Of a stretch of DNA of 64,000 nt, positions 1-64,000 are shown piece by piece; positions within the stretch are counted from its first letter, which is position 1, and each line of letters opens with the position of its first letter. The notes under the pieces were generated by a model. It saw only the letters and a list, made by a program, of their open reading frames with translations, was not told where the DNA came from and made no database searches. Source of the stretch: Petropleomorpha daqingensis (GTDB lineage Bacteria > Actinomycetota > Actinomycetes > Mycobacteriales > Geodermatophilaceae); contig NZ_JACBZT010000001.1 in NCBI RefSeq assembly GCF_013408985.1, forward strand, positions 310,001 to 374,000. Direction: 5' to 3'. The position numbers and the translations under genes were made by a program.

Positions 1-249
1 ACCGCCGGACCTTCCGCGGTGCAGATGTGACGGGACACTCCCCCCTCGAACGACCCGCATGAGTGCCGCATCTGGTTGAGTGGAGGTACCGGCGCCGCCC
101 TCGCTCATCCGGAGCAGGACTCGACGTCGGGCCCAGGCTGCGCCACCGAGGCGCGCCAGGCCGTGTCGACGTCCACGAGCACGCGCGCTGCTGAGCGCCG
201 CTGCGCCCGTGCGCGCGTCGAGGGCCACCTGAGACGTCGAGGAAGTTCG
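1..249. other. Upstream region of the helicase gene
   Basis: No gene is supported here. The helicase frame stays open back to a TTG at 76, but the peptide it would add is low-complexity and that TTG lacks a convincing ribosome site. A short inverted repeat, CAGATG (22-27) and CATCTG (69-74), is the only structure noticed. The stretch probably holds the helicase promoter and a long 5' leader. Confidence 0.4.
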
Positions 250-1788
250 TTGACCCACCCTGCTCCGCAGTCCGACCGCCCGCGCCGCCGCCGGGGAGGC
301 CGCGGCCGCGGTTCCCGCCCCACGGCAGCCGCGACCCCGCAGCCCGCCGCGCCGGAGGCGCCCGTCGCGGCCCCCGCGATCCCCGCGGGGGATGCCCCCA
401 CGGTGCTGCCCACCGACACCACCTTCGAGGCCCTCGGCGTCCCCGCGCCGCTGGTCGAGGTGCTCGCCGCCAGCGGCATCACCGCGCCGTTCCCGATCCA
501 GGTCGCCACGCTGCCCGACACGCTCGCCGGTCGCGACGTGCTCGGCCGCGGGCGCACCGGCTCGGGCAAGACGCTGGCCTTCAGCCTCCCGCTGGTCGCC
601 CGCCTGGCCGCCTCCGACAGCCGCCGCAGCCCGAAGCGGCCGCGCGCGCTCGTCCTCGTGCCGACCCGCGAGCTGGCCAACCAGGTGCTCGCCGTCGTCG
701 ACCCGCTGGCCCGCGCGCTGGGCATGCGCGCGACCACGATCTTCGGCGGCGTCGGCCAGAACCCGCAGGTGCAGGCGCTGGCCGCCGGCGTCGACGTGGT
801 CATCGCCTGCCCCGGCCGGCTGGAGGACCTGATCAACCAGGGCCACGCCGACCTCTCCGCCGTCGAGATCACCGTGCTCGACGAGGCCGACCACATGGCC
901 GACCTCGGCTTCCTGCCCGGCGTGAAGCGGCTGCTGGACAAGACGCCGAAGATCGGCCAGCGGCTGCTGTTCTCCGCGACGCTGGACAACGGCGTCGACG
1001 TCCTGGTCAAGCGCTACCTGAGCACCCCGACCACCCACTCGGTCGACCCGGCCGTCGCGCCGGTGGCGACGATGACCCACCACGTGTTCCAGGTGCAGAG
1101 CGCCGACAAGGCCGAGGTGGTCCGCCAGCTCGCCTCGGGCCTGGGACGCAGCGTGCTGTTCACCCGCACCAAGCACCAGGCCAAGAAGCTGGCCAAGCAG
1201 CTGACCGCGGCCGGGATCCCCGCCGTCGACCTGCACGGCAACCTCAGCCAGAACGCCCGCGAGCGCAACCTCGCCGCGTTCAGCGACGGCAGCACCCGGG
1301 TGCTGTGCGCGACCGACATCGCCGCCCGCGGCATCCACGTCGACGACGTGGCACTGGTCGTGCACGTCGACCCGCCGGCCGAGCACAAGGCGTACCTGCA
1401 CCGGTCCGGCCGCACCGCGCGGGCCGGCGCCGGCGGCACGGTGGTCACCGTCAGCACGCCGGACCAGGCCGGCGAGGTGCGGACCCTGGCCCGACAGGCC
1501 GGGATCAGCCCGACCGTGACGGCGGTGCGCCCCGGCGCGGCCGAGATCGCCGCGCTCACCGGGCCGGCCGCCCCCTTCGTCGAGCCGGCGCCCGAGCCGG
1601 CCCCGCAGCCGCAGGGCCAGGGCGGCGGCCGTCGCCGCCGCGGCGGCTCCGGCTCGTCGACGACCACCAAGGCCGCCACGCCCAAGGCCCGCCCCACCGG
1701 ACCGGCCCGCACCCGCGCCGAGCTCGCCGCCCGCGCCGGGACGACGTCCGCCGCGTCCTTCAGCGCCCGCTCCCGCCGCGGCCGCTGA
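250..1788 (+). CDS. DEAD-box ATP-dependent RNA helicase
   Basis: Superfamily 2 RNA helicase expected to unwind structured mRNA or rRNA in the cytoplasm. Counting from TTG 250 there is a basic Arg/Gly-rich tail (about 1-45), the Q-motif region (58-85), Walker A GRTGSGKT near 100, PTRELA near 138, DEAD near 211, SAT near 242 and HRSGRTARAG near 384. The last ~60 residues are basic and Gly/Ser-rich, a common RNA-binding extension in actinobacterial homologues. TTG 250 was chosen because GAGGAAG (239-245) sits just upstream; the open frame back to 76 adds only low-complexity residues. A perfect hairpin follows the stop. The family call is certain; which cellular RNA is the substrate cannot be told. 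Confidence 0.93.
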   Translation: MTHPAPQSDRPRRRRGGRGRGSRPTAAATPQPAAPEAPVAAPAIPAGDAPTVLPTDTTFEALGVPAPLVEVLAASGITAPFPIQVATLPDTLAGRDVLGRGRTGSGKTLAFSLPLVARLAASDSRRSPKRPRALVLVPTRELANQVLAVVDPLARALGMRATTIFGGVGQNPQVQALAAGVDVVIACPGRLEDLINQGHADLSAVEITVLDEADHMADLGFLPGVKRLLDKTPKIGQRLLFSATLDNGVDVLVKRYLSTPTTHSVDPAVAPVATMTHHVFQVQSADKAEVVRQLASGLGRSVLFTRTKHQAKKLAKQLTAAGIPAVDLHGNLSQNARERNLAAFSDGSTRVLCATDIAARGIHVDDVALVVHVDPPAEHKAYLHRSGRTARAGAGGTVVTVSTPDQAGEVRTLARQAGISPTVTAVRPGAAEIAALTGPAAPFVEPAPEPAPQPQGQGGGRRRRGGSGSSTTTKAATPKARPTGPARTRAELAARAGTTSAASFSARSRRGR

Positions 1789-1797
1789 TCTCCCCCG

Positions 1798-1831
1798 CCC
1801 GCCGCGACGGTTGATGGACCGTCGCGGCGGG
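1798..1831 (+). terminator. Perfect 13-bp hairpin after the helicase gene
   Basis: The arms 1798-1810 and 1819-1831 are exact reverse complements around an 8-nt loop. It starts 10 nt after the helicase stop and has no T-run, as is usual for actinobacterial hairpin terminators. It also argues against the TTG at 1811 as start of the next gene, since that codon lies in the loop. Confidence 0.7.
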
Positions 1832-1843
1832 CACTGGGCGCTC

Positions 1844-2353
1844 ATGGCACTGCCCATCACCCTGTCGGAGATCCCCGCCCGCGTCTCGGCCGGCGCGTTC
1901 ATCCTCAACAGCGGCCTCGGCAAGCGCGGGGCCGACGAGGCGACCGCCACCGGGATGCACGGTTTCGCGTCGGGGACCTACCCGTTCCTCAAGTCGGTGC
2001 CGCCGCAGCAGTTCCTCAAGGTGCTGTCGACCAGCGAGATCGTGCTGGGTGCGGCGCTGCTGACGCCGTTCGTGCCGACGATCGTCGCCGGGGCGGCGCT
2101 CACCGCGTTCTCCGGGGGCCTGCTCGGTCTCTACCTGCAGACGCCGGGCATGCGCAAGCCCGGCAGCCTGGCCCCGACGCAGGACGGGCTGGCGCTGGCC
2201 AAGGACGCCTGGCTGGCCGGCATCGGCCTGTCGATCATGCTGCGCGGGTTCACCGCGCGCCGGCAGACCGTGTCGGTGAAGAAGGCCGAGAAGCAGGCGA
2301 AGAAGGCGGAGAAGGCCGGTCGCAGGGCCGCCCGCAACGCCGCGAAGGACTGA
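1844..2353 (+). CDS. DoxX-like membrane protein
   Basis: 169-residue protein of the DoxX/DoxD-like type. Several hydrophobic stretches cover roughly residues 45-80 and 115-130, with the pattern SEIVLGAALLTPFVPT typical of these small four-helix membrane proteins. The C-terminal ~30 residues are a Lys/Ala/Arg-rich cytoplasmic tail. ATG 1844 is preferred over the in-frame TTG 1811 and ATG 1814, which lie inside the upstream terminator hairpin. DoxX proteins have been linked to thiosulfate:quinone oxidation and redox stress, but nothing here fixes the substrate. The gene stands alone between a terminator and the cupredoxin gene. Confidence 0.75.
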   Translation: MALPITLSEIPARVSAGAFILNSGLGKRGADEATATGMHGFASGTYPFLKSVPPQQFLKVLSTSEIVLGAALLTPFVPTIVAGAALTAFSGGLLGLYLQTPGMRKPGSLAPTQDGLALAKDAWLAGIGLSIMLRGFTARRQTVSVKKAEKQAKKAEKAGRRAARNAAKD

Positions 2354-2473
2354 CACCCGCTTCACACGGTCCTCACAGGAACCCGGACTTCCCGGAAGTC
2401 CTACAACATTGCAGGATCTCCGGTAGCGGGCCGCTGCCGTCGGGGGCGCCGGCCGCCGCCACCGGGAGGTCCC

Positions 2474-2914
2474 GTGTCCGTGTCCCAGGTCCGCCACGTC
2501 GCCGCGGCGGGCGGTCTCGCCCTGGCCCTCGGGCTGCTGACCGCCTGCGGCGGCAGCAGCGACGCCGCGTCGTCGTCGTCCTCGTCCTCGTCGTCGTCCT
2601 CGAGCAGCGCCGCGGGGGACTCCTCGGCCGGGCAGGCGCAGACCCTCACGGTCACCGAGGTCGGCTTCGACATCCGGCTGGAGAGCAGCAACCTGCCCGC
2701 CGGGGAGTACACGATCACCGTGAAGAACGAGGGCGACGCGACGCACGACCTGGTGGTCGAGCAGAACGGTGAGGACATCGCCCGGAGCGACACGCTCGGC
2801 CCCGGTGACTCGGGGACGTTCACCGTCACGCTCGAGCCCGGGAAGTACGTCTTCTACTGCTCCGTCGGCAACCACCGGGCGATGGGCATGGAGACGGACG
2901 TGACGGTCAGCTGA
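2474..2914 (+). CDS. Cupredoxin (plastocyanin-like) lipoprotein
   Basis: Secreted blue-copper lipoprotein, probably a periplasmic electron carrier or copper-binding protein. It has a signal peptide with lipobox LLTAC (Cys near residue 25), then a run of about 14 serines as linker, then a beta-sandwich domain. Type 1 copper ligands are visible as the His of THDLVV and the C-x(4)-H-x(4)-M pattern in CSVGNHRAMGM near the C terminus. GTG 2474 lies only 3 nt from GGGAGGT (2464-2470); GTG 2480 has better spacing and may be the true start. The stop overlaps the next gene's ATG (TGATG), so the two are translationally coupled. Confidence 0.88.
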   Translation: MSVSQVRHVAAAGGLALALGLLTACGGSSDAASSSSSSSSSSSSSAAGDSSAGQAQTLTVTEVGFDIRLESSNLPAGEYTITVKNEGDATHDLVVEQNGEDIARSDTLGPGDSGTFTVTLEPGKYVFYCSVGNHRAMGMETDVTVS

Positions 2915-3300
2915 TGACCCTCGTCCTGCGCATCGTCGGCGCCGCGCTGCTGGTCGGCGTGGCCGTGATCCACCTCTACCTGTGGCAGCAGGGCTACGAC
3001 TCGATCGACGTGATCGGTCCGGCGTTCCTGCTCGACACCGTGCTGGGCTTCGGTGGTGCGCTGCTGGTGCTCATCACGCCGCAGCGCTGGCTGCCAGTCG
3101 CGGCGGTGCTCGGAGCGCTGCTCTGCCTGGGCACGCTCGCGGCGCTGATCGTCTCGACGACCGTCGGCCTGTTCGGCTTCGTCGAGTCCACGCAGGCGCA
3201 GCTGTGGTGGGAGTCGTTCGCGGTCGAGGCGGCGGGCTTCGTCGTCCTGGTCACCCTGGCCGTGGTCGCCCGCCGCCGCACCCGGGTCGTCGGAGGCTGA
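2914..3300 (+). CDS. Small four-helix membrane protein coupled to the cupredoxin
   Basis: 128-residue integral membrane protein with hydrophobic segments at about 5-25, 35-57, 62-85 and 102-122 and a basic C terminus (RRRTR). It shares one base with the stop of the cupredoxin gene, so the two are made together, and it may anchor or exchange electrons with that copper protein (inference). I do not recognise a named family. A very strong hairpin begins inside the last codons. Confidence 0.7.
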   Translation: MTLVLRIVGAALLVGVAVIHLYLWQQGYDSIDVIGPAFLLDTVLGFGGALLVLITPQRWLPVAAVLGALLCLGTLAALIVSTTVGLFGFVESTQAQLWWESFAVEAAGFVVLVTLAVVARRRTRVVGG

Positions 3301-3330
3301 CGAGCGAGGAAACCTCGCTCGTCAGCCTCC
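3292..3330. terminator. 18-bp perfect hairpin between convergent genes
   Basis: The arms 3292-3309 and 3313-3330 are exact complements with an AAA loop. The left arm contains the TGA stop (3298-3300) of the membrane-protein gene, and the structure ends 8 nt before the stop of the convergent epimerase gene. It can work for both strands. There is no T-tract. Confidence 0.85.
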
Positions 3331-3338
3331 GTTCAACC

Positions 3339-4346
3339 TCAGTTGCCGCTGGAGAAGGCGGCGTCGAAGGCGGCCGCGGGCGGGTCGAAGGCCAGCCGGC
3401 GGACGAACTCCAGCGCCTCGGGGGCGCCGACGAGCCGGTCCATGCCGGCGTCCTCCCACTCGACCGAGATCGGGCCGTCGTAGCCGATCGTGTTGAGCAT
3501 CCGGAAGCAGGCCTCCCACGGGACGTCGCCGTGCCCGGTGGAGACGAAGTCCCACCCGCGCCGCGGGTCGGCCCAGGGCAGGTGCGAGCTCAGCCGGCCG
3601 TTGCGGCCGTTGCCGACCTGCTTCTTCGCGTCCTTGCAGTCGACGTGGTAGATCCGGTCCTTGAAGTCCCACAGGAACGAGACCGGGTCGAGGTCCTGCC
3701 ACACGAAGTGCGACGGGTCCCAGTTCAGCCCGAACGCCTCGCGGTGGCCGATCGCCTCCAGCGTGCGGACCGTCGTCCAGTAGTCGTAGGCGATCTCGCT
3801 CGGGTGCACCTCGTGGGCGAACCGGACGCCGACCTCGTCGAACACGTCGAGGATCGGGTTCCAGCGGGCCGCGAAGTCCGCGTAGCCGTCCTCGATCATC
3901 GACTCGGGGACCGGTGGGAACATCGCCACGGTCTTCCAGATCTTCGACCCGGTGAACCCGACGACGGTCTTCACACCGAGCCGGGCCGCGGCACGGGCGG
4001 TCAGCTTCATCTCCTCGGCCGCCCGCTGCCGGACGCCCTCGGGATCGCCGTCGCCCCACACCCGCGGGTTGACCATGCCGCGGTGCCGCTCGTCGATCGG
4101 GTCGTCGCAGACGGCCTGGCCGTTGAGGTGGTTGGAGATGGCGAACAGCTGCAGGCCGTGCTTGTCGAGCAGGCCCAGGCGCTCCTCGACGTAGGAGTCG
4201 TCGTTGGCGGCGCGCTCGACGTCGAGGTGGTCGCCCCAGCAGGCGACCTCCAGGCCGTCGTAGCCCCAGTCGGAGGCCAGCCGGCACATCTCCGTGAAGG
4301 GCAGGTCGGCCCACTGGCCGGTGAACAGGGTGATCGGGCGGGGCAT
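3339..4346 (-). CDS. Sugar phosphate isomerase/epimerase (xylose isomerase-like TIM barrel)
   Basis: 335-residue AP-endonuclease-2/xylose-isomerase-like TIM barrel, the fold used for keto-aldose interconversion or 2-keto-inositol dehydration. Expected metal-site acids and histidines occur in [21 protein letters not shown] and SVEWED. It is the last gene of the minus-strand sugar operon, 13 nt after the Gfo/Idh/MocA dehydrogenase. That pairing (oxidation to a keto sugar, then isomerisation or dehydration) recurs in inositol-like and rare-sugar catabolism. The substrate is unknown. Confidence 0.88.
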
Positions 4347-4359
4347 CGCGTGCTCTCCT

Positions 4360-5532
4360 CTAGATCTCGGTCCAGGTCGAGTGATCGGCGGCGCTGCGCT
4401 CGACGGCGTCGAGCACGCGCTGCACCTGCAGGCCGTCGGCGAAGGACGGCGACGGGTCGTCGCCCTTCGCGATCGCGGTGACCAGGTCGACGACCTGGTG
4501 GGTGAACCCGTGCTCGTAGCCGAGCCCGTGCCCGGCCGGCCACCAGGCCGCCACGTACGGGTGCTCGGGCTCGGTGACGACGATCCGCCGGAAGCCGGCG
4601 GTCTCGGCGGGCTCGGTGCCGTCGAAGAAGTGCAGGACGTTCATGTCCTCGAAGTCGAACGCCACGCTGCCGGCCGAGCCGTTGATCTCGATCCGGATGG
4701 CGTTCTTGCGGCCGAGCGCGAAGCGGGTCGCCTCGAAGACGGCCAGCGCCCCGCCGGTGAACCGGCCCAGGAAGACGGCGGCGTCGTCCACGGTCACCTG
4801 GCCGACGCCCTCCCCCGCCGCGCCGGACAGCGACCCCGTGCTGGCCGCGAGCGGCCGCTGCTCGACGAAGGTCTCGAGCAGCCCGCTGACGCCGGTGATC
4901 CGCTGGCCGGTGATGTACTGGGTCAGGTCGACGATGTGCGCGCCGATGTCGCCGAGCGCACCGGAGCCGGCCTTGTCCTTCTCCAGCCGCCAGGACATCG
5001 GCGCCTGCGGATCGGTGATCCAGTCCTGCAGGTACTGCGCCCGCACGTGGCGGATGTCGCCGAGCCGGCCCTCGGCCACGAGCCGGCGGGCCAGGCCGAT
5101 CGCCGGCACCCGGCGGTAGGTGAAGCCGACCATCGACCGCACGCCGTTCGCCGCGGCCCGGGTGGCGGCCTCGGTCATCGCCTGGGCTTGCGCGACGGTG
5201 TTGGCCAGCGGCTTCTCGCAGAGCACGTGCTTGCCGGCCTCGAGGGCGGCGATGGCGATCTCGGCGTGCGTGTCCCCCGGCGTGCAGACGTCGACCAGGT
5301 CGACGTCGTCGCGCTCGAGGAGGCGGTGCCAGTCGGTCTCGGTCTGCGCCCAGCCCAGCCGTCCGGCCGCCTCGGCGACGCGGTCGGGGGTCCGGCCGAC
5401 CAGCACGGCCAGCTCCGGGTGCAGCGGCAGGTCGAAGAAGTGCGGAGCGGTGCGCCACGCCTGCGAGTGCGCGGCGCCCATGAACGCGTAGCCGATCAGG
5501 CCGACGCGGAGAGAGGGCTTGCCCGTGGTCAT
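4360..5532 (-). CDS. Gfo/Idh/MocA family NAD(P)-dependent sugar dehydrogenase
   Basis: 390 residues. N-terminal Rossmann fold with GLIGYAFMG (residues 11-19) and the family signature CEKPLAN near residue 105, followed by the substrate-binding alpha/beta domain. Enzymes of this family oxidise a hydroxyl of inositols or sugars using NAD(P). Start GTG or ATG near 5532 is supported by GGAGA upstream. It lies between the ABC transporter genes and the epimerase in one direction, so it likely performs the first intracellular step on the imported compound. Its stop TAG lies in a CTAG. An intrinsic terminator separates it from the lipoprotein gene upstream, so it may be expressed at a lower level. Confidence 0.9.
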
Positions 5533-5554
5533 CGGATCTCCGGAAAAAGACGCG

Positions 5555-5588
5555 GTGGGGCCGCCGGACGACGGTCCGGCGGCCCCAC
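5555..5588 (-). terminator. Intrinsic terminator with T-tract inside the sugar operon
   Basis: The arms 5555-5569 and 5574-5588 form a perfect 15-bp stem with a 4-nt loop. On the minus strand it is followed within a few bases by TCTTTTTCC, a real T-run, rare in this GC-rich window. It lies between the binding-protein gene and the dehydrogenase gene, so read-through would set the ratio of transporter to enzymes. Confidence 0.8.
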
Positions 5589-5596
5589 CCGAACGG

Positions 5597-6649
5597 TCAG
5601 GACTCGAACGCGTTCTTGATGAACTCGTCCACGTTGTCCTTGGTCACCACGGGGGCGTTGAGCATGATCCGGCGCGGGACCCCCTGCGAGGTCAGGTCCG
5701 ACATGCTCTTGCCCTGGGCGATCAGCCGGGCGAGCTTGATGCCGTCGGCGGCCTGCGTGTGCGGGTAGATGACGGTCGCCTCGAGCACCGAGTCGCCGTC
5801 CTGGATGTGCCGCATGGCGTTGGCCGAACCGGCGCCGCCGACCATGAAGAACTCGTCGCGGCCGGCGTTCTCGATGGCGGCCAGGACACCGACGCCCTGG
5901 TCGTCGTCGTGGTTCCAGACGGCGTCGAGGTGCGGCGCGGCCTGCAGCAGGTTCGACATCTGCTCCTCACCGGACTCCACGGTGAACTCCGCCGCGACCC
6001 GGTGGCTGACCTTGAGCCCGCACCCCTTGAGGGCGTCGGCGAAGCCCTTGCTCCGGTCCTGGGTCAGCGGCAGCGAGTCGATGCCGGCGACCTCGCCGAT
6101 GATCGCGTCGGGCTTGTCGCCCAGCCGCGAGCAGATGTACGTGCCGGCCGAGACGCCCATGCCGTAGTTGTCGCCCAGGATCGTGGTGCGGGCGGCGAAC
6201 GGGCTGTCGAACTCGCGGTCGACGTTGATCACCGGGATGCCGGCGTCCATCGCCTGCTGCGCGACGGGCGTCAGGGCGGCGCCGTCGAAGGGCAGCAGCA
6301 CGATCGCGTCCACCTTCTGGTTGATGAAGGTCTCGACCTGGCTGATCTGGGTGCTGACGTCGTTGGTGCCCTCGGCCACCTGCAGGTCGATGTCGTCGTA
6401 CTTGTCGGCCTCGTCACGGGCGGCCTGGGTGATACCGGCGATCCAGCCGTGGTCCGCGGCCGGGGCCGAGAAGCCGATGGTGACGGTGTCGCCGGACTCG
6501 TCGTTGTCGCTGGCGGCGTTGTTGCCGCCGCCCGAGCTGTTGCTCTCCGGGGTGTTGCTGGTGCAGCCCGTGATCAGGGCACCAGCGGCGATCAGACCCA
6601 CGGCGGTGGGCATCAGACGCCGGAAGCGGCGCTGCCGCGCTGCAGACAT
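5597..6649 (-). CDS. Sugar ABC transporter substrate-binding lipoprotein
   Basis: 350-residue periplasmic-binding protein of the ribose/galactose type (PBP1/peripla_BP_4). Signal peptide with lipobox LITGC (Cys29), Gly/Asn/Ser-rich linker, then the two-lobe domain starting DTVTIGFSAPAADHGW. Sugar-contact-type motifs include INVDREF, WNHDDDQG and VGGAGS. The start is ATG 6649, preceded by GAGGAGAAGG; the longer open frame upstream is shadow sequence. It captures the sugar outside and feeds the permease encoded upstream. A terminator lies right behind it. Confidence 0.92.
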   Translation of the reverse strand: MSAARQRRFRRLMPTAVGLIAAGALITGCTSNTPESNSSGGGNNAASDNDESGDTVTIGFSAPAADHGWIAGITQAARDEADKYDDIDLQVAEGTNDVSTQISQVETFINQKVDAIVLLPFDGAALTPVAQQAMDAGIPVINVDREFDSPFAARTTILGDNYGMGVSAGTYICSRLGDKPDAIIGEVAGIDSLPLTQDRSKGFADALKGCGLKVSHRVAAEFTVESGEEQMSNLLQAAPHLDAVWNHDDDQGVGVLAAIENAGRDEFFMVGGAGSANAMRHIQDGDSVLEATVIYPHTQAADGIKLARLIAQGKSMSDLTSQGVPRRIMLNAPVVTKDNVDEFIKNAFES

Positions 6650-6737
6650 GCCTTCTCCTCGAATGGATGGCGGCCCTCCTCCTCGAGGGAGGCCGGTGTG
6701 CACCGGTGGGCCGGACGGCCCGCCGGGGTGGTGCCGA

Positions 6738-7847
6738 TCAGGGGGTGGGCGCCGAGGCCGCCGTGGCGGTGCCGCCGGAGGCGAGGCCGCCCGGTCCACC
6801 GGGAGCGCGGGCCCGGCGGACCCGGCCTTCCCGTCCGGCCAGCTGCTGCTGCAGGAGCACGGCGAGGACGATGATCACGCCGCGGGCGATCGCCTGGGCC
6901 GAGCTGGACAGGTTGTTGAGCGTGAAGACGTTGCCGAGCGTGGTGAAGATCAGCACGCCGAGGACGGTGCCGACGATCGTGCCGCGGCCGCCGATCAGCA
7001 GGGTGCCGCCGATGACGACCGCCGCGATGGCGTCGAGCTCGTAGAGCGTGCCGTGCGTCGAGCTGCCGGTCGTCGTCCTGGCCATGAGCATGACCGCGGC
7101 GATCCCGCAGGTGACGCCGGACAGGACGTAGAGCAGCACCGTGTGCCGCTTGACCCGGATGCCGGCGAGCCGGGCCGCCTCGGCGTTGCCGCCCACGGCG
7201 AAGGTGCGCCGGCCGAACGTCGTCCGGTTGAGCAGGATCCAGCCCACGACGGCCACGAGCGCGAAGATGATCACCAACGTCGGGATGCCGAGCACGGTCC
7301 CGGAGAAGAAGTGCAGGAAGTCCTGGTTGCGGATGATCTGCGTGCGCCGGTTGGAGATGATCTCGGCCAGGCCCCGGGCCGCGGCCAGCATGGCCAGCGT
7401 CGCGATGAAGGCGACGAGCTTGCCGTAGGCGATCACGACGCCGTTGACCAGCCCGCAGCCGGCGCCGACCAGGATCGCGGTGACGACCATGACGATCCAG
7501 TGGTAGTCGTCGGCGAGCTGCTGGGTCGCCAGCGTGGTGGCCCACACCGAGGACAGCGCGACGATCGCCCCGACCGACAGGTCGATGCCGCCGCCGATGA
7601 TCACGAAGGTCATCCCGACGCTGACCACACCGATGACGGAGGCCAGCCGCAGGATCGTCAGCACGTTGTCGATGTCGGCGAAGCGGTCGCCCGCGGTGAT
7701 CACGCCGACCACGCAGAGGATGACCAGGGCGAGGATCAGCCCGAGCAGCCGGACGAACGGACCGGACGTCAGCCCGGGCCGCCGGTTCCCGTTCTGCTCC
7801 GAGGCCGAGATCGTGCCGTCGGTCGTGGCGCTGGTGGTCGTGCTCAT
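6738..7847 (-). CDS. Sugar ABC transporter permease (RbsC type)
   Basis: 369 residues with about ten hydrophobic helices of the branched-chain/ribose permease family. The conserved stretches GMTFVIIGGGIDLSVG and AVGGNAEAARLAGI (the loop contacting the ATPase) are present. The N-terminal ~25 residues and the Gly/Ala/Arg-rich C-terminal ~35 residues are cytoplasmic extensions. Its start overlaps the ATPase stop by 4 bases, so translation is coupled. Only one permease gene is seen, suggesting a homodimeric channel as in RbsC. Confidence 0.92.
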   Translation of the reverse strand: MSTTTSATTDGTISASEQNGNRRPGLTSGPFVRLLGLILALVILCVVGVITAGDRFADIDNVLTILRLASVIGVVSVGMTFVIIGGGIDLSVGAIVALSSVWATTLATQQLADDYHWIVMVVTAILVGAGCGLVNGVVIAYGKLVAFIATLAMLAAARGLAEIISNRRTQIIRNQDFLHFFSGTVLGIPTLVIIFALVAVVGWILLNRTTFGRRTFAVGGNAEAARLAGIRVKRHTVLLYVLSGVTCGIAAVMLMARTTTGSSTHGTLYELDAIAAVVIGGTLLIGGRGTIVGTVLGVLIFTTLGNVFTLNNLSSSAQAIARGVIIVLAVLLQQQLAGREGRVRRARAPGGPGGLASGGTATAASAPTP

Positions 7848-9421
7848 GCTCCGTCCCCTCCGTGCTGCGTGCCGGAGGCGGCGGCGACCGCGCCGACCGT
7901 CCCCTCCATGACCATGTCGAGCACCGCGTGCTCGTCGAGGGCGTCGGCCGTTCGCTCCGCGACGACCGCGCCGTCGGAGATCACCAGGACCCGGTCGGCC
8001 AGGCCGAGGACCTCCGGGATCTCGCTGGAGACGACGACGACCGCGACGCCGCGGTCGGCCAGCTCCCGGATCAGCGCGTAGATCTCCGACCGCGCCCCGA
8101 CGTCGACGCCTCGGGTGGGCTCGTCGAGCAGCAGCACCCGGCAGTCGCGGAGCAGCCAGCGGGCCAGCACGACCTTCTGCTGGTTGCCGCCGGACAGGGT
8201 CCGCGCCTCGCGCTCCACGTCGGCGGGGCGGACCTCCAGCGCGGTGACCTGCTTGCGCGCCGCCGCCTTCTCGGCCCGCCGGGACAGGAAGCCGACGGAG
8301 GCGAAGCGGCCCAGGCTGGAGATGCTGATGTTGCGGTAGACCGCCTCGCCGAGCAGCAGCGCCTGGCTCTTGCGCTCCTCCGGCGCCAGCCCGATCCCCG
8401 CGGCCACCGCGGCGCCGGTGTCGCCGGGCCGCAAGCGGCGGCCGGCGACGCGGACGCTGCCGGCGGAGGGACGCCGGGCGCCGTAGACGGTCTCGAGGAT
8501 CTCCGAGCGACCCGACCCGACCAGCCCGGCCAGGCCGACGATCTCGCCGGGGCGCACGGTGAAGGAGACGTCGGCGAAGTGCCCGTCCAGCGCCAGGCCG
8601 TCGACCTCCAGCAGCGGGTCCGCGTCGCCGGCGAGCGCCGTGCGCCGCGGCGGGAACACGTACTCGATGTCGCGGCCGGTCATCAGGGTGATGACCTCGC
8701 GGGTGGGCGTCTCGCGCGCCGGCAGCCCGGTGGCCACCGTGCGGCCGTCCTTGAGGACCGTGATCCGGTCGCCGATCTCGCGGATCTCCTCGAGCCGGTG
8801 CGAGATGTAGACGACGGCGACGTCGTCGGCCGTGAGGTCGCGGATGACCCCGAACAGCCGCTCGACCTCTTCGTTGTCCAGGACGGCGGACGGCTCGTCC
8901 ATGATGATCAGCCGGGCGTCCTGCGAGAGGGCGCGGGCGATGCTGACCATCTGCTGGGCGGCGGCGGGCAGCGAGCCCACCTCGGCGGTCGGGCGGATCT
9001 CGGGGTGCCCCAGCCGCGCGAGCAGCGCGCCGGCCAGCCGGTTCGCCCGCGACAGGTGGGACAGGCCGAAGCGGGCGACCTCGCGGCCGAGGAAGATGTT
9101 GTCCGCGACGGTCAGGCCGTCGACCAGGTCGAGCTCCTGGTAGATCGTCGCGATGCCCAGGCTCATCGCGGCCTGGGGGTTGCCGAGGCGGACCGGCTCG
9201 CCGCGCCAGGTGATCTCGCCGTCGTCCGGCTGGTGCGCCCCGGCGAGCACCTTGATCAGGGTCGACTTCCCGGCACCGTTCTGGCCGAGCAGGCAGTGGA
9301 CCTCACCGGGCTGCACGTCGAGGTCGACACCGTCGAGCGCGCGCACGCCGGGGAACGCCTTGACGATCCCGCGCATCTGCAGCAGCGGAGCGGTCACCTG
9401 CACCCCCGGACTTTTGCTCAC
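7844..9421 (-). CDS. Sugar ABC transporter ATPase, two ABC domains (RbsA/MglA type)
   Basis: 525-residue fused ATPase. The first domain has Walker A GQNGAGKST (about 50), a degenerate signature region (LPAAAQQMVSIARAL) and Walker B RLIIMDEPSA. The second has a degenerate Walker A (GLVGSGRSE), signature LSGGNQQKV and Walker B VLLLDEPTRG; this asymmetry is normal for the RbsA/MglA class. GTG 9421 is annotated, but GTG 9397, a few bases after a GGGGG run, may be the real start. First gene of the importer operon, behind a good promoter. Confidence 0.92.
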   Translation of the reverse strand: MSKSPGVQVTAPLLQMRGIVKAFPGVRALDGVDLDVQPGEVHCLLGQNGAGKSTLIKVLAGAHQPDDGEITWRGEPVRLGNPQAAMSLGIATIYQELDLVDGLTVADNIFLGREVARFGLSHLSRANRLAGALLARLGHPEIRPTAEVGSLPAAAQQMVSIARALSQDARLIIMDEPSAVLDNEEVERLFGVIRDLTADDVAVVYISHRLEEIREIGDRITVLKDGRTVATGLPARETPTREVITLMTGRDIEYVFPPRRTALAGDADPLLEVDGLALDGHFADVSFTVRPGEIVGLAGLVGSGRSEILETVYGARRPSAGSVRVAGRRLRPGDTGAAVAAGIGLAPEERKSQALLLGEAVYRNISISSLGRFASVGFLSRRAEKAAARKQVTALEVRPADVEREARTLSGGNQQKVVLARWLLRDCRVLLLDEPTRGVDVGARSEIYALIRELADRGVAVVVVSSEIPEVLGLADRVLVISDGAVVAERTADALDEHAVLDMVMEGTVGAVAAASGTQHGGDGA

Positions 9422-9448
9422 CGTTGATCATTAGTCGGTTCACAGCGC

Positions 9449-9493
9449 AACCTAAGGGGGCGCACAGGAGTGGTCAAGGCCACACACAGGAGT
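9449..9493 (-). promoter_or_regulatory. Sigma-70-like promoter of the sugar operon with direct-repeat operator
   Basis: On the minus strand TTGACC (9477-9472) is followed after exactly 17 bp by TAGGTT (9454-9449), a good actinobacterial -35/-10 pair about 28 bp from the first GTG. The 9-mer CACAGGAGT (plus strand) occurs at 9463-9471, inside the spacer, and again at 9485-9493, just upstream of -35. The copies are 22 bp apart, two helical turns. This could be the operator of the neighbouring ROK regulator (inference). Confidence 0.6.
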
Positions 9494-9539
9494 TACCGAA
9501 CTGCAACGGGCCGGTCCCGCCGTCGTCGGCGGACCCGCG

Positions 9540-10706
9540 TCAGCGCGCCAGCGCCTGGTGGATCGCGTCCTCGTCGAGGTAGCCCTCGATCGCCATGAGG
9601 GCCGCACCGACCCGCCCGGACATCTCCGGTGCATCGCTCACGCTGATCTCCAGCGAGCGCGCGGCCAGCGGCATCGACCTGCGGTAGACCGTCTCGCGGA
9701 TGCCGGCGAGCAGCGGCAGGCCGGCCTGCGCGACGCCGCCGGTCATCACGATGCGGTGTGGGTTGAAGAAGTTCACCAGCGCGGCGAGGACCGTGCCGAT
9801 GGTGCGCCCGGAGTTGCGGACCAGCTCGACCGCGGGGCCGTCCCCGTGGTTGGCGAGCTCGATCACCTGCCGGGTCGAGGTGACCGGCAGGCCGGCCGCG
9901 AGCGCGTCCCGGAGCAGCGCGCCGCCGCCGGCGATCGCCTCGAGGCAGTTCTCGTTGCCGCACCGGCAGAGCACGGTCCGGTCGTCGGGCTGGGCGACGT
10001 AGATGTGCCCGATGTCGCCGGCGCTGCCCTGCGCGCCGCGGTAGACGCGCCCCTCGACGATGACGCCGCAGCCGATGCCGGTGCCGACCTTGACCACGAG
10101 CACGTCGTCGGTCGAGTCGGTGACGCCCATCTCGCCGAGGGCCATGACGTTCACGTCGTTGTCGACGTAGACCGGGCAGTCGTACCGGCCGAACGCGCCG
10201 GGGATCGGGTGGTCGTGCCAGCCCGGCATGATCGGCGGGTGGGACGGCCGGCCGGTCGAGAACTCCACCGGCCCGGGCACCCCGACCCCGACGGCGCGGA
10301 CGTCGGCCGGCGTCAGACCGGCGTCGGCCAGCACCTTCTGGGCGAGCCGGTCGACCTCCGCCAGCACCGGCCCCGGGCCGTCGGCGATGTCGATCGGGTG
10401 ACCGACCGTGGCGAGCACCTGGGCGGAGAGGTCGGTGACGGCGACGTCGACGCTGGTGACCCCGAGGTCGACGGCCAGGACGCAGCCCGCGCGGCTGTTG
10501 AAGCGCAGGATCGTCGGCGGGCGCCCGCCGGTGCTCCAGCCCCGGCCGCCCTCCTCGAGCAGGTTGGCGCCGATCAGCTGGTCGACGCGCGCGCTGATCG
10601 TGTTCCGGGAGGCGCCGGTGAGCGCGACGAGCTCGGCCCGGCTGCGGGCACGCCCCTTCCGCACGTGGCGCAGCAGCGCGCCGGGCGAGGCAGAGGTGTG
10701 CGCCAC
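9540..10706 (-). CDS. ROK-family transcriptional regulator
   Basis: 388 residues. An N-terminal winged helix-turn-helix (about 10-60, SRAELVALTGASRNTISARV) is fused to a sugar-kinase-like ROK domain. The ROK zinc motif is present as GHI...CRCGNENCLEAIAGG (about 228-255), and DLGVTSVD marks the phosphate-binding start. It reads GTG 10706 onward on the same strand as the sugar ABC operon, separated from it by the 118-bp promoter region. It is the obvious candidate regulator of that operon, with a sugar or sugar phosphate as effector. Confidence 0.9.
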   Translation of the reverse strand: MAHTSASPGALLRHVRKGRARSRAELVALTGASRNTISARVDQLIGANLLEEGGRGWSTGGRPPTILRFNSRAGCVLAVDLGVTSVDVAVTDLSAQVLATVGHPIDIADGPGPVLAEVDRLAQKVLADAGLTPADVRAVGVGVPGPVEFSTGRPSHPPIMPGWHDHPIPGAFGRYDCPVYVDNDVNVMALGEMGVTDSTDDVLVVKVGTGIGCGVIVEGRVYRGAQGSAGDIGHIYVAQPDDRTVLCRCGNENCLEAIAGGGALLRDALAAGLPVTSTRQVIELANHGDGPAVELVRNSGRTIGTVLAALVNFFNPHRIVMTGGVAQAGLPLLAGIRETVYRRSMPLAARSLEISVSDAPEMSGRVGAALMAIEGYLDEDAIHQALAR

Positions 10707-10954
10707 GGCGTCATAGTGACACGCCCCCGGGCGGATCCCCGCCGGTCGCGATCGTCGGCAGCCCCGTGCGGGTGGCCTGGTCAGCGCGGCGTGCGCCGAC
10801 CGCGGGGCGGCGGGGCATAGCGGCCCGCCACCTGTGGTTCTCCTGGATGCGGGTCAGGATTGGCTCCCGGACCCGATGGGCAGGGAGGATGTGTCCCGGA
10901 TCGCTCCCGGCCCGTCGCGGCTGGGAACCCCCGGAGTGGGAGACTGGATTCATC

Positions 10955-12373
10955 ATGACGACATCACCAGTGCAGGCAGGCAGCGCGTCCCCGACCGGTC
11001 GCCCGCGGGTGGTGATCGTCGGCACCGGCTTCGGCGGTCTCTTCGCGGCTCAGGCGCTCAAGAAGGCGCCGGTGGACGTCACGGTCATCGGCAAGACCAG
11101 CCACCACCTCTTCCAGCCGCTGCTGTACCAGGTGGCTACCGGGATCCTCTCCGAGGGCGAGATCGCCCCGGCCACCCGGGAGATCCTCAAGCGGCACGAG
11201 AACACCCGCGTCGTGCTGGGCGAGGTCACCGACATCGACCTGACGAACCGCACGGTCACCTCGACCGTCCTGGGCCGCACCAGCGTGCACCCGTACGACG
11301 AGCTGATCGTCGCCGCCGGGGCCGGGCAGTCCTACTTCGGCAACGACCAGTTCGCCGAGTTCGCCCCGGGGATGAAGAGCATCGACGACGCCCTCGAGCT
11401 GCGCGGCCGGATCTTCGGCGCCTTCGAGCTGGCGGAGCTGGCCACCGACCAGTCCGAGATCGACCGGCTGATGACCTTCGTCGTCGTCGGCGCCGGCCCG
11501 ACGGGTGTGGAGATGGCCGGGCAGATCGCCGAGCTCGCGCACCGCACGCTCAAGCACGACTTCCGCAACATCGACCCGACCACCGCGCGGATCATCCTGC
11601 TCGACGCGGCGCCCTTGGTGCTGCCGTCGTTCGGCGAGCGGCTCGGCGGCAAGGCCCGCCGCCAGCTCAACGAGATGGGCGTCGAGGTCCAGCTCGGCGC
11701 GATGGTCACCAACCTCGACGAGAACGGCATCGAGGTCAAGGACTCCGACGGCACCTCGCGGCGGATCAACGCGGCCACCAAGATCTGGGCCGCCGGCGTG
11801 CAGGCCTCCCCGCTGGGCAAGCAGCTCGCCGAGCAGTCCGGTGCGGCCGTCGACCGCGCCGGCCGCGTGTCGGTGCTGCCCGACCTGACCCTCCCGGGCC
11901 ACCCGGAGGTGCACGTCGTCGGCGACATGATCAACCTGGACAAGCTGCCCGGCGTCGCGCAGGTGGCGATCCAGGGCGGCCGGTACTCCGCCGACGCGAT
12001 CAAGCGCCGGATCGCCGGCAAGCCGGCGGCCGCGCCGTTCAAGTACTTCGACAAGGGCTCGATGGCGACGATCTCGCGGTTCTCCGCGGTCGCCGACATC
12101 GGCAAGTTCCGGTTCGGCGGCTTCATCGCCTGGGTGCTCTGGCTGGTCGTCCACCTGATGTACATCGTGGGCTTCAAGAGCCGGGTGACGACGGTGTTCC
12201 ACTGGGCGATCAGCTTCCTGGGCCGCGGCCGCTCGCAGCGCGTCGCCACCCAGCAGCAGGTCTACGGCCGGCTCGCCCTGGAGCACCTCGGGCCCGAGTT
12301 CGAGCAGTCGAAGACCGGCGGGCTGGCCGACGACGCGCCCGCCGAGGACCTCACCGGGCGCCGCTCCGCCTAG
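10955..12373 (+). CDS. ndh: Type II NADH dehydrogenase (NADH:quinone oxidoreductase)
   Basis: Single-subunit, non-proton-pumping NADH:quinone oxidoreductase at the inner face of the membrane. 472 residues from ATG 10955. FAD-binding VIVGTGFGGL (20-29), NADH-binding VVVGAGPTGVEMAG (about 171), the quinone-site-like AIQGG, and a hydrophobic/amphipathic stretch near 385-410 (GGFIAWVLWLVVHLMYIVG) for membrane attachment. The longer frame from 10766 is unsupported. The stop TAG (12371-12373) lies within CCTAGC, immediately followed by the insertion-sequence block, so the gene end is intact although the DNA behind it was replaced. Confidence 0.93.
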   Translation: MTTSPVQAGSASPTGRPRVVIVGTGFGGLFAAQALKKAPVDVTVIGKTSHHLFQPLLYQVATGILSEGEIAPATREILKRHENTRVVLGEVTDIDLTNRTVTSTVLGRTSVHPYDELIVAAGAGQSYFGNDQFAEFAPGMKSIDDALELRGRIFGAFELAELATDQSEIDRLMTFVVVGAGPTGVEMAGQIAELAHRTLKHDFRNIDPTTARIILLDAAPLVLPSFGERLGGKARRQLNEMGVEVQLGAMVTNLDENGIEVKDSDGTSRRINAATKIWAAGVQASPLGKQLAEQSGAAVDRAGRVSVLPDLTLPGHPEVHVVGDMINLDKLPGVAQVAIQGGRYSADAIKRRIAGKPAAAPFKYFDKGSMATISRFSAVADIGKFRFGGFIAWVLWLVVHLMYIVGFKSRVTTVFHWAISFLGRGRSQRVATQQQVYGRLALEHLGPEFEQSKTGGLADDAPAEDLTGRRSA

Positions 12374-12374
12374 C
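12369..12374. repeat. Left copy of IS481 target-site duplication (CCTAGC)
   Basis: CCTAGC here is identical to 14989-14994 at the other side of the insertion block and fits NCTAGN, the known 6-bp target duplication of IS481. It contains the ndh stop codon. It is no longer next to the IS481 end because an IS110-family element has been inserted between them. Confidence 0.7.
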
Positions 12375-12378
12375 TTTC

Positions 12379-12386
12379 GCCCTTGA
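12379..12386 (+). repeat. IS1111-type subterminal inverted repeat, transposase-3' side
   Basis: GCCCTTGA read inward, 3 bp inside the AGCT core. Partner at 13893-13900 (TCAACGGC on plus, GCCGTTGA inward); 7 of 8 positions agree. Confidence 0.5.
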
Positions 12387-12474
12387 GGTCAAGACCGTCG
12401 GGCGGGCAGGTGTCATCCGGCCGGGTGCGGGGGGCGTCCGGCCTGGGAGCGCAGCGCGGTGATCGGTCCGGCGG

Positions 12475-12612
12475 TGGGGCCTGGTCGGCAGGCTGATCAG
12501 ACGCCGTCGAGCGGCAGGCTTTCTTGTGCGCCGTGGGCGGCCCCAGGGCGAGCGGGCGGCAAGCTAGGTTGCGCCGTCGTGCGGCATAGCTGTCACAGCC
12601 GTCACCGCTCGC
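12475..12612 (-). ncRNA. Bridge RNA (seekRNA) of the IS110-family element
   Basis: Read on the minus strand, two stem-loops follow each other. Stem-loop 1 is closed by 12605-12612 with 12548-12555 (8 bp). It contains ACAGCTA (12593-12587), a hairpin GCCG-CACGA-CGGC (12585-12573), then CCTAGCT (12568-12562). Stem-loop 2 is closed by 12539-12545 with 12475-12481 (7 bp). It contains GAAAGC (12523-12518), a hairpin GCCG-CTCGA-CGGC (12515-12503), then ATCAGC (12497-12492). The first pair matches left target plus core and the complement of the right target. The second pair matches the element's own 3' end and the complement of its 5' end. This is the target-loop-then-donor-loop layout known for bridge RNAs. 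The 5' stem overlaps the last transposase codons. Fold and guides were assigned by eye. Confidence 0.78.
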
Positions 12613-13837
12613 TCTGGTGCCGGGCTCGACGGTAGCGCTGTTCGTCGAAGGGTTGTTGGGTCTGGAGCAGGGTGTAGGCCAGTCGGCAGGCGTGGCGGGC
12701 CAGGGCGATGCGGACCGGGATCGGGCGCAGGCCGCGGGCGCGCAGCTCGTGGGCGCGGTCGATGAACGGCCCGCAGTGCTGGGACAGGCCCCAGGCGAGG
12801 TTCATCAGCGCATCGCGGTGTTCGGGCAGCCCCTGACGGGAGATCGGGGTGCGCCGGTTGATCGTCGCCGACCGGTAGCTGCCCGGGGCCAGGCCGGTGG
12901 CCGAGTAGAGATGCTCCGCGGTGGGGAACCGGGCAATCGGCAGGCTGAACGCGGCGAAGGCTGCTGCACGACTGGTGGCCACACCGGGCAGCGTGGTGAG
13001 GATCTGCCCGGCGCTTTCGGCCAGCAGAGCGGTGATCTCCGCGTCGACCGCGGCGATGTCGGCAGCGATCGCCCGCCAGCGGGCCACGCTCCGGCTCAAC
13101 CGCGCTGCTCGTGCCGAGGCGTCGGGCGGCGGTGGCAGGCAGGCCCGCCACCGCCCGACCCAGAACTCCGCTTCGCTGGTGAGCACGCGCCCCCGGGCTC
13201 GAGCGCGCAGCGAACGGATCGAGGGCGGTCGGCCGGCGAAGGCCGCGGCGCAGTCCAGCACCGCCTGCCCGATCACGCTGTCGGCCGGCAGCGCCCGGCC
13301 ATGCCCGTCGGGTGCGGCCAGTCCGGGGCAGAGGGCATGCAGTTGATCGTGCAGCCGCTGCTGGGCCACCTTGTGCTCGCCGATCAGGCCGCGGCGGTGG
13401 CGAACAGCCGCGGTGAGCGCGTCCTGTTCCTGGTCGGGCACCGGCCGGCCCTGTCCTTGGCGGGCCAGGTAGGTCAGCGCCGCGCAGTCCCGGTCATCGG
13501 TCTTGAATCGCCGCGATCCCAGTTGTGCTCGGGCGGCGGTGGTCTCCGAGGGCGCGAAGAGCCGGACCGATCCGGGAAACCGCTGGTTGAGCTCGCGCAG
13601 CCAGGCCTGATGCAGCCCGCCGGAGGCCTCGATGGCGAACACCGGACCCGAGGGGCCGACGTGGTCCACGACCAGTCGGTGCAGCTGCTCCAGCCCCGGA
13701 CGCAACACCGGCAGCGACAGCGGCGGCACCACCTGGCCGACTTCACCGGTGCTCAACCAGACCCGATTGCTGACCTTCCCCGGATCGATGGCCACCACCA
13801 GCGTCGACGCCGGCAGCGCCTCGTGCAGCAAGCCCAC
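12602..13837 (-). CDS. IS110 family transposase (DEDD recombinase)
   Basis: 411 residues. The N-terminal RuvC-like DEDD domain shows VAIDPGK (about 15-21), FAIEASGG and KTDDRDCAAL. The C-terminal Transposase_20 domain shows LTTLPGVATSRAAAFAAF and TGLAPGSYRS with the conserved Ser expected to be the nucleophile. Proteins of this family cut and join DNA under guidance of a structured RNA encoded in the element's non-coding end. Start GTG 13837 is near the element's right boundary; the stop (12602-12604) sits inside the predicted bridge RNA stem. Length is typical, and no frameshift is seen, so the element may be active. Confidence 0.95.
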   Translation of the reverse strand: MGLLHEALPASTLVVAIDPGKVSNRVWLSTGEVGQVVPPLSLPVLRPGLEQLHRLVVDHVGPSGPVFAIEASGGLHQAWLRELNQRFPGSVRLFAPSETTAARAQLGSRRFKTDDRDCAALTYLARQGQGRPVPDQEQDALTAAVRHRRGLIGEHKVAQQRLHDQLHALCPGLAAPDGHGRALPADSVIGQAVLDCAAAFAGRPPSIRSLRARARGRVLTSEAEFWVGRWRACLPPPPDASARAARLSRSVARWRAIAADIAAVDAEITALLAESAGQILTTLPGVATSRAAAFAAFSLPIARFPTAEHLYSATGLAPGSYRSATINRRTPISRQGLPEHRDALMNLAWGLSQHCGPFIDRAHELRARGLRPIPVRIALARHACRLAYTLLQTQQPFDEQRYRRARHQSER

Positions 13838-13892
13838 GACAACCTCCCGTCCACCGCGGAAACGTCGTCAGGACGCTTCCGCAGGAACGGGG

Positions 13893-13900
13893 TCAACGGC
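13893..13900 (-). repeat. IS1111-type subterminal inverted repeat, transposase-5' side
   Basis: Reads GCCGTTGA inward on the minus strand, 4 bp from the AGCT core. Matches 12379-12386 at 7 of 8 positions. Confidence 0.5.
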
Positions 13901-13907
13901 TATCAGC

Positions 13908-13919
13908 TGTACCCAGCCA
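13908..13919 (+). repeat. IS481 left terminal inverted repeat
   Basis: Outer part of the left terminal repeat; exact match to the complement of 14977-14988. The similarity resumes further in and the transposase stop codon (13920-13922) lies within the repeat. Confidence 0.85.
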
Positions 13920-14885
13920 TCAGGTTGGTGCCAGCCGGCTGACCGGCGGCAGTCCGCCGAGTGCACTGTGGCGGCGCCGAGTGTTGTAGTGCTGGAGCCA
14001 GGGAGCAAGGGCGGCTGAGCGTTCACCGTTGCTGGTAAATGCCTGCCGGTAGGCCCACTCGGTGGCCAGGGTGCGGTTGAGCCGTTCGACTTTGCCGTTC
14101 TGCCACGGGCAGTGCGGCTTGATGAACACCTGTCGAGCGCCCAGGTCGGTGATGACGTCGCGGAGGGAGTACCGGTAGGCCCAGGCGTTGTCGGTCATCA
14201 CCCGCTCGATGCGGCCGATGCCGTGATCGGCGAAGTAGGTCGCGGCTCGGGCGAGGAACGCCGCGCAGGTGGTGCCCTTCTCGTCGGCTTGGATCTCGGA
14301 GTAGGCCAGCCGCGAGTAGTCATCGACCAGGGAGTGCACGTAGTCGAAGCCGACGACGGCCGAGCGGCGGCGGCTGGTGCTGCCCGCAGCGCGGCCGTGC
14401 GCACGCCAGCCCCCGCCGTCGGGGATGCGGGCAAGCTTCTTGACGTCCATGTGCACCAGCTCGCCGGGGGCCGACCGCTCGTATCTGACCGCGGTCACCT
14501 TCGAGGCCCGGATCATCTCGCCGGTCATCGGGTCCAGGACAGCCAGCCGGGGCTGCCCACGGCGGACCAGCACGCGGGACACCGTGCGGGCCGGCACGCC
14601 CAGCTCGGCGCCGATCCACGCGGGCCCTCGGCGCTGCTGGCGGCGTAGCTCGACGATGCGGTCCTCGGTCTCGGCCGGGATGCGCCGAGGGCTGGTGTGC
14701 GGGCGGCTGGACCGGTCGACCAACCCGGCCTCGCCCTCGTCCTTGAAGCGGTTGATCCAGGTCCGAACGCACTTGCGGGAGACCCCCATTGCCGCAGCGA
14801 TGTGCGCCTGGCGCCAGCCGGAGGCATGCCGCTCGACGATCAACTTCCGGCCGTGAACAGTCAGGCGAGCATTACCGTGGGACAC
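13920..14885 (-). CDS. IS481 family transposase (DDE integrase core)
   Basis: 321 residues from GTG 14885, which has GGAGG a few bases upstream; the frame is open to 14930 without support. The N-terminal helix-turn-helix pair (WRQAHIAAAMGVSRKCVRTW) is followed by an rve integrase core with catalytic Asp in VHMDVKK, Asp in VMTDNAWAY and Glu in NGKVERLNRT. C-terminal HYNTRRRHSALGGLPP is typical of the family. The protein recognises the TGTACCC termini and would insert at NCTAGN. The reading frame is intact. Confidence 0.95.
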   Translation of the reverse strand: MSHGNARLTVHGRKLIVERHASGWRQAHIAAAMGVSRKCVRTWINRFKDEGEAGLVDRSSRPHTSPRRIPAETEDRIVELRRQQRRGPAWIGAELGVPARTVSRVLVRRGQPRLAVLDPMTGEMIRASKVTAVRYERSAPGELVHMDVKKLARIPDGGGWRAHGRAAGSTSRRRSAVVGFDYVHSLVDDYSRLAYSEIQADEKGTTCAAFLARAATYFADHGIGRIERVMTDNAWAYRYSLRDVITDLGARQVFIKPHCPWQNGKVERLNRTLATEWAYRQAFTSNGERSAALAPWLQHYNTRRRHSALGGLPPVSRLAPT

Positions 14886-14976
14886 GAGAACCTCCGGGCG
14901 GATGTGGGCCTTAGACAAGCCACACCCCACTCGGAGGTTCTCCTGCGTTCAACCCTCAACGCTGTCACCAACGTCG

Positions 14977-14988
14977 TGGCTGGGTACA
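14977..14988 (-). repeat. IS481 right terminal inverted repeat
   Basis: TGTACCCAGCCA read inward on the minus strand. Exact partner of 13908-13919. Confidence 0.85.
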
Positions 14989-14994
14989 CCTAGC
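14989..14994. repeat. Right copy of IS481 target-site duplication (CCTAGC)
   Basis: Directly abuts the IS481 right end and is identical to 12369-12374. The CTA at 14990-14992 is, on the minus strand, the TAG stop of the carboxylate-amine ligase gene. Confidence 0.75.
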
Positions 14995-16195
14995 GCCCGG
15001 CGCCCTCGCGGACGACGGCCGCGGCGACCGCCCGGGGATCACCGGTCCGCAGCCAGGTCCGGCGCTGCCGCGTGGCCGACGTCCCCCGGAACAGCAGCTC
15101 CTGCGCCAGGACGACGACCTCCTCCCACTCACCGGCGGCGCGGAGGTCGTCCTCGAGCTCGGCGAGCAGCCGGCGCAGCGCGACGCGGGCGTCGACGAGC
15201 CGGCCGAGCTGGGGGTCGAACAGCTCGCCGCCGATCCCGTGCCGGGCGGCGCGCCAGCGGGCCGCGCGCAGCAGCTCCGGCCGCGGGTCGGGGAACGGCT
15301 CCTCGCGGACCGCCCGCGCCGCGAGCACCCGCACCAGCGAGCGGATCAGCGCGGCGTGCAGGACGGCGTCGTCCACCGACGTGCAGACGTCGCCGATGCG
15401 GAACTCGAGCGTGGGCAGGTGGTACGAGGGCCGCACGTCCCAGTAGAGGTGGGAGCTGTCGGCGATCACGCCGGTGGCGACCAGCCCGTCGACCACCTCG
15501 GTGAACCGCTGCGCGCTGCCGAACAGCTCCGGCGGGCCGGAGATCGGCCAGCGCGACCACCACTGGGTGCGGTAGCTGTCGTAGCCGGTGTCGAGGCCGT
15601 CGTGGAACGGCGAGCTGCCGGTCATGGCCAGCAGCAGCGGCAGGTACGGGCGGGCGCGGTCCATCACCGCCACCGCCGTCTCCAGGTCGGGGACGCCGAC
15701 GTGCACGTGGCAGCCGGCGATGTCCTGCTGCTGGGCCAGCACCGCCCACCGGACGACCATCGCCTCGTAGCGCGGGGCGGCGGTGACCTCCTGGTCGCGC
15801 CACGACGCGAAGGGGTGGGTCGAGGCCGGCAGCAGCGCGCGGCCCGCCGCGGCGGCGGCCGCCGAAGCCTCGGCGCGGGTCACCACCAGCTCGGCGCGCA
15901 GGTCGTCGAGCGTGCTGCAGATCCCGCTCGCCGTCTCCAGCTGGGTGGTGGTGATCTCGGCGTGCAGATGCGGACCCGCCTCGCCGAGCATGGCGGAGGC
16001 CGAGAGCTCCGCACTGGGCAGCAGGTCGAAGGTCTCGGGATCGACGAGGTGGAACTCCTCCTCGATGCCGAAGGTCGCCCCCGGCACGGCGGGCGGGGAC
16101 GGGCGTTCGAGCGTCGCGGCCACGCCGACGGGCGCGAGCGTCGCGGCGCCGGAGGCCGGGGACTCGGGGCAAGGGACGACGGAAGGACGTTCCAC
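14990..16195 (-). CDS. Glutamate-cysteine ligase family carboxylate-amine ligase (YbdK/EgtA-like)
   Basis: 401 residues. The GCS2 signature FGIEEEFHLVDPET (about 47-60) begins the ATP-dependent ligase domain. Later motifs include HAEITTTQLETASG, CHVHVGVPD and YWDVRPSYHLPTLEFRIGD. These enzymes join an amine to the gamma-carboxyl of glutamate. In actinobacteria, relatives either make gamma-glutamylcysteine for ergothioneine or are of unknown substrate. GTG 16195 with GAGGAG upstream is the start; the long frame upstream is unrelated shadow. The stop lies in the CTAG duplicated by the neighbouring IS481. No ergothioneine genes are adjacent, so the substrate is left open. Confidence 0.88.
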   Translation of the reverse strand: MERPSVVPCPESPASGAATLAPVGVAATLERPSPPAVPGATFGIEEEFHLVDPETFDLLPSAELSASAMLGEAGPHLHAEITTTQLETASGICSTLDDLRAELVVTRAEASAAAAAAGRALLPASTHPFASWRDQEVTAAPRYEAMVVRWAVLAQQQDIAGCHVHVGVPDLETAVAVMDRARPYLPLLLAMTGSSPFHDGLDTGYDSYRTQWWSRWPISGPPELFGSAQRFTEVVDGLVATGVIADSSHLYWDVRPSYHLPTLEFRIGDVCTSVDDAVLHAALIRSLVRVLAARAVREEPFPDPRPELLRAARWRAARHGIGGELFDPQLGRLVDARVALRRLLAELEDDLRAAGEWEEVVVLAQELLFRGTSATRQRRTWLRTGDPRAVAAAVVREGAGR

Positions 16196-16374
16196 GCGCG
16201 CGCTCCTCTGCACTGAGGGGCCTGTGGGGGACGTTGCGTGGCGCCGCGAGCGGAGCCGGCCGAGCAGGGGTGCGTCGTCGGCCGGTCCTCGGCCGTGCCG
16301 GAACGGTACGGCGTCCGGTGGCCCCGGCGCACCCCCTATCCCGAAGACGATCCGGGCCGGAATTCCGTTCCCAG

Positions 16375-18342
16375 TCAGGGTTCGGCGAGCCAGGCGAAGC
16401 CGAGACCGGGGACCACGAGCCGGCCGCCGGCGACCTCGGGCGGCCCGTCGCTGGTCAGCACCGGTGCGAACGCACCGAAGCCGGTCACGGTGTCGGCGTC
16501 CACCACCTGCGGGGTCGCGGAGAAGTTCGCCAGACCGACGAAGGTGCCGCTGCGGGCCGACCGCCGTCGCCAGGCCAGGACGGCGTCGCTGCCGGCGTCG
16601 AACACCGTGGACTCGGCGCCGCCGTGCAGCGCCAGCTGCGACCGCCGGACCTCGCCGAGCTGCCGGATCCGGCCGAAGACCCGACCCTCCAGCGTGGTCG
16701 GGTCGGTCCGCCGCTGCGCCGCGGCCCAGTCCATGACCGGGCGGTGCATCCACCTGTTGTCCGGCGCGCGCGACGGGTCCGCCAGGTAGCGGTCGTCGTT
16801 GAGCAGCGCGATCTCGTCGCCCATGTACAGCAGCGGGATGCCGCCCCACGCGAAGGCGACCGAGTACAGCAGCACGAGCCGGCGGATCCCGGCCTCCAGG
16901 GCGGCGTCGTCCCCGCGTTCGAGGGCGTCCTCGATGCCGCACAGCGAGGCCGCGGAGCCGGAGATCCGCGCGTCGCCGGTCAGCGCGTTCTCCTGGAACA
17001 GCGCGCCGCGGGCCGACGAGGCCGGGTAGTGGCCGGCGAAGAAGTCGTTGAGGAAGCGGCGGTGCGAATGGCCGCCGACCCCGATCGCCGCGGCGTCCTC
17101 GTCGGTGACCGCCCAGCCGATGTCGTCGTGCCCGCGGACGTAGGTGACCCAGGTGGTCGTCGGGGGGATCGGCCGCATCCGGCCCAGCGCGTGCCGGGCC
17201 AGCCGGGCGTCCTGGGTGGCCAGGCTGCTCCAGAGCAGCACCATGAGCGAGTTGTGGTAGGCCAGCTCGCACTCGGGGCGGTAGCGCTCGTGGCCGCCGA
17301 GGTAGGGCACCAGGTCGTCGGGCGCCACGATCGCCTCGGCCTTGAAGACCACGCCCGGCGCGGCCACCCGGGTGAGCGCGTGCAGCAGCTGCAGCAGCGT
17401 GTGCACCTCGGGCTGGTTCTGGCAGGTGGTGCCCAGGCGCTTCCCCATGAACGGGACGGCGTCCATCCGGAACACGTCGACGCCGCGGTTGGCCAGCCAG
17501 ACGATCTCGCCGAGCATCGCCAGGGTCACCGCGGGGTTCGTGTAGTCGAGGTCCCACTGGTAGGGCCAGAACGTCGTCCAGACCCACCCGCCCGCGCCGC
17601 CGCACGCCTCCGGCACCCAGCTGAACGAGCCGGGCGCCCGGTCGGGGAACACCTCGGGGATCGTCGCGTCGTACGCGTCGGGCACCTGCCGGTCGGGGAA
17701 GGCGCTGTAGAACCCCGCGTACGCGGGGTCGCCGGCCAGCCAGGCCTGCGCCCACGGGTGCTCGCGGGCGGTGTGGTTGAGCACGAGGTCGATGCACAGG
17801 CTCATGTCCCGCTCGTGCAGCGCCCCGGCGACCCGCTCGAGGTCGGCCATCGTGCCCAGCCGGGGGTCGACGGCGCGGTAGTCGGCGACCGCGTAGCCGC
17901 CGTCGTTCTCGCCCTCGCGCGGCCGCAGCAGCGGCATCAGGTGCAGGTACGTGGTGCCCAGCTCGGCGAGGTAGTCGAGGTGCTCGGGCAGCCGGTCCAG
18001 GGTTCCGCAGAAGTGGTCGACGTAGCAGACGTAGCCCTGCATGCGGCTGCGCTGGAACCAGCCGGGATCGATCTCGCGGCGACGGTCCAGCCGTCGCAGC
18101 GCGGCCGGCCGGTCGGCGGCCGCGGCCAGGACGATCCGGAACGCCGTCGCCATGAGGGCGTCGGGCTCGTCGTACAGGACGGCGAGCGGCTCGTGGACGT
18201 CGAACAGCGCCAGTTCCGCGCGGGCGAGGAAGGCGTCGACCTCCTCCCCCAGCGCTGCCTGCGCCTCGGCCGCCAGCTGCGGCCGGAGCTCCGCCCAGGC
18301 GCGATCCGCCGCTGCTCGGCGGGCGGCGTCCGATGCCGTCAT
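16375..18342 (-). CDS. Amylosucrase (GH13 sucrose glucosyltransferase)
   Basis: 655 residues from ATG 18342. It transfers glucose from sucrose onto alpha-1,4-glucan, releasing fructose. The helical N-terminal domain (about 1-95) is followed by a (beta/alpha)8 barrel. Catalytic motifs are GVDVFRMDAVPFMGK (nucleophile Asp), VVFKAEAIVAP (acid/base Glu) and TYVRGHDDIGW (transition-state Asp). RSRMQGYVCYVDHFCGTL and PLLRPREGENDGGYAV match amylosucrase rather than ordinary amylase. No signal peptide is seen. The open frame continuing to 19554 is antisense to the esterase and protease genes and was discarded. It diverges from the esterase with only 18 bp between the two start codons. Confidence 0.9.
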   Translation of the reverse strand: MTASDAARRAAADRAWAELRPQLAAEAQAALGEEVDAFLARAELALFDVHEPLAVLYDEPDALMATAFRIVLAAAADRPAALRRLDRRREIDPGWFQRSRMQGYVCYVDHFCGTLDRLPEHLDYLAELGTTYLHLMPLLRPREGENDGGYAVADYRAVDPRLGTMADLERVAGALHERDMSLCIDLVLNHTAREHPWAQAWLAGDPAYAGFYSAFPDRQVPDAYDATIPEVFPDRAPGSFSWVPEACGGAGGWVWTTFWPYQWDLDYTNPAVTLAMLGEIVWLANRGVDVFRMDAVPFMGKRLGTTCQNQPEVHTLLQLLHALTRVAAPGVVFKAEAIVAPDDLVPYLGGHERYRPECELAYHNSLMVLLWSSLATQDARLARHALGRMRPIPPTTTWVTYVRGHDDIGWAVTDEDAAAIGVGGHSHRRFLNDFFAGHYPASSARGALFQENALTGDARISGSAASLCGIEDALERGDDAALEAGIRRLVLLYSVAFAWGGIPLLYMGDEIALLNDDRYLADPSRAPDNRWMHRPVMDWAAAQRRTDPTTLEGRVFGRIRQLGEVRRSQLALHGGAESTVFDAGSDAVLAWRRRSARSGTFVGLANFSATPQVVDADTVTGFGAFAPVLTSDGPPEVAGGRLVVPGLGFAWLAEP

Positions 18343-18360
18343 GGCTGAGATAGTGCAGGC

Positions 18361-19269
18361 ATGTCGCCCCGGATGCTGACCGGCCTCGACTACGCCCCGG
18401 CCGACCCGCCGGGCAGCCGCGGCCACACGCTCGACCTGTACCTGCCGGGCGGCGACGGTCCGTGGCCGGTGTTGATCGCGTGCGGTGGCAGCGCCTTCCT
18501 CGACGACGGCGGCTCCTACTACGCCGCCGAGCTCGCCCCCTGGTTCACCGGGGCGGGCTTCGCCGTCGCCGGGGTGTGCACCCGCTCCAGCGGGCAGGCG
18601 CGGTTCCCGGCCCAGGTGCACGACGTGAAGGCCGCGATCCGCTGGCTCCGGGCCCACGCCGGCGACCACGGCCTGGACCCCGCGCGGTTCGCGATCATGG
18701 GCGACTCGTCCGGCGGGTGGACGGCGGCCATGGCCGGGCTCGCCGGGGACGAGCTGGAGGGTTCGGTCGGCGAGACGCGCGGCTCCAGCCGCGTGCAGGC
18801 CGTCGTCGACCTCTACGGCCCGACCGACTTCCTGCTGATGGACGCGCAGATGCTGCCCGGCGCGTGCGCGTCGTTCAACGAGCTGATGGGCCTCACCGAC
18901 TGCCACGACGATCCCGGTTCCCCGGAGTCCCGGCTCATGGGCTTCCCGATCCAGAGCCGTCCGCACGAGGTCGGGGCGGCGAACCCGTGCACCCACGTCT
19001 CCGCCGACGCCCCGCCGTTCCTCATCGCCCACGGGCAGCTCGACGCGCTGGTCCCGCACGGGCAGAGCGAGCAGCTGTTCGGGGCCCTGGCCGCGGTCGG
19101 CGCCGAGGCGACGTTCTTCTCGGTCCCGCAGATCGGGCACGACAAGGGCATCGTCTCCCCCGCCCTGCCCGAGGCGGCGGTCCGCTCGACGTCGTCCCGG
19201 GGCACCGAACGTGAGACGCGGCCGACGCTGGAGGCGATCGAGCGCTTCCTGCGCTCGGCCCTCGGCTGA
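18361..19269 (+). CDS. Alpha/beta-hydrolase (carboxylesterase-like)
   Basis: 302 residues. Alpha/beta-hydrolase fold with nucleophile elbow GDSSGGW (Ser near 118), GPTDF in the region preceding the acid, and FSVPQIGHDKG carrying the probable catalytic His near 261. The N-terminal LDLYLP...PVLIACGG resembles BD-FAE/acetyl-esterase-type enzymes that act on small esters or decorated sugars. No signal peptide, so cytoplasmic. It starts 18 bp from the divergent amylosucrase. A GATAGT 6 nt before the ATG could be a -10 of a leaderless transcript, although no matching -35 is visible. Confidence 0.85.
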   Translation: MSPRMLTGLDYAPADPPGSRGHTLDLYLPGGDGPWPVLIACGGSAFLDDGGSYYAAELAPWFTGAGFAVAGVCTRSSGQARFPAQVHDVKAAIRWLRAHAGDHGLDPARFAIMGDSSGGWTAAMAGLAGDELEGSVGETRGSSRVQAVVDLYGPTDFLLMDAQMLPGACASFNELMGLTDCHDDPGSPESRLMGFPIQSRPHEVGAANPCTHVSADAPPFLIAHGQLDALVPHGQSEQLFGALAAVGAEATFFSVPQIGHDKGIVSPALPEAAVRSTSSRGTERETRPTLEAIERFLRSALG

Positions 19270-19362
19270 GGTGTTCACCGTCGGCGCAACGGGACGGGTG
19301 CCGAGCGGCGGCCGGACGGCGTTCACTGGTCGTGTAATTCCGTAATCAAGGGAGGGGCGGCC

Positions 19363-20322
19363 ATGAGCGTGCTGCCGGAACCCGGAACGCACACCGACGA
19401 GGCCCTGGACGCCTACTCCCAGATCGTCACCGCGGTCGCCGCGGACCTGACCCCGCACGTCGCCGCGCTGCAGGTGACCGACTCCTACGGTCGCGGGGGT
19501 GCGGGCTCGGCCGTCGTCTTCACCCCGGACGGCCTGCTGCTCACCAACGCGCACGTGGTCTCGCGCGCGCAGCGCGGGCGGGCGGTGTTCAGCGACGGCA
19601 GCGAGACCGACGTCGACGTCGTCGGCGCCGACCCGCTGTCCGACCTCGCCGTCGTCCGCGCCCGGACGACGACGCCGCCGCCGGCCGAGCTCGGGGACGC
19701 GGGCTCGCTGCGCGTCGGCCAGCTCGTCGTCGCGGTCGGCAACCCGCTGGGTCTGGCCGGGTCGGTGACCGCCGGCGTGGTGAGCGGCCTCGGCCGGTCG
19801 CTGCCCACCCGCGACGGGCGGACGGCCCGCGTGGTGGAGGACGTCATCCAGACCGACGCCGCGCTCAACCCCGGCAACTCCGGCGGGGCGCTGGCCGACT
19901 CCACCAGCCGGGTGGTGGGGATCAACACCGCCGTCGCGGGGTGGGGTCTGGGGCTGGCGGTGCCGATCAACGACACCACCCGCCGGATCATCAGCTCGCT
20001 GATCCGCGACGGACGCGTCCGACGGGCCTACCTCGGCGTGGTCAGCACGCCGGCACCGCTGCCGGCACCGCTGGCCGAGCGCACCGGGCGGAAGCTGGGC
20101 CTGCGGATCATCGACGTCGTCGCCGGTTCACCCGCCGATCGTGCCGGGCTCAAGTCGGGCGATCTGGTGCTCGAGGCGGGACGGCGACCGGTGGCCGAGG
20201 CGCAGAGCCTGCAGCGGCTGCTGTTCGCCGACGCGATCGGCCGGGAGTTGCCGGTGACGGTCTACCGGCGCGGCGCGATGGTCGACGTGATCACCGTGCC
20301 GACCGAGCTGACAGGCGGCTGA
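19363..20322 (+). CDS. HtrA-like serine protease with PDZ domain, cytoplasmic form
   Basis: 319 residues. Trypsin-like S1C domain with catalytic His in TNAHVVS (about 62), Asp in DPLSDLAVV (about 89) and Ser in NPGNSGGAL (about 170). A PDZ domain covers about 225-315 (GSPADRAGLKSGDLVLEAG). Unlike most DegP/HtrA proteins it has neither a signal peptide nor a membrane anchor, so it should act in the cytosol. GGGAGGGG lies just ahead of ATG 19363. It stands alone; a role in protein quality control is inferred from the family only. Confidence 0.88.
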   Translation: MSVLPEPGTHTDEALDAYSQIVTAVAADLTPHVAALQVTDSYGRGGAGSAVVFTPDGLLLTNAHVVSRAQRGRAVFSDGSETDVDVVGADPLSDLAVVRARTTTPPPAELGDAGSLRVGQLVVAVGNPLGLAGSVTAGVVSGLGRSLPTRDGRTARVVEDVIQTDAALNPGNSGGALADSTSRVVGINTAVAGWGLGLAVPINDTTRRIISSLIRDGRVRRAYLGVVSTPAPLPAPLAERTGRKLGLRIIDVVAGSPADRAGLKSGDLVLEAGRRPVAEAQSLQRLLFADAIGRELPVTVYRRGAMVDVITVPTELTGG

Positions 20323-20533
20323 GCGCCTCGGCCGAGAGCCGGCCGGCGTCGTCCGCACGTGGGTCTCTTGCTCAAGACGTTCCCGCGGGAACGCGCCTCG
20401 GCCCAGAAGCTGAGGTCCTTGAGCAGCCCACTCCCGGACAACCTCCCACGCAGACCTCCCCCGTGCGGACATACTCCCCGGCGTGCCCCGAAGCAGCCTC
20501 CTCCGCCGCCTCCGACGCGGCCGGCGACAAGGA

Positions 20534-20809
20534 ATGGCCGGCTCCGACCCCATGGTCTTCGTGATGCGCGAAGTCTTCGACGGGAAGCCCGTCCTCACCG
20601 TTTATCACGAGTCGGACGGGGACTGGCAGTACCTGACCGAGGGCCAGGCCACGCAAGAGAACTGCCAGATCGTGCACCAGAGTCACGTCTACGAGGTCGA
20701 CTCCTCGTTGCGGGAACTCGCTTCGATGCCGATGGGAACGTGGGCCGTCAGGCACACGCCCGGCGCCCCATGGATCTTTGGTGAGGACACGGACGAGGAG
20801 AACTCGTAG
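20534..20809 (+). CDS. Small protein of unknown function
   Basis: 91 residues from ATG 20534; the frame is open to GTG 20483 and a third candidate start is ATG 20552, none with a clear ribosome site. The sequence VFVMREVFDGKPVLTVYH and DGDWQYLTEGQA looks like a compact alpha/beta domain, ending in an acidic tail (GEDTDEENS). Local GC is somewhat lower than its surroundings. I do not recognise the family. The ~200 bp upstream (20323-20533) hold no other gene. Confidence 0.55.
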   Translation: MAGSDPMVFVMREVFDGKPVLTVYHESDGDWQYLTEGQATQENCQIVHQSHVYEVDSSLRELASMPMGTWAVRHTPGAPWIFGEDTDEENS

Positions 20810-20891
20810 ACGACCCCAGCAAGGGGCACTCGGCGACTTGGTCTCATGTCCCTCAGGCCGCCCTGAGGGCGAGTCGCGACCGCGTCGCCCT

Positions 20892-21359
20892 TCAGCTGTC
20901 GACCGGCCAGAAGAGGTCCGTGCGCAGGTCGCGGGGGTCCATGTCCGGCGAGGGCTGGGTGACGTAGACCTCCCACCGCTCCGAGGACGGCGAGAGCCCC
21001 TGCTCATCGAGCCAGGCCGCGAGCCGCGCCCACGCGTCCCCGAGACCGTCGAAGGACCCGCTGTGCGTCACCCGCGCGAGCCGGCCACCGGGAAGCCCGC
21101 CGGCGACCACGTTCCCGGTGGCCCGGACCTGCCGGTCGACCGGGAATCCGACCTCCAGGTCGACGGTCTCCGCGAACGGCCCGCGGTACAGCGCGAACGC
21201 GGGGCCGAGCAGCGCCACGCCCTGGTCGGTCGTCGTCGTCACGAGTTCTCGGAACGAGGCGTCGAAGAACCCGGTGAGGCCGGACACCGGGACCACGGCG
21301 CGCACCACGGCTGTGGTCACGGGCTCGGCGCTGAGCACCTCGGGCTCGAGGTCGGCCAC
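20892..21359 (-). CDS. GyrI-like/AraC effector-binding-domain protein
   Basis: 155-residue stand-alone GyrI-like domain, a SHS2-module small-molecule-binding fold otherwise attached to AraC or MerR regulators. Typical elements are the early VVRAVVPVSGLTGFF, the central VGFPVDRQV and ARVTHSGSFDGLGDAWARLAAWL, and the end WEVYVTQPSPDMDPRDLRTDLFWPV. GTG 21359 follows GAGGAGG. It lies 14 nt after the DUF899 gene and probably shares its transcript. It likely binds a hydrophobic or cationic ligand; no DNA-binding part is present. Confidence 0.82.
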   Translation of the reverse strand: MADLEPEVLSAEPVTTAVVRAVVPVSGLTGFFDASFRELVTTTTDQGVALLGPAFALYRGPFAETVDLEVGFPVDRQVRATGNVVAGGLPGGRLARVTHSGSFDGLGDAWARLAAWLDEQGLSPSSERWEVYVTQPSPDMDPRDLRTDLFWPVDS

Positions 21360-21373
21360 GGCTCCTCCTCTGA

Positions 21374-22135
21374 TCAGTGGTGGGAACCGGATCGGCCGAG
21401 AGTCTCCTCGGACGTCGCGCCGGGCCGGGTCCACTGCGGCGCGGGGCGGCTGGTCGGGCCCCCGGTGCGCTGCCCCTCGACGTCCGTGCGCCAGAACGAA
21501 CCCGCGCCGCGGCCCTCGGGCCAGCTCTCGGGGTTGTCCTCCCACGCCTCGCCGCGCCCGTACGGGGTCATGTCGAGCAGGGCGAAGATCCCGTCCATCG
21601 GCTCGGTGCCGCGGTCCGTCACCGAGTAGGTGAGGAAGGCTCGGTCGCCGTCGCGCAGGTAGACGGCGAACAGCCCCATCTCGCCACCGATCGGCTCGTC
21701 GATGCCCCGGACCGAGTACCAGGGCTGGGTGTAGCCCATGAACTCGACGAAGTCGGCCACCTCGTCCCAGCTGCCCGTCGTCACGATCGCGAACGAGACG
21801 CCGCGGGCGTTGAGGTAGACCGCGTCCTTCACGTGCCAGGCCGAGATCGTGCAGCCCTCGCACTGCCCCTGGGACGGCGCGCCGTCGTACCACATGTGCT
21901 TGTAGACGATCAGCTCGTCGCGGCCCTGGAACAGGTCGAGGAAGGGAACCGGGCCGTCCGGGCCGACGACCTCGACCGTGGCGTCGAACTCCACCATCGG
22001 GAGCCGGCGCCGGGCCGCCGCGATCGCGTCGCCCGCGCGAGTGTGGGCCTTCTCGCGGACCAGCAACTCGTCGCGAGCCGCCTGCCAGGTGGTCAGGTCC
22101 ACGATGGGCGGGCGGCCGGGCAGCGCGGTCGTCAT
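21374..22135 (-). CDS. DUF899 family thioredoxin-like protein
   Basis: 253 residues. DUF899 thioredoxin-fold protein with LVREKAHTRAGDAIAAARRRLP near the N terminus, then KHMWYDGAPSQGQCEGCT where a CxxC pair sits. Later GTEPMDGIFALLDMTPYGRG is a signature of the family. Function of the family is not established. ATG 22135 has GGAGGA at a good distance; the longer frame is unsupported. Likely co-transcribed with the following GyrI-like gene. Confidence 0.85.
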   Translation of the reverse strand: MTTALPGRPPIVDLTTWQAARDELLVREKAHTRAGDAIAAARRRLPMVEFDATVEVVGPDGPVPFLDLFQGRDELIVYKHMWYDGAPSQGQCEGCTISAWHVKDAVYLNARGVSFAIVTTGSWDEVADFVEFMGYTQPWYSVRGIDEPIGGEMGLFAVYLRDGDRAFLTYSVTDRGTEPMDGIFALLDMTPYGRGEAWEDNPESWPEGRGAGSFWRTDVEGQRTGGPTSRPAPQWTRPGATSEETLGRSGSHH

Positions 22136-22205
22136 CGAGTTCCTCCGGAGGGTGTCGCGACGGTCACCTGCATCGACCGGCGGCCTCACCAGAACTCATC
22201 GCCCG

Positions 22206-22493
22206 CTATACGTCGATCGAGAGCTCGACCTGCACGGTGTCGCCGAGCTCGAGCTTCTCGCGCCGGCGCACGTCGGTCTTCACCGGGACGACGTAGCCGC
22301 CGTCCTTGGGGAACAGCGCCGTCCTGAACGACGTCGCCCCGATGCGGACGCCGGCCGGGATCATCCCCCAGCCGTAGCTGACCAACGACGACGCCGCCTC
22401 CAGCGCACCGCACTCCTCGTCCGGGACGGTGACGAAGTGGAACGGCGCGGGCCCGCGCCAGTACCAGAGCTCACCCCTGAACTGGAGGTTCAT
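22206..22493 (-). CDS. DUF1905 domain protein
   Basis: 95 residues. The diagnostic DUF1905 pattern LWYWRGPAPFHFVTVPDE is near the N terminus, followed by WGMIPAGVRIGATSFRTALFPKDGGY and VKTDVRRREKLELGDTV. This is a small beta-barrel-like domain of unknown function common in actinobacteria. ATG 22493 fits the usual family start; GTG 22514 would add seven residues. Neither has a strong ribosome site. Confidence 0.8.
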   Translation of the reverse strand: MNLQFRGELWYWRGPAPFHFVTVPDEECGALEAASSLVSYGWGMIPAGVRIGATSFRTALFPKDGGYVVPVKTDVRRREKLELGDTVQVELSIDV

Positions 22494-22622
22494 GCCGATG
22501 AGGATGGCAGCCACCAGGGACAGGACGCCGGTGAGTCACCCCGCCGGATGACTCACCCGCGGCGGAGGTGCCGGACCGTCGGTACCTGCGTCGATCCTGG
22601 AGGCGCGAGGGGGGAGGCGACC

Positions 22623-23549
22623 GTGCAGGCGAGACGACCGGCGCCGGTGGCGCTGCTCTCGGCGCTCTACGTCATCAGCGGCGCGCTGTGCTTGTTCGCC
22701 GCCGTCCGGCCGACCGCCGTCCGGACGCCGGTGACCCTGCTCTGGGTGCTGGCGGCCATCGGACTGCTCGGCGGGGCCGGGATCTGGGTGCTCGGCGCCC
22801 GGCTCCGGGCCGAGGTGCTGCACGCCGCCGTCGCCGGGATCAGCCTGCTCATCGGGGTGCTCGCCTGGCGATCGGCGACCCCGGTCGGCATCGTCGGCCT
22901 CGGGCCGGTGCTGATCGCCGTGGGGCTCTACGCGGCGCACTTCTTCTCGGTGCGCGCGGCGCGGGCGCACGTCCTGCTGCTGGTCGTCGTCGCCAGTGCC
23001 GGCGCCTGGGCGGCCCGACCCTCGGGGTTCGTCGTCCAGTGGGTCGTGCTGGTGGTCGCCACGCTCGCGCTCACCGAGGTGCAGGCCCGCCTCGCGCTGC
23101 AGCTGCGCACCGCCGCGGCCACCGACCCGCTCACCGGCGTGGCCAACCGCCGCGCCTGGGAGGCCGAGGCCACGCGCAGCCTCGCGCACGCCGTCCGGAC
23201 CGGCGAGCCGCTGTCGGTCGCGATCCTCGACCTCGACCACTTCAAGGAGGTCAACGACCGGCACGGGCACGGCGCCGGCGACGACCTGCTGCGCGACCTG
23301 ACCAGCGGCTGGACCCTCCGGCTGCGCCAGGCCGACCTGCTCGGCCGCTACGGCGGCGACGAGTTCGTACTGTGCCTGCCCGCGACCGACCGGTCCGGCG
23401 CCGAGGAGATCCTGCAGCAGCTGGCCGCCTCGCACGAGTTCGCGTGGTCCGGCGGCGTCGCCACGGCCGAGGACGGCGACACGCTCAGCTCGGTGCTCGC
23501 CCGCGCCGACGCCGACCTCTACCGCCAGAAGCGCACCGGCCGGGCCTGA
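22623..23549 (+). CDS. Membrane-bound diguanylate cyclase (GGDEF)
   Basis: 308 residues from GTG 22623, which follows GGGGGAGG. Six hydrophobic helices (about 8-145) precede a GGDEF domain (about 155-305). The active-site loop is intact (GRYGGDEFV) and RQAD lies five residues before it, the canonical inhibitory I-site, so product feedback is expected. It should make cyclic di-GMP from GTP at the membrane, with the helices sensing an unknown signal. No EAL domain is attached. A long hairpin follows the gene. Confidence 0.9.
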   Translation: MQARRPAPVALLSALYVISGALCLFAAVRPTAVRTPVTLLWVLAAIGLLGGAGIWVLGARLRAEVLHAAVAGISLLIGVLAWRSATPVGIVGLGPVLIAVGLYAAHFFSVRAARAHVLLLVVVASAGAWAARPSGFVVQWVVLVVATLALTEVQARLALQLRTAAATDPLTGVANRRAWEAEATRSLAHAVRTGEPLSVAILDLDHFKEVNDRHGHGAGDDLLRDLTSGWTLRLRQADLLGRYGGDEFVLCLPATDRSGAEEILQQLAASHEFAWSGGVATAEDGDTLSSVLARADADLYRQKRTGRA

Positions 23550-23595
23550 GCCGCAAGCCCTCAGAGGGCGCGCCAACAGGTGGTCGACTGCGGCC

Positions 23596-23657
23596 TTGCG
23601 GTGTTGTGGAGGCTCTTGCGGTCGTGCAGGACCGCAAGAGCACGCGAAACACCGCAA
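23596..23657 (+). terminator. Long two-part hairpin behind the GGDEF gene
   Basis: Outer arms TTGCGGTGTT (23596-23605) and AACACCGCAA (23648-23657) enclose a 6x6 internal loop. The inner arms 23612-23623 and 23630-23641 are a perfect 12-bp stem with a 6-nt loop. TTGCGGT recurs in both stem halves. It probably ends the GGDEF transcript, but the repeated design also resembles a small palindromic element. Confidence 0.55.
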
Positions 23658-23759
23658 CAGCGGAGCCGGGACGACGTGGCGACGGGAATGCGCGGCCGGC
23701 GCTTCCGACTTGTCCCCGACACGACCAGACTCGGGGCTCCCGGCAGGAAGGACTCCGAC

Positions 23760-24173
23760 ATGACCTCGGACGTCGACACCGCACTCCCCTCCCCCGCGCT
23801 GGCTCCGACCGTCGCCGACGTCATGCGTCCGGCGGTCACCACCGTGGAGCCCGGCGCGCACCTGGCCGGTGCGGCCTACCTGATGAAGCACTCCGGCGAC
23901 AACGCGCTGGTGGTCACGGCGAACGAGCGGCCCGTGGCGATGGTGACCGACACCGACATCACCCAGGCGGTGGCCGACGGGCGCAACCTCGAGGAGGTGC
24001 GGATCAGCGACCTCCCATCCCGGGAGCCGATCGTCGTCGCGCCGGGCACCGACGTCCTCACCGCCACCCGGACGATGCTGCTGCACGGCATCCACCACCT
24101 GCCGGTCGTCGACGGCGAGCGGCTGGTCGGCATCGTCGACATGACCGACCTCTGCCGGCCCCTGGTCGGCTAG
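23760..24173 (+). CDS. CBS-domain pair protein
   Basis: 137 residues. A tandem pair of CBS motifs (about 16-70 and 80-135) forms one Bateman module, e.g. VADVMRPAVTTVEPGAHL and HGIHHLPVVDGERLVGIVDM. Such stand-alone modules bind adenine nucleotides and signal energy state. ATG 23760 has AGGAAGG upstream; the longer frame runs through the hairpin. Its stop and that of the convergent WYL regulator share one CTAG (24170-24173). Confidence 0.87.
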   Translation: MTSDVDTALPSPALAPTVADVMRPAVTTVEPGAHLAGAAYLMKHSGDNALVVTANERPVAMVTDTDITQAVADGRNLEEVRISDLPSREPIVVAPGTDVLTATRTMLLHGIHHLPVVDGERLVGIVDMTDLCRPLVG

Positions 24174-25141
24174 TTCGCGGGACCGGCCGCCGCGGTGCAG
24201 CGCCGGCCCATCTCGCGCAGGTGGTCGCGCAGCTCCGGCGGTGACAGCACGGTGAACTCCGCGCCGGTCATGGCCAGCGCGGTCGCCGGCCAGTCGAGGT
24301 TGTCGGCGTCCACGAGGACCCGGCAGCGCCGCGGTCCGTCGTCCTCGACCGTCGCCCACCGCCCGATCCGGTTGCGGACGACGTCGGCGGGCGCCTGCAC
24401 GACCGCCTCCACCGCGATGCCCTTGGGCAGGTCGACGATCCGGTCGCGCACGAACGTGGCGGCATCGGGCGCCGGCAGCCGCCGCGGCGCGAACCGGGCC
24501 CCGGTGCCCTGCGGGCCGACGAGGCGGTCGAGCCGGAAGCTGCGCCAGTCGCCGCGGTCCAGGTCGTAGCCGACCAGATACCAGCGGCGGCCGAGCGAGA
24601 CCAACCGGAACGGCTCCACCGAGCGGTCGGTGCGGGCGCCGTCCGCAGCGGTGTAGGCGAAGGTGATCCGCTCGCCGTCACGGCAGGCCAGGGCGACGGT
24701 GGTCAGGACGGCGGGGTCGACCCCACCTCCCGTGGCCTGCGCACCCCACTCGCCCGGGACGGTCATCGCCCGCAGCGCGTCCACCCGGCGCCGCAGCCGG
24801 GCGGGCATCACCTGCACGACCTTGGCCAGCGCGCGCACCGACGTCTCGGCCATGCCGGCCACCTCGACCGCCGCCGCTGCCTGCAGCCCGACCGCGAGCG
24901 CGACCGCCTCGTCGTCGTCGAGCACCAGCGGCGGCAGCGCGGCGCCGGGCGCGAGCGCGTAGCCGCCGTCCACCCCCCGTTGCGCCTCGACCGGGTAGCC
25001 GAGCTCGCGCAGCCGGTCGACGTCGCGGCGCAGCGTCCGCACCGACACCGCCAGCCGCCGGGCGAGCTCGTCGCCGGACCAGTGCCGCCGGGACTGCAGC
25101 AGCGACAGCAGACGCAGCATCCGGGAGCTCGTGGCGGCCAT
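24170..25141 (-). CDS. WYL-domain transcriptional regulator (YafY type)
   Basis: 323 residues. An N-terminal DeoR-like winged helix (about 5-60, WSGDELARRLAVSVRTLRRDV) is followed by a WYL domain. The WYL ligand motif appears as SLGRRWYLVGYDLDRGDWRSFRLDR, and a C-terminal WCX extension follows. WYL domains sense nucleotides or DNA ends. Divergent from the DinB-like gene across 90 bp containing an inverted repeat, a common arrangement for regulator and target. The open frame above 25141 is shadow. Confidence 0.9.
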   Translation of the reverse strand: MAATSSRMLRLLSLLQSRRHWSGDELARRLAVSVRTLRRDVDRLRELGYPVEAQRGVDGGYALAPGAALPPLVLDDDEAVALAVGLQAAAAVEVAGMAETSVRALAKVVQVMPARLRRRVDALRAMTVPGEWGAQATGGGVDPAVLTTVALACRDGERITFAYTAADGARTDRSVEPFRLVSLGRRWYLVGYDLDRGDWRSFRLDRLVGPQGTGARFAPRRLPAPDAATFVRDRIVDLPKGIAVEAVVQAPADVVRNRIGRWATVEDDGPRRCRVLVDADNLDWPATALAMTGAEFTVLSPPELRDHLREMGRRCTAAAGPAN

Positions 25142-25159
25142 GGTCGAAGTATGTCCGGA

Positions 25160-25203
25160 TTGAGGACAGAAAGTGGCCGTTGAGGTCTCTAGTGTGGTCC
25201 TCA
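25160..25203. promoter_or_regulatory. Inverted-repeat operator between WYL regulator and DinB-like gene
   Basis: TGAGGAC (25161-25167) and its complement GTCCTCA (25197-25203) flank a related TTGAGGTC (25180-25187). The three half-sites lie in the 90-bp divergent region and are good candidates for the WYL regulator's operator. Confidence 0.45.
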
Positions 25204-25231
25204 GCAGCAAGGACGACGAGAGGCGGCAGCC

Positions 25232-25747
25232 ATGACCAGCACCCAGACCACCCTGACCGGCGAGCGGGCCGACCTGGTGCAGACCCTCGACAAGCACCGC
25301 GGCTTCTTCCGGTACACCGTCCGCGACCTGACCGACGAGCAGGCGACGACGCGCACCACCGCGAGCGCGCTGACCCTCGCCGGGCTGATCAAGCACGTCG
25401 CGCACACCGAGCAGAAGTGGGCCGACTTCGCCCAGCGCGGCGCCCAGGCGTTCGACACGAGCAACTGGGGCGTCGAGGCGTGGCAGGCGGAGTGGAGCCT
25501 GCAGCCGGGCGAGACCCTGGCGAGCGTGCTGGCGGAGTACGAGGAGATCGCCGCCCGGACCGACGAGCTGGTCGCGACCCTCGACCTCGACGCCGGCTAC
25601 GCGCTGCCCCAGGCCCCGTGGTTCGAGCCGGGCGCGGTGTGGTCGGTGCGCCGGACCGTCCTGCACATCATCGCCGAGACGGCCCAGCACGCCGGGCACG
25701 CCGACATCCTGCGGGAGTCCCTGGACGGCCAGAAGACCATGGGGTGA
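25232..25747 (+). CDS. DinB/DUF664 family protein
   Basis: 171 residues, four-helix DinB-like fold of the DUF664 type. Metal-site histidines are expected in LIKHVAHTEQKW (about 54) and HIIAETAQHAGHADILRE (about 145-160). These proteins are often thiol-S-transferases using bacillithiol or mycothiol; here the substrate is unknown. ATG 25232 is preceded by GAGAGGCGG. It faces the WYL regulator, which likely controls it. Confidence 0.85.
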   Translation: MTSTQTTLTGERADLVQTLDKHRGFFRYTVRDLTDEQATTRTTASALTLAGLIKHVAHTEQKWADFAQRGAQAFDTSNWGVEAWQAEWSLQPGETLASVLAEYEEIAARTDELVATLDLDAGYALPQAPWFEPGAVWSVRRTVLHIIAETAQHAGHADILRESLDGQKTMG

Positions 25748-25760
25748 GGACCCCGACGGC

Positions 25761-25958
25761 TCAGGCGGCCTCGGCGAGCTGCTGGAGGACCAGGCGCTGG
25801 TCGAGCAGGCGGTCCATCTCGGCAGCGGCGTCGTCGATCCGCCGCTGGTTCTCGCCGCTCGGGCACCGGTCGAAGCGCCCGCGGGCGCTGCCGAGTGCGA
25901 TGTAGGCGACCGAGATCTCAAGGTCGATCTCGTCGACGCTCGTGACGATGGGGTTCAT
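25761..25958 (-). CDS. Small conserved-looking hypothetical protein
   Basis: 65 residues from ATG 25958, preceded by a strong GAGGAGGTC; the frame to 25991 is not needed. Mostly helical with an acidic start (SVDEIDLEI) and two predicted helices separated by CPSGENQRRID. Family not recognised. The 131 bp upstream hold its promoter region, in which GGTGAC occurs twice (minus strand) but no clear -35/-10 pair is visible. Confidence 0.65.
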   Translation of the reverse strand: MNPIVTSVDEIDLEISVAYIALGSARGRFDRCPSGENQRRIDDAAAEMDRLLDQRLVLQQLAEAA

Positions 25959-26089
25959 GGCGACCTCCTCGACGCGCTGTCGTTGAGGCAAACGGTAGGT
26001 GTCAGGTATGACGGTTCTGGGTCACCGAAGTCACCGCCACGCACCGTGTTCGTAACCTGCGTCACATCCGGCTCGCCCGCCGCTGGCGC

Positions 26090-26866
26090 CTACCGGGCAC
26101 GCGCGACGAGGACGACGACACGGGGTCGGTAGGCCACCCGCGCGGGCAGTGCGGCCACCGCCGCGGACCGCACGTCCCCCGCCCGCCGCACTCCCAGCGC
26201 GTCCAGCCAGGCCGCGAACGGCGCCTGGCCGAACCGGTAGTCCACGAGCTGCTCGGCCCGCTCGATGCCGACGTCGACCGTGCACTGCTCGGCCGCCACG
26301 TCGTCCAGCCCGGCCTCGCGGGCGGCCCTCGCCATGGCGGGGGCATCGCCCACCAGCGGCACGGTGTCCGCCTTCATGGCCAGGTACCAGTCGGGGACCT
26401 GCCAGCCGGCATCGGCCGCGGCCGCGTCGACCCGGTCCCGCAGCGCGCTGCGGAAGTCGGTGGCGAAGACGCTCGCCAGCACCGCGCCCCCGCGCCGGGT
26501 CACCCGGCCGAGCTCGGCCAGGCCGCGGACGGGGTCGGGCAGGTGGTTGAGCACGAACGCGGCGACGGCCGCGGCCACCGCGTCGTCCCCCAGCGGGAGC
26601 GCCCGGACGTCGGCGACCACGGACGGCGGACGGTCGGCGGCCCGCCAGCCGAGCATGCCGGCCGACCGGTCCACCGCGACCACGCGCGCCCCGGCCGCGA
26701 CCAGCGGCGCGGTGGCGGCGCCGGTCCCGGCGCCGGCGTCGAGGACCAGGCGGCCCTCGAGCGGGTGCGGGCACCGCCGGACCAGCGCCTCGGCCGCCGG
26801 GCCGTACACCAGGCTGGCTCCGCTCGCCCAGCGGGAGGCCGCGCCGGAGTACGGGTCGCCGCTCAC
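26090..26866 (-). CDS. Class I SAM-dependent methyltransferase
   Basis: 258 residues. Rossmann-type methyltransferase with motif I VLDAGAGTGAAT (about 41-52), VVAVDRSAGML, ALPLGDDAV and the post-core FVLNHLPDP. Closest in pattern to UbiE/type-11 methyltransferases. GTG 26866 overlaps the stop of the phosphotransferase gene (GTGA), so it is the last gene of a three-gene coupled operon. Substrate unknown. Confidence 0.87.
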   Translation of the reverse strand: MSGDPYSGAASRWASGASLVYGPAAEALVRRCPHPLEGRLVLDAGAGTGAATAPLVAAGARVVAVDRSAGMLGWRAADRPPSVVADVRALPLGDDAVAAAVAAFVLNHLPDPVRGLAELGRVTRRGGAVLASVFATDFRSALRDRVDAAAADAGWQVPDWYLAMKADTVPLVGDAPAMARAAREAGLDDVAAEQCTVDVGIERAEQLVDYRFGQAPFAAWLDALGVRRAGDVRSAAVAALPARVAYRPRVVVLVARAR

Positions 26867-27852
26867 GCCAGGCCCTGGCGGTGGACGGCGGCGGCGACTC
26901 GGTCGGCCCACCAGCCGAGCTCGGCGTCGTCCCCGAGAGCCTTCTCCCAGCCGAACGCCGCCATGATCGCGACGACGCACAGATCCAGCTGCCGGTCCCA
27001 CCAGTTCCCGGTCGGGATGCCCGCCGCCTCCAGCTCCGACCGGCAGCGCTCGATCGCCGCCTCCTTGGACTCCGGCAGCCGCTGCCGGTTCAGCGCCAGG
27101 TACCAGCAGAGGTCCCAGCACACCGGGCCGGCGCCGGGATAGGCCCAGTCGAGCAGGATCGTCCGGCCGTCGGGGTGGCTGCCGAGGTTGCCCATCTTCC
27201 AGTCGCCGTGCAGGAAGGTGCTCGGGGTCGTCCCCAGCGGTCCGGTCACGAGCTCGGGTCGCGCCCAGACCTCCGCGGCGATCCGCGCCAGCTCGGGCGC
27301 CCGGTCGGGCAGCGCCCGCCAGCCGACGTCCGCCGCGGCGATCGGCCCCGGGACGTCGTCGACCAGCAGCTCCGGGGCGATGGTGGCGGGGGCGAAGAAC
27401 CGGATCCGCTCGGCCATCGAGGTCAGACCACCGATGCCGTCCGTCCAGCCCCAGAAGGCCGCGGAGAGGGCGGCCAGGTGGGCGAGGAACCGCGCGTGCT
27501 GCTCCAGGGGCACCGGCGCATCGCCCTCGGGCACCAGGTGCTCGCCGACGTCGCGCATCACGACGGTGAGGACGGCGTCGTCCCCCTCGCCCTCGACGGC
27601 CATGCCGACCACGGCGGGGTCGATGCAGGCCGGTGCCGCGGCCATGATCCCCGCGCGCCAGACGAGGTACGGCCGGTGCACGTGGTCGCCGGTCACCCGC
27701 ATCACCCAGTCGCTGCGCGGGGACAGCCGCTTGACGAACCAGCGCGCGCCGTCGGCCTCGATCCGCTCGAAGGTGGAGCCGGTGCGGGCGTCGCCCGGGC
27801 GCACCTCGACCCGCGAGGTGGCCCGGGCGAGCAGCCCGTGGACGTCGGTCAC
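26863..27852 (-). CDS. Phosphotransferase (aminoglycoside phosphotransferase/choline kinase fold)
   Basis: 329 residues. Eukaryotic-kinase-like phosphotransferase with Brenner motif FLHGDWKMGNLG (about 206-217) and metal-binding TILLDWAYPG (about 225-234). WFVKRLSPRSDW carries the likely ATP-lysine. The family phosphorylates small molecules such as aminoglycosides, macrolides or sugars. It is coupled on both sides by GTGA overlaps to methyltransferases, suggesting joint modification of one small molecule. Resistance function is possible but not shown. Confidence 0.85.
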   Translation of the reverse strand: MTDVHGLLARATSRVEVRPGDARTGSTFERIEADGARWFVKRLSPRSDWVMRVTGDHVHRPYLVWRAGIMAAAPACIDPAVVGMAVEGEGDDAVLTVVMRDVGEHLVPEGDAPVPLEQHARFLAHLAALSAAFWGWTDGIGGLTSMAERIRFFAPATIAPELLVDDVPGPIAAADVGWRALPDRAPELARIAAEVWARPELVTGPLGTTPSTFLHGDWKMGNLGSHPDGRTILLDWAYPGAGPVCWDLCWYLALNRQRLPESKEAAIERCRSELEAAGIPTGNWWDRQLDLCVVAIMAAFGWEKALGDDAELGWWADRVAAAVHRQGLA

Positions 27853-28928
27853 GGGGTGGCCTCGTAGAGGATGTTGAACGGGTTGTCGAGCGGCACCCGG
27901 CGGAAGCTCGCGAAGCCCGCCTGCCGCCCGAGCTCGACGGCGACCGGCTCGGGCAGGCCGCACGTCCCGAGCCCCGCGCCGCCGACGGCGAGCGACGAGG
28001 TCATGCAGTACAGGATGCTGAACCCGTAGAACACCGTGCCCAGCGGCCCGACGTTCTCCGCCACGCTCTCGGAGGCGTTGATGTCGAGGCACACGTAGCG
28101 CCCGCCGGGCCGCAGCGCCGTCCGGATGCTGCGCAGCAGGGCCAGCGGATCGGCGGCGTCGTGCACCACGTCGAAGGTGACGACGACGTCGTAGCGGTCC
28201 GGCAGCCCGGCCGCCGCGTCGCGCACCTCGAACCGGACCCGGTCGGCCACGCCTGCCTCGGCCGCGCTGCGGCGGGCCCGCTCGACGTTCGCGGGCACCG
28301 CGTCGAAGCCGACGTAGCGGCCGTTCGGATAGGCCTGCGCGAGGGTGACCAGCGCGCGGCCGGCCCCGCAGCCGACGTCGGCCACGTCGGCGCCGCGCTC
28401 CAGCAGCGCGGCGACGGCGGGCATCGCCGGGATCCAGACCGGCAGCAGCTGGTTGGCGAACCAGGTGCCGCTGAACCGCTCGATCCCCTGCCAGAAGCCG
28501 GTGCCGTACTCCTCGGGCGGCACGCCACCGCCCGAGCGGAAGGCCGTCGCGATCGCGTCGAGGTGCGGCAGCGTGCCCGCGATCTCCTGCCAGACGCCGG
28601 CGAAGAAGACCGGGCCGTCCTCCTGGGCGACGACCGGGACGTGCTCGGCGGGCAGCTCGTAGCCGCCGGTCCCGTCGATCCGCAGGTAGCCGGCGGCCGT
28701 CATGCCGGCCAGCCACTCGCGTGCGTAGCGGACGTCGATGCCGGTCCGCTCGGCCAGCTCCGCGTCGGTCAGCGGGCCGGCGTCGGCGAGGGCGCGGAAG
28801 AGCCCGAGCCGGTCGCCGAGGGTCGCGAGCAGCACGGTCATGGTGCCGGCGAGATCGCCGAGCGCCCGGCCGACGAACGACTCGACGGCGGCCGGGTCGG
28901 CGGTGGGGGCGGGTGTGGTGGTGGTCAT
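27849..28928 (-). CDS. Methyltransferase with winged-helix dimerisation domain
   Basis: 359 residues. The N-terminal winged-helix part (about 35-95, GPLTDAELAERTGIDVRYAREWLAGM) resembles plant/actinobacterial O-methyltransferase dimerisation domains. The SAM domain has VADVGCGAGRALV (about 186), YVGFDAVP and VVTFDVVHDAADP. ATG 28928 follows GGAGGA. First gene of the methyltransferase/phosphotransferase/methyltransferase operon, and just downstream of the BTAD regulator and its predicted binding repeat. Substrate unknown. Confidence 0.87.
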   Translation of the reverse strand: MTTTTPAPTADPAAVESFVGRALGDLAGTMTVLLATLGDRLGLFRALADAGPLTDAELAERTGIDVRYAREWLAGMTAAGYLRIDGTGGYELPAEHVPVVAQEDGPVFFAGVWQEIAGTLPHLDAIATAFRSGGGVPPEEYGTGFWQGIERFSGTWFANQLLPVWIPAMPAVAALLERGADVADVGCGAGRALVTLAQAYPNGRYVGFDAVPANVERARRSAAEAGVADRVRFEVRDAAAGLPDRYDVVVTFDVVHDAADPLALLRSIRTALRPGGRYVCLDINASESVAENVGPLGTVFYGFSILYCMTSSLAVGGAGLGTCGLPEPVAVELGRQAGFASFRRVPLDNPFNILYEATP

Positions 28929-28977
28929 GGTGTCCTCCGAGGGGTGCGGGTGGATGCCGTCCACCGTGGGCGCCGGA

Positions 28978-28996
28978 GTTTGCAGCCGGTTTGCAG
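28978..28996 (-). promoter_or_regulatory. Predicted SARP/BTAD-regulator binding site (11-bp-period direct repeat)
   Basis: On the minus strand CTGCAAAC occurs twice, at 28996-28989 and 28985-28978, exactly 11 bp apart. The first copy touches the stop codon of the BTAD regulator gene; the methyltransferase ATG lies 50 bp downstream. SARP-type regulators are known to bind tandem heptamers with 11-bp spacing next to the -10. No convincing -10 was found. Confidence 0.6.
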
Positions 28997-31900
28997 TCAC
29001 GGCCGCCACCGGTCGAGCTGCTCGCGGACCGAGCGGGCGATGGCGTCGCCGTCGGGCCGCGGCCGGGCAGCCGTCACGACCTGCTGCGCGCGCTGCTCGG
29101 CGAGCCGCCAGACCGCGTCGCTGCCGGTCGCGGCGGCCAGCTCGCCGAGATCGCGCCAGCCGTCCGGGCCGGCCAGCGGGAGGAAACCGTCGACGAGCGC
29201 GGGCAGGCCGTCGTGCGGCCGTCCGGCGGCGGTGGCGGCGAGCACCGCGGCGCGGCCGGCGTAGCGGGGGTCGCCCCGGGCGGCGGCGTCGACGGCCAGG
29301 GCGCGCGCCCGCTCCTCGGCCTCCGCGGGCCGGCCGTCCCGCAGCGCCAGCCGGGCCAGCAGCAGCCGGTGCCGATGGCGGTGCCGCCAGCCCATGCTCC
29401 CGGTCCAGTCCGGGAGATCGGCGCACCGGTCCAGCGCGGCCGCGGCCGCCACCGGATCCCCCGCCGCGAACCGGTCCTCGGTGAGATCGAGCAGCCCGGC
29501 GTAGACCGGTTCGCGGAAGGTCTCCACCTGCGACCACCCGGCCGACCGGGCGTGCAGCTCGGCGGCGTCGTCGAGCCGACCCGCGGCGCGGAGCAGCCAG
29601 CCCCGGAGGTTCGCGGTGACAGGTGGGAAGCGGAGGTCGCCCACCCGGTCGGCCTCGCGGTCGAGGTCGTCGACCGCGTCGTACGCGGCCGCCCACGACC
29701 CGGTCAGCGCCAGCGAGAAGGCCACCGTGAAGCGGGCGTACAGGCCGGCGAAGGGATGCCCCAGGTGGGGGTCGAGCAGGCCCCGGCGGGCCACGTCCAG
29801 GGCCCGCGCGGGAGAGCCCGTGTGCACGAGCAGCTGGGCGTGCCAGACCTGGGCGACGCCCCGGACGGCGGCGGGTGCGACCTCCACCGCCTCGGTGAGC
29901 AGGGTGCCCGCGGCGGCGAGGTCCCCGCGGTTGTGCCGGAGCCGGCCACCCAGGGCCAGGCAGCTGGAGCGGACGGCGGGGTCCGTCGTCCGGGTCGCAC
30001 CCTCGTCGGCGTACCGCCGCGCGGCGTCGTAGTCGCGCCCGTAGTAGGCCACCCAGCCGGCCAGCTCGAAGGCGGCCGCGCCGGCGCCGTCCGCGATCGC
30101 CCGCTCGGCGTCCGCCCGAGCCCCGTCGAGGTCCAGGCGGGCCAGCCGCAGCCGGCCACGGGCGAGGTGCGCCGCCGGGGTGGCGTGCAGCAGCAGCGCG
30201 TCGTCGAGCAGGCGCTCGGCCTCGCCGCGCTGCCACCGCGCGGCCGCCCGCTCGGCCGCGTCGGTCAGGGCAGCGGCGCCCAGCTCCGGCTCGCCGCCGA
30301 GGCGGGCGTGGTGGGCGACCGCGAGGGGATCGGCGTCGCCTCGCGCGGCGAGCAGCCGGGCCGCGCGGGCCTGCGCCGCCACTCGACGAGGCGGCGAGAC
30401 CCCGTCGGCGACCGCCTCGCGGACGACCTCGTGCGCGAAGACGAGCCGTGCCCCGGCCGCCGCGAGCAGGCCACCGCGCGCCGCCCGCTCGACCGCGTCG
30501 AGCACCTCCTCCGGCGGCGCACCGGAGACCGCCGCGAGCAGGTCGACGTCCACCGCGGGCCCCAGGACGGCGGCCAGCCGGAGCACGTCGGCCGCGGTCC
30601 CGAGCCGGTCGACGTCGGTCGTGACGGCGGCGACCACCGACCCCGGCAGCTCGGTGTCCTGCGCGCGGGCGAGCTCGACGAGGAACAGCGGGTGCCCGCC
30701 GCTGCGTGCGTGCAGGTCCTCCCCCCGCGCGGCGCCGACGAGGGCGGTCGCCTCGGCGAGGGACAGCGGCGGTAAGGGAACGTGCGCCGCACCGGGCAGG
30801 TCCAGGCCCGGACCCGGCCGCCGCGCGGCGACCACCGCGACCCGCTCCGACCGGCGGAGCAGGAACGCGAGGAACTCGCCGGTTCCCGCCGCGGTCAGGT
30901 GCAGGTCGTCCACGACGACGACCAGCGGCCGCCCCTCGCGGGCGCGGTCGAGGACGGCGACCAGGCCGGCCATGAGGGAGCGCCACCCCGCGTCGGCATC
31001 GGACACGGTGCTGACCGCGGGCGGGGGCTCCGCGCTGAGCAACGGCCCGAGCAGGGACGCCTGAGGGCCCAGGACGGCGGTGCCGCGGGCCCGCACCAGC
31101 CCCGCGAGCGCGTCGGCGACCGGTTGCAGCGGCAGCGCCCGGCCCAGCGGATCGGCGCGGCCCTGCACCACCAGCGCCCGCTCGGCGGCCCGGGCCGTCC
31201 ACGCCCGCAACAGCGCGCTCTTGCCCATGCCGGCCGCTGCCTCGACCACCAGCGCGGTGGCACTCCCGCGCTCGGCCGTGGCCAGCGCGGCGTCCAGCCG
31301 CCGCAGCTGCTCGGCCCGGCCCACCAGCGGCGGGCCGGCGACCGGTGGGCCCACCTCGCCGCGGAGCACGGCCAGGTGCAGGTCGCGCGTCGACGCGGCC
31401 GGATCGGTGCCCAGGTCGTCGGCCAGCCGGCTGCGCAGCTGCTCGAAGGCGGTCAGCGCCGCGGCGGGCCGGCCGGCGGCGACCTCGGCGCGCATGGCCA
31501 GCCGGACGGCCGCCTCGTCGTAGGGGTCGTCGTCCAGCAGGGCCGCGGCCAGCTCCCGGGCCGGCTCGGCCTCCCCGACCAGGAGGGCGGACTCGGCGGC
31601 CAGCCGCCGGACCCGGGCGACGGTCGTCGCCGCCCCGGACCGCGGACCGACGGCCCACGGTCGGTCCTCCTCCGGCAGCAGCGGCCCGCGGACGAGCGCC
31701 AGGGCGGCGCTCGCCGCGGCGAAGGCGCCCGCGCCGTGCCCCATCCGCAGCCGCTCCGCGATCGCGTCCGCGCGGGACTCCAGGTCGGCGAGGTCGAACC
31801 AGTCGGCGGCGAGCGCGTAGCCCGCGTCGTCCCGGTGCAGCCGGTCGGCCCCCAGGACGCCGCGCAGCCGGCTGACCAGGACGCTGAGCTGGTCGTGCGG

Positions 31901-32104
31901 AGCGGCCGGCAGCGCGTCCCCCCAGACCGCGGTGGCGAGCTCGTCGACCTCGACGGGACGACCCTGCGCCACGGCGAGCCGCCGCAGCAGGGCCCGGGCC
32001 TTGCGGGAGCCGAGTGCCCGCAGGTCGTGGCCCTCGATCTCGAGGCCGCCCAGCACCCGGACGCGCAGCGGCGCCTCCCCCTGTGGCCCGCCGCGCGAGG
32101 ACAC
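28997..32104 (-). CDS. SARP/BTAD-type transcriptional regulator with ATPase domain (AfsR-like)
   Basis: 1035 residues. N-terminal OmpR-like winged helix (about 12-90), bacterial transcriptional activation domain of TPR-like helices (about 95-245), then an AAA/STAND-type ATPase. Walker A is AAAGMGKSALL (about 285) and Walker B VVVVDDLHL (about 390), followed by ~500 residues of helical TPR-like repeats rich in Ala, Arg and Leu. Such proteins activate nearby metabolic operons in response to an unknown ligand. The operon directly downstream is preceded by a repeat of the right geometry, making it the likely target. Very high GC produces several long antisense frames here, all rejected. Confidence 0.9.
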   Translation of the reverse strand: MSSRGGPQGEAPLRVRVLGGLEIEGHDLRALGSRKARALLRRLAVAQGRPVEVDELATAVWGDALPAAPHDQLSVLVSRLRGVLGADRLHRDDAGYALAADWFDLADLESRADAIAERLRMGHGAGAFAAASAALALVRGPLLPEEDRPWAVGPRSGAATTVARVRRLAAESALLVGEAEPARELAAALLDDDPYDEAAVRLAMRAEVAAGRPAAALTAFEQLRSRLADDLGTDPAASTRDLHLAVLRGEVGPPVAGPPLVGRAEQLRRLDAALATAERGSATALVVEAAAGMGKSALLRAWTARAAERALVVQGRADPLGRALPLQPVADALAGLVRARGTAVLGPQASLLGPLLSAEPPPAVSTVSDADAGWRSLMAGLVAVLDRAREGRPLVVVVDDLHLTAAGTGEFLAFLLRRSERVAVVAARRPGPGLDLPGAAHVPLPPLSLAEATALVGAARGEDLHARSGGHPLFLVELARAQDTELPGSVVAAVTTDVDRLGTAADVLRLAAVLGPAVDVDLLAAVSGAPPEEVLDAVERAARGGLLAAAGARLVFAHEVVREAVADGVSPPRRVAAQARAARLLAARGDADPLAVAHHARLGGEPELGAAALTDAAERAAARWQRGEAERLLDDALLLHATPAAHLARGRLRLARLDLDGARADAERAIADGAGAAAFELAGWVAYYGRDYDAARRYADEGATRTTDPAVRSSCLALGGRLRHNRGDLAAAGTLLTEAVEVAPAAVRGVAQVWHAQLLVHTGSPARALDVARRGLLDPHLGHPFAGLYARFTVAFSLALTGSWAAAYDAVDDLDREADRVGDLRFPPVTANLRGWLLRAAGRLDDAAELHARSAGWSQVETFREPVYAGLLDLTEDRFAAGDPVAAAAALDRCADLPDWTGSMGWRHRHRHRLLLARLALRDGRPAEAEERARALAVDAAARGDPRYAGRAAVLAATAAGRPHDGLPALVDGFLPLAGPDGWRDLGELAAATGSDAVWRLAEQRAQQVVTAARPRPDGDAIARSVREQLDRWRP

Positions 32105-32140
32105 GCCGCGCAGCGTAGGCGGCCGACCCGGCGCGGAGGG

Positions 32141-32551
32141 CTACGCCAGCTGCTGGATGCGGACCAGGTTGCCGGCGGGGTCGCGGAAGGCGCAGTCGCG
32201 GACGCCGTAGGGCTGCTCGGTCGGCTCCTGGACGACCTCGGCGTCGGCGGCCTGCACGCGCTCGAAGGTGCCGTCGAGGTCCTTGGTCGCCAGGAGGATC
32301 CAGCCGTAGGTGCCCTTGGCCATCATCTCGGCGATCGTGCGGCGCTCGTCGTCGGTGATGCCGGGGTCGACCGCCGGCGGCGCCAGCAGCAGGGACGTGC
32401 CGGACACCCCCGGCGGGGCGACCGCGATCCAGCGCATCGCGCCCTGGCCGACGTCGCTGCGCACCTCGAAACCGAGGATGTCGCGGTAGAACGCCAGCGA
32501 GGCCTCCGGATCGGTGTGCGGGAGCACGGTGGTGTGGATGGTGAGGTCCAT
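32141..32551 (-). CDS. VOC superfamily (glyoxalase-like) protein
   Basis: 136 residues, one vicinal-oxygen-chelate fold of paired beta-alpha-beta-beta-beta modules. Metal ligand candidates are the early His of IHTTVLPHTDPEASLAFY, and the Glu/Arg region near EPTEQPYGVRDCAFRDPAGN. Family members include glyoxalases, dioxygenases and antibiotic-binding proteins. ATG 32551 lies 5 nt after the AraC-type gene stop, so regulator and enzyme form an operon. The following BTAD gene begins 36 nt after its stop. Confidence 0.87.
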   Translation of the reverse strand: MDLTIHTTVLPHTDPEASLAFYRDILGFEVRSDVGQGAMRWIAVAPPGVSGTSLLLAPPAVDPGITDDERRTIAEMMAKGTYGWILLATKDLDGTFERVQAADAEVVQEPTEQPYGVRDCAFRDPAGNLVRIQQLA

Positions 32552-32556
32552 GCCGG

Positions 32557-32985
32557 TCACGCTAGGTGCGGCCCGACGCCCTGTGCTTCTCGATTCCTGA
32601 CCGGTCTGGTGACCTGCTTCGACACGCACGCCGGCAGCCCGGCCGACCCCTCTGCCGCGAGCGTCCGGTAGGTGCTCGGCGGCATGCCGACCAGCTCGGT
32701 GAACCGGGTGCTGAAGGTGCCCAGCGACTGGCAGCCGACGGCGAAGCAGACCTCGGTGACCGACAGGTCGCCGCGGCGCAGCAGCGCCATCGCCCGCTCG
32801 ATCCGGCGGGTCATCAGGTACGAGTACGGCGACTCCCCGTAGGCCGCCTTGAACTCGCGGGACAGGTGCCCGGCCGACATGTGCGCGCCGCGGGCGAGGG
32901 CTTCGACGTCGAGCGGCTGTGCGTACTCGCGGTCGATCCGGTCGCGCACGCGGCGCAGCCGGGCAAGGTCGCGCAGGTCGGTCAC
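32557..32985 (-). CDS. AraC family regulator (DNA-binding domain only)
   Basis: 142 residues. The two helix-turn-helix motifs of an AraC domain fill residues about 8-105 (LDVEALARGAHMSAGHLSRE and LSVTEVCFAVGCQSLGTFST), with the signature GMPPSTYR. There is no N-terminal sensor domain; a short basic tail follows. GTG 32985 was chosen because the domain starts directly after it, though the ribosome site is weak. It is upstream of and probably controls the VOC gene. Confidence 0.86.
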   Translation of the reverse strand: MTDLRDLARLRRVRDRIDREYAQPLDVEALARGAHMSAGHLSREFKAAYGESPYSYLMTRRIERAMALLRRGDLSVTEVCFAVGCQSLGTFSTRFTELVGMPPSTYRTLAAEGSAGLPACVSKQVTRPVRNREAQGVGPHLA

Positions 32986-33005
32986 CTGCGCGATGCTGCC
33001 ACGCC

Positions 33006-34193
33006 CTACCGACCCTCTTCGGCCACCGCGGCCACCACCTCCTCCAGCGCGGCCAGGCTGTGCCCGCTGACGAAGGTGTCGACGTAGGGCAGCGCCGCGG
33101 CCATGCCGCCCACCAGCGGCGCGTAGCCGGGAGCGGCCTTGCGCGGGTTCACCCAGACGATGCGGTGCGCCAGCCGCCGCAGCCGCGCCATGGCCGCGGC
33201 GACGTCGTCCGGGTCGTCCAGCGCCCACCCGTCGGACAGGACGACGACCACCGCGCCACGGGCCAGCCCCCGCCGGCCGTGGTCGGCGACGAACCGGCCG
33301 ACCGCCGCGGCCAGCCGGGTGCCGCCGGCCCACTCGGACGACGCCGCCCCGGCACGGGCCAGCGCGTCGTCCGGGTTGCGCACCGACAGCTGCCGGGTCA
33401 GCCGGGTCAGCCCGGTGGAGAACACGAACGCCTCGGCCCGCGCGCCCGCGACCGCGCCCTGCAGCAGCGACAGGTAGACGCGCGTGTAGGCCTCCATCGA
33501 ACCGGAGACGTCGCACAGCAGCACCAGCCGCCGGGGCGCCGTCCGCCGGCGGGCGGCGATCAGCCGCGCCGGATCGCCGCCGGTGCGCTGCGCCGACCGA
33601 ACGGTCCGCCGCAGGTCCAGCCGCTCGCCGCCGTGCCGGGTCGGCCGCACGCGGCGGCTGCGCCGGTGCGGCGTGGCCAGCACGAGAGTGCGCACCACCC
33701 GGCGGACGCCGAGCAGCTCATCGGGGGTCAGCTCGGCGAACGAGGTGTGCCGCAGCCGCTCCTCGGTGGAGGCGGCGGCGAGCAGCACCTCGCGGGCGGA
33801 CTCCTCGCCCTCGCCCTCGCTGCCCGGCAGCGACACGTCGGCCTCGCCCGAGCCGGTGCCCGGCGGCCGCTCGAGCGTCGGCTCGTGCGGCACCGGCCGG
33901 ATCCGCGGCTCCGACCCGATCGCCGGTGGTGCGGTGGGGTCCCCCCGGGAGTCGGCCGGGTCGAGCAGCCCGTCGAACACCGCCGAGAACACCGCGTCGA
34001 ACACCGGCAGCTGCGCCCGGTCGGTCACCAGGGCGATCCGGCAGGCCCAGTAGAGGGCGGCGCGGTCGGTGGGTGGCACCAGCTGCAGCGCCCGCGCCAG
34101 CCCGACCGAGCGGTCCGGCGTTGCCGGCAGACCCGCCCGGTGCAGCGCCGTCGTCAGGCCGACGGCGAGCGGGCCGGGCGCGACGTCAGGCAC
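33006..34193 (-). CDS. coxE: CoxE-like VWA-domain protein of the CO dehydrogenase operon
   Basis: 395 residues. A helical N-terminal domain (1-100), an acidic/proline linker, then a von Willebrand A domain with complete MIDAS DVSGSM (about 228) and LSDGWALDD. CoxE works with the MoxR-type ATPase CoxD in maturing the copper/molybdenum-sulfur centre of CO dehydrogenase. Its start overlaps the coxD stop by 8 bases. It is the final gene of the cox operon. Confidence 0.9.
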   Translation of the reverse strand: MPDVAPGPLAVGLTTALHRAGLPATPDRSVGLARALQLVPPTDRAALYWACRIALVTDRAQLPVFDAVFSAVFDGLLDPADSRGDPTAPPAIGSEPRIRPVPHEPTLERPPGTGSGEADVSLPGSEGEGEESAREVLLAAASTEERLRHTSFAELTPDELLGVRRVVRTLVLATPHRRSRRVRPTRHGGERLDLRRTVRSAQRTGGDPARLIAARRRTAPRRLVLLCDVSGSMEAYTRVYLSLLQGAVAGARAEAFVFSTGLTRLTRQLSVRNPDDALARAGAASSEWAGGTRLAAAVGRFVADHGRRGLARGAVVVVLSDGWALDDPDDVAAAMARLRRLAHRIVWVNPRKAAPGYAPLVGGMAAALPYVDTFVSGHSLAALEEVVAAVAEEGR

Positions 34194-35103
34194 CGATCAG
34201 CCACTCCGGGCCCCGCGTCTGGGCGAGCTCCAGGTCGTCCCGGTTCTTCAGCACCGCCCCCCAGGTCGCGGCGACCGACGCGGGGTCGAGCCGGTCCACG
34301 CCGAGCAGGCGGAGCGCCGCCACCCAGTCGATCGCCTCGGCGATGCCCGGCGGCTTGACCATGTCCAGCCCGCGCAGCCGGGTCACCGCCCCGGCCGCGT
34401 CGAGGGCGAGCGGCTCGGCGCTGCCGGGCACCCGCCGCCGCACGATCTCGGCGACCCGCTCGGGCTGCGGGTAGTCGATCCAGTGGTACAGGCAGCGCCG
34501 GGTCAGCGCGTCGTGCAGGTCGCGCGTCCGGTTCGAGGTCAGGACGACGACCGGCGGGTGCGTGGCCCGCACGGTGCCCAGCTCCGGGACGGTGACCGCC
34601 GCCTCGGCCAGCACCTCGAAGGTGAACGCCTCGAACTCCGCGTCGGCCCGGTCGATCTCGTCGAGCAGCAGCACGGCCGGGCGCGGGCCGGCGTGCTCGA
34701 TCGCCCGCAGCAGCGGCCGGCGCAGCAGGTAGTCCGCGCCGAACAGGTCCTCCTCGACCAGCGGCGAGCCCTGCGCCTCGGCCAGCCGGATGCCGAGCAG
34801 CTGCCGCGGGTGGTTCCACTCGTACAGCGCCTCGGCGGAGTCGATCCCCTCGTAGCACTGCAGCCGGAACAGCGGCGTGTCGAGCACCCTTGCCAGCGCC
34901 TTGGCCGCCTCGGTCTTGCCGACGCCCGGTTCGCCCTCCAGCAGCAGCGGCTGCGGCAGCCGGACCGCCAGGAACAGCGCCGTCGCCAGGCCGGGGGCGG
35001 CGAGGTAGTCGACCGCGTCGAGGGCGTCGGCCAGCGCGGCGACGTCCGGCACCCGGTCGACGACCGCGGCCTCGGCCCCCTGACGAGCCGCGGACTCAGG
35101 CAT
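34186..35103 (-). CDS. coxD: CoxD-like MoxR AAA+ ATPase
   Basis: 305 residues. MoxR-family AAA+ protein with Walker [14 protein letters not shown] (about 56-68), Walker [12 protein letters not shown] (about 142) and sensor [19 protein letters not shown]. In Afipia/Oligotropha, CoxD is the chaperone that, with CoxE, inserts sulfur and copper in the active site of CO dehydrogenase. It overlaps both neighbours by 8 bases (xdhC-like upstream, coxE downstream), showing tight coupling. Confidence 0.92.
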
Positions 35104-35974
35104 AGGCGGCCGGGTCGGCGAGGAAGGCCCGGCGGCAGCCCTCGCCGCAGAACCAGGTGCGGACGCCGTCGACGTCGGCGTGCAGGGTCGCGTCGACCGC
35201 GGCCACGGTCATGCCGCAGACCGGGTCGACCGCGGTCACCGGTGCCGCCGCCACCGGCTCGACCACGGGCTGCGATCGCCGCTCGGCCACGATCTGCGCC
35301 AGCACCGACAGCGCGATCTCCGCCGCCGTCCGGGCGCCGATGTCGAGTCCGGCCGGGGTGTGCACCCGGGCGAGCACGTCGTCGGGCAGGTCCAGCGAGG
35401 CGAGCACGGCCGCGCCGCGGCGCCGGCTGGCGATCAGCCCGACGTACGGGACGCCGGACTGCAGCGCGGTGGCCAGCGCCGACTCCTCGCCCCGCCCGTG
35501 CGAGGCGACCACCAACGCCTCGGCGCCGTCCAGCGCGACGTCCCCGGACCCGCGCTCGACCGCGAAGCCGAGCGGGCGCCCCAGCTCGGCCAGCGCCTCG
35601 GCGATCGGCGACTCCCCCACCACCACGACCAGCGGCGGCGGCACCCGCGGCTCGAGGAAGATCTCCACCGAGCCGCCCGACAGGCACGGGTTGGCGACGG
35701 TGACCGCGCCCTCCTCGTCCGCGGTCACGCCGACGCCCTCCGGCACGATCCGCAGCAGCAGCGGCTCGCCGGCCGAGAGCACCTTGAGCCCGTACTCGCG
35801 CACCGACGCCTCGGCGCACTGCCCGCCGACGAACCCGTCGATCACGCCGTCGGCCCGGACCAGCGCGGTGTCGCCGGCGTGCGCGCTGGTCGGCCGCTGG
35901 GCGCGGACCACCGTCGCCTGCACGAACGGGACCCGCGCCCGGGCCAGCGCGTCCGCCGTCTCCAGCACGGACAT
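35096..35974 (-). CDS. XdhC/CoxI family maturation factor fused to a YHS domain
   Basis: 292 residues. An N-terminal XdhC_CoxI domain (about 10-75, [19 protein letters not shown] and FVGGQCAE) and a Rossmann XdhC_C domain (about 105-225, [31 protein letters not shown]) are followed by a YHS/TRASH metal-binding domain (about 245-292, [19 protein letters not shown]). XdhC proteins bind and sulfurate the molybdenum cofactor for molybdenum hydroxylases. The C-terminal YHS domain is an unusual addition that could bind copper for the Mo-Cu centre (inference). Its ATG shares a base with the coxL stop. Confidence 0.87.
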
Positions 35975-38382
35975 CACACCGGCGGGGTCGGCCGGCCCTG
36001 CATCGCCTCCCACACGCGGGCCGGGGTGCACGGCATGTCCATGTGCGTGACGCCGAACGGGGCGAGGGCGTCGACGACGGCGTTGACCACCGCCGGCGGC
36101 GAGCCGACCGTCGCCGACTCCCCGATGCCCTTGGCGCCGATCGGGTGGTGCGGCGACGGGGTGACCGTGTAGCCGGTCTCCCAGTCCGGCACCTCCATCG
36201 AGGTCGGGATCAGGTAGTCCATGAACGACCCGCCGAGGCAGTTGCCCTGCTCGTCGAAGCCGATGAACTCCATGAGCGCCATCCCGACGCCGTCCGCGAG
36301 CCCGCCGTGGATCTGGCCTTCGACGATCATCGGGTTGATCCGCGTGCCGCAGTCGTCGACCGCGACGAACCGGCGCACCTTCACCTTGCCGGTGCCGGGG
36401 TCGACGTCGACCACGCAGATGTAGGCACCGAACGGGAAGGTCAGGTTCGGCGGGTCGTAGGTGACCTCGGCGTCGAGGTTGCCGTCGACGCCGTCCGGGA
36501 GCGCGACCGTGCCGTGCGTGCCGAGCGCGATCTCCTGGATCGTCTTGCCCACCGACGGGTCGCCCTTGACGTAGAAGCGGCCCTTCTCCCACTCGAGGTC
36601 CTCGGGCCGGGTCTCGAGCATCGCCGCGGCGACCGCCCGGGCCTTGTCGCGGACCTTGCGCGCGGCCAGCGCGACCGCTCCCCCGCTGACCGGTGTCGAC
36701 CGGCTGCCGTAGGTGCCGAGCCCGAACGGCGTCTGGTCGGTGTCGCCGTGCACGACCTCGATGTCCTCGGGCGGGATGCCCAGCTCCTCGGCGACGATCT
36801 GCGCGAACGTCGTCTCGTGGCCCTGGCCCTGGGTCTGCACCGACAGCCGGACGACCGCCTTGCCGGTGGGGTGCACCCGCACCTCGGCGCCGTCGTTCAT
36901 GCCCAGCCCGACGATGTCCATGTGCTTGCGCGGGCCGGCGCCGACGGTCTCGGTGAAGAACGAGACGCCGATGCCCATGAGCTCGCCGCGCGCCCGCTTC
37001 TCCGCCTGCTCCCGCCGCAGCTCGGGATAGCCGGCGATGTCCATGGCCATCCGCATCGTGGGCTCGTAGTCGCCGGAGTCGTACTCCCAGCCGGTCTTGT
37101 TCGGGTAGGGGAACTGCTCGGGGCGGATGAAGTTCTTCAGCCGCAGCTCGGCCGGGTCCATGTTCAGCTCGGCGGCGAGGACGTCGACCATCCGCTCGAC
37201 GAGGTACACGGCCTCGGTGACCCGGAACGAGCAGGCGTAGGCCACGCCGCCGGGCGCCTTGTTGGTGTAGACGCCGGTGACCGAGCAGTGCGCGGCCTCG
37301 AGGTCGTAGCTGCCGGTGAAGATCGAGAAGAAGCCGGCCGGGTACTTGGTCGGCTGGGCGGTCGCGTTGAACGCGCCGTGGTCGGCGAGCACCTTGGTCC
37401 GGACGGCGAGGATCTTGCCCTCGCGGGTCGCCGCGACCTCGCCCTGCATGATGTAGTCGCGCGCGAACGAGGTGCTCATCAGGTTCTCCGAGCGGTCCTC
37501 GACCCACTTCACCGGCTTGCCCGTCACGATCGAGCCGACGACGGCGCAGACGTAGCCCGGGTAGATGCCGACCTTGTTGCCGAAGCCGCCGCCGATGTCC
37601 CCGGCGATGATCCGGATCTTGTGCTCGGGGATGCCGGCCACCATCGCGTAGAGCGTGCGGTGGGCGTGCGGGGCCTGGGTGGTCTCGTAGAGCGTGAGCT
37701 TGCCGTCGATCGGGTCGTAGTCGGCGACCGCGCCGCAGGTCTCCATCGGGGCCGGGTGCACCCGCGGGTAGACGACCTCCTCGCTGACGACGACGTCGGC
37801 GCGGGCGAAGACGGCGGCGGTGGCCGCGGCGTCGCCGGCCTCCCAGTCGAAGATGTGGTTGTCGGTGCGGCCCTCGAGGTCGTCGCGGATCACCGCGGCG
37901 CCGGGGTCCATCGCCCGGCGGGCGTCGATGACCGGCGGCAGCTCCTCGTACTCGACGTCGATGAGCTCCAGGGCGTCGCGGGCGGAGTAGCGGTCGTCGG
38001 CGACGACGAACGCGACCTCCTGCCCCTGGAAGCGCACCTTGTCGGTGGCCAGGATCGCCATGACGTCGGCCGACAGGGTCGGCGCCCACGCGAGGTTGAG
38101 CCCCTCGAGGTCCTTGCCGGTGATAACGGCGTGCACCTTGGGGTGGGCCAGCGCCTCGGTGGTGTCGATCGAGACGATCCGCGCGTGGGCCAGGGGCGAG
38201 CGCAGGACGGCGCCGTAGAGCATCCCGGGCAGCACGATGTCGTCGAGGTAGCGGCCCTTGCCGCGGATGAACCGCGGGTCCTCCTTGCGCTGCACCCGCC
38301 CGAAGCCGATCGGCCGGTCGGCCGAGGTCATCGCGGGGTTGGCCTCGCGGGCCTGCACCGGCCGTTCCTCGGTGGTGGTCAT
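35974..38382 (-). CDS. coxL: Aerobic carbon monoxide dehydrogenase large subunit, form I
   Basis: 802 residues. Molybdenum hydroxylase large subunit carrying the molybdopterin-cytosine-dinucleotide and Mo-Cu site. The form I signature AYXCSFR is present as AYACSFR near residue 383, so this is a true CO oxidiser rather than a form II homologue. GGGFGNK and the [16 protein letters not shown] stretch near the C-terminal half are cofactor-binding motifs. It oxidises CO with water to CO2 and passes electrons to CoxS and CoxM. Overlaps coxS by 4 bases. Residues 1-25 form a short, variable lead. Confidence 0.96.
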
Positions 38383-38885
38383 GCCGGGACCTCCTCGGCG
38401 GCCTTGATGTCAGAGGCAGCGGCCTCTGCCGGGTGCTCGGCGGCCCAGCGCACCGAGCGGACGATCGTGGCGTAGCCGGTGCAGCGGCAGATCTGCCCGG
38501 AGATGGCCTCGCGGATCTCGGTCTCGTCGGGATCGGGCGAGCGGTCGAGCAGCGCGCGGGCGGTGAGCATCATCCCGGGGGTGCAGAACCCGCACTGCAG
38601 GCCGTGCTCCTCCATGAAGCCCTGCTGGACCGGGTCGAGGGTGCCGCCCGTCGCCAGCCCCTCGACGGTGCGGACCTCGTGCCCCTCGGTCATCGCGGCC
38701 AGCACGGTGCAGGACTTCACCGGCTCGCCGTCCATGAGGACGACGCAGGTGCCGCAGTTGCTGGTGTCGCAGCCCCAGTGGGTGCCGGTGAGCCCGAGGG
38801 TGTCGCGCAGGAAGTGCACGAGCAGCAGCCGCGGCTCGACGTCCCTGGTGACCTCGGTGCCGTTCACCGTCGTCGTGATCTGCAT
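38379..38885 (-). CDS. coxS: CO dehydrogenase small (2Fe-2S) subunit
   Basis: 168 residues. Two [2Fe-2S] clusters are marked by Cys39, Cys44, Cys47 and Cys59 (plant-ferredoxin type) and by Cys98, Cys101, Cys133 and Cys135. It relays electrons from the molybdenum site in CoxL to the FAD in CoxM. Lies 12 nt after coxM and overlaps coxL by ATGA. Length and motifs are standard. Confidence 0.95.
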
Positions 38886-38897
38886 GTCGTTCCCTTC

Positions 38898-39776
38898 TCA
38901 GGCCGGGACCATCGCGCCGGCGCGCTCGACGGAGCGGCGCAGGACGCGGCGGGTGAGCTCGTCGGCGAGGTGCCGCTTGTAGTCGACGGGTCCGCGCTGG
39001 TCCTCGACCGGCGCGCTGGCCGCGGCGGCGATCCGGCCGGCCTCGGCGTACAGCTCCTCCGACGGGCGCTGCTGGCAGATCGCCTCGAGCATCCCGGGCA
39101 CGCAGCCCTCCACGCCGAGCGCGGTGAGCCCGACGGTGACGTCCTCGATCGTGCCGTCGTCGGCGAGGACGACGGAGGCACCCGCGGCCGCGACCGCCCA
39201 GTCACCGACGCGGCGCTCGACCTTCTCGTAGGCGCTGCCGTGCCGGCTGCGGATCGGCAGCCGGATCTCGGTGATCAGCTCGTTCTGCTCGCAGGCGGTC
39301 TCGTACGGGCCGCGGTGCAGGTCGGCGATGCCGAGCACCCGCTCCCCGCCGGGTGAGGCGATGACGATCTCGGCGTCGAGCACGTCGCAGACGGTGGTGA
39401 GGTCCTCGGCCGGGTCCGCCTGGCCGAGCGAGCCGCCGATCGAGCCGCGGTTGCGGACGACGGGGTCGGCGATGACCCGTTCGGCGTCGTGCACGATCGG
39501 GAACAGGCGGCCGACCAGGTCGGAGGCGAGCAGTGTGGCGTGCCGGGTGAGCGCGCCGATCCGCAGCCGGTCGGGCTCCTCGGTGATGTGGTCGAGCTCG
39601 GCGACATCGTTGATGTCGATGAGCCAATCGGGCCGCGCCAGCCGCAGCTTCATCATCGGGAGCAGGCTGTGCCCGCCCGCGATGACGCGGGCCTCGGGCC
39701 CGTGCCGGGCGAGCAGCTCGAGCGTCTCGGCGACGCTGCTGGCTCGGACGTAGTCGAACGGAGCCGGAGTCTGCAC
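38898..39776 (-). CDS. coxM: CO dehydrogenase medium (FAD) subunit
   Basis: 292 residues. FAD-binding motifs AGGHSLLP (33-40) and GSIGGSLG (111-118) match the CO dehydrogenase flavoprotein family. It passes electrons from CoxS to the quinone pool. GTG 39776 is the first gene of the operon coxM-coxS-coxL-xdhC-coxD-coxE. A perfect -35-like TTGACA on the minus strand (39856-39851) and a dyad at 39863-39880 lie upstream. Confidence 0.95.
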   Translation of the reverse strand: MQTPAPFDYVRASSVAETLELLARHGPEARVIAGGHSLLPMMKLRLARPDWLIDINDVAELDHITEEPDRLRIGALTRHATLLASDLVGRLFPIVHDAERVIADPVVRNRGSIGGSLGQADPAEDLTTVCDVLDAEIVIASPGGERVLGIADLHRGPYETACEQNELITEIRLPIRSRHGSAYEKVERRVGDWAVAAAGASVVLADDGTIEDVTVGLTALGVEGCVPGMLEAICQQRPSEELYAEAGRIAAAASAPVEDQRGPVDYKRHLADELTRRVLRRSVERAGAMVPA

Positions 39777-39862
39777 GGGCGCACCCCCATGACCTGGGGC
39801 TCCGACGCTGGAGCCCTGGTGAGCGGCAGGCTCGTCGGCGCCCGGAACGGTGTCAACGGCGT

Positions 39863-39880
39863 GATAAGGAACCGCTTATC
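39863..39880. promoter_or_regulatory. GATAAG-N6-CTTATC dyad between cox operon and DUF1345 gene
   Basis: A perfect 6-bp inverted repeat with 6-bp spacer sits in the 126-bp divergent region, next to a minus-strand TTGACA (39856-39851). It is AT-rich against its surroundings and is a candidate operator for a regulator of CO oxidation or of the divergent gene. No clear -10 was found for either side. Confidence 0.45.
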
Positions 39881-39902
39881 GACCGCGGACAGGAGGACGG
39901 CG

Positions 39903-40571
39903 ATGGACGAGCAACCCGCACCCAAGCGGCGACTGCGCTGGGGCGCTGCGGAGAAGGAGGCGATGGTCGCTCTCGGTCTGGGGGCCGTCGTCGTCGTCCT
40001 GGTGGGCACCCTCACGCCCTTGTCCTGGGTGGCGGCGGTGCTCGTGGGCTGGGACGTCGTGGCGGTGACCTACACCGGGCGGCTCGCGCTCGTCCTGCGG
40101 CGCTGGGACCACACGCGGACGAAGAGCCGTGCGATGTCGACCGACCTCGACCGGCTGGGCGCCGACCTCGCGTTGCTGGGATCCGCGATCGCCAGCCTGG
40201 TCGCCGTCGGCGTGCTGCTCACCCGCGGGGAGCCGGGGACGGCCGCGGACACGCTGCGCATCGGGCTGTCGCTGGTGTCGGTCGCGGCGTCCTGGGCGAT
40301 GGTGCACACCCTGTTCGCGCAGCGGTACGCGGCGCTCTACTACGGCCACCCCGAGGGGGGCATCGACTTCAACGAGCACACGCGACCGGCGTACCGCGAC
40401 TTCGCCTACTTCGCGTTCACGATCGGGATGTCGTACGCGGTCTCGGACACCAACGTCGGCTCCTCGAAGATCCGGGGGGCGGTGCTGCGCCACGCATTGC
40501 TGTCCTACCTGTTCGGCACCGGCATCCTCGCCACGACGATCAACTTGGTCGCGAGCCTGTCCAGCGGCTGA
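39903..40571 (+). CDS. DUF1345 family membrane protein
   Basis: 222 residues. Five or so hydrophobic helices (about 20-38, 42-60, 82-102, 115-135, 195-215) and the family stretch RDFAYFAFTIGMSYAVSDTNV. AGGAGGACGGCG precedes ATG 39903. The family is of unknown function, found in many bacteria. It is divergent from coxM across a short region with a dyad, so shared regulation is possible. Its stop is embedded in a hairpin. Confidence 0.87.
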   Translation: MDEQPAPKRRLRWGAAEKEAMVALGLGAVVVVLVGTLTPLSWVAAVLVGWDVVAVTYTGRLALVLRRWDHTRTKSRAMSTDLDRLGADLALLGSAIASLVAVGVLLTRGEPGTAADTLRIGLSLVSVAASWAMVHTLFAQRYAALYYGHPEGGIDFNEHTRPAYRDFAYFAFTIGMSYAVSDTNVGSSKIRGAVLRHALLSYLFGTGILATTINLVASLSSG

Positions 40572-40584
40572 GCGCCTCAGCCGC
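40564..40584. terminator. 9-bp hairpin containing both stop codons
   Basis: GCGGCTGAG (40564-40572) and CTCAGCCGC (40576-40584) pair around a CGC loop. The TGA of the DUF1345 gene and the TCA (stop complement) of the convergent gene both lie in the stem, so one structure serves both. Confidence 0.65.
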
Positions 40585-41173
40585 GAGGCAGCGCTCGGCC
40601 GTCGAGCAGGGCACGGCCGCTCACGAGTGCCACGAGTGCACCGCCGTCGGCACGGACGACGTTCCCGTCGCCCCAGCTCCAGTCGATGTCGGTGGCCTCG
40701 AGCCGGACGCCGGTCAGGTCGACGCCGAACCACGCGCCGTGGGCGGCGGTGATCTGCTCGAGGACGGCGACCACGGCCGCCGCCGGCGCCACGGCCGGCT
40801 GCCCGAGCGCGACGGTGGCGTCGAGGGAGTGGATGACGGCGTGGCTCAGCGCACCGGCCGCGCCGCCGCCGGGTGGCTGCCACGCGTGCAGCAGCGGCGA
40901 CCGCAGCGCCGCCAGCAGCTCGGCAGGGGGCAGGGCGCCGTCACGGGCCGCCACGGTGTCGGAGAGCACGCCGAAGTCCCCGCCGGCGGCCGCCATCTCC
41001 GCGCCGAACTGCTCGGGCGTCAGCCGCGCCGGCATCGTCACGTGCGCCACCACGTGGCGGACCTGCCACTTCTCGCACAGCGAGGGGGCGTCCCAGGTGT
41101 CGTCGCCCGCGGCGGCGAGCAGATCGGCCAGGCCCTCGTAGGTCGGGGACACCCAGCGCTGGAGGTCGGTCAT
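40577..41173 (-). CDS. Maleylpyruvate isomerase-like (MDMPI_N) mycothiol-type protein
   Basis: 198 residues. The N-terminal DinB-like MDMPI domain has the pattern WDAPSLCEKWQVRHVVAHV with a metal-ligand His in VVAHV; a second His occurs in SHAVIHSLDATVALG. Relatives use mycothiol as cofactor, consistent with an actinobacterial host. It follows the AHSA1-like gene by 16 nt and is the third gene of an ArsR-led operon. Substrate unknown. Confidence 0.86.
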   Translation of the reverse strand: MTDLQRWVSPTYEGLADLLAAAGDDTWDAPSLCEKWQVRHVVAHVTMPARLTPEQFGAEMAAAGGDFGVLSDTVAARDGALPPAELLAALRSPLLHAWQPPGGGAAGALSHAVIHSLDATVALGQPAVAPAAAVVAVLEQITAAHGAWFGVDLTGVRLEATDIDWSWGDGNVVRADGGALVALVSGRALLDGRALPRG

Positions 41174-41189
41174 GGTCGGTCCTCTCGGA

Positions 41190-41624
41190 TCAGGTGGACT
41201 CGGTCGAGCGGGCGAGGTGCTCCTCGAGCTTGTCGAGGGAGGTGAGGAAGCCCGCCCGGGCTTCCGGTGAGCGCATCGGCTCGGGCACGTGCCGCTGGTG
41301 GATGACGATCTCGGTGCCGCCGTCGCCGAGGTCGGTGAGCGTGCCGGTCGTGTGCACACCGCTCGCCGGCTCGATCCAGGCGAGCCGCTCGGGTGGGACG
41401 ACCTCGGTGAACGTCGCGACCATCCGGTAGCTGCCGTGCTCGCCGACCATCAGGGTCTCGAACCGGCCCCCGGGGTGGAGCTCGAGGACGATGCCGTCCA
41501 GCGGGGTGGTCATGCCGCGGGGACCCCAGAACTGCGCCAGCTCAGCGGGTTCGGTGAGGCACCGCCACACCAGGTCGCGCGGCGCGCGGAAGATCCGGCG
41601 GTAGGTGAGTTCGTCCTCGCTCAC
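41190..41624 (-). CDS. SRPBCC/AHSA1 family protein
   Basis: 144 residues. START-like fold of the activator-of-Hsp90-ATPase-homology type, with RAPRDLVWRCLTEPAELAQFWGP near the N terminus and LTSLDKLEEHLA at the end. ArsR regulator followed by AHSA1 protein is a recurrent bacterial pair; here GTG 41624 overlaps the arsR-like stop (GTGA). It probably binds a small hydrophobic ligand. Not considered to be CoxG despite the nearby cox operon, because of its coupling to the ArsR gene and its AHSA1 pattern. Confidence 0.88.
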   Translation of the reverse strand: MSEDELTYRRIFRAPRDLVWRCLTEPAELAQFWGPRGMTTPLDGIVLELHPGGRFETLMVGEHGSYRMVATFTEVVPPERLAWIEPASGVHTTGTLTDLGDGGTEIVIHQRHVPEPMRSPEARAGFLTSLDKLEEHLARSTEST

Positions 41625-41968
41625 CGCGCCTGGCCGCCCTGCAGGTGCGCCAGGTGCGCGTCGAGCCGGTCCATCCGCTCTGCCCACGCCCGCCGGCTCT
41701 CCTCGATCCACGAGACCGCGGCCTCCAGCGCCTCCGGTTCGAGTCGGCACGGGCGGGTCTGCCGGTACCGGCCGCGGCTGACCAGGCCGCTCCGTTCGAG
41801 CACCCCGATGTGCTGCGACACGGCCTGCAGGCTCATCGAGTGGGGCGCCGCCAGCTCCTTCACGGTCGCCTCGCCGCGGCTGAGCCGGGTCACGATGTCG
41901 CGCCGGGTGCGGTCGGCCAGAGCCGCGAACATCGCGTCGAGCCGCTCGTCGTCGAGTGTGGCGCCCAC
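41621..41968 (-). CDS. ArsR family transcriptional repressor
   Basis: 115 residues from GTG 41968. Winged helix-turn-helix (about 15-85) with RRDIVTRLSRGEATVKELA and SLQAVSQHIGVLERSGLVSR. There is no cysteine metal site, so it is of the ArsR-AHSA1 type rather than a metal sensor. The frame extends to TTG 41980, but a TTGAAT -10-like hexamer at 41980-41975 sits exactly where a leaderless message would start at GTG 41968. A palindrome in the promoter suggests autoregulation. Confidence 0.87.
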   Translation of the reverse strand: MGATLDDERLDAMFAALADRTRRDIVTRLSRGEATVKELAAPHSMSLQAVSQHIGVLERSGLVSRGRYRQTRPCRLEPEALEAAVSWIEESRRAWAERMDRLDAHLAHLQGGQAR

Positions 41969-41974
41969 GCGGGT

Positions 41975-42003
41975 ATTCAAGTAGATGCTTGATCAAGCGT
42001 CAA
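41975..42003 (-). promoter_or_regulatory. Leaderless promoter with ArsR operator
   Basis: Minus strand TTGACG (42003-41998), 17-bp spacer, TTGAAT (41980-41975), then 6 nt to GTG 41968. The spacer contains the perfect 12-bp palindrome GCTTGATCAAGC (41987-41998), a likely ArsR binding site that would block polymerase. Confidence 0.55.
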
Positions 42004-42052
42004 CTGGAGAACGGAGGGCTTGTCCGAAGAACCTCGGCGCGGCAGTCTCCCG

Positions 42053-42068
42053 ATAACCGACCGGTTAT
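42053..42068. promoter_or_regulatory. ATAACCG-N2-CGGTTAT dyad before the LysR gene
   Basis: Perfect 7-bp inverted repeat with a 2-bp centre, ending just before the GTG start at 42082. It contains the T-N11-A spacing used by LysR proteins and may be an autoregulatory site. It overlaps the alternative ATG at 42067, which argues for the later start. Confidence 0.5.
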
Positions 42069-42081
42069 GAGGGGCGCGCCA

Positions 42082-42999
42082 GTGACGTTCACCCAACTCC
42101 GGACCTTCGCGCTCGTGGCCGAGCTCGGGTCGCTGCGCGCCGCGGCGGCGGCCCTCGGCGTCAGCGAACCGGCGGTCTCAGCCGCGATCGCGGCGCTGCG
42201 CGCGGACCTCGGCGACGCGCTGTTCGTCCGCGCCGGCAGCGGCATCTCGCTCACCCCCGGCGGGCGGGCGCTGGCCGGCCGGGCACGCGAGCTGGTCCGG
42301 CTGGCCGACCGCACCCGCCGCGACGTCGTCCGGGCGGCGTCGTCGTCCGGGGCCCTGCGGATCCTGGCGGCCGGCGCGTGCGCCGAGCACCTCCGCCGGC
42401 TGCTGGCGGCGTTCGAGGAGCGGACGCCGGGCTGCGCGGTCGAGGTCCGGGTCGGCGGCAGCGACGTCGCGGCCGGCCTGGCCGACGACCTGTACGACAT
42501 CGCGCTGGGCCCGTGGCCGCTGCCGCTGCCGGGCCAGCAGCTGGAGTCGGTCCCGTTCCTGCGCTACCGGCGGGTGGTCGTCGCGGCGCCCGGCGTCCGG
42601 TTCGGCTCAGCCCGCTGGCTGGCCGGCCCGGGCGGCTTCGACCCGGGCAGCGCGGAGGCGCGCTGGGCGTCGGGGCTGCCCGAGCCGCCGGTGCCCGAGG
42701 CGGTCGACTGCGAGGCCGCGGCTCTGGATGCGGCGCGGGCCGGACGGGGCGTCGTCCTGGCGCTGGCGCACCTCGTCACCGGCGACCTGCGGCGGGGCAC
42801 CCTGGTGCGGCTGCCGGTCGAGGGCACGCCGGTGGAGGGGATGTGGTGGGCGACGGTGCCCGGGCAGGGCCGGGCGACCGGTCCGGCGCGGGCGCTGCAG
42901 CGGTTCCTCACCACGCCGGACGCGACGACCGCGCTGCTCGCCCGGTCCCGCCGGTCCGGCCGTCCCCGCCCGACGGTCCGCGTCGAGCTCTGGAGCTAG
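42082..42999 (+). CDS. LysR family transcriptional regulator
   Basis: 305 residues. N-terminal helix-turn-helix (about 1-60, FTQLRTFALVAELGSLRAAA and VSEPAVSAAIAALRADLG) followed by a periplasmic-binding-like effector domain (about 85-290). GTG 42082 has GAGGGG upstream; ATG 42067 lies inside a palindrome. Divergent from the ArsR operon. The stop is within a CTAG (42996-42999) and is followed by a palindromic repeat. Confidence 0.9.
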   Translation: MTFTQLRTFALVAELGSLRAAAAALGVSEPAVSAAIAALRADLGDALFVRAGSGISLTPGGRALAGRARELVRLADRTRRDVVRAASSSGALRILAAGACAEHLRRLLAAFEERTPGCAVEVRVGGSDVAAGLADDLYDIALGPWPLPLPGQQLESVPFLRYRRVVVAAPGVRFGSARWLAGPGGFDPGSAEARWASGLPEPPVPEAVDCEAAALDAARAGRGVVLALAHLVTGDLRRGTLVRLPVEGTPVEGMWWATVPGQGRATGPARALQRFLTTPDATTALLARSRRSGRPRPTVRVELWS

Positions 43000-43000
43000 T

Positions 43001-43040
43001 CGGAGTGGCACGGCGCGGATTCCGCGCCCCTGCCACTCCG
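43001..43040. repeat. 40-bp dispersed palindromic repeat, copy 1
   Basis: Arms CGGAGTGGCA (43001-43010) and TGCCACTCCG (43031-43040) enclose a second stem GGCGCGG/CCGCGCC. It lies 1 bp after the LysR stop and is closely similar to 58291-58330, also 40 bp. It may act as a transcription terminator and belong to a genome-wide repeat family. Confidence 0.65.
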
Positions 43041-43132
43041 CAACCAGTTGCTCGTCGCCGGCTCCCGTGGGCACAGCCGCGTGACCGGTTGGAGAGCCGC
43101 GCCACGACGCGGCGACAGAGACGGTGGACCGG

Positions 43133-43429
43133 CTAAGCCTCGTCGACGGGGCGGGCGCCGCGCACCGACTGGGCGGCGCCGGAGCTGACGCCCTCGGTCC
43201 CGCCGGACGTCGTCCCGCCTTCGCCGCCCGAGCCGTGGACGACCTGCCCCTCGGTCATCTCCGGGTCGTCGCGGACCTGCTCGACCGGCGCCTCGCCGGA
43301 CGTGTCGAACTGCCCGCGGTCGTGCGGCGCCTGCACCTGGCTGCCCGCCTCGGCCACGTCGATCGCCTCGGCGACGTCCGCGCCGCTGCGCGCGTCGTCG
43401 GGGGCGCCGTCGTCGATGGGTGCGCTCAT
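43133..43429 (-). CDS. Small acidic low-complexity protein
   Basis: 98 residues from ATG 43429, preceded by GGAGG. Asp/Glu/Gly-rich and probably disordered (DDGAPDDARSGADVAEAIDV, GSGGEGGTTSGGTEG). No family recognised. The good ribosome site is the main support. It is 74 nt downstream of the coiled-coil gene on the same strand. Confidence 0.55.
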   Translation of the reverse strand: MSAPIDDGAPDDARSGADVAEAIDVAEAGSQVQAPHDRGQFDTSGEAPVEQVRDDPEMTEGQVVHGSGGEGGTTSGGTEGVSSGAAQSVRGARPVDEA

Positions 43430-43503
43430 GCGGACCTCCGCGCGTGGTCGGGCAGGTGCGGGCGAGTCTGGCCCCGCCCCCGGTGCGCGGCAAGGCGAGC
43501 GGG

Positions 43504-44445
43504 TCAGGCCCCCTCCAGCTCCGCCAGCCGCGCCTGCGCCTTGTCCCGCTCGCCGACCGCGTCGGCCGCGCGCCGGGCCGCCGCCTGCCGGCGTCGCTGC
43601 GCCCGGGGCAGCTGCGCGCCGACCGCGTGGCACTCCTCGCGGGTGCGGGCGAGCTCGTCGGTGAGCTGCTGGACGCGCCCCTCCAGCTCCTTGTGCCGGC
43701 CCTCCAGCTCGTCGGCGCGTTCCTGCTCGCGCTCGGCGGCCTCGGCGGCCTCCTCCGCCGTCCGGACGGCGTCCTCGACCGCCTCCCGCGCCTCGGCGAT
43801 CTCCCGGCGACGGCGTTCCTCGGCCTCGCGCCGGGCGGCCTCCTCGGCCTGGCGGCGGCGCTCCTCGGCGGTGCGCTTGCGGTCCTCGGCCGTCGTCCTC
43901 TGCTTCGGGGCCGGCTTCGCCGGTGCCGGGCGTTCCGGCGGCGTCCGGACGACGCGCAGCTCCGGCCGCTGCCCGGTGCCGAGCCCGTTGTAGGACAGCG
44001 ACGAGGTGAGCCGGGCCGACAGCACCGCCTCGCCCGCGTCGGGGTCGGCCATCGCTGCGCGCAGCGTCTCCTCCACCTGCCCGGCGATGCCGCTGCTCAC
44101 CGGGTGCCCGTGCCGGCGGGCCAGCCCGACCACCTGCCGGCTGAGCGCGGCGAGCAGCTGGTTGCGCTGCACCGACAGGGCCTTGAGCTCCGCGCCGGCC
44201 AGGCTCTCCTGCGCCTCGCGCAGCAGCCCGCCGAGCTCGACGAGCGACTCGATCTCCTCGCGGTGCTCGCGCACCAGCAGGTTGGTCGCCCACGCGGCGA
44301 GCGACGGCTTGGGCAGCTGGGAGATCGATTTGGCGAGCACCCGGTCGCCCTCGGCGCGCGCCTCCTCCTCGCGGGTGCGGCGCGCGGCGATGAACTCCTC
44401 GGGCGCGACGGCGTAGAGCTCGTCGGCCACCTCGTCGAAGTCCAC
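43504..44445 (-). CDS. Coiled-coil protein of unknown function
   Basis: 313 residues from GTG 44445. Residues 1-135 form a mixed helical region (FDEVADELYAVAPEEFIAARR, LPKPSLAAWATNLLV) seen in many actinobacterial hypothetical proteins. From about 165 to 310 there is a long Glu/Arg/Ala-rich coiled coil, interrupted near 180 by a Pro/Lys stretch. Alternative starts are 44481 and 44502. No enzymatic motif is seen. A structural or DNA-associated role is possible but unproven. Confidence 0.75.
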   Translation of the reverse strand: MDFDEVADELYAVAPEEFIAARRTREEEARAEGDRVLAKSISQLPKPSLAAWATNLLVREHREEIESLVELGGLLREAQESLAGAELKALSVQRNQLLAALSRQVVGLARRHGHPVSSGIAGQVEETLRAAMADPDAGEAVLSARLTSSLSYNGLGTGQRPELRVVRTPPERPAPAKPAPKQRTTAEDRKRTAEERRRQAEEAARREAEERRRREIAEAREAVEDAVRTAEEAAEAAEREQERADELEGRHKELEGRVQQLTDELARTREECHAVGAQLPRAQRRRQAAARRAADAVGERDKAQARLAELEGA

Positions 44446-44501
44446 GCCTTCGACCTTGTCAGAGCCTGGCCCGCGCGACATCCCCCGGTCGGGCGGACGC
44501 A

Positions 44502-44538
44502 CAGCAGCCCCGGACCGCCGAACGGTCCGGGGCTGCTG
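44502..44538 (-). terminator. 16-bp perfect hairpin after the permease gene
   Basis: The arms 44502-44517 and 44523-44538 pair perfectly around a 5-nt loop, 15 nt after the permease stop on the minus strand. No T-run. Confidence 0.8.
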
Positions 44539-44553
44539 GGTCCGATCGGGTCG

Positions 44554-46257
44554 CTAACCGAAGACCACCACCGCGAAGACGGTGCAGATCACCAACCCGG
44601 CGACCACGGGCAGGAAGCACTTCCTCGCCAGTTCCACCGCGGGCACCCGGACGAAGCCGGCGACCGCGAGCAGCGAGGACCAGGCGACCAGCGTGCCGCC
44701 GCCGGACCAGATGTTGCCCATCTGGCCGATCGCGGCCAGCGTCGGGCTGCTGACGCCGGCGCCGTGGGACAGCGAGCCGGCGAGCGAGCCGGTCAGCGGC
44801 AGACCGGAGAAGCCGGAGCCCTCGAGGCCGGCCACCATGCCGACGATCAGGATGCCGAAGGCCGTGATCAGCCCGTTGGCCGGCAGCTGGTTCTGCCCGG
44901 CGACGACGAGGTCGTAGAGGAACGCCGGGCCCTTCGCGCCCTCGCCCAGGCTCATGATCTGGGCGGAGAAGTCGCCGTTGCCGAGGAAGAAGAACCCGGC
45001 GATCGGGAGGACCACGCCCATCGCCTTGAAGGCGAACACGAGGCCGTCGACGATGTGCTCCGCCGAGGTCTCCAGGAACGACGAGCGGTCCCGGGCGAAC
45101 GAGGCACCGAACATGGTGAGCAGCGCGATCCCGCCGACCAGGGCCGCGGCGTCGCCGCCCTGCAGGTCGGGCACCGAGTCGGAGACGCTGGCGACGATCA
45201 GGTAGACGATCAGGGCCAGGTAGGCCAGCGGCACGAAGACGGCGAAGAACTTCGACGCGCCGGGCTTGTCGGCGACGGTGATCGTGTGCTCCTCGGCCGC
45301 CACCGGCGAACCGGCGGGGGTGCCCCGGAGCGCCACGCCGTGACCGACGATGTGCTCGGCCCGCTCGACCTCCTCGTCGGGCGGCAGGAGCCGCCCGCCC
45401 GTGGTGACCAGCTGCCGCTCCTCGGTCGCAACCGGGCTGCCGCCACCGCCGCCGGGACCGACGGGCACCGTCACGCGACCGGAGCCGCCCCCGCCGCCGG
45501 AGCTCGCCGCGACGCCGCTGCCACCGGCCAGCGGGTCCTCGTCGATGATCTCCTCGGCGTCGGCCACGGCGGTCCCGCGGTCGGCCGCGGTCTCCCAGTC
45601 CTCCAGCCACTCGTCGGAGGGCCGGCGCATCTTGCGCAGCTCCATCGCGTAGCCGATGGCCAGCGCGATGCCGCCGACGATCAGCGAGAGGACGAACGCC
45701 CGGTCGGCGACGACGTTCGGGTCGGTGCTCGCCGCGGTCGCCGACAGGCCGGGAGCCACGCGGATGACGTAGTCCGACGACAGCGCCATGCCCTGGCCGG
45801 CGATCGCGACGGTGAAGCCGACGGCCAGCGGACGCAGCCCGGCGCGGATCGCGACCGGCACCAGCACGGCGCCGATCAGCGGGACCGCGGGCGTCGGCCA
45901 GAAGAACAGCGAGATGAAGTAGGTGACGATCACCAGCGTCCAGAAGGCGAGGTGACCGTTGCGCATCACCTTGCGGAACGGCGCGACCATGCGGCGGTCG
46001 GCACCGAGACCTTCCAGCGACCTGAGCATCGCGGTGACCATCGCGATGATCAGGAAGATGCTGAACAGGCTCGTGGCCGCGACGAGGCTGGCGTTGAACA
46101 CCGACGAGAGGCCGGTCGCGAGCGAGCCGGTGTACACGAGCGCGGTGAGGAAGGTGGCGACCACCGCCGGCACCACGATGTTCTTGCGCATGATCATCGT
46201 GGCGAGGATGACGATGACCCCCGCCAGGAAGACCCAGTGCGCTGCCGTCAGATGCAT
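44554..46257 (-). CDS. Multi-spanning permease, probably organic-acid type
   Basis: 567 residues. About 12 hydrophobic helices arranged in two halves, separated by a ~115-residue cytoplasmic Gly/Ser/Glu-rich loop (about 205-320). Conserved-looking stretches are FFWPTPAVPLIGAVLVPVA, GLEGSGFSGLPLTGSLAG and SPTLAAIGQMGNIWSGGGTLVAW, resembling ion-transporter-superfamily carriers for carboxylates. I cannot assign a substrate. ATG 46257 has AGGGGAAACC. It diverges from the MFS gene; a PucR regulator is nearby and probably controls it. Confidence 0.7.
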   Translation of the reverse strand: MHLTAAHWVFLAGVIVILATMIMRKNIVVPAVVATFLTALVYTGSLATGLSSVFNASLVAATSLFSIFLIIAMVTAMLRSLEGLGADRRMVAPFRKVMRNGHLAFWTLVIVTYFISLFFWPTPAVPLIGAVLVPVAIRAGLRPLAVGFTVAIAGQGMALSSDYVIRVAPGLSATAASTDPNVVADRAFVLSLIVGGIALAIGYAMELRKMRRPSDEWLEDWETAADRGTAVADAEEIIDEDPLAGGSGVAASSGGGGGSGRVTVPVGPGGGGGSPVATEERQLVTTGGRLLPPDEEVERAEHIVGHGVALRGTPAGSPVAAEEHTITVADKPGASKFFAVFVPLAYLALIVYLIVASVSDSVPDLQGGDAAALVGGIALLTMFGASFARDRSSFLETSAEHIVDGLVFAFKAMGVVLPIAGFFFLGNGDFSAQIMSLGEGAKGPAFLYDLVVAGQNQLPANGLITAFGILIVGMVAGLEGSGFSGLPLTGSLAGSLSHGAGVSSPTLAAIGQMGNIWSGGGTLVAWSSLLAVAGFVRVPAVELARKCFLPVVAGLVICTVFAVVVFG

Positions 46258-46430
46258 GGTTTCCCCTGTCGGGAGAGCCGATGTGATGGAGCAAAAAGGT
46301 CCTCGATGCAGGTGGACGCGTCCATGAGCGAAGTGCACAGAGGCGGGGGTCCCGAATGTGCAGCCTGCCGTAGTCGCAGCATGAACAGGCTGTGACGCTG
46401 TCAGTCGATCGGGGTAACGGGAGGACGGCG

Positions 46431-47807
46431 GTGTCGGACACGACGACGGAGCCGGTCGCGGCGACCCTCCCGGTACCGCAGGCCGTGCGCCGGGGGCCGC
46501 TGCTCGTGGCGCTGCTGGGCGCGACGGTGCTGGGCACCATCAGCAACAACATCGTGAACGTGCCGCTGCGGCAGATCACGGAGGACTTCGCCGCGCCGGT
46601 CACCCAGGGCGTGCTGGTCGCCTCGGCGTCGGTGCTCGTGCTCGCCGTCGCCATGCCGCTGACCGGCTGGATCAGCGACCGGCTCGGCCGCCGGCGAACC
46701 CTGCTGCTCGCGCTCAGCGTGCTCCTGGTGGGCACGGTCGGCGCCGCCGTCGCCCCGACGCTGGGCCTGCTGGTGGTCGCCCGCGCGCTGCAGGGCCTGG
46801 GCTGCGCGGCGGTCCCGGTCGCGGTGATGGGCACGCTGGCGCGCACCTGGCCGGCCGCGCAGCGCAGCCGGGTCATGGGGACCTGGGGCGCGGCGAACGG
46901 GGTCGGGCAGGCGATCGGACCGCCGATCGGTGGCCTGGTGGCCGACGCGTTCGGGTGGCGGGCGATCTTCGTCGGCCTCGCCCCCCTGACCGTCGCCGTG
47001 CTGGTGGTGACCTGGCGCGCGATGCCGCGGGACCCGGCGGTGCGCGCCCGGATCGACGGCCTGGGCTCAGGGTCGCTGACGGTCGGGGTCGCCCTGCTGA
47101 TGTCCGCGATCACCGCCGCTCCGCAACCCGGTGTCCCCGGGTGGCTCGCGGCCGCCGGCGTCGTCCTCGGGCTGGGCTCGCTGGCGGTCTTCGTCCTGAC
47201 CAGTCTGCGCCGCAGCGACCCGTTCATCGACCCGAGGCTGCTCGTGGAGGTGCGCTGGCTGCGCAGCGCCACCGGGGTGTTCGTGCAGCAGAGCAGCCTG
47301 GCCGCCGTCCTGGTCGCGGTGCCGCTGTACCTGACCGGCGTGATCGGGGTGTCGGCCTCGGTCACCGGGCTGCTGGTGTTCGCGCTGCCGCTGGTGTGGG
47401 CGGTGCTCGCCCCGCTGGTCGGGCTGCTGGCCGACCGGGTCGGCCCGCGGCCGGTGCTGCGGACCGGGCTGGGCCTGCTGGTCGCCGTCGACGCGGGGCT
47501 CGCCGTGGCGCTGGGCGCCGGCGTGCGGCACCTGCTGCCGCTGGCCGCGCTGCTCGTGGCCGCCGGCGTCGGGATCGCACTGGTGCAGACACCGGCGCTG
47601 ACCGGCGCCACCCGGTCGCCGGCCGGGCAGCGCGGCGCCGGGCTGGGGTTGTTCAACATGATGCGGTTCGTCGGCGCCGCGGTCGGCACCGCGGCGGTGG
47701 CCGCGGCCTGGCCCGACGGGCTCGCCTGGCTGTTCGGCGGCACCGCCGCGGTCGCCGCGCTCGGCCTGGGGATCAGCTTCGTGGGCCGCGAGATGCCGGC
47801 CGCGTAG
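46431..47807 (+). CDS. MFS drug/metabolite exporter (DHA2-like)
   Basis: 458 residues from GTG 46431 (GGGAGGACG upstream); the frame starts at 46392. About 12-14 helices; the first has GTISNNIVNVPLRQITEDF and the MFS loop GWISDRLGRRRTLLL between helices 2 and 3 is intact, as is motif C-like GAANGVGQAIGPPIGG. Likely proton-driven export of a toxic or pathway compound. The gene ends at 47807, directly touching the stop of the convergent PucR gene at 47808. Confidence 0.87.
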   Translation: MSDTTTEPVAATLPVPQAVRRGPLLVALLGATVLGTISNNIVNVPLRQITEDFAAPVTQGVLVASASVLVLAVAMPLTGWISDRLGRRRTLLLALSVLLVGTVGAAVAPTLGLLVVARALQGLGCAAVPVAVMGTLARTWPAAQRSRVMGTWGAANGVGQAIGPPIGGLVADAFGWRAIFVGLAPLTVAVLVVTWRAMPRDPAVRARIDGLGSGSLTVGVALLMSAITAAPQPGVPGWLAAAGVVLGLGSLAVFVLTSLRRSDPFIDPRLLVEVRWLRSATGVFVQQSSLAAVLVAVPLYLTGVIGVSASVTGLLVFALPLVWAVLAPLVGLLADRVGPRPVLRTGLGLLVAVDAGLAVALGAGVRHLLPLAALLVAAGVGIALVQTPALTGATRSPAGQRGAGLGLFNMMRFVGAAVGTAAVAAAWPDGLAWLFGGTAAVAALGLGISFVGREMPAA

Positions 47808-49511
47808 TCACGCGGGCTTGACGACCCGGTCGACCTCGGCGGTCGTGCTGGCCAGCAGGTCGAGGGTGTGCGCCAGCCACACCGCGAACTGGTTGTCCGC
47901 CTGCCGCAGGTCCATCCCGAGCAGCCGCGAGGCCCGGTCGAGCTTGTAGAGCATCGTGTTGCGGTGGATGTGCAGGTCCCGGGCGGAGGCGTTCACGTTG
48001 CCGCCGCTCGCGACGTAGGCCAGCACCGCCGTCTCGAGGTCGCCGGCGGCCGGGTCGCGCAGCGGGGCGAGGATGTCCGCGGCGAACGAGCGGCCGGTGC
48101 GGCTCTCGGCGACGTCCTCCAGGACGGCGTGCACCCGCAGGTCCTGGTAGCCGCACACCGGCGGCAGCCCCAGGCGCTGCTGCAGGCCGTGCGCCATGCG
48201 GGCCTCGCGGTAGCCGTCGGGGATCGCCAGCGCGCCGACCACCGGCCGGCCGTAGGTGACCCGCACCGGGCGGCCGGCCTGGTCCTTGCGCCGGGACAGG
48301 TACTTGTGCAGCGCGGCGGCGTACTCGGCGACGCCGGTCATCGCCGCGTCGGGGGTGCCCATCGTGCCGCGGCGGGCCACCTCGCGGACCACGACGAGGA
48401 CGTCGCCGACCATCGCCGCCTGGGTGTGCCGCTCCTGCTCCGGCAGCAGCCGGGCCGCCTGCAGCGCCAGGGTCTGCAGCCGGGCCGGCGAGTCGGCGTC
48501 CCCGGGCTGCGTGATCCCGGAGGCCACGAGCACCCCGAACCACGACCGCACCGGGAACTCGTAGTGCGCCGCCCGGGCGCTGATGTCCTCGAGGGTGGCG
48601 AAGCGCCCGTGCAGCAGGCCGTGCACGAAGTCGCCGCGCGCCTGCTCCTTGGCCCGCTGCACGCTGCGCAGCCGCAGCATCTCGGTGCCGACGATCGGGG
48701 CGGCCTGCTCGACCAGCACCCGGTGCTCGGCCAGGTCGTGCGGGTGCGGGTCGTCGCCGTCCTCGATGAGCAGGATCCAGCCGTCGTGCCGTCCACCGAG
48801 CACGATCGGGGTGAGCACGCAGGCCACCTCGCGTCCGGCCAGCACGAACTCGGCGACCCGCGGGTGCAGCTCCTCGGGCGGCTGGTGCGTGCCCAGCGCC
48901 TCGGCCTGCTCGGCGAACGCCCGGCCCAGCTCGGCCGGCTCCACCGTGCGCGGCAGCCGCTGCTCGAGGGCGGCCAGGGTGCCCTGGCTGTCGAACACGG
49001 CCACCGGGCGCCCGCTCATCCGGGACATCTGGCTGCACAGCGCGGAGAGCTCGGCGCCCCGGTAGAGCAGCTCGGCGAGCGCGCGGTGCACGGTCAGCCC
49101 GTAGCGCAGCACGTGCGTCTCGCGGGCCAGGGTGAGGTCGGCGACCAGCCGGTTGACCACGGCGAACGGCACCCGGTCGGCCATCGTCACCAGCGTCAGG
49201 GCGCACGCGGCCTCGGCGTCCTCGGGCGCCGGGGTGTGCCCGTCCAGCAGCAGGGCAGCGGCACCGCGGTCGGCCAGGTCCCTGGCCGCCGTCACCACGC
49301 TCGTCCCGGCCTCGGTGAGCTCGTCGGTGTGCGCGTGCACCAGCACGCCGGTCAGCGGGTCGTCCTGGTGGACGGCCACCGACCAGGGGGCGACCCACTC
49401 CAGCCGCGTCACCGCGCCGGCCCGGCCGGCGTGGATGCGCGCCCGCCGCAGCACCGGCTCCTGGAGGAGCCGCGCGAGGGTGAGCGCATCGTCCGAATAG
49501 CTGTGGGGCAT
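47808..49511 (-). CDS. PucR family transcriptional regulator
   Basis: 567 residues from ATG 49511. N-terminal PucR-like ligand region (about 10-125), a central GGDEF-like/CdaR domain (about 290-420) and the C-terminal HTH_30 (about 500-560) with ETAVLAYVASGGNVNASARDLHIHRNT split over its helices. These regulators control purine, amine or fatty-acid catabolism. It diverges from the GlcG-like gene, and the region between holds a GCACA-N4-TGTGC dyad. It is positioned to control permease, exporter and GlcG-like genes. Confidence 0.9.
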   Translation of the reverse strand: MPHSYSDDALTLARLLQEPVLRRARIHAGRAGAVTRLEWVAPWSVAVHQDDPLTGVLVHAHTDELTEAGTSVVTAARDLADRGAAALLLDGHTPAPEDAEAACALTLVTMADRVPFAVVNRLVADLTLARETHVLRYGLTVHRALAELLYRGAELSALCSQMSRMSGRPVAVFDSQGTLAALEQRLPRTVEPAELGRAFAEQAEALGTHQPPEELHPRVAEFVLAGREVACVLTPIVLGGRHDGWILLIEDGDDPHPHDLAEHRVLVEQAAPIVGTEMLRLRSVQRAKEQARGDFVHGLLHGRFATLEDISARAAHYEFPVRSWFGVLVASGITQPGDADSPARLQTLALQAARLLPEQERHTQAAMVGDVLVVVREVARRGTMGTPDAAMTGVAEYAAALHKYLSRRKDQAGRPVRVTYGRPVVGALAIPDGYREARMAHGLQQRLGLPPVCGYQDLRVHAVLEDVAESRTGRSFAADILAPLRDPAAGDLETAVLAYVASGGNVNASARDLHIHRNTMLYKLDRASRLLGMDLRQADNQFAVWLAHTLDLLASTTAEVDRVVKPA

Positions 49512-49532
49512 GGGGCCCTCCGATGGGTCAAG

Positions 49533-49548
49533 GTGCACAACGCTGTGC
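49533..49548. promoter_or_regulatory. GTGCACA-containing dyad between pucR-like and glcG-like genes
   Basis: GCACA (49535-49539) and TGTGC (49544-49548) form an inverted repeat within GTGCACA. The same 7-mer occurs in the permease/MFS divergent region (46333-46339) and in the region before the diiron-oxidase operon (59213-59219). Confidence 0.4.
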
Positions 49549-49651
49549 GCCTGTAGCACGGCAGTCTCACCATTGCCGAGCGGATCGTCCAGCCCCCAAG
49601 GTGGGTGTCGTACCGCTGCGCGGAGGCCCCGCGCCGGAGGAGGAGGACTTC

Positions 49652-50107
49652 GTGCGCCAGATCTACCGCATCGACCTCGACGACGCGCTGCCCATGCTGA
49701 AGGCGGCCCGCGCGAAGGCGGAGGAGATCGGGGTCAAGCAGACGATCTGCATCTGCGACGACGGGGGGCACGTCCTCGCCCTGCACCGGCTCCCCGGCGC
49801 CCGGCTGACCGGCGTGGAGATCGCGATGGCCAAGGCGTTCACCGCGGCCGGCCACGAGCGGGCCACGCACCTGTTCAACGAGCCGCCGAACGGCCCGGCG
49901 CTGCCCGGCAACGAGGCCTTCGGCATCTCGCACATGCTGCCCGGCAAGTTCGCCATCTTCGTCGGCGGCTTCCCGATCGTGCACGAGGGGCAGATCGTCG
50001 GGGCCGTCGGCGTGAGCGGCGGCAACGGCGAGCAGGACAAGGCCGTCGGCGCCGCGGCCCTGCAGGCCTTCGCCGAGCACGTGGCCACCCTGGGCGCCGG
50101 CGTCTGA
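49652..50107 (+). CDS. GlcG/HbpS family heme- or cofactor-binding protein
   Basis: 151 residues. GlcG/HbpS fold with the typical order ALPMLKAARAKAEEIGVKQTI, DDGGHVLALHRLPGA, MAKAFTAAGHER, and GGFPIVHEGQIVGAVGVSGG. Family members bind heme or corrinoids, or sit as accessory proteins in catabolic operons. GTG 49652 is chosen for GGAGGAGGAGG directly upstream; the frame runs further back. Divergent from pucR-like and probably under its control. Confidence 0.87.
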   Translation: MRQIYRIDLDDALPMLKAARAKAEEIGVKQTICICDDGGHVLALHRLPGARLTGVEIAMAKAFTAAGHERATHLFNEPPNGPALPGNEAFGISHMLPGKFAIFVGGFPIVHEGQIVGAVGVSGGNGEQDKAVGAAALQAFAEHVATLGAGV

Positions 50108-50114
50108 GCGCGCG

Positions 50115-50939
50115 TCAGCCGAAGGTGTCGATCCGCCGGGCTGCCGCGGCCGGCTGAACCCGGTCGTCCCGCCGCGGCTCGCGCGCCGCCGAGCTCTCGA
50201 CGGTGCGCAGGCCGACGCTGGCTACGAGCAGCACGATCCCGCCGACCAGCAGCACGGTCAGCGGGCCGGCGACCCCGTCACCGGCAGCGGTCAGCACGAC
50301 CGCCGCGGTGCCGCCCCAGTCGCCGAGGTGCGCGGCGGTCAGCCCGTAGGGCAGCAGGACGAAGACGACGACGCCGACCGCCGCCGACACCACGCACCAG
50401 GTCCCGACGCGCCGCAGGACCGGCGACCGGCGCGGCGCGACCACCAGGGCGACGGCGACGGCGGTGAGCGCGATGCCCAGCCCCCACTGCCAGCCGGTGG
50501 TGAGGGGCTCGCGGATCGGCGCGAGGAACGTGATCGCCGCGCGGCCGGGCACCGGCACGGCGAGCCCCTCGGTCGGGACGGCGGCGGCGAGCTGCGGATC
50601 GATCCCGGCGGCCGCGTCGTGCAGCACGGGCCCGAGCTCGAGCTCGTCGGCCCCGGACGCGGCGGCGCGGACGGCGGCGCCGAGGCGGGGGTCGCCGATC
50701 GCCGCGGCCGCGATCTGCTCCGCGGTCTCCTCGGGCACCGCGGGCGCCGCGGTGTGGACGGCGTCGGCGAGCGCTGAGGTCAGCGCCGACTTCCCCACGG
50801 TGCTGCTGAGCACCGCGTCGGCGATGCGGGCCGGCCGGGTGGGGTCTGCCACCGTGTGCAGCAGGACGAAGCAGAGCAGCGCGAGCGAGCCGACCAGGGT
50901 CGCGATCCGGACGGCGACGGCGGCCAGGGCACGACGCAT
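50115..50939 (-). CDS. Membrane protein of unknown function
   Basis: 274 residues from ATG 50939. A hydrophobic segment at about 10-30 is followed by a ~110-residue extracytoplasmic, Ala-rich helical domain (ALADAVHTAAPAVPEETAEQ). Three further helices follow at about 150-170, 180-203 and 220-245, with a basic tail. No family recognised, although the layout is common in actinobacterial membrane proteins. Convergent with the GlcG-like gene, 7 nt apart. Confidence 0.7.
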   Translation of the reverse strand: MRRALAAVAVRIATLVGSLALLCFVLLHTVADPTRPARIADAVLSSTVGKSALTSALADAVHTAAPAVPEETAEQIAAAAIGDPRLGAAVRAAASGADELELGPVLHDAAAGIDPQLAAAVPTEGLAVPVPGRAAITFLAPIREPLTTGWQWGLGIALTAVAVALVVAPRRSPVLRRVGTWCVVSAAVGVVVFVLLPYGLTAAHLGDWGGTAAVVLTAAGDGVAGPLTVLLVGGIVLLVASVGLRTVESSAAREPRRDDRVQPAAAARRIDTFG

Positions 50940-50986
50940 GCTGCCTCTATCGGCACAGACGCTGCACTCCCGGCAGGAGGTCGGAC

Positions 50987-51769
50987 ATGTCGGTGCTCCA
51001 GTTCGACGAGCGCGGCACCCGCCACATCGTGCGGCTGTACTCCACACCGGACGTGGTGCGGCAGCGCGCCGAGGTCCTCGCCCTGCTCGCCGCCCGGCCC
51101 GGAGAGCGGGTCCTCGACATCGGTTCGGGACCCGGCTTCCTCGTGGCGTCCTTGGCCGACGCCGTCGGAGCCGAGGGCGCCGTCCACGGGCTCGACCGGA
51201 GCGCGCCCATGAACGCCGTCGCCCGCGACCTGGTCGCGGACCGGCCGTGGGTCAGGATCGACGACGGCGACGCCGTGGAGCTGCCGTACCCGGACGGTGA
51301 CTTCGACGCCGCGGTGTCGACCCAGGTCTACGAGTACGTCGCCGATGTCCCGCGGGCGCTGTCGGAGCTGCGTCGCGTGCTGCGACCTGGTGGCCGAGCT
51401 CTCGTCCTCGACACCGACTGGGACTCGGTGGTGTGGCACGTCGTCGATCGCGCGCTGCACCGCCGCGTCATGACCGCCTGGGAGGAGCACCTCGTGCATC
51501 CCCACCTGCCCGCCATGCTGCCGGGGCAGCTGCTGCGCGCCGGCTTCCGGGTGACCGGGCGGCACCTGATCCCGCTGTTCAACCCCCGACTCGAGGAGAA
51601 CACCTTCAGCGCGCTGAACATCGAGATGATCGCGCGGTTCGTCCGCGGCCGGCAGGGACTGACCGACGAGGACGTCGAGGCCTGGACGGCCGACCTGCGG
51701 GAGCGCGGCGCGGAGGACGCCTACTTGTTCAGCCTGAACCGGTACTGCTTCCTCGCCGTCGCCGAGTAG
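50987..51769 (+). CDS. Class I SAM-dependent methyltransferase
   Basis: 260 residues. Motif I VLDIGSGPGFLVASLA (about 43-58), GLDRSAPMNAVA, LPYPDGDFDAAVSTQVYEYV and LRRVLRPGGRALVLDTDW define a methyltransferase-11/UbiE-type domain. The C-terminal half includes FNPRLEENTFSALNIEMIARFV. It starts 47 bp from the divergent membrane-protein gene. Substrate unknown; relatives include small-molecule and quinone methyltransferases. Confidence 0.88.
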   Translation: MSVLQFDERGTRHIVRLYSTPDVVRQRAEVLALLAARPGERVLDIGSGPGFLVASLADAVGAEGAVHGLDRSAPMNAVARDLVADRPWVRIDDGDAVELPYPDGDFDAAVSTQVYEYVADVPRALSELRRVLRPGGRALVLDTDWDSVVWHVVDRALHRRVMTAWEEHLVHPHLPAMLPGQLLRAGFRVTGRHLIPLFNPRLEENTFSALNIEMIARFVRGRQGLTDEDVEAWTADLRERGAEDAYLFSLNRYCFLAVAE

Positions 51770-51952
51770 CGGCCGCCGCTCGGCCAGCCAACAGCGACCG
51801 ATGCGACGCCTCGCGAGCACGGCGCTAGCCTCGGCACTTGCATCGTTCGGCTCAGCCGCAGGCCCTGGCGCGATCACGACGACAAGTAGTGCAGCGTGCG
51901 GCAGTTGGCTCCGAATCCATGGCGAAACAAGGCGTTCGCACACCAGGGGAGT

Positions 51953-52603
51953 GTGAAGTTGAGTCAGCTTGTCGCGTTCTACGACGAGAATCCGGTCGAA
52001 CTCAAAGGCCAGGTAGAGATTCACCAGCGCCCGATCTCGTCAGCGGTACGGGCGCGTTCGGTCGAGGGTGCGATCCGGACATCGCTCGTCTATGTCCAGG
52101 TAAGCAGCGAGGCCGGACCGTTCTTGGTCCCGTTCGGGGAGTACGACGAGTGGTCGCTCCGTGACCGGTACAACGAGGCCATCCGGATCATGAACACTCT
52201 CGGGGCCTCCGCGATCACCTGCGAGACATTTGGCGAGGCGACCGTTCGCCGCGGAATTCGCGCCAAGGTGCTCAGGCGGGGTGGCGAGTTGACTCAACAG
52301 CGCATCGAGAACAGCGGATTCGACTTCCGACACGACGGCGCCGGTAGTGCACCACGCGACCCTAGACCGCTGCGTTGGCCGGACGAACCGGGCTTCGCCG
52401 CGGCGGTGAGCAGCGTCCTCGAAAACGGGGCCACAGAGGTGGTGATCAACATCAGGAGCAATCGCACATACGCGATCGACGGCGCTCTTGGACTCAAGTT
52501 GAAGAAGTTGGACCTTGATCTTGGCGGGGGCACCGAGCGAGCTGGAACGACCAGCCTGCACATCCGCGCCAGCTTCCCGCAGGTGCGCAAGGGCTGGAGA
52601 TGA
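51953..52603 (+). CDS. Hypothetical protein of lower GC content
   Basis: 216 residues from GTG 51953; the frame opens at 51896. Parts of the gene count at about 57-68% GC, clearly below neighbours, and it uses A/T-ending codons more freely, suggesting recent acquisition. No motif recognised. The N-terminal half (LSQLVAFYDENPVEL, LVYVQVSSEAG) looks alpha/beta, and the C-terminal part (VVINIRSNRTYAIDGALGL, KLDLDLGGG) looks strand-rich. It stands alone between ~180 bp and ~130 bp of gene-free, CTAG-containing DNA. No function is proposed. Confidence 0.65.
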   Translation: MKLSQLVAFYDENPVELKGQVEIHQRPISSAVRARSVEGAIRTSLVYVQVSSEAGPFLVPFGEYDEWSLRDRYNEAIRIMNTLGASAITCETFGEATVRRGIRAKVLRRGGELTQQRIENSGFDFRHDGAGSAPRDPRPLRWPDEPGFAAAVSSVLENGATEVVINIRSNRTYAIDGALGLKLKKLDLDLGGGTERAGTTSLHIRASFPQVRKGWR

Positions 52604-52731
52604 CCGGCTAGAGGTGCGTGCTGAGCCTGCGGTGTCGACCGGGTGCAGAAGCCGGCCCCTAGCTTTCGAGCTCAGTGTGCAGAGCTGCGCGGGTCGATCA
52701 CGTGGACTGAAGGATCGAGCCCCTACCGCGC

Positions 52732-53157
52732 TCAGTTCGTGACGACGGCGGCGACCAGGGCAACCTCGACCGGCGCGCCGGAGGGCAGGCTCTTCACGCC
52801 GACCGCGGTGCGGGCCACCGTCCCGCGCTCGCCGAGCCGCTCGCGCAGCACCGCCGAGGCGCCGTCGGCCACCGCCGAGTGCGCGGTGAAGCCGTCGACC
52901 GCGACCACGTAGACGGTCATCGTGAGGGCGCGCACGATGCCGGCCAGCCCGACCGCCTCCACCAGCGCGGTCACCGCGTTGCCCGCGGCCAGCCCGGCCG
53001 CCTCCTTGGCCGCGGCCACGTCGAGGTTGCGCCCCACCACGCCGCTGATCACCAGCTCGCCGTGCCGGCGCGGGGTCATGCCCGCCGTCCAGGCGAACCC
53101 GCCGTGCACGACGGCCGGGACGTAGGCGCCCTGCGGCGGGACCGCGGTGTCAGACAC
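52732..53157 (-). CDS. RidA (YjgF/YER057c/UK114) family protein
   Basis: 141 residues. Rid-superfamily fold with GAYVPAVVHGGFAWTAG, the pivotal VGLAGIVRALTMTVYVVAV, and ARTAVGVKSLPSGAPVEVALVA near the end. The usual catalytic Arg of true RidA proteins appears to be replaced here (around ARTAVGV), so it may belong to a Rid2/3-like subgroup. Rid proteins hydrolyse reactive imines or enamines. It overlaps the stop of the gamma-glutamyltransferase gene by 8 bases and is the last gene of the oxidative operon. Confidence 0.85.
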   Translation of the reverse strand: MSDTAVPPQGAYVPAVVHGGFAWTAGMTPRRHGELVISGVVGRNLDVAAAKEAAGLAAGNAVTALVEAVGLAGIVRALTMTVYVVAVDGFTAHSAVADGASAVLRERLGERGTVARTAVGVKSLPSGAPVEVALVAAVVTN

Positions 53158-54754
53158 CGAGCGCCACCCCGTCCTGCCGCGGGTCGGCCGCCCCGGCGAG
53201 CACGCCGCGCTCGGCGTCCACCGAGACGACCAGCGCGCTGCCGCCGGCACCCCACTCCCCCACGTCGCGCACGTCGTGCCCCCGCTCGGCCAGGCCGGCG
53301 AGCACCTCGGCGCCCAGCCGGCTCTCGCACTGCAGGGTCTCGGGGCTGCCGATCGCGTCGGCGTCGCTGCCGGGGTGCACGGTCGTGCGCGGCGCGGCGA
53401 CCGCCTCGGCCGGGTCGAGCCCGCGGTCGACGAGGGCGGTGAGCAGCTGCACGTTCCACTGCACCTGCCCGTCGCCGCCCGGGGTGTTGCCCACGTGCCG
53501 CAGCCGCCCGGCGCGGTCGGTGGCCAGCCACGCGTTGAGGGTGTGCAGCGGCTTGCGGCGCGGGGCCAGCGCGTTGGGGTGCCCGGGCAGGAGGTACGCC
53601 CCGCGGCCCAGCCGGTTGTTCAGGGCGATGCCCGTGCCCGGGATCGAGATCCGCGCGCCGAAGGTGAACGCCAGCGACGAGATCGCGCTGACCGCGCGCC
53701 CGTCGCCGTCGACGGCCACGCAGCTGGTGGTGTCGCCGTGCACCCCGAGACCGCCGACCACGGCGTCCTCGTCCTGCAGCTCGGCGCGGGCCGCTCGCAG
53801 CGCGTCGACGGTGAGCAACGAGCGCCACGCGTCGCCGTCGGCGGCGCAGCGCTCGTAGCGGTCGCGGAAGGCGCGGCGCGCGGCGAGCGCGAGCAGGTGC
53901 ACCGCGTCGGCGTCCGGCAGCCCGGCCAGCCGGCCGTCGAGCAGCCCGGCCTGCTGGAGCACCATCCAGCCCGGGGTGGGCGGGGGCGTGGTGTGGACGA
54001 CGACGTCGCCGTACGGCGCGCTGACCGACCCCTCCACCGGGACGTCGGCACCCGCGGACCACTCGTCGCCGCTGAACTCGGCGCCGCCGGAGCGCAGCAG
54101 CCCGATGGCCCGCTCGGCGATGCGCCCCCGGTACAACGACCGCGGCCGGCGGGCCAGCGCCTCGATGCTCGCGGCGAGCTCCGGCGCGGGCAGCCGGTCG
54201 CCGACCGACGGCACCCGCCCGCCCGGGAGCAGCCAGCGGGCCAGGTCGTCGTCCGCGGCCAGCGCGGCCGCGTGCTCGGCGATGTCGCGCCGGTTCTTGT
54301 CGGTGCACGGCAGGCCGCCGCGCGCCGCGGCGGCGGCCGGCGCCCACAGCTCGGGCAGCGACCGCGTCCCGGCGACCGCGTGCAGGGTCGCGAGCGCGCC
54401 GATCGCCCCGGGCGTGGCCACCGCCAGCGGCCCGGTCAGCGGCAGCGCCGTCATGCCCCGGTCGAGGTACCCCTCGGCGGAGGCGCCGTCGGGCCCGTAG
54501 CCGCTGCCGGTGACCGTCCAGACGCGGCCGTCGGGCTCGCGGACGACGGCGAAGAAGTCGCCGCCGATCCCGCACTGCCCGGGCAGCGCCAGCCACGACA
54601 TCGCCGTCATCGCCAGGACGGCGTCGACCGCCGTCCCGCCGTCGGCCAGCACGCGCGCGCCGGCTCCGCTCACCGCGGGGGAGCTGCTGACCACGATGCC
54701 GCCGGTGGCCAGGGTGGGCGTGCGGACCGGACCCCAGGCCGCCGGCCAGCTCAT
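53150..54754 (-). CDS. Gamma-glutamyltransferase family protein
   Basis: 534 residues. Ntn-hydrolase with the maturation/catalytic Thr in VHGDTTSCVAVD (about 342-353) and the substrate-binding GNTPGGDGQVQWNVQ near 435. The early VVSSSPAVSGAGARVLADGG is typical. No signal peptide, unlike classical secreted enzymes, so it probably acts on a cytoplasmic gamma-glutamyl compound. It overlaps its neighbours on both sides, placing it firmly in the operon with the diiron oxidase and aldehyde dehydrogenase. Confidence 0.9.
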   Translation of the reverse strand: MSWPAAWGPVRTPTLATGGIVVSSSPAVSGAGARVLADGGTAVDAVLAMTAMSWLALPGQCGIGGDFFAVVREPDGRVWTVTGSGYGPDGASAEGYLDRGMTALPLTGPLAVATPGAIGALATLHAVAGTRSLPELWAPAAAAARGGLPCTDKNRRDIAEHAAALAADDDLARWLLPGGRVPSVGDRLPAPELAASIEALARRPRSLYRGRIAERAIGLLRSGGAEFSGDEWSAGADVPVEGSVSAPYGDVVVHTTPPPTPGWMVLQQAGLLDGRLAGLPDADAVHLLALAARRAFRDRYERCAADGDAWRSLLTVDALRAARAELQDEDAVVGGLGVHGDTTSCVAVDGDGRAVSAISSLAFTFGARISIPGTGIALNNRLGRGAYLLPGHPNALAPRRKPLHTLNAWLATDRAGRLRHVGNTPGGDGQVQWNVQLLTALVDRGLDPAEAVAAPRTTVHPGSDADAIGSPETLQCESRLGAEVLAGLAERGHDVRDVGEWGAGGSALVVSVDAERGVLAGAADPRQDGVALGV

Positions 54755-55176
54755 GCCGACGGTGGCCGGCGGCGGCGCGGACCGCCCTCGAGCACGTCAC
54801 GCTCCGAGAGCCCGACCAGCACCTGGCCGTCCTCCTCGCGCACCGGGTAGGTGCGGATCGGCTCGGTGGCCGGCGGCTGGATCGGCTCGCCGGTCTCGAG
54901 GTCGAACACGCTGTTGTGGCACGAGCAGCGGATGCCGTCGTCCTGCAGCTTGCCCGAGGAGAGCAGGCAGTCCAGGTGGGTGCAGTAGTTGGAGGTGGCG
55001 TAGGCGCGGCCGTCGAGCCGGGCCACCGCGATCTCCACCTGCCCGTGGTCGGTGTCGGCGTAGAACCGCCGCACGTAGCCCTCGGGCACCTGGCCCTTGC
55101 GGCAGATCCGCACGAACTCGCACTCGGTCTTCGCGGCCGCCAGTTCGGCGTCGCTCACCTGTCGGGCCTCGGTCAT
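54751..55176 (-). CDS. Rieske [2Fe-2S] protein (second of the operon)
   Basis: 141 residues. Rieske ligands are Cys and His in YCTHLDC and in CSCHNSVFDLETGEP. The sequence between (LLSSGKLQDDGIRC) has the usual length. A C-terminal basic tail ([10 protein letters not shown]) follows. It overlaps both aldehyde dehydrogenase and gamma-glutamyltransferase genes by 4 bases. It differs from the other Rieske protein in the operon (57850-58254), so two distinct electron carriers are present. Confidence 0.88.
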   Translation of the reverse strand: MTEARQVSDAELAAAKTECEFVRICRKGQVPEGYVRRFYADTDHGQVEIAVARLDGRAYATSNYCTHLDCLLSSGKLQDDGIRCSCHNSVFDLETGEPIQPPATEPIRTYPVREEDGQVLVGLSERDVLEGGPRRRRPPSA

Positions 55177-56624
55177 GCGCTCAGGTAGACGGTCTTGTCG
55201 ACCGTGTAGAAGGCCATCATCGATTCCCCTGCCTGCTCCTTGGACGTCTGGGTGCTGCTGTTCTTGAGTCCGCCGAACGGGGCGTTCATCGCCTGGCCGG
55301 TCGTCGGCTGGTTGACCTTGACCAGGCCGGCGGTGACCCGGCGGGCGAAGGTGAGGGCGCGACCCACGTCGGCGGTGACGATCCCGGCCGACAGCCCGAA
55401 GCGGGTGGCGTCGGCCAGGGCCAGCGCCTCGTCGAGGTCGCCGGCGAGCAGCACCGCGAGCACCGGCCCGAAGACCTCCTCGGTGGCCAGCTCCGAGGCG
55501 GGGTCGACGCCGGTGAAGACGGTCGGCCGCACGAAGTGCCCGTGCGCGAGGTGGTCGCCCTCCGGCTCCTCCGGTCCACCGGTCACGAGCTGAGCGCCGG
55601 CGTCCAGGGCCCGGCGGACGAAGCCGAGGACCGTGTCCTTCTGCCGCTCGGTGGCCTGCGGACCCATGTCGACGCCGGGCTCGAGCCCGGGGCCGAGGCG
55701 CAGCGCCGCTGCCTTCGCGGCGATCCGCTCGACCAGCGCGTCGTGGACGTCGGCGTGCACGATCACCCGGCTGGTACCGGTGCACGCCTGGCCGGACAGG
55801 CCGAACGCGCCCTTCGTGATCAGCGCCGCGGCCCGGTCCAGGTCGGCGTCCTCCAGGACGACGACCGGGTTCTTGCCGCCCATCTCCAGCTGGGTGCGCC
55901 GGCTGGCGGGCACCGCGCGGTGGATCGCCTCCCCCACCGCCGTCGAACCGGTGAACGTCACCGCGTCGACCCGCTCGTCGGCGACCAGCGCCTGCGCGAC
56001 CTCGGCACCACCGTGCAGCACCGCGATGGCGCCGGCCGGCAGCCCGGCCTCGAGCAGGGCGTCGACCAGCCGCTGGCCGAGCAGCGGGGTCACCTCGCTG
56101 GGCTTGAAGACGACGCCGTTGCCCGCGGCCAGCGCCGGCCCGAGCTTCCGGGACGGGATGTTCAGCGGGAAGTTCCAGGGCGTGATCGCCGCGACCACGC
56201 CGACCGGCGCGCGCAGCGTGAACACGAGGCTGCCGTCGCCGGTGGGCAGCGTGACCCCGGCCGTGCGCAGCGCCTCACCGGCGTAGAAGCGCAGGTTCGC
56301 CGGGGTCCGGGAGACCTCCATCGTGGCCTCGGCGAGGGTCTTGCCCTCCTCGCGGACCAGCTGGGGAATCAGTCCGGCCCGCTCGCGCTCGAGCACGTCG
56401 GCGGCGTCCTGCAGCACCTGCGCCCGCTTCTCGGGCGCGGTGTCGGCCCACTCCTGCCAGCCGGCGGCGACGGCGGAGACCGCTGCGTCGGCGTCCTTGG
56501 CGTCGGACTCGGGGAAGCACGAGACGACGTCGCGGGTGTCGGCGGGGTTGCGCCGCTCGCGGCTGCGGCCGGAGACGGACTCGACCCACGTCCCGTCGAC
56601 CAGGTTGCGCACCGTGGCGGCCAT
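55173..56624 (-). CDS. NAD(P)-dependent aldehyde dehydrogenase
   Basis: 483 residues. ITPWNFPLNIPSRKLGPALA (cofactor site), TFTGSTAVGEAIH, catalytic Glu in LEMGGKNPVVVLED and catalytic Cys in SGQACTGTSRVIV (about 280) are all present. LATEEVFGPVLAV and FGGLKNSSTQ complete the family pattern, close to succinate-semialdehyde/alpha-ketoglutarate-semialdehyde-type enzymes. ATG 56624 overlaps the stop of the ferredoxin reductase gene. It should oxidise the aldehyde made by the upstream oxygenase system. Confidence 0.92.
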   Translation of the reverse strand: MAATVRNLVDGTWVESVSGRSRERRNPADTRDVVSCFPESDAKDADAAVSAVAAGWQEWADTAPEKRAQVLQDAADVLERERAGLIPQLVREEGKTLAEATMEVSRTPANLRFYAGEALRTAGVTLPTGDGSLVFTLRAPVGVVAAITPWNFPLNIPSRKLGPALAAGNGVVFKPSEVTPLLGQRLVDALLEAGLPAGAIAVLHGGAEVAQALVADERVDAVTFTGSTAVGEAIHRAVPASRRTQLEMGGKNPVVVLEDADLDRAAALITKGAFGLSGQACTGTSRVIVHADVHDALVERIAAKAAALRLGPGLEPGVDMGPQATERQKDTVLGFVRRALDAGAQLVTGGPEEPEGDHLAHGHFVRPTVFTGVDPASELATEEVFGPVLAVLLAGDLDEALALADATRFGLSAGIVTADVGRALTFARRVTAGLVKVNQPTTGQAMNAPFGGLKNSSTQTSKEQAGESMMAFYTVDKTVYLSA

Positions 56625-57853
56625 CAGACGCCCACCTCTTCTTCTTCGAGCAGGTCCTCGAGCTCGACCGACTCGTCGGCCAGCTGCTCGGGGCGGACGG
56701 GGATCTCCAGGTCGAGCAGCTCGCGGGCGACGGAGATGTCCTCGCCGCGCTCGATCGAGGCCGCGCCGACGACCACGCCGTCCCGCAGCCAGAACACGGT
56801 GCCGTCGAGCTCGTCGAGGTCGCCGCGCGTGATGGCGACGTCGTCCGGGCGGATCCCGCCGAGGCCCAGGCCCTGGACGTTGACGTCGTACTGGTCGGTC
56901 CAGAACCAGTGCGGATCGGCGAAGCTCTTGGCCCGGCCGGCGACGGTCGAGGCGATGGCCTGCGCCTGCTGCTGGGCGACGTCGACGTGCTCGACCCGGA
57001 TCCGACCGTAGCGCGGGTGGTCGTGCGCGGCGACGTCGCCGGCGGCGAAGACGGTGGGGATCGAGGTCCGGCCGTGCGCGTCGACGTCGACGCCGTTGCC
57101 GACGGCCAGCCCGGAGCGGACCGCGACGTCGGTGTCCGGGACGATCCCGATGCAGACGACGAGGTCGTCGACGGTCTCGGTGCCCGCGTCGGTGTCGACC
57201 TCGACGCCCTCCGGGCCGGGTCGCACCGACGTGACCGGCGAGCCGAGCCGCAGGTCGACGCCGCGCCGGCGGTGCAGCCCGGTGATCGCGGCGCCGATGC
57301 CCGGGCCGAGCGCCCGGGCGAGGAGCACCGGGTCGAGGTCGAAGACGACGGCCTCGGCGCCGCGGGTGACCGCCGCGGCGGCGATCTCGGTGCCGAGGAA
57401 GCCGCCGCCGAGGACGCCGATCCGCCGGCCGGGGGTGAGCCGCTCGCGCAGCCGGTCGCTGTCGGCGAGGGTGCGCACGGTGTGCACGCGGTCGCCGTCC
57501 AGGCCGGGCAGCGTCCGCGGCCGGCCGCCGGTGGCCAGGACGACGAGGTCGGCCGGGACGGTCCCGCCGTCGGTGAGCACGACCGCGCCGCTGCCGGCGT
57601 CGATGCGGTCGACCCGGGTGCCGGTGCGGAGGGTGACGTCGTTGGCCGCGCACCAGTCGGGGTCGAGCAGCCACAGCCCGGCCTCGGAACCGGAGGCGAG
57701 CCGCTCCTTGGACAGGTGCGGGCGGTCGTACGGGGCGACCGGCTCGTCGCCGAGCAGGACGACGGGGCCGGCGAAGCCGCGGCGGCGCAGCGCGCGGGCG
57801 GCGGAGGCGGCGACGTGGCCGGCGCCGACGACGACCAGGGTCGGCTCGCTCAC
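56624..57853 (-). CDS. FAD-dependent ferredoxin reductase
   Basis: 409 residues. FAD motif VVVGAGHVAASAARALRRRG (6-25), NAD motif IGVLGGGFLGTEIAAAA (about 145-161) and the FAD-binding FAAGDVAA (about 270). It matches reductases of Rieske/ferredoxin-dependent oxygenase systems. The C terminus is an acidic stretch (VELEDLLEEEEVGV). It is coupled to both the Rieske ferredoxin gene and the aldehyde dehydrogenase gene, suggesting it passes electrons from NAD(P)H to the ferredoxin. Confidence 0.92.
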   Translation of the reverse strand: MSEPTLVVVGAGHVAASAARALRRRGFAGPVVLLGDEPVAPYDRPHLSKERLASGSEAGLWLLDPDWCAANDVTLRTGTRVDRIDAGSGAVVLTDGGTVPADLVVLATGGRPRTLPGLDGDRVHTVRTLADSDRLRERLTPGRRIGVLGGGFLGTEIAAAAVTRGAEAVVFDLDPVLLARALGPGIGAAITGLHRRRGVDLRLGSPVTSVRPGPEGVEVDTDAGTETVDDLVVCIGIVPDTDVAVRSGLAVGNGVDVDAHGRTSIPTVFAAGDVAAHDHPRYGRIRVEHVDVAQQQAQAIASTVAGRAKSFADPHWFWTDQYDVNVQGLGLGGIRPDDVAITRGDLDELDGTVFWLRDGVVVGAASIERGEDISVARELLDLEIPVRPEQLADESVELEDLLEEEEVGV

Positions 57854-58254
57854 GACGCGCCTCCGCTGGTGATCGCGGATTCCGCCGTGGTGGGCACGCG
57901 CGGGGTGGCCGGGTTCGGGTCGACGAGGACCGCGCCCTCCTCGGTGACCTGCACGGCGTAGGTGGCGAGCCTGCCGTCCTGGTCCTGGGGCTCGCCGGTG
58001 CGCGGGTCGAACCGCCACTGGTGCCCGGGGCAGATCACCTGACCGTTGAGAAGGGTGCCCTTGGCGAGGGACTTCTCCTGGTGGATGCACGTGTCGTCGA
58101 CGGCGAAGACCTCGTCGTCGACGAGGAACAGCGCGATCGGGCAGCCGCCCACCTCGACCTGCTTGCGCTTGCGGCGGCCGACGTCCTTGAGATCGGCCAC
58201 GTGCACCCAGGAGCCGCCGTCGGCCGGGGTGGTGGGGAGGGCGGGCTGGGTCAC
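57850..58254 (-). CDS. Rieske-type [2Fe-2S] ferredoxin
   Basis: 134 residues. A compact Rieske ferredoxin with ligands in DTCIHQEKSLAKG and VICPGHQWRFDPRTG. VTQPALPTTPADGG precedes the domain. GTG 58254 was chosen because the domain begins shortly after; the frame extends to 58326 through a palindromic repeat. It overlaps the reductase gene and is expected to shuttle electrons from the reductase to the diiron oxidase upstream. Confidence 0.9.
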   Translation of the reverse strand: MTQPALPTTPADGGSWVHVADLKDVGRRKRKQVEVGGCPIALFLVDDEVFAVDDTCIHQEKSLAKGTLLNGQVICPGHQWRFDPRTGEPQDQDGRLATYAVQVTEEGAVLVDPNPATPRVPTTAESAITSGGAS

Positions 58255-58290
58255 GGTCGGCTCCGGGGGTTGTGCTCGCGGGAGGACGAG

Positions 58291-58330
58291 CGGAGTGCCA
58301 GGGACGCGGATCCCGCGCCCTGGCACTCCG
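58291..58330. repeat. 40-bp dispersed palindromic repeat, copy 2
   Basis: Arms CGGAGTGCCA (58291-58300) and TGGCACTCCG (58321-58330) enclose a GC-rich inner stem. It matches copy 1 at 43001-43040 in length and outline, with a compensated G/C swap in the arms. It lies between the diiron oxidase and ferredoxin genes of the same operon. Confidence 0.65.
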
Positions 58331-58348
58331 CTGCGAAACGGGCTCGCG

Positions 58349-59098
58349 TCAGGCCAGCGACTCGGCGTCGCTGACCGTCTTGTCGGGAGCGACGTAGGTG
58401 TCGTAGAGCGAGCGGGTGTACGCGTAGCGCATCTCGGCGCCCCAGCGGACGAACTGCAGGCAGCGCTGCTGCAGCTCCACGGTGTTCGCGTTCTCCAGCA
58501 CGATCTGGTAGCCGCGCTCGCCGTGCACCTCGTCGGAGGTGATGTGCAGGTCGAAGAACTCGATCTCGTCCTCGGTGAACTTGTAGACCTCGCGCAGCGG
58601 GACGATCTGCTTCTTGTAGATGCTCGGCACCTGTGACTCCAGGCCCACGATCAGCGCCGCGGTGGCGACGACGAAGTGCTCGCGCATCGCCGTCGCGTAG
58701 CACCAGGCCTGCAGCCCGCGGGTGACCGCGTTGGCGTTGTTCGGGTCCTCGATGCGCTCGCGGGTGGTGCCGCACGCCTCGCCGAAGCGGATGAGCAGGT
58801 CGGTGTGGCGGATGTCGGCCAGCTCCTCCTCGTACATGTTCTGGAGCAGGAAGTCCTTGGCGTCGGTCAGGGTGTCCGGGGTGTTGCCGTAGATGTAGCC
58901 GAGGTAGTCGGCGAACGGGCCGACGTAGTGGTAGTGGTTCTCGGCCCAGCGGGCGAAGTGGTGCCGCTCCAGCTCGCCGTCGGCCCACGCCTTGCTGAAA
59001 GAGGCGTTCTTGGCCTCGCGGCCCTTGATCGCGTCCTGCAGGGCGACGCGGAAGTCGTCGGGGCTGAGCAGCTCGGTCCGGTCGAGCATCTGGGTCAT
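58349..59098 (-). CDS. Heme-oxygenase-like diiron oxidase (TenA/PqqC/CADD-like)
   Basis: 249 residues, all-helical heme-oxygenase-like fold. A complete diiron ligand set is visible with family spacing: Glu91 and His98 (EEELADIRH), Glu154 (GLESQ), and His185-Asp189-His192 in LHITSDEVH. PqqC-type cofactor-free relatives lack this set. Such HDO enzymes activate O2 for N-oxygenation, oxidative C-C cleavage or ring formation. It leads an operon with a Rieske ferredoxin, reductase, aldehyde dehydrogenase, second Rieske protein, gamma-glutamyltransferase and RidA, which together could supply electrons and process the product. Substrate unknown. Confidence 0.88.
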   Translation of the reverse strand: MTQMLDRTELLSPDDFRVALQDAIKGREAKNASFSKAWADGELERHHFARWAENHYHYVGPFADYLGYIYGNTPDTLTDAKDFLLQNMYEEELADIRHTDLLIRFGEACGTTRERIEDPNNANAVTRGLQAWCYATAMREHFVVATAALIVGLESQVPSIYKKQIVPLREVYKFTEDEIEFFDLHITSDEVHGERGYQIVLENANTVELQQRCLQFVRWGAEMRYAYTRSLYDTYVAPDKTVSDAESLA

Positions 59099-59240
59099 GG
59101 GAAAGTCGCCTTCCGAGAGCGGTTCGGTGTGCGATGTCGGTGTGCTCCGAAGCTAGGGCGGACGACGCCTTCTCCTAGAGGGTCATGCTGCACACGTCTG
59201 CGCTGAATCGATGTGCACAAGGACCAGCGCTGGAGGGACC

Positions 59241-59984
59241 GTGGATCCGGATCCTGCAACGGTGCCCGCACCTTCGACCGCCGCGTCGACCACCGCCCCG
59301 GCGACCGCGTCGTCCGCCGCCTCCGCCCGGTTGCGGCAGACCCTCGTCGTGACCCTCGCCGTGGTCAGCGGCGCGACCGACGCCATCGGCCTGCTGGCCC
59401 TCGGGGGTGCGTTCACCAGCGTCATGACCGGCAACATGGTGCTGCTCGGCGTCGCGGCAAGCTCGGCCGACGGGGCGCTGGCCGCGTCGTCCGGACTGGC
59501 GATCCTGGCCTTCTGCGCGGGCGCCGCCCTGGGCGCCCGGCTGGCCGGTGTCCCGGTGGGCGGCGACCCGGTGTGGCCGCGGTCGGTCACCGTCGCCCTC
59601 GGCGTGGAGTTCGCGCTCTTCGCCGCGTACGCGGCGGGCTGGTGGATCACCGGCGGCGACCCCGGGCGGGGCCTCGCTCTGGTGCTCCTGCTGTGCACGG
59701 CCATCGGGCTGGGCATCCAGAGCAGCACCGTGCAGCGCTTCGGCGTCAGCGGGATGTCGACGACCTACCTCACCGGGACGCTGACCACCGTCGTCATCCG
59801 GTTGGCCACCGGCCGCGGGGTGCGCGAGGTCTGGCACAGCATCGAGATCCTGCTGGGCCTCATCGCCGGTGCGGCCGCCGGCGCGCTGCTCGTGCTGCAC
59901 CTGCCGCTGGTCGCTCCGGTGCTGCAGCTGGGGGCGCTGGGCGCCGTCGTCCTCGTCGGCGGGCTGGTCGCGCAGCGCCGCTGA
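59241..59984 (+). CDS. DUF1275 (YoaK-like) membrane protein
   Basis: 247 residues from GTG 59241 (GGAGGG upstream); ATG 59211 would add ten residues. An Ala/Thr/Pro-rich N-terminal ~30 residues is followed by about six helices. The family pattern ATDAIGLLALGGAFTSVMTGN is clear, as is STVQRFGVSGMSTTYLTGTLT. Function unknown; DUF1275 proteins are often near redox or stress genes. It diverges from the diiron-oxidase operon and touches the WhiB gene tail to tail. Confidence 0.88.
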   Translation: MDPDPATVPAPSTAASTTAPATASSAASARLRQTLVVTLAVVSGATDAIGLLALGGAFTSVMTGNMVLLGVAASSADGALAASSGLAILAFCAGAALGARLAGVPVGGDPVWPRSVTVALGVEFALFAAYAAGWWITGGDPGRGLALVLLLCTAIGLGIQSSTVQRFGVSGMSTTYLTGTLTTVVIRLATGRGVREVWHSIEILLGLIAGAAAGALLVLHLPLVAPVLQLGALGAVVLVGGLVAQRR

Positions 59985-60242
59985 TCAGGCGGGCACGTCG
60001 GCGCGCCGGCGGCGCTTGACCTCCTCGCGCCGCTCCTCCTCCGTCATCCCGCCCCACACCCCCGAGTTCTCCCCGGTCCGGATGGCCCACTCCAGGCACT
60101 GGGTGCGCACGGGGCAGCGGCTGCAGATCCGCTTGGCCGCCCAGGCCTCCGCCCGCCCCAGCGAGGAGTGGCCGACGGGGAAGAACAATTCCGGACTGCT
60201 GCCCTGGCAGGCAGCGTCGCGCTGCCACTGGTCGTCGAGCAT
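59985..60242 (-). CDS. WhiB-family iron-sulfur regulator
   Basis: 85 residues. The four [4Fe-4S] cysteines are Cys12, Cys40, Cys43 and Cys49 (ICSRCPVRTQC), followed by the invariant GVWGG turn (61-65) and a basic C-terminal DNA-binding tail (RREEVKRRRR). These actinobacteria-specific proteins bind sigma factor and DNA in response to redox or nitric oxide. It has its own ~220-bp upstream region. Which WhiB subgroup it belongs to cannot be told from sequence alone. Confidence 0.94.
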   Translation of the reverse strand: MLDDQWQRDAACQGSSPELFFPVGHSSLGRAEAWAAKRICSRCPVRTQCLEWAIRTGENSGVWGGMTEEERREEVKRRRRADVPA

Positions 60243-60427
60243 CGACCGGCTCCTCGGACGTCGCACGGGATGGGCTTGTGCGTCTCTGCCGCTCTCGGGA
60301 ACCGGAGTGGAACCACGACGTCTCGGACCGGGCGACGCTAGCAATACGGCTCTCGATCGCCCAGAGTCCCCGAGCTCGATCGGCGCGCCGACTCCCCTGC
60401 GTCGTCGGGGCCCGGTCTCTGCGTGTG

Positions 60428-60456
60428 GAGGGCGCCGGTCGTCGGCCGGCGCCCTC
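60428..60456 (-). terminator. 11-bp hairpin after the first SnoaL-like gene
   Basis: GAGGGCGCCGG (60428-60438) and CCGGCGCCCTC (60446-60456) pair perfectly with a 7-nt loop, 6 nt after the gene's stop on the minus strand. Confidence 0.75.
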
Positions 60457-60462
60457 GGTCCG

Positions 60463-60891
60463 TCACGCGGAGGCCGGCTCGGGCGCCAGGCCGAGCTGGG
60501 CCAGCATCCCGCCCAGGTCGTAGTAGATGCGGTGCTCGGTGATCCTGCCGTCGACGACCCGGAAGGCGTCGGCGAACGGCAGTTCCAGGGACCGGCCGGT
60601 CGGCGGCAGGTCGCCGGCCGGGGTCTCCAGCGGGCCGGTGTTGGTCCCGGTGAAGCGCCCCTCGACGATGATGCGGTCGCCGGCCTCGACGTACCGGTCG
60701 CGGTGGATCCGGCCGTCCGGGAAGGCACGGAGGAAGCCCTGCCCGTAGGCCACGAAGGGGTCGATGCCGGACATCGGTGCGCTGCCGGGCACCTGGGTGA
60801 CGACGTCGGCGCCGAAGATCTCGGCGACGTCGGAGAAGTCCCCGGAGTTGATCTCGGCGTAGTGCCGGTCGACGAGCTGCTCGAGGGTCAT
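60463..60891 (-). CDS. SnoaL-like (NTF2-fold) protein, copy A
   Basis: 142 residues, NTF2/SnoaL ester-cyclase-like cone fold. Pattern includes LVDRHYAEINSGDF, FVAYGQGFLRAFPDGRIHRDRYV and FADAFRVVDGRITEHRIYYD. It and the next gene are clear tandem paralogues with identical length and a shared TGPL-TP-G--PPTGRS stretch and C-terminal QLGLAPEP. Function unknown; such proteins isomerise or cyclise small molecules, or are non-enzymatic. Confidence 0.85.
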   Translation of the reverse strand: MTLEQLVDRHYAEINSGDFSDVAEIFGADVVTQVPGSAPMSGIDPFVAYGQGFLRAFPDGRIHRDRYVEAGDRIIVEGRFTGTNTGPLETPAGDLPPTGRSLELPFADAFRVVDGRITEHRIYYDLGGMLAQLGLAPEPASA

Positions 60892-60909
60892 GGTCGTGTC
60901 CTCTCCGTC

Positions 60910-61338
60910 TCAGGCGGCGGCCGGCTCGGGAGCCAGGCCGAGCTGGACGAACATGGACAGCGAGTCGAAGTAGACGGTCAGCCGGCCGATGCGCTCGCCG
61001 CGCCGGGTGATGACCGCGCAGAACGGCAGGACCACGGAACGGCCGGTGGGCGGCACCTCGCCGCCGGGCGTGGCGAGCGGTCCGGTGTGCGTGCCCGACC
61101 AGGTGCCCTCGACGGCGCAGCGGTCGCCGTCCGGGGTCACCTCGCGCAGGGTGTGCCGCCCGTCGGGCATGGAGCCCGCGAACGAGCGGTTGATCCCGAG
61201 CCAGGCCTCCGTGGACAGCCCCGCGCCGAGCGGGGTGTCCAGAACGGCATCGGGCTGCAGGACCGCGAGGGCGTCGTCGTAGCGGTGGTCGTCGATCGCG
61301 GCGAAGAGCCGCTCGGCGAGGGTGGCGGTGTCGGTCAT
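60910..61338 (-). CDS. SnoaL-like (NTF2-fold) protein, copy B
   Basis: 142 residues. Paralogue of copy A, 18 nt upstream in the same transcript, arising from tandem duplication. FDSLSMFVQLGLAPEPAAA aligns with the C terminus of copy A. ATG 61338 follows GAGGAG. Both follow the HD-GYP/LuxR regulator gene on the same strand by 83 nt, so that protein may control them. Confidence 0.85.
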   Translation of the reverse strand: MTDTATLAERLFAAIDDHRYDDALAVLQPDAVLDTPLGAGLSTEAWLGINRSFAGSMPDGRHTLREVTPDGDRCAVEGTWSGTHTGPLATPGGEVPPTGRSVVLPFCAVITRRGERIGRLTVYFDSLSMFVQLGLAPEPAAA

Positions 61339-61421
61339 GGTGTGCTCCTCGGGTCGGGGGTGCGACGCGGAGGAGCCTCGGGCCGGACGGGACCGGAGCA
61401 CATGGGGTGGTTCCCCCATGT

Positions 61422-62990
61422 TCAGGAGGTGTCCGGCACCAGGCCGTGCTGGACGGCGGCGAGGGTCGCGGCCGACCGGGAGTGGACGCCGAGCTTGGCG
61501 TAGACCGCCTCGAGGTGGTGCTCGACGGTCTTGCGGGAGACGACGAGCCGCTCGGCGATCGCCGGGTTGGTCAGCCCGCGGGCGAGCAGGCGGAGCACCT
61601 CCAGCTCGCGGGCGGTGAGGCCGGCGATCGCGGTGGCCCGGCGCCGTTCCGGGTGCCCGGCGGCGGCCAGGACGGCGTCGACGGCGTCGGCGTCCAGGTG
61701 CCCCGCGGTCGCCGCCGCCCGCATCGCGGCCGCGGCCTCCTTGGCGTTCATCGCCGGGCGGTAGGCGCGGTCGGCGACGACGGCGGCGTAGACGTCGGCC
61801 GCCGCGAGGATGCGGGCCGGCACGCTGAGGTCGGCCCCGTGCTGCGCCCGGTGGTACCCGCTGCCGTCGACCCGCTCGTGGTGCTGACCGGCCAGCGCGG
61901 CCAGCGGTTGCAGGAACGCCGAGCGGGCGAAGACCCGCTCGGTGACGTACGGGTGCAGCCGCACCTGCTCCCGCTGGTCGCGGTCCAGCGGCCCGGGCTT
62001 GTCCCAGACCGGCAGCGACACCGTGAGCCGCCCGACGTCGTGGATCCAGCCGGCCCACCGCAGCGCGGTCGCGTCGGCGGCCGGCAGCCCGCACCGGCGC
62101 GCGGCTGCCTCGCCCAGCTCGGCGACCGTCCGCGAATGACCGGCGGTGTACGGCGACTTCAGGTCGGTGAAGTCGGCGAGCGCGCGCAGGACGCCGTCGA
62201 TGCCCTCGGACCGCAGCACGGGACCGCCGCCGGGTTCTCTCGCGAGCACGTCGGCCCAGGCGTCGTCCGGGTCGGTGAGCAGGTCGTCGTCGCCGGTCAG
62301 GAAGGCGTCGACGACCTCCGGCAGATAGGCCCGGCCGCGTCGCTCGCGCAGCATGGCGACGGTCGCGTCGGCGTCGGTGAACCGCAGGTGCGTGGTGACC
62401 GCCTCGGCGAGCTGGACGAGCTGCGGCGGCAGCGCGACGTCCCGGCGTCCCGCGGGGAACCCCTTCCCGTCCGGCCGCTCGAAGACCATCGTCACGTCCT
62501 CCCGCAACCGGCTCCGGAGCTCGTCGTCGAGGCCGAGCCGGTCGATCAGCAGCTGCGCGACCTCGCACACCGCCCGGCCGGCGTCCTTCATGGCGCTGCC
62601 GTGCGTCAGGAGGTGCAGCAGCGCGGCCGGCCGCTCGAGGAGGGGACGGGAGCCGACCGTCATCTGCAGGACGTAGGGCAGGAGCTCGCGGCTGTTCGAC
62701 ACGTCGCGGGTGCCGACGTCGGCGCGGAACGCCAGCTCGTCGCCGAGGAAGTCGGCGAGGGCGCGGTTCTCCGCCGTGCAGCCGATGTGCCGCAGCAGGG
62801 CCAGGTAGTAGACCCGCCGCCGCGTCGGCAGGTCGAGTCCCATCCGCTCGGCCAGCCGGACCGCGCGGGCGCAGACCCGCAGCCCGGTCTCCATCGGCAC
62901 GACCATCCCGACGTCGATGGCGACCGACCAGGCGGCGAAGAGCTCGGACAGCCGGACGCTGTCGCGTGGCGTGGAGGCGGGCGCCACCAT
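61422..62990 (-). CDS. HD-GYP phosphodiesterase-like domain fused to a LuxR DNA-binding domain
   Basis: 522 residues. The first ~230 residues look like a degenerate HD-type domain ([26 protein letters not shown]). A better HD-GYP domain spans about 265-440: [26 protein letters not shown], and [11 protein letters not shown] where the usual GYP is GYH. A LuxR helix-turn-helix ends the protein (about 458-515, [21 protein letters not shown]). It could couple cyclic di-GMP or another nucleotide to transcription. Whether the HD site is catalytic is uncertain. Confidence 0.85.
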
Positions 62991-63020
62991 GGCGGACGAG
63001 GGTAGGGCCCGCGCGACGCC

Positions 63021-63791
63021 CTAGGTGTGGATGCCGCCGTCGCTGTAGATCAGCTGGCCGTTGACCCAGCCGCCGCGCTCGGAGCACAGGAACGTCACCA
63101 GTGCCGCCGCGTCGGCCGGCGTGCCGAGCCGGGCCAGCGGGCTCCGCTCGGCGGCCACCGTCCGCAGCTCGTCGGTCATCCAGCCGGTGTCGGTCGCACC
63201 CGGGTTCACCACGTTGGCGGTGACGCCGAGGTCCTCGAGCTCGCGGGCCGAGGCGAGGACGATCCGGTCCAGCGCGCCCTTGCTCGCCCCGTAGGGCAGG
63301 TTGCCGGCGGTGTGGTCGCTGGTCAGCGCCACGATCCGGCCGCGGCCGAACGGGCCGGAGTACTGGCCGGCGAACTCGCGGATCAGCAGCCACGAGGCCC
63401 GCGCGTTGACCGCCATGTGCAGGTCGAAGCTCTCGACGGTCGTCGAGCGGAGATCGGAGTCGACCGACTCGCAGTGCGAGAGCACCAGCGCGGTCACCGG
63501 TCCCAGAGTCGCGTTCACCATCGCGAAGACGGCGGCCGGGGCCGTGACGTCGCCGAGGTCGGCGGCGATCGCCGCCGCCCGCCCGCCGACCGCCTGCACG
63601 GCGGCGGTGAGCTGCCCGACGCCCTCCGGCTCGCCGCCCCAGGGCATCCGCTCGTCGTAGGGCTGCCAGTAGGTGAGGGCGACGTCCCAGCCGTCCGCGG
63701 CGAGCGCCGTGGCGATCGCGCCGCCGATCCCCGCCGTGCGGCTGGCGCCGGTCACCAGGGCGACCGGCCGCCCGCCGTCAGGCGCCGACAT
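63021..63791 (-). CDS. Short-chain dehydrogenase/reductase
   Basis: 256 residues from ATG 63791. Cofactor motif [15 protein letters not shown] (about 13-27), catalytic Ser in VALTSDH (about 165), Tyr and Lys in [11 protein letters not shown] (about 178). [12 protein letters not shown] and the C-terminal [12 protein letters not shown] are family-typical. Substrate unknown. Its start overlaps the end of the UvrA-like gene by 14 bases, so the two are probably co-transcribed. The stop is within CTAG (63021-63024). Confidence 0.9.
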
Positions 63792-64000
63792 AGCCGGCGA
63801 GGTGCTGCCCGGTGAGCGTCGACCGGCTCGCGACCAGGTCGGCCGGGGTGCCCTCGAAGACGACCCGGCCGCCGTCGTGGCCGGCACCCGGACCCAGGTC
63901 GAGGATCCAGTCGGCGTGCGCCATGACCGCCTGGTGGTGCTCGATCACCAGCACCGACTTGCCGGAGTCGACCAGCCGGTCCAGCAGGCCCAGCAGCTGC
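63778..64000 (-). CDS. UvrA-like ABC ATPase, C-terminal fragment
   Basis: Partial gene: the 5' part lies beyond the window. The visible ~73 residues include [30 protein letters not shown] and FEGTPADLV, the end of the second ATPase domain of the excinuclease UvrA family. The wording resembles the drug-resistance-associated UvrA2 group rather than the repair UvrA, which usually has a longer tail after this point. It ends 14 bases inside the SDR gene. Confidence 0.85.

What the first reader, a model, noticed from the sequence alone, without database searches (positions are those of the whole stretch)
12369..13919. IS1111-type element inserted exactly at the junction of IS481 tip and its target duplication
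Deleting one 1533-bp period joins CCTAGC to TGTACCC, i.e. a perfect IS481 target duplication next to a perfect IS481 terminus. The insertion point AGCT is built from both (AGC of the duplication plus T of the IS). The target guides in the RNA read across this junction. So the element seems programmed to recognise an IS481 scar, which is created anew at every CTAG where IS481 lands. Known parallel: IS4321/IS5075 (IS1111 group) insert in Tn21-family terminal repeats. A bridge RNA aimed at an IS481/CTAG junction is, to my knowledge, not described.
Basis: partly seen in the sequence, partly recalled or inferred. Interest (0 to 1): 0.85.

Follow-up and report, generated by a model that had tools for sequence, protein, structure and literature searches.

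The report
RNA-guided insertion element at gene ends
A small mobile DNA element that uses its own RNA to choose where it lands did insert exactly at the edge of another mobile element, but not because it recognises that element: its RNA reads a rare 8-9 letter word built on a gene stop signal (CCTAGCTGT), and the other element happens to create that word when it lands in the right spot.

Summary
An intact IS110-family element (12374-13906, period 1533 bp) sits exactly between a CCTAGC target duplication and the TGTACCC tip of an IS481-family element (13908-14988; second CCTAGC at 14989-14994). Three further identical copies in the same genome, with the same guide RNA, lie at sites with no IS481; all four reconstructed targets share only CTAGCTG. 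Across relatives, guide and target agree at just 3 bases before GCT, plus GCTA and a co-varying G/A. So the guide reads CTAGC plus TGT and nothing deeper into the IS481. IS481 landing on NCTAGC makes that word: all four IS481-family copies in the genome have such a junction, and only this one is occupied. An independent IS110 relative in Geodermatophilus obscurus sits beside the other end of an IS481 remnant, so such junctions are recurrent but not special. CTAG is rare here and often a stop codon. All four targets are gene stop codons, two of them shared by convergent genes, and the element's left end rebuilds an in-frame TGA-TAG stop. The IS1111 label is also doubtful. Best reading: an IS110 bridge-RNA element with a short stop-codon-containing target word.

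The parts
10955..12373 (+). NADH dehydrogenase-like gene (Pyr_redox_2, NDH2_C) whose TAG stop codon (12371-12373) is the CTAG hit first by IS481 and then by the IS110 element
12369..12374 (+). left copy of the IS481 target duplication CCTAGC; 12370-12373 is CTAG
   Evidence: NCTAGN duplications in relatives
12372..12373 (+). core dinucleotide (CT on the transposase strand), RE-side copy
   Evidence: core assignment by analogy with IS621 (PMC11208160)
12374..13906 (-). IS110-family element, 1533 bp counting one core dinucleotide; identical to three other genomic copies
12602..13837 (-). transposase/recombinase gene, 411 aa (DEDD_Tnp_IS110, Transposase_20; NCBIfam transpos_IS110)
12479..12607 (-). 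predicted guide (bridge/seek) RNA region downstream of the transposase gene, two stem-loop modules
12586..12597 (-). left target guide loop UGUGACAGCUAU; hypervariable block 12591-12597; ACAGCU matches target
12561..12572 (-). right target guide loop GCAACCUAGCUU, complementary to AGCTAGG of the target
12516..12529 (-). left donor guide loop GCACAAGAAAGCCU (matches RE tip GAAAGC)
   Evidence: pairing by inspection
12490..12502 (-). right donor guide loop GUCUGAUCAGCCU (complementary to GCTGAT at the LE side)
   Evidence: pairing by inspection
13905..13906 (+). core dinucleotide, LE-side copy
13898..13907 (-). left end, read on the transposase strand GCTGATAGCC: rebuilds an in-frame TGA-TAG stop for a gene ending xGC-TAG on that side
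13908..14988 (-). IS481-family element, 1081 bp, tips TGTACCCAGCC.../...GGCTGGGTACA
13920..14930 (-). IS481-family DDE transposase, 336 aa
14989..14994 (+). right copy of the IS481 target duplication CCTAGC
14990..16195 (-). glutamate-cysteine ligase-like gene (GCS2) whose TAG stop is the same CTAG; before IS481 landed it was convergent with the NADH dehydrogenase gene and shared the CTAG (start codon not determined)

Best explanation
It is a recently active IS110-family element with its guide RNA downstream of the transposase gene. The RNA carries a left target guide (...ACAGCU) and a right target guide (CCUAGCU) that together specify about 8-9 bp, CCTAGC|TGT on the window's plus strand, with core CT on the transposase strand. 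The word contains CTAG, which is scarce in this genome and often a stop codon, so insertions fall at gene 3' ends. The RE side keeps the original TAG, and the LE side rebuilds TGA-TAG in the frame of a gene that ended xGC-TAG. At this locus IS481 first inserted at the CTAG shared by two convergent genes (NADH dehydrogenase and glutamate-cysteine ligase). Its CCTAGC duplication abutting its TGT tip created CCTAGCTGT, and the IS110 element then inserted there. The junction is one fortuitous instance of the word. Shown here: junctions, order of insertion, identical copies, guide-target agreement, stop-codon context. Inferred: expression and folding of the RNA, pairing with DNA, and recombination through a circle, from IS621 and the seekRNA systems.
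For: Four identical copies with targets CCTAGCTGTAC, CCTAGCTGTAC, CCTAGCTGTCG, ACTAGCTGAAG. CTAGCTG occurs only 23 further times in 5.38 Mb, against 2832 for the reversed control. Guide-target agreement at the three positions before GCT is 12/13, 11/13 and 9/13, then falls to near chance; 0 of 20000 permutations reach it. The right-guide base (C or T) co-varies with the target base G or not-G, 15:0 and 0:4 distinct guides. The RNA alignment shows a 7-nt hypervariable block in an invariant frame and a two-module fold 98.6% paired with compensatory changes in the second module. All four own targets are stop codons of recognisable genes, and the stop is rebuilt as EPYS** and ARDS**. Perfect CCTAGCTGT sites are occupied 3 of 5, other CTAGCTG sites 1 of 22 (p = 0.013; a contrast chosen after seeing the sites).
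Against: RNA expression is not shown, and the single-sequence fold is no better than shuffles. Some relatives match their guide poorly: Blastococcus L020 has a target GGCT against guide AGCT, and the G. obscurus guide has drifted. Permutations do not correct for relatedness of the guides. The fourth own target reads TGA where the guide expects TGT.
Confidence: 0.82

Rival explanations
1. One reading: the guide is specialised for IS481 scars: the element homes on junctions made when IS481 lands on CTAG.
For: The window junction and an independent insertion beside the opposite IS481 end in G. obscurus. The left guide in this lineage reads TGT, the IS481 tip, next to CTAGC. Four of ten CTAGCTGT sites in the genome (before IS110 insertion) are IS481 junctions.
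Against: Three of four identical copies are not at IS481. IS481 junctions are not filled more often than other CTAGCTGT sites, 1/4 versus 2/6. The guide does not read beyond TGT. Relatives with other 3-nt guides keep the CTAGC half. The other IS481 copies of the family that were checked carry no IS110.
Confidence: 0.08
2. Shared safe haven: IS481 and this IS110 element independently settled on CTAG because in high-GC genomes it marks stop codons, and their meeting follows from that shared preference.
For: CTAG is 16 in the window against 52 expected from dinucleotide shuffles. All four IS481-family copies and all four IS110 copies sit at gene stops. IS481-family insertion at CTAG stop codons is described for TnRErm46 (PMC6794481).
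Against: It does not by itself explain the exact base position at the junction, which needs the TGT-reading guide; it complements rather than replaces the best explanation.
Confidence: 0.4
3. The two elements moved together as one composite unit, so the adjacency is inherited rather than made by targeting.
For: They abut exactly.
Against: Only one IS481 of this type is in the genome while the IS110 element is present four times, three of them alone. In G. obscurus the IS110 relative is at the opposite end of the IS481. Each element has its own complete duplication or target signature.
Confidence: 0.03

Closest known systems
IS621 / IS110 bridge-RNA recombinases (PMC11208160)
   Same: DEDD plus Transposase_20 recombinase, RNA with separate target and donor loops each holding a left and a right guide, CT core, no target duplication
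   Different: RNA is downstream of the transposase gene, recombinase is 411 aa, and the readable target is shorter and built around CTAG/TTAG
IS1111 group, seekRNA elements (PMC11187229), including IS4321/IS5075 in Tn21-family terminal repeats
   Same: guide RNA region downstream of the transposase gene; a mobile element's end can serve as target
   Different: no 11-13 bp subterminal inverted repeats (best is 8 bp, one mismatch), longer transposase, bottom-strand match precedes top-strand match as in ISEc21; IS481 end is not the dedicated target
ISEc21 (IS110 type, PMC11187229)
   Same: guide order; its target lies inside other insertion sequences (IS3-family transposase genes); natural guide changes in a relative
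   Different: RNA upstream of the transposase gene; target is a coding motif, not a stop codon
IS481-family elements with NCTAGN duplications (TnRErm46/ISRe46 PMC6794481; ISLxc2 PMC2516522)
   Same: the IS481 here makes 6-bp NCTAGN duplications and uses CTAG at stop codons, leaving gene ends intact
   Different: here its junction was afterwards used as a target by an RNA-guided element

Membership tests
IS110 family | DEDD (RuvC-like) N-terminal domain plus Transposase_20 C-terminal domain | tested here: met
   DEDD_Tnp_IS110 and Transposase_20 above cut-off; NCBIfam transpos_IS110 141.6 vs 140 bits; similarity to IS621 and ISCro4 chains
IS110 family | guide RNA in the long non-coding end with guides matching the target | tested here: met
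   (by sequence; RNA not observed)
IS110 family | insertion without target duplication other than the core | tested here: met
   four copies joined at the core
IS110 family | circular intermediate | not testable with these tools
   needs PCR; a TTGAC box near RE could form a junction promoter (inspection only)
IS1111 group | long non-coding region downstream of the transposase gene | tested here: met
   about 228 bp downstream versus 69 bp upstream
IS1111 group | subterminal inverted repeats of 11-13 bp | tested here: not met
   best 8 bp with one mismatch
IS1111 group | transposase of 330-350 aa | tested here: not met
   411 aa; range from PMC11187229
IS1111 group | top-strand match 5' of bottom-strand match in the RNA | tested here: not met
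   bottom-strand match first, assuming the same strand convention as PMC11187229
IS481 family (neighbouring element) | IS481 DDE transposase, TGT/ACA tips, NCTAGN duplication | tested here: met
   303.6 vs 224 bits
Elements dedicated to another element's terminal repeat (IS4321-like) | copies found consistently in the terminal repeats of one transposon family | tested here: not met
   1 of 4 own copies at an IS481 tip

The most novel reading that the evidence does not exclude
A family of RNA-guided IS110 elements in Geodermatophilaceae and mycobacteria whose guide is fixed on a two-strand stop-codon word (GCTAG or GCTAA, giving TAG/TAA on one strand and TAG on the other) with a freely changing 3-nt extension, and whose left end rebuilds an in-frame double stop. 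They would thus be adapted to insert harmlessly at gene 3' ends, including CTAG shared by convergent genes and CTAG copied by IS481.
Probability: 0.35. Interest if true: 0.6.

Novelty: new variant of a known kind. Interest (0 to 1): 0.45.

Why it matters
It shows how a very short RNA guide can still find a safe address by reading a word that the genome avoids inside genes. It gives a natural series of guide-target pairs in which the 3-nt extension and one right-guide base change while the rest stays fixed, useful for learning how many bases a bridge RNA really reads. It also shows how one mobile element can create landing sites for another without any specialisation, a caution for reading adjacency as targeting.

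Tried and rejected
IS481-scar specialisation: rejected because identical copies lie elsewhere and IS481 junctions are not filled preferentially. Co-mobilised pair: rejected. Reverse order of insertion (IS110 first): rejected because the LE side has no CTAG for IS481 to use and the duplication brackets both elements. IS1111 membership: most tested features not met. Rfam search found nothing meaningful. Folding the window RNA alone gave no signal. Viral contigs held no relative; plasmids held two mycobacterial ones. Literature search for an IS110 element aimed at CTAG or stop codons, or beside IS481, found none in the held library. Two scripts had faulty orientation or pattern choices and were redone.

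Full report
Observation. The sequence at 12369-14994 reads CCTAG / element / AGC-TGTACCC ... GGGTACA-CCTAGC. Removing one 1533-bp period restores CCTAGCTGTACCC, an IS481 target duplication abutting an IS481 tip. The inner element carries a 411-aa IS110-family transposase and the outer one a 336-aa IS481-family transposase. IS481 must have landed first: the duplication brackets both elements, and the IS110 element's LE side offers no CTAG.

Other copies. The genome (one contig, 5.38 Mb) holds four copies of the element that are identical over the whole unit. Their reconstructed targets are GCCTAGCTGTACCC (window), GCCTAGCTGTACGG, CCCTAGCTGTCGCG and GACTAGCTGAAGGC. Only CTAGCTG is common. The flanks of the other three are ordinary genes: a transporter and an FMN reductase, MurB and a short-chain dehydrogenase, and a sigma factor. 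The same guide RNA therefore uses sites that have nothing to do with IS481.

IS481 side. The genome has exactly four IS481-family copies over the family cut-off: the one in the window and three of another type, about 53% identical in protein. All four have NCTAGC duplications and so each makes a CTAGC|TGT junction. Three are empty. Before IS110 insertion the genome had ten CTAGCTGT words, four at IS481 tips; one of the four and two of the six others are filled. There is no sign of preference for the IS481 junction. In relatives only those IS481 copies with C after CTAG on one side, or G before it on the other, make the word. A second case does exist: in G. obscurus a relative of the IS110 element (about 86% identical in DNA, frameshifted) sits beside a remnant of IS481, at the opposite tip. 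The junction is thus a recurrent but not a dedicated target.

What the guide reads. Downstream of the transposase gene, on its strand, lies a region that aligns over 23 family members with 83% mean identity, broken by a 7-nt hypervariable block. Two modules of the same layout (outer CGGC/GCCG, inner GCCG/CGGC hairpin) are paired in 98.6% of cells, with compensatory changes in the second module; folding of the single sequence gives no support. The first module's left strand ends in NNN-GCUA and its right strand holds C[C/U]UAGCU. Over 13 distinct guides the three bases before GCT agree with the target in 12, 11 and 9 cases, then agreement falls to near chance; no permutation of 20000 reaches the total. 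The right guide has C when the target reads GCTAG and U in the members whose target reads GCTAA (one GCTAT), 15:0 and 0:4. These tests do not correct for relatedness. For this element the guide reads ACA-GCT-AG(G), that is CCTAGC-TGT: it touches only the first three bases of IS481. Within CTAGCTG, the nine-base word CCTAGCTGT is filled 3 times of 5, the rest once of 22 (p = 0.013; this split was chosen after seeing the sites).

Stop codons. CTAG is rare: 16 in the window against 52 in shuffles that keep dinucleotides, and CTAGCTG is 23 against 2832 for the reversed word in the genome. All four targets are stop codons of real genes, two of them CTAGs shared by convergent genes; the window's CTAG was itself shared by the NADH dehydrogenase and glutamate-cysteine ligase genes before IS481 came. 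On the RE side TAG is kept. On the LE side the end GC-TGA-TAG puts a stop in the frame of a gene that ended xGC-TAG, as seen in two copies, and the motif recurs in the LEs found in relatives. Over 16 family members, 11 targets are at gene-like stops against 3 of 41 other GCTAR words in the same flanks (p = 6e-6; one or two of the 11 rest on short frames, and the four own copies share one guide). In this genome alone 4/4 against 10/23 empty CTAGCTG words is not significant (p = 0.10). Loss of harmful insertions by selection could give the same picture, so adaptation to stop codons is a suggestion only.

Classification. By domain content and RNA guide it is an IS110-family element. The IS1111 label rests on RNA location; subterminal repeats, transposase length and guide order do not fit (PMC11187229). 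That paper notes IS110-type elements with a downstream non-coding region, so this arrangement is known.

Literature. Insertion of such elements in other mobile elements is known: IS4321/IS5075 in Tn21-family ends, and ISEc21 in IS3-family genes (PMC11187229). IS481-family use of CTAG stop codons is known (PMC6794481, PMC2516522). I found no report of an IS110-family element aimed at CTAG or stop codons in the held library, which does not cover subscription journals or ISfinder.

Noticed in passing
L131 (G084), L135 (G095), L136, L137, L138, L140: Copies of the guide-RNA region and/or RE without a recognisable transposase gene in other Geodermatophilaceae; those with a clear RE end at GCTAG. 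They may be relics or non-autonomous derivatives.
   Followed up: partly
L030 (G133), 1342-1868 of the reverse strand: A 526-bp internally deleted relative with both ends and a guide whose ACA matches its target (TGCACAGCT).
   Followed up: partly
L078, L084, L086, L087 (Mycobacterium interjectum): Four copies or parts with one RNA whose right guide has U; all REs end at GCTAA, an example of natural reprogramming from GCTAG.
   Followed up: yes
L061, L065, L069 (genome 2664843, 3628279, 4788063): Three copies of another IS481-family element, all on NCTAGC at gene stop codons (PhoH, an NAD-binding dehydrogenase, a mycothiol-dependent isomerase); their empty CTAGCTGTC junctions match the guide.
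   Followed up: yes
L089 (Modestobacter MAG), 2782-3035: An IS481-like transposase fragment directly at the truncation of the IS110 transposase gene; looks like a later rearrangement.
   Followed up: no
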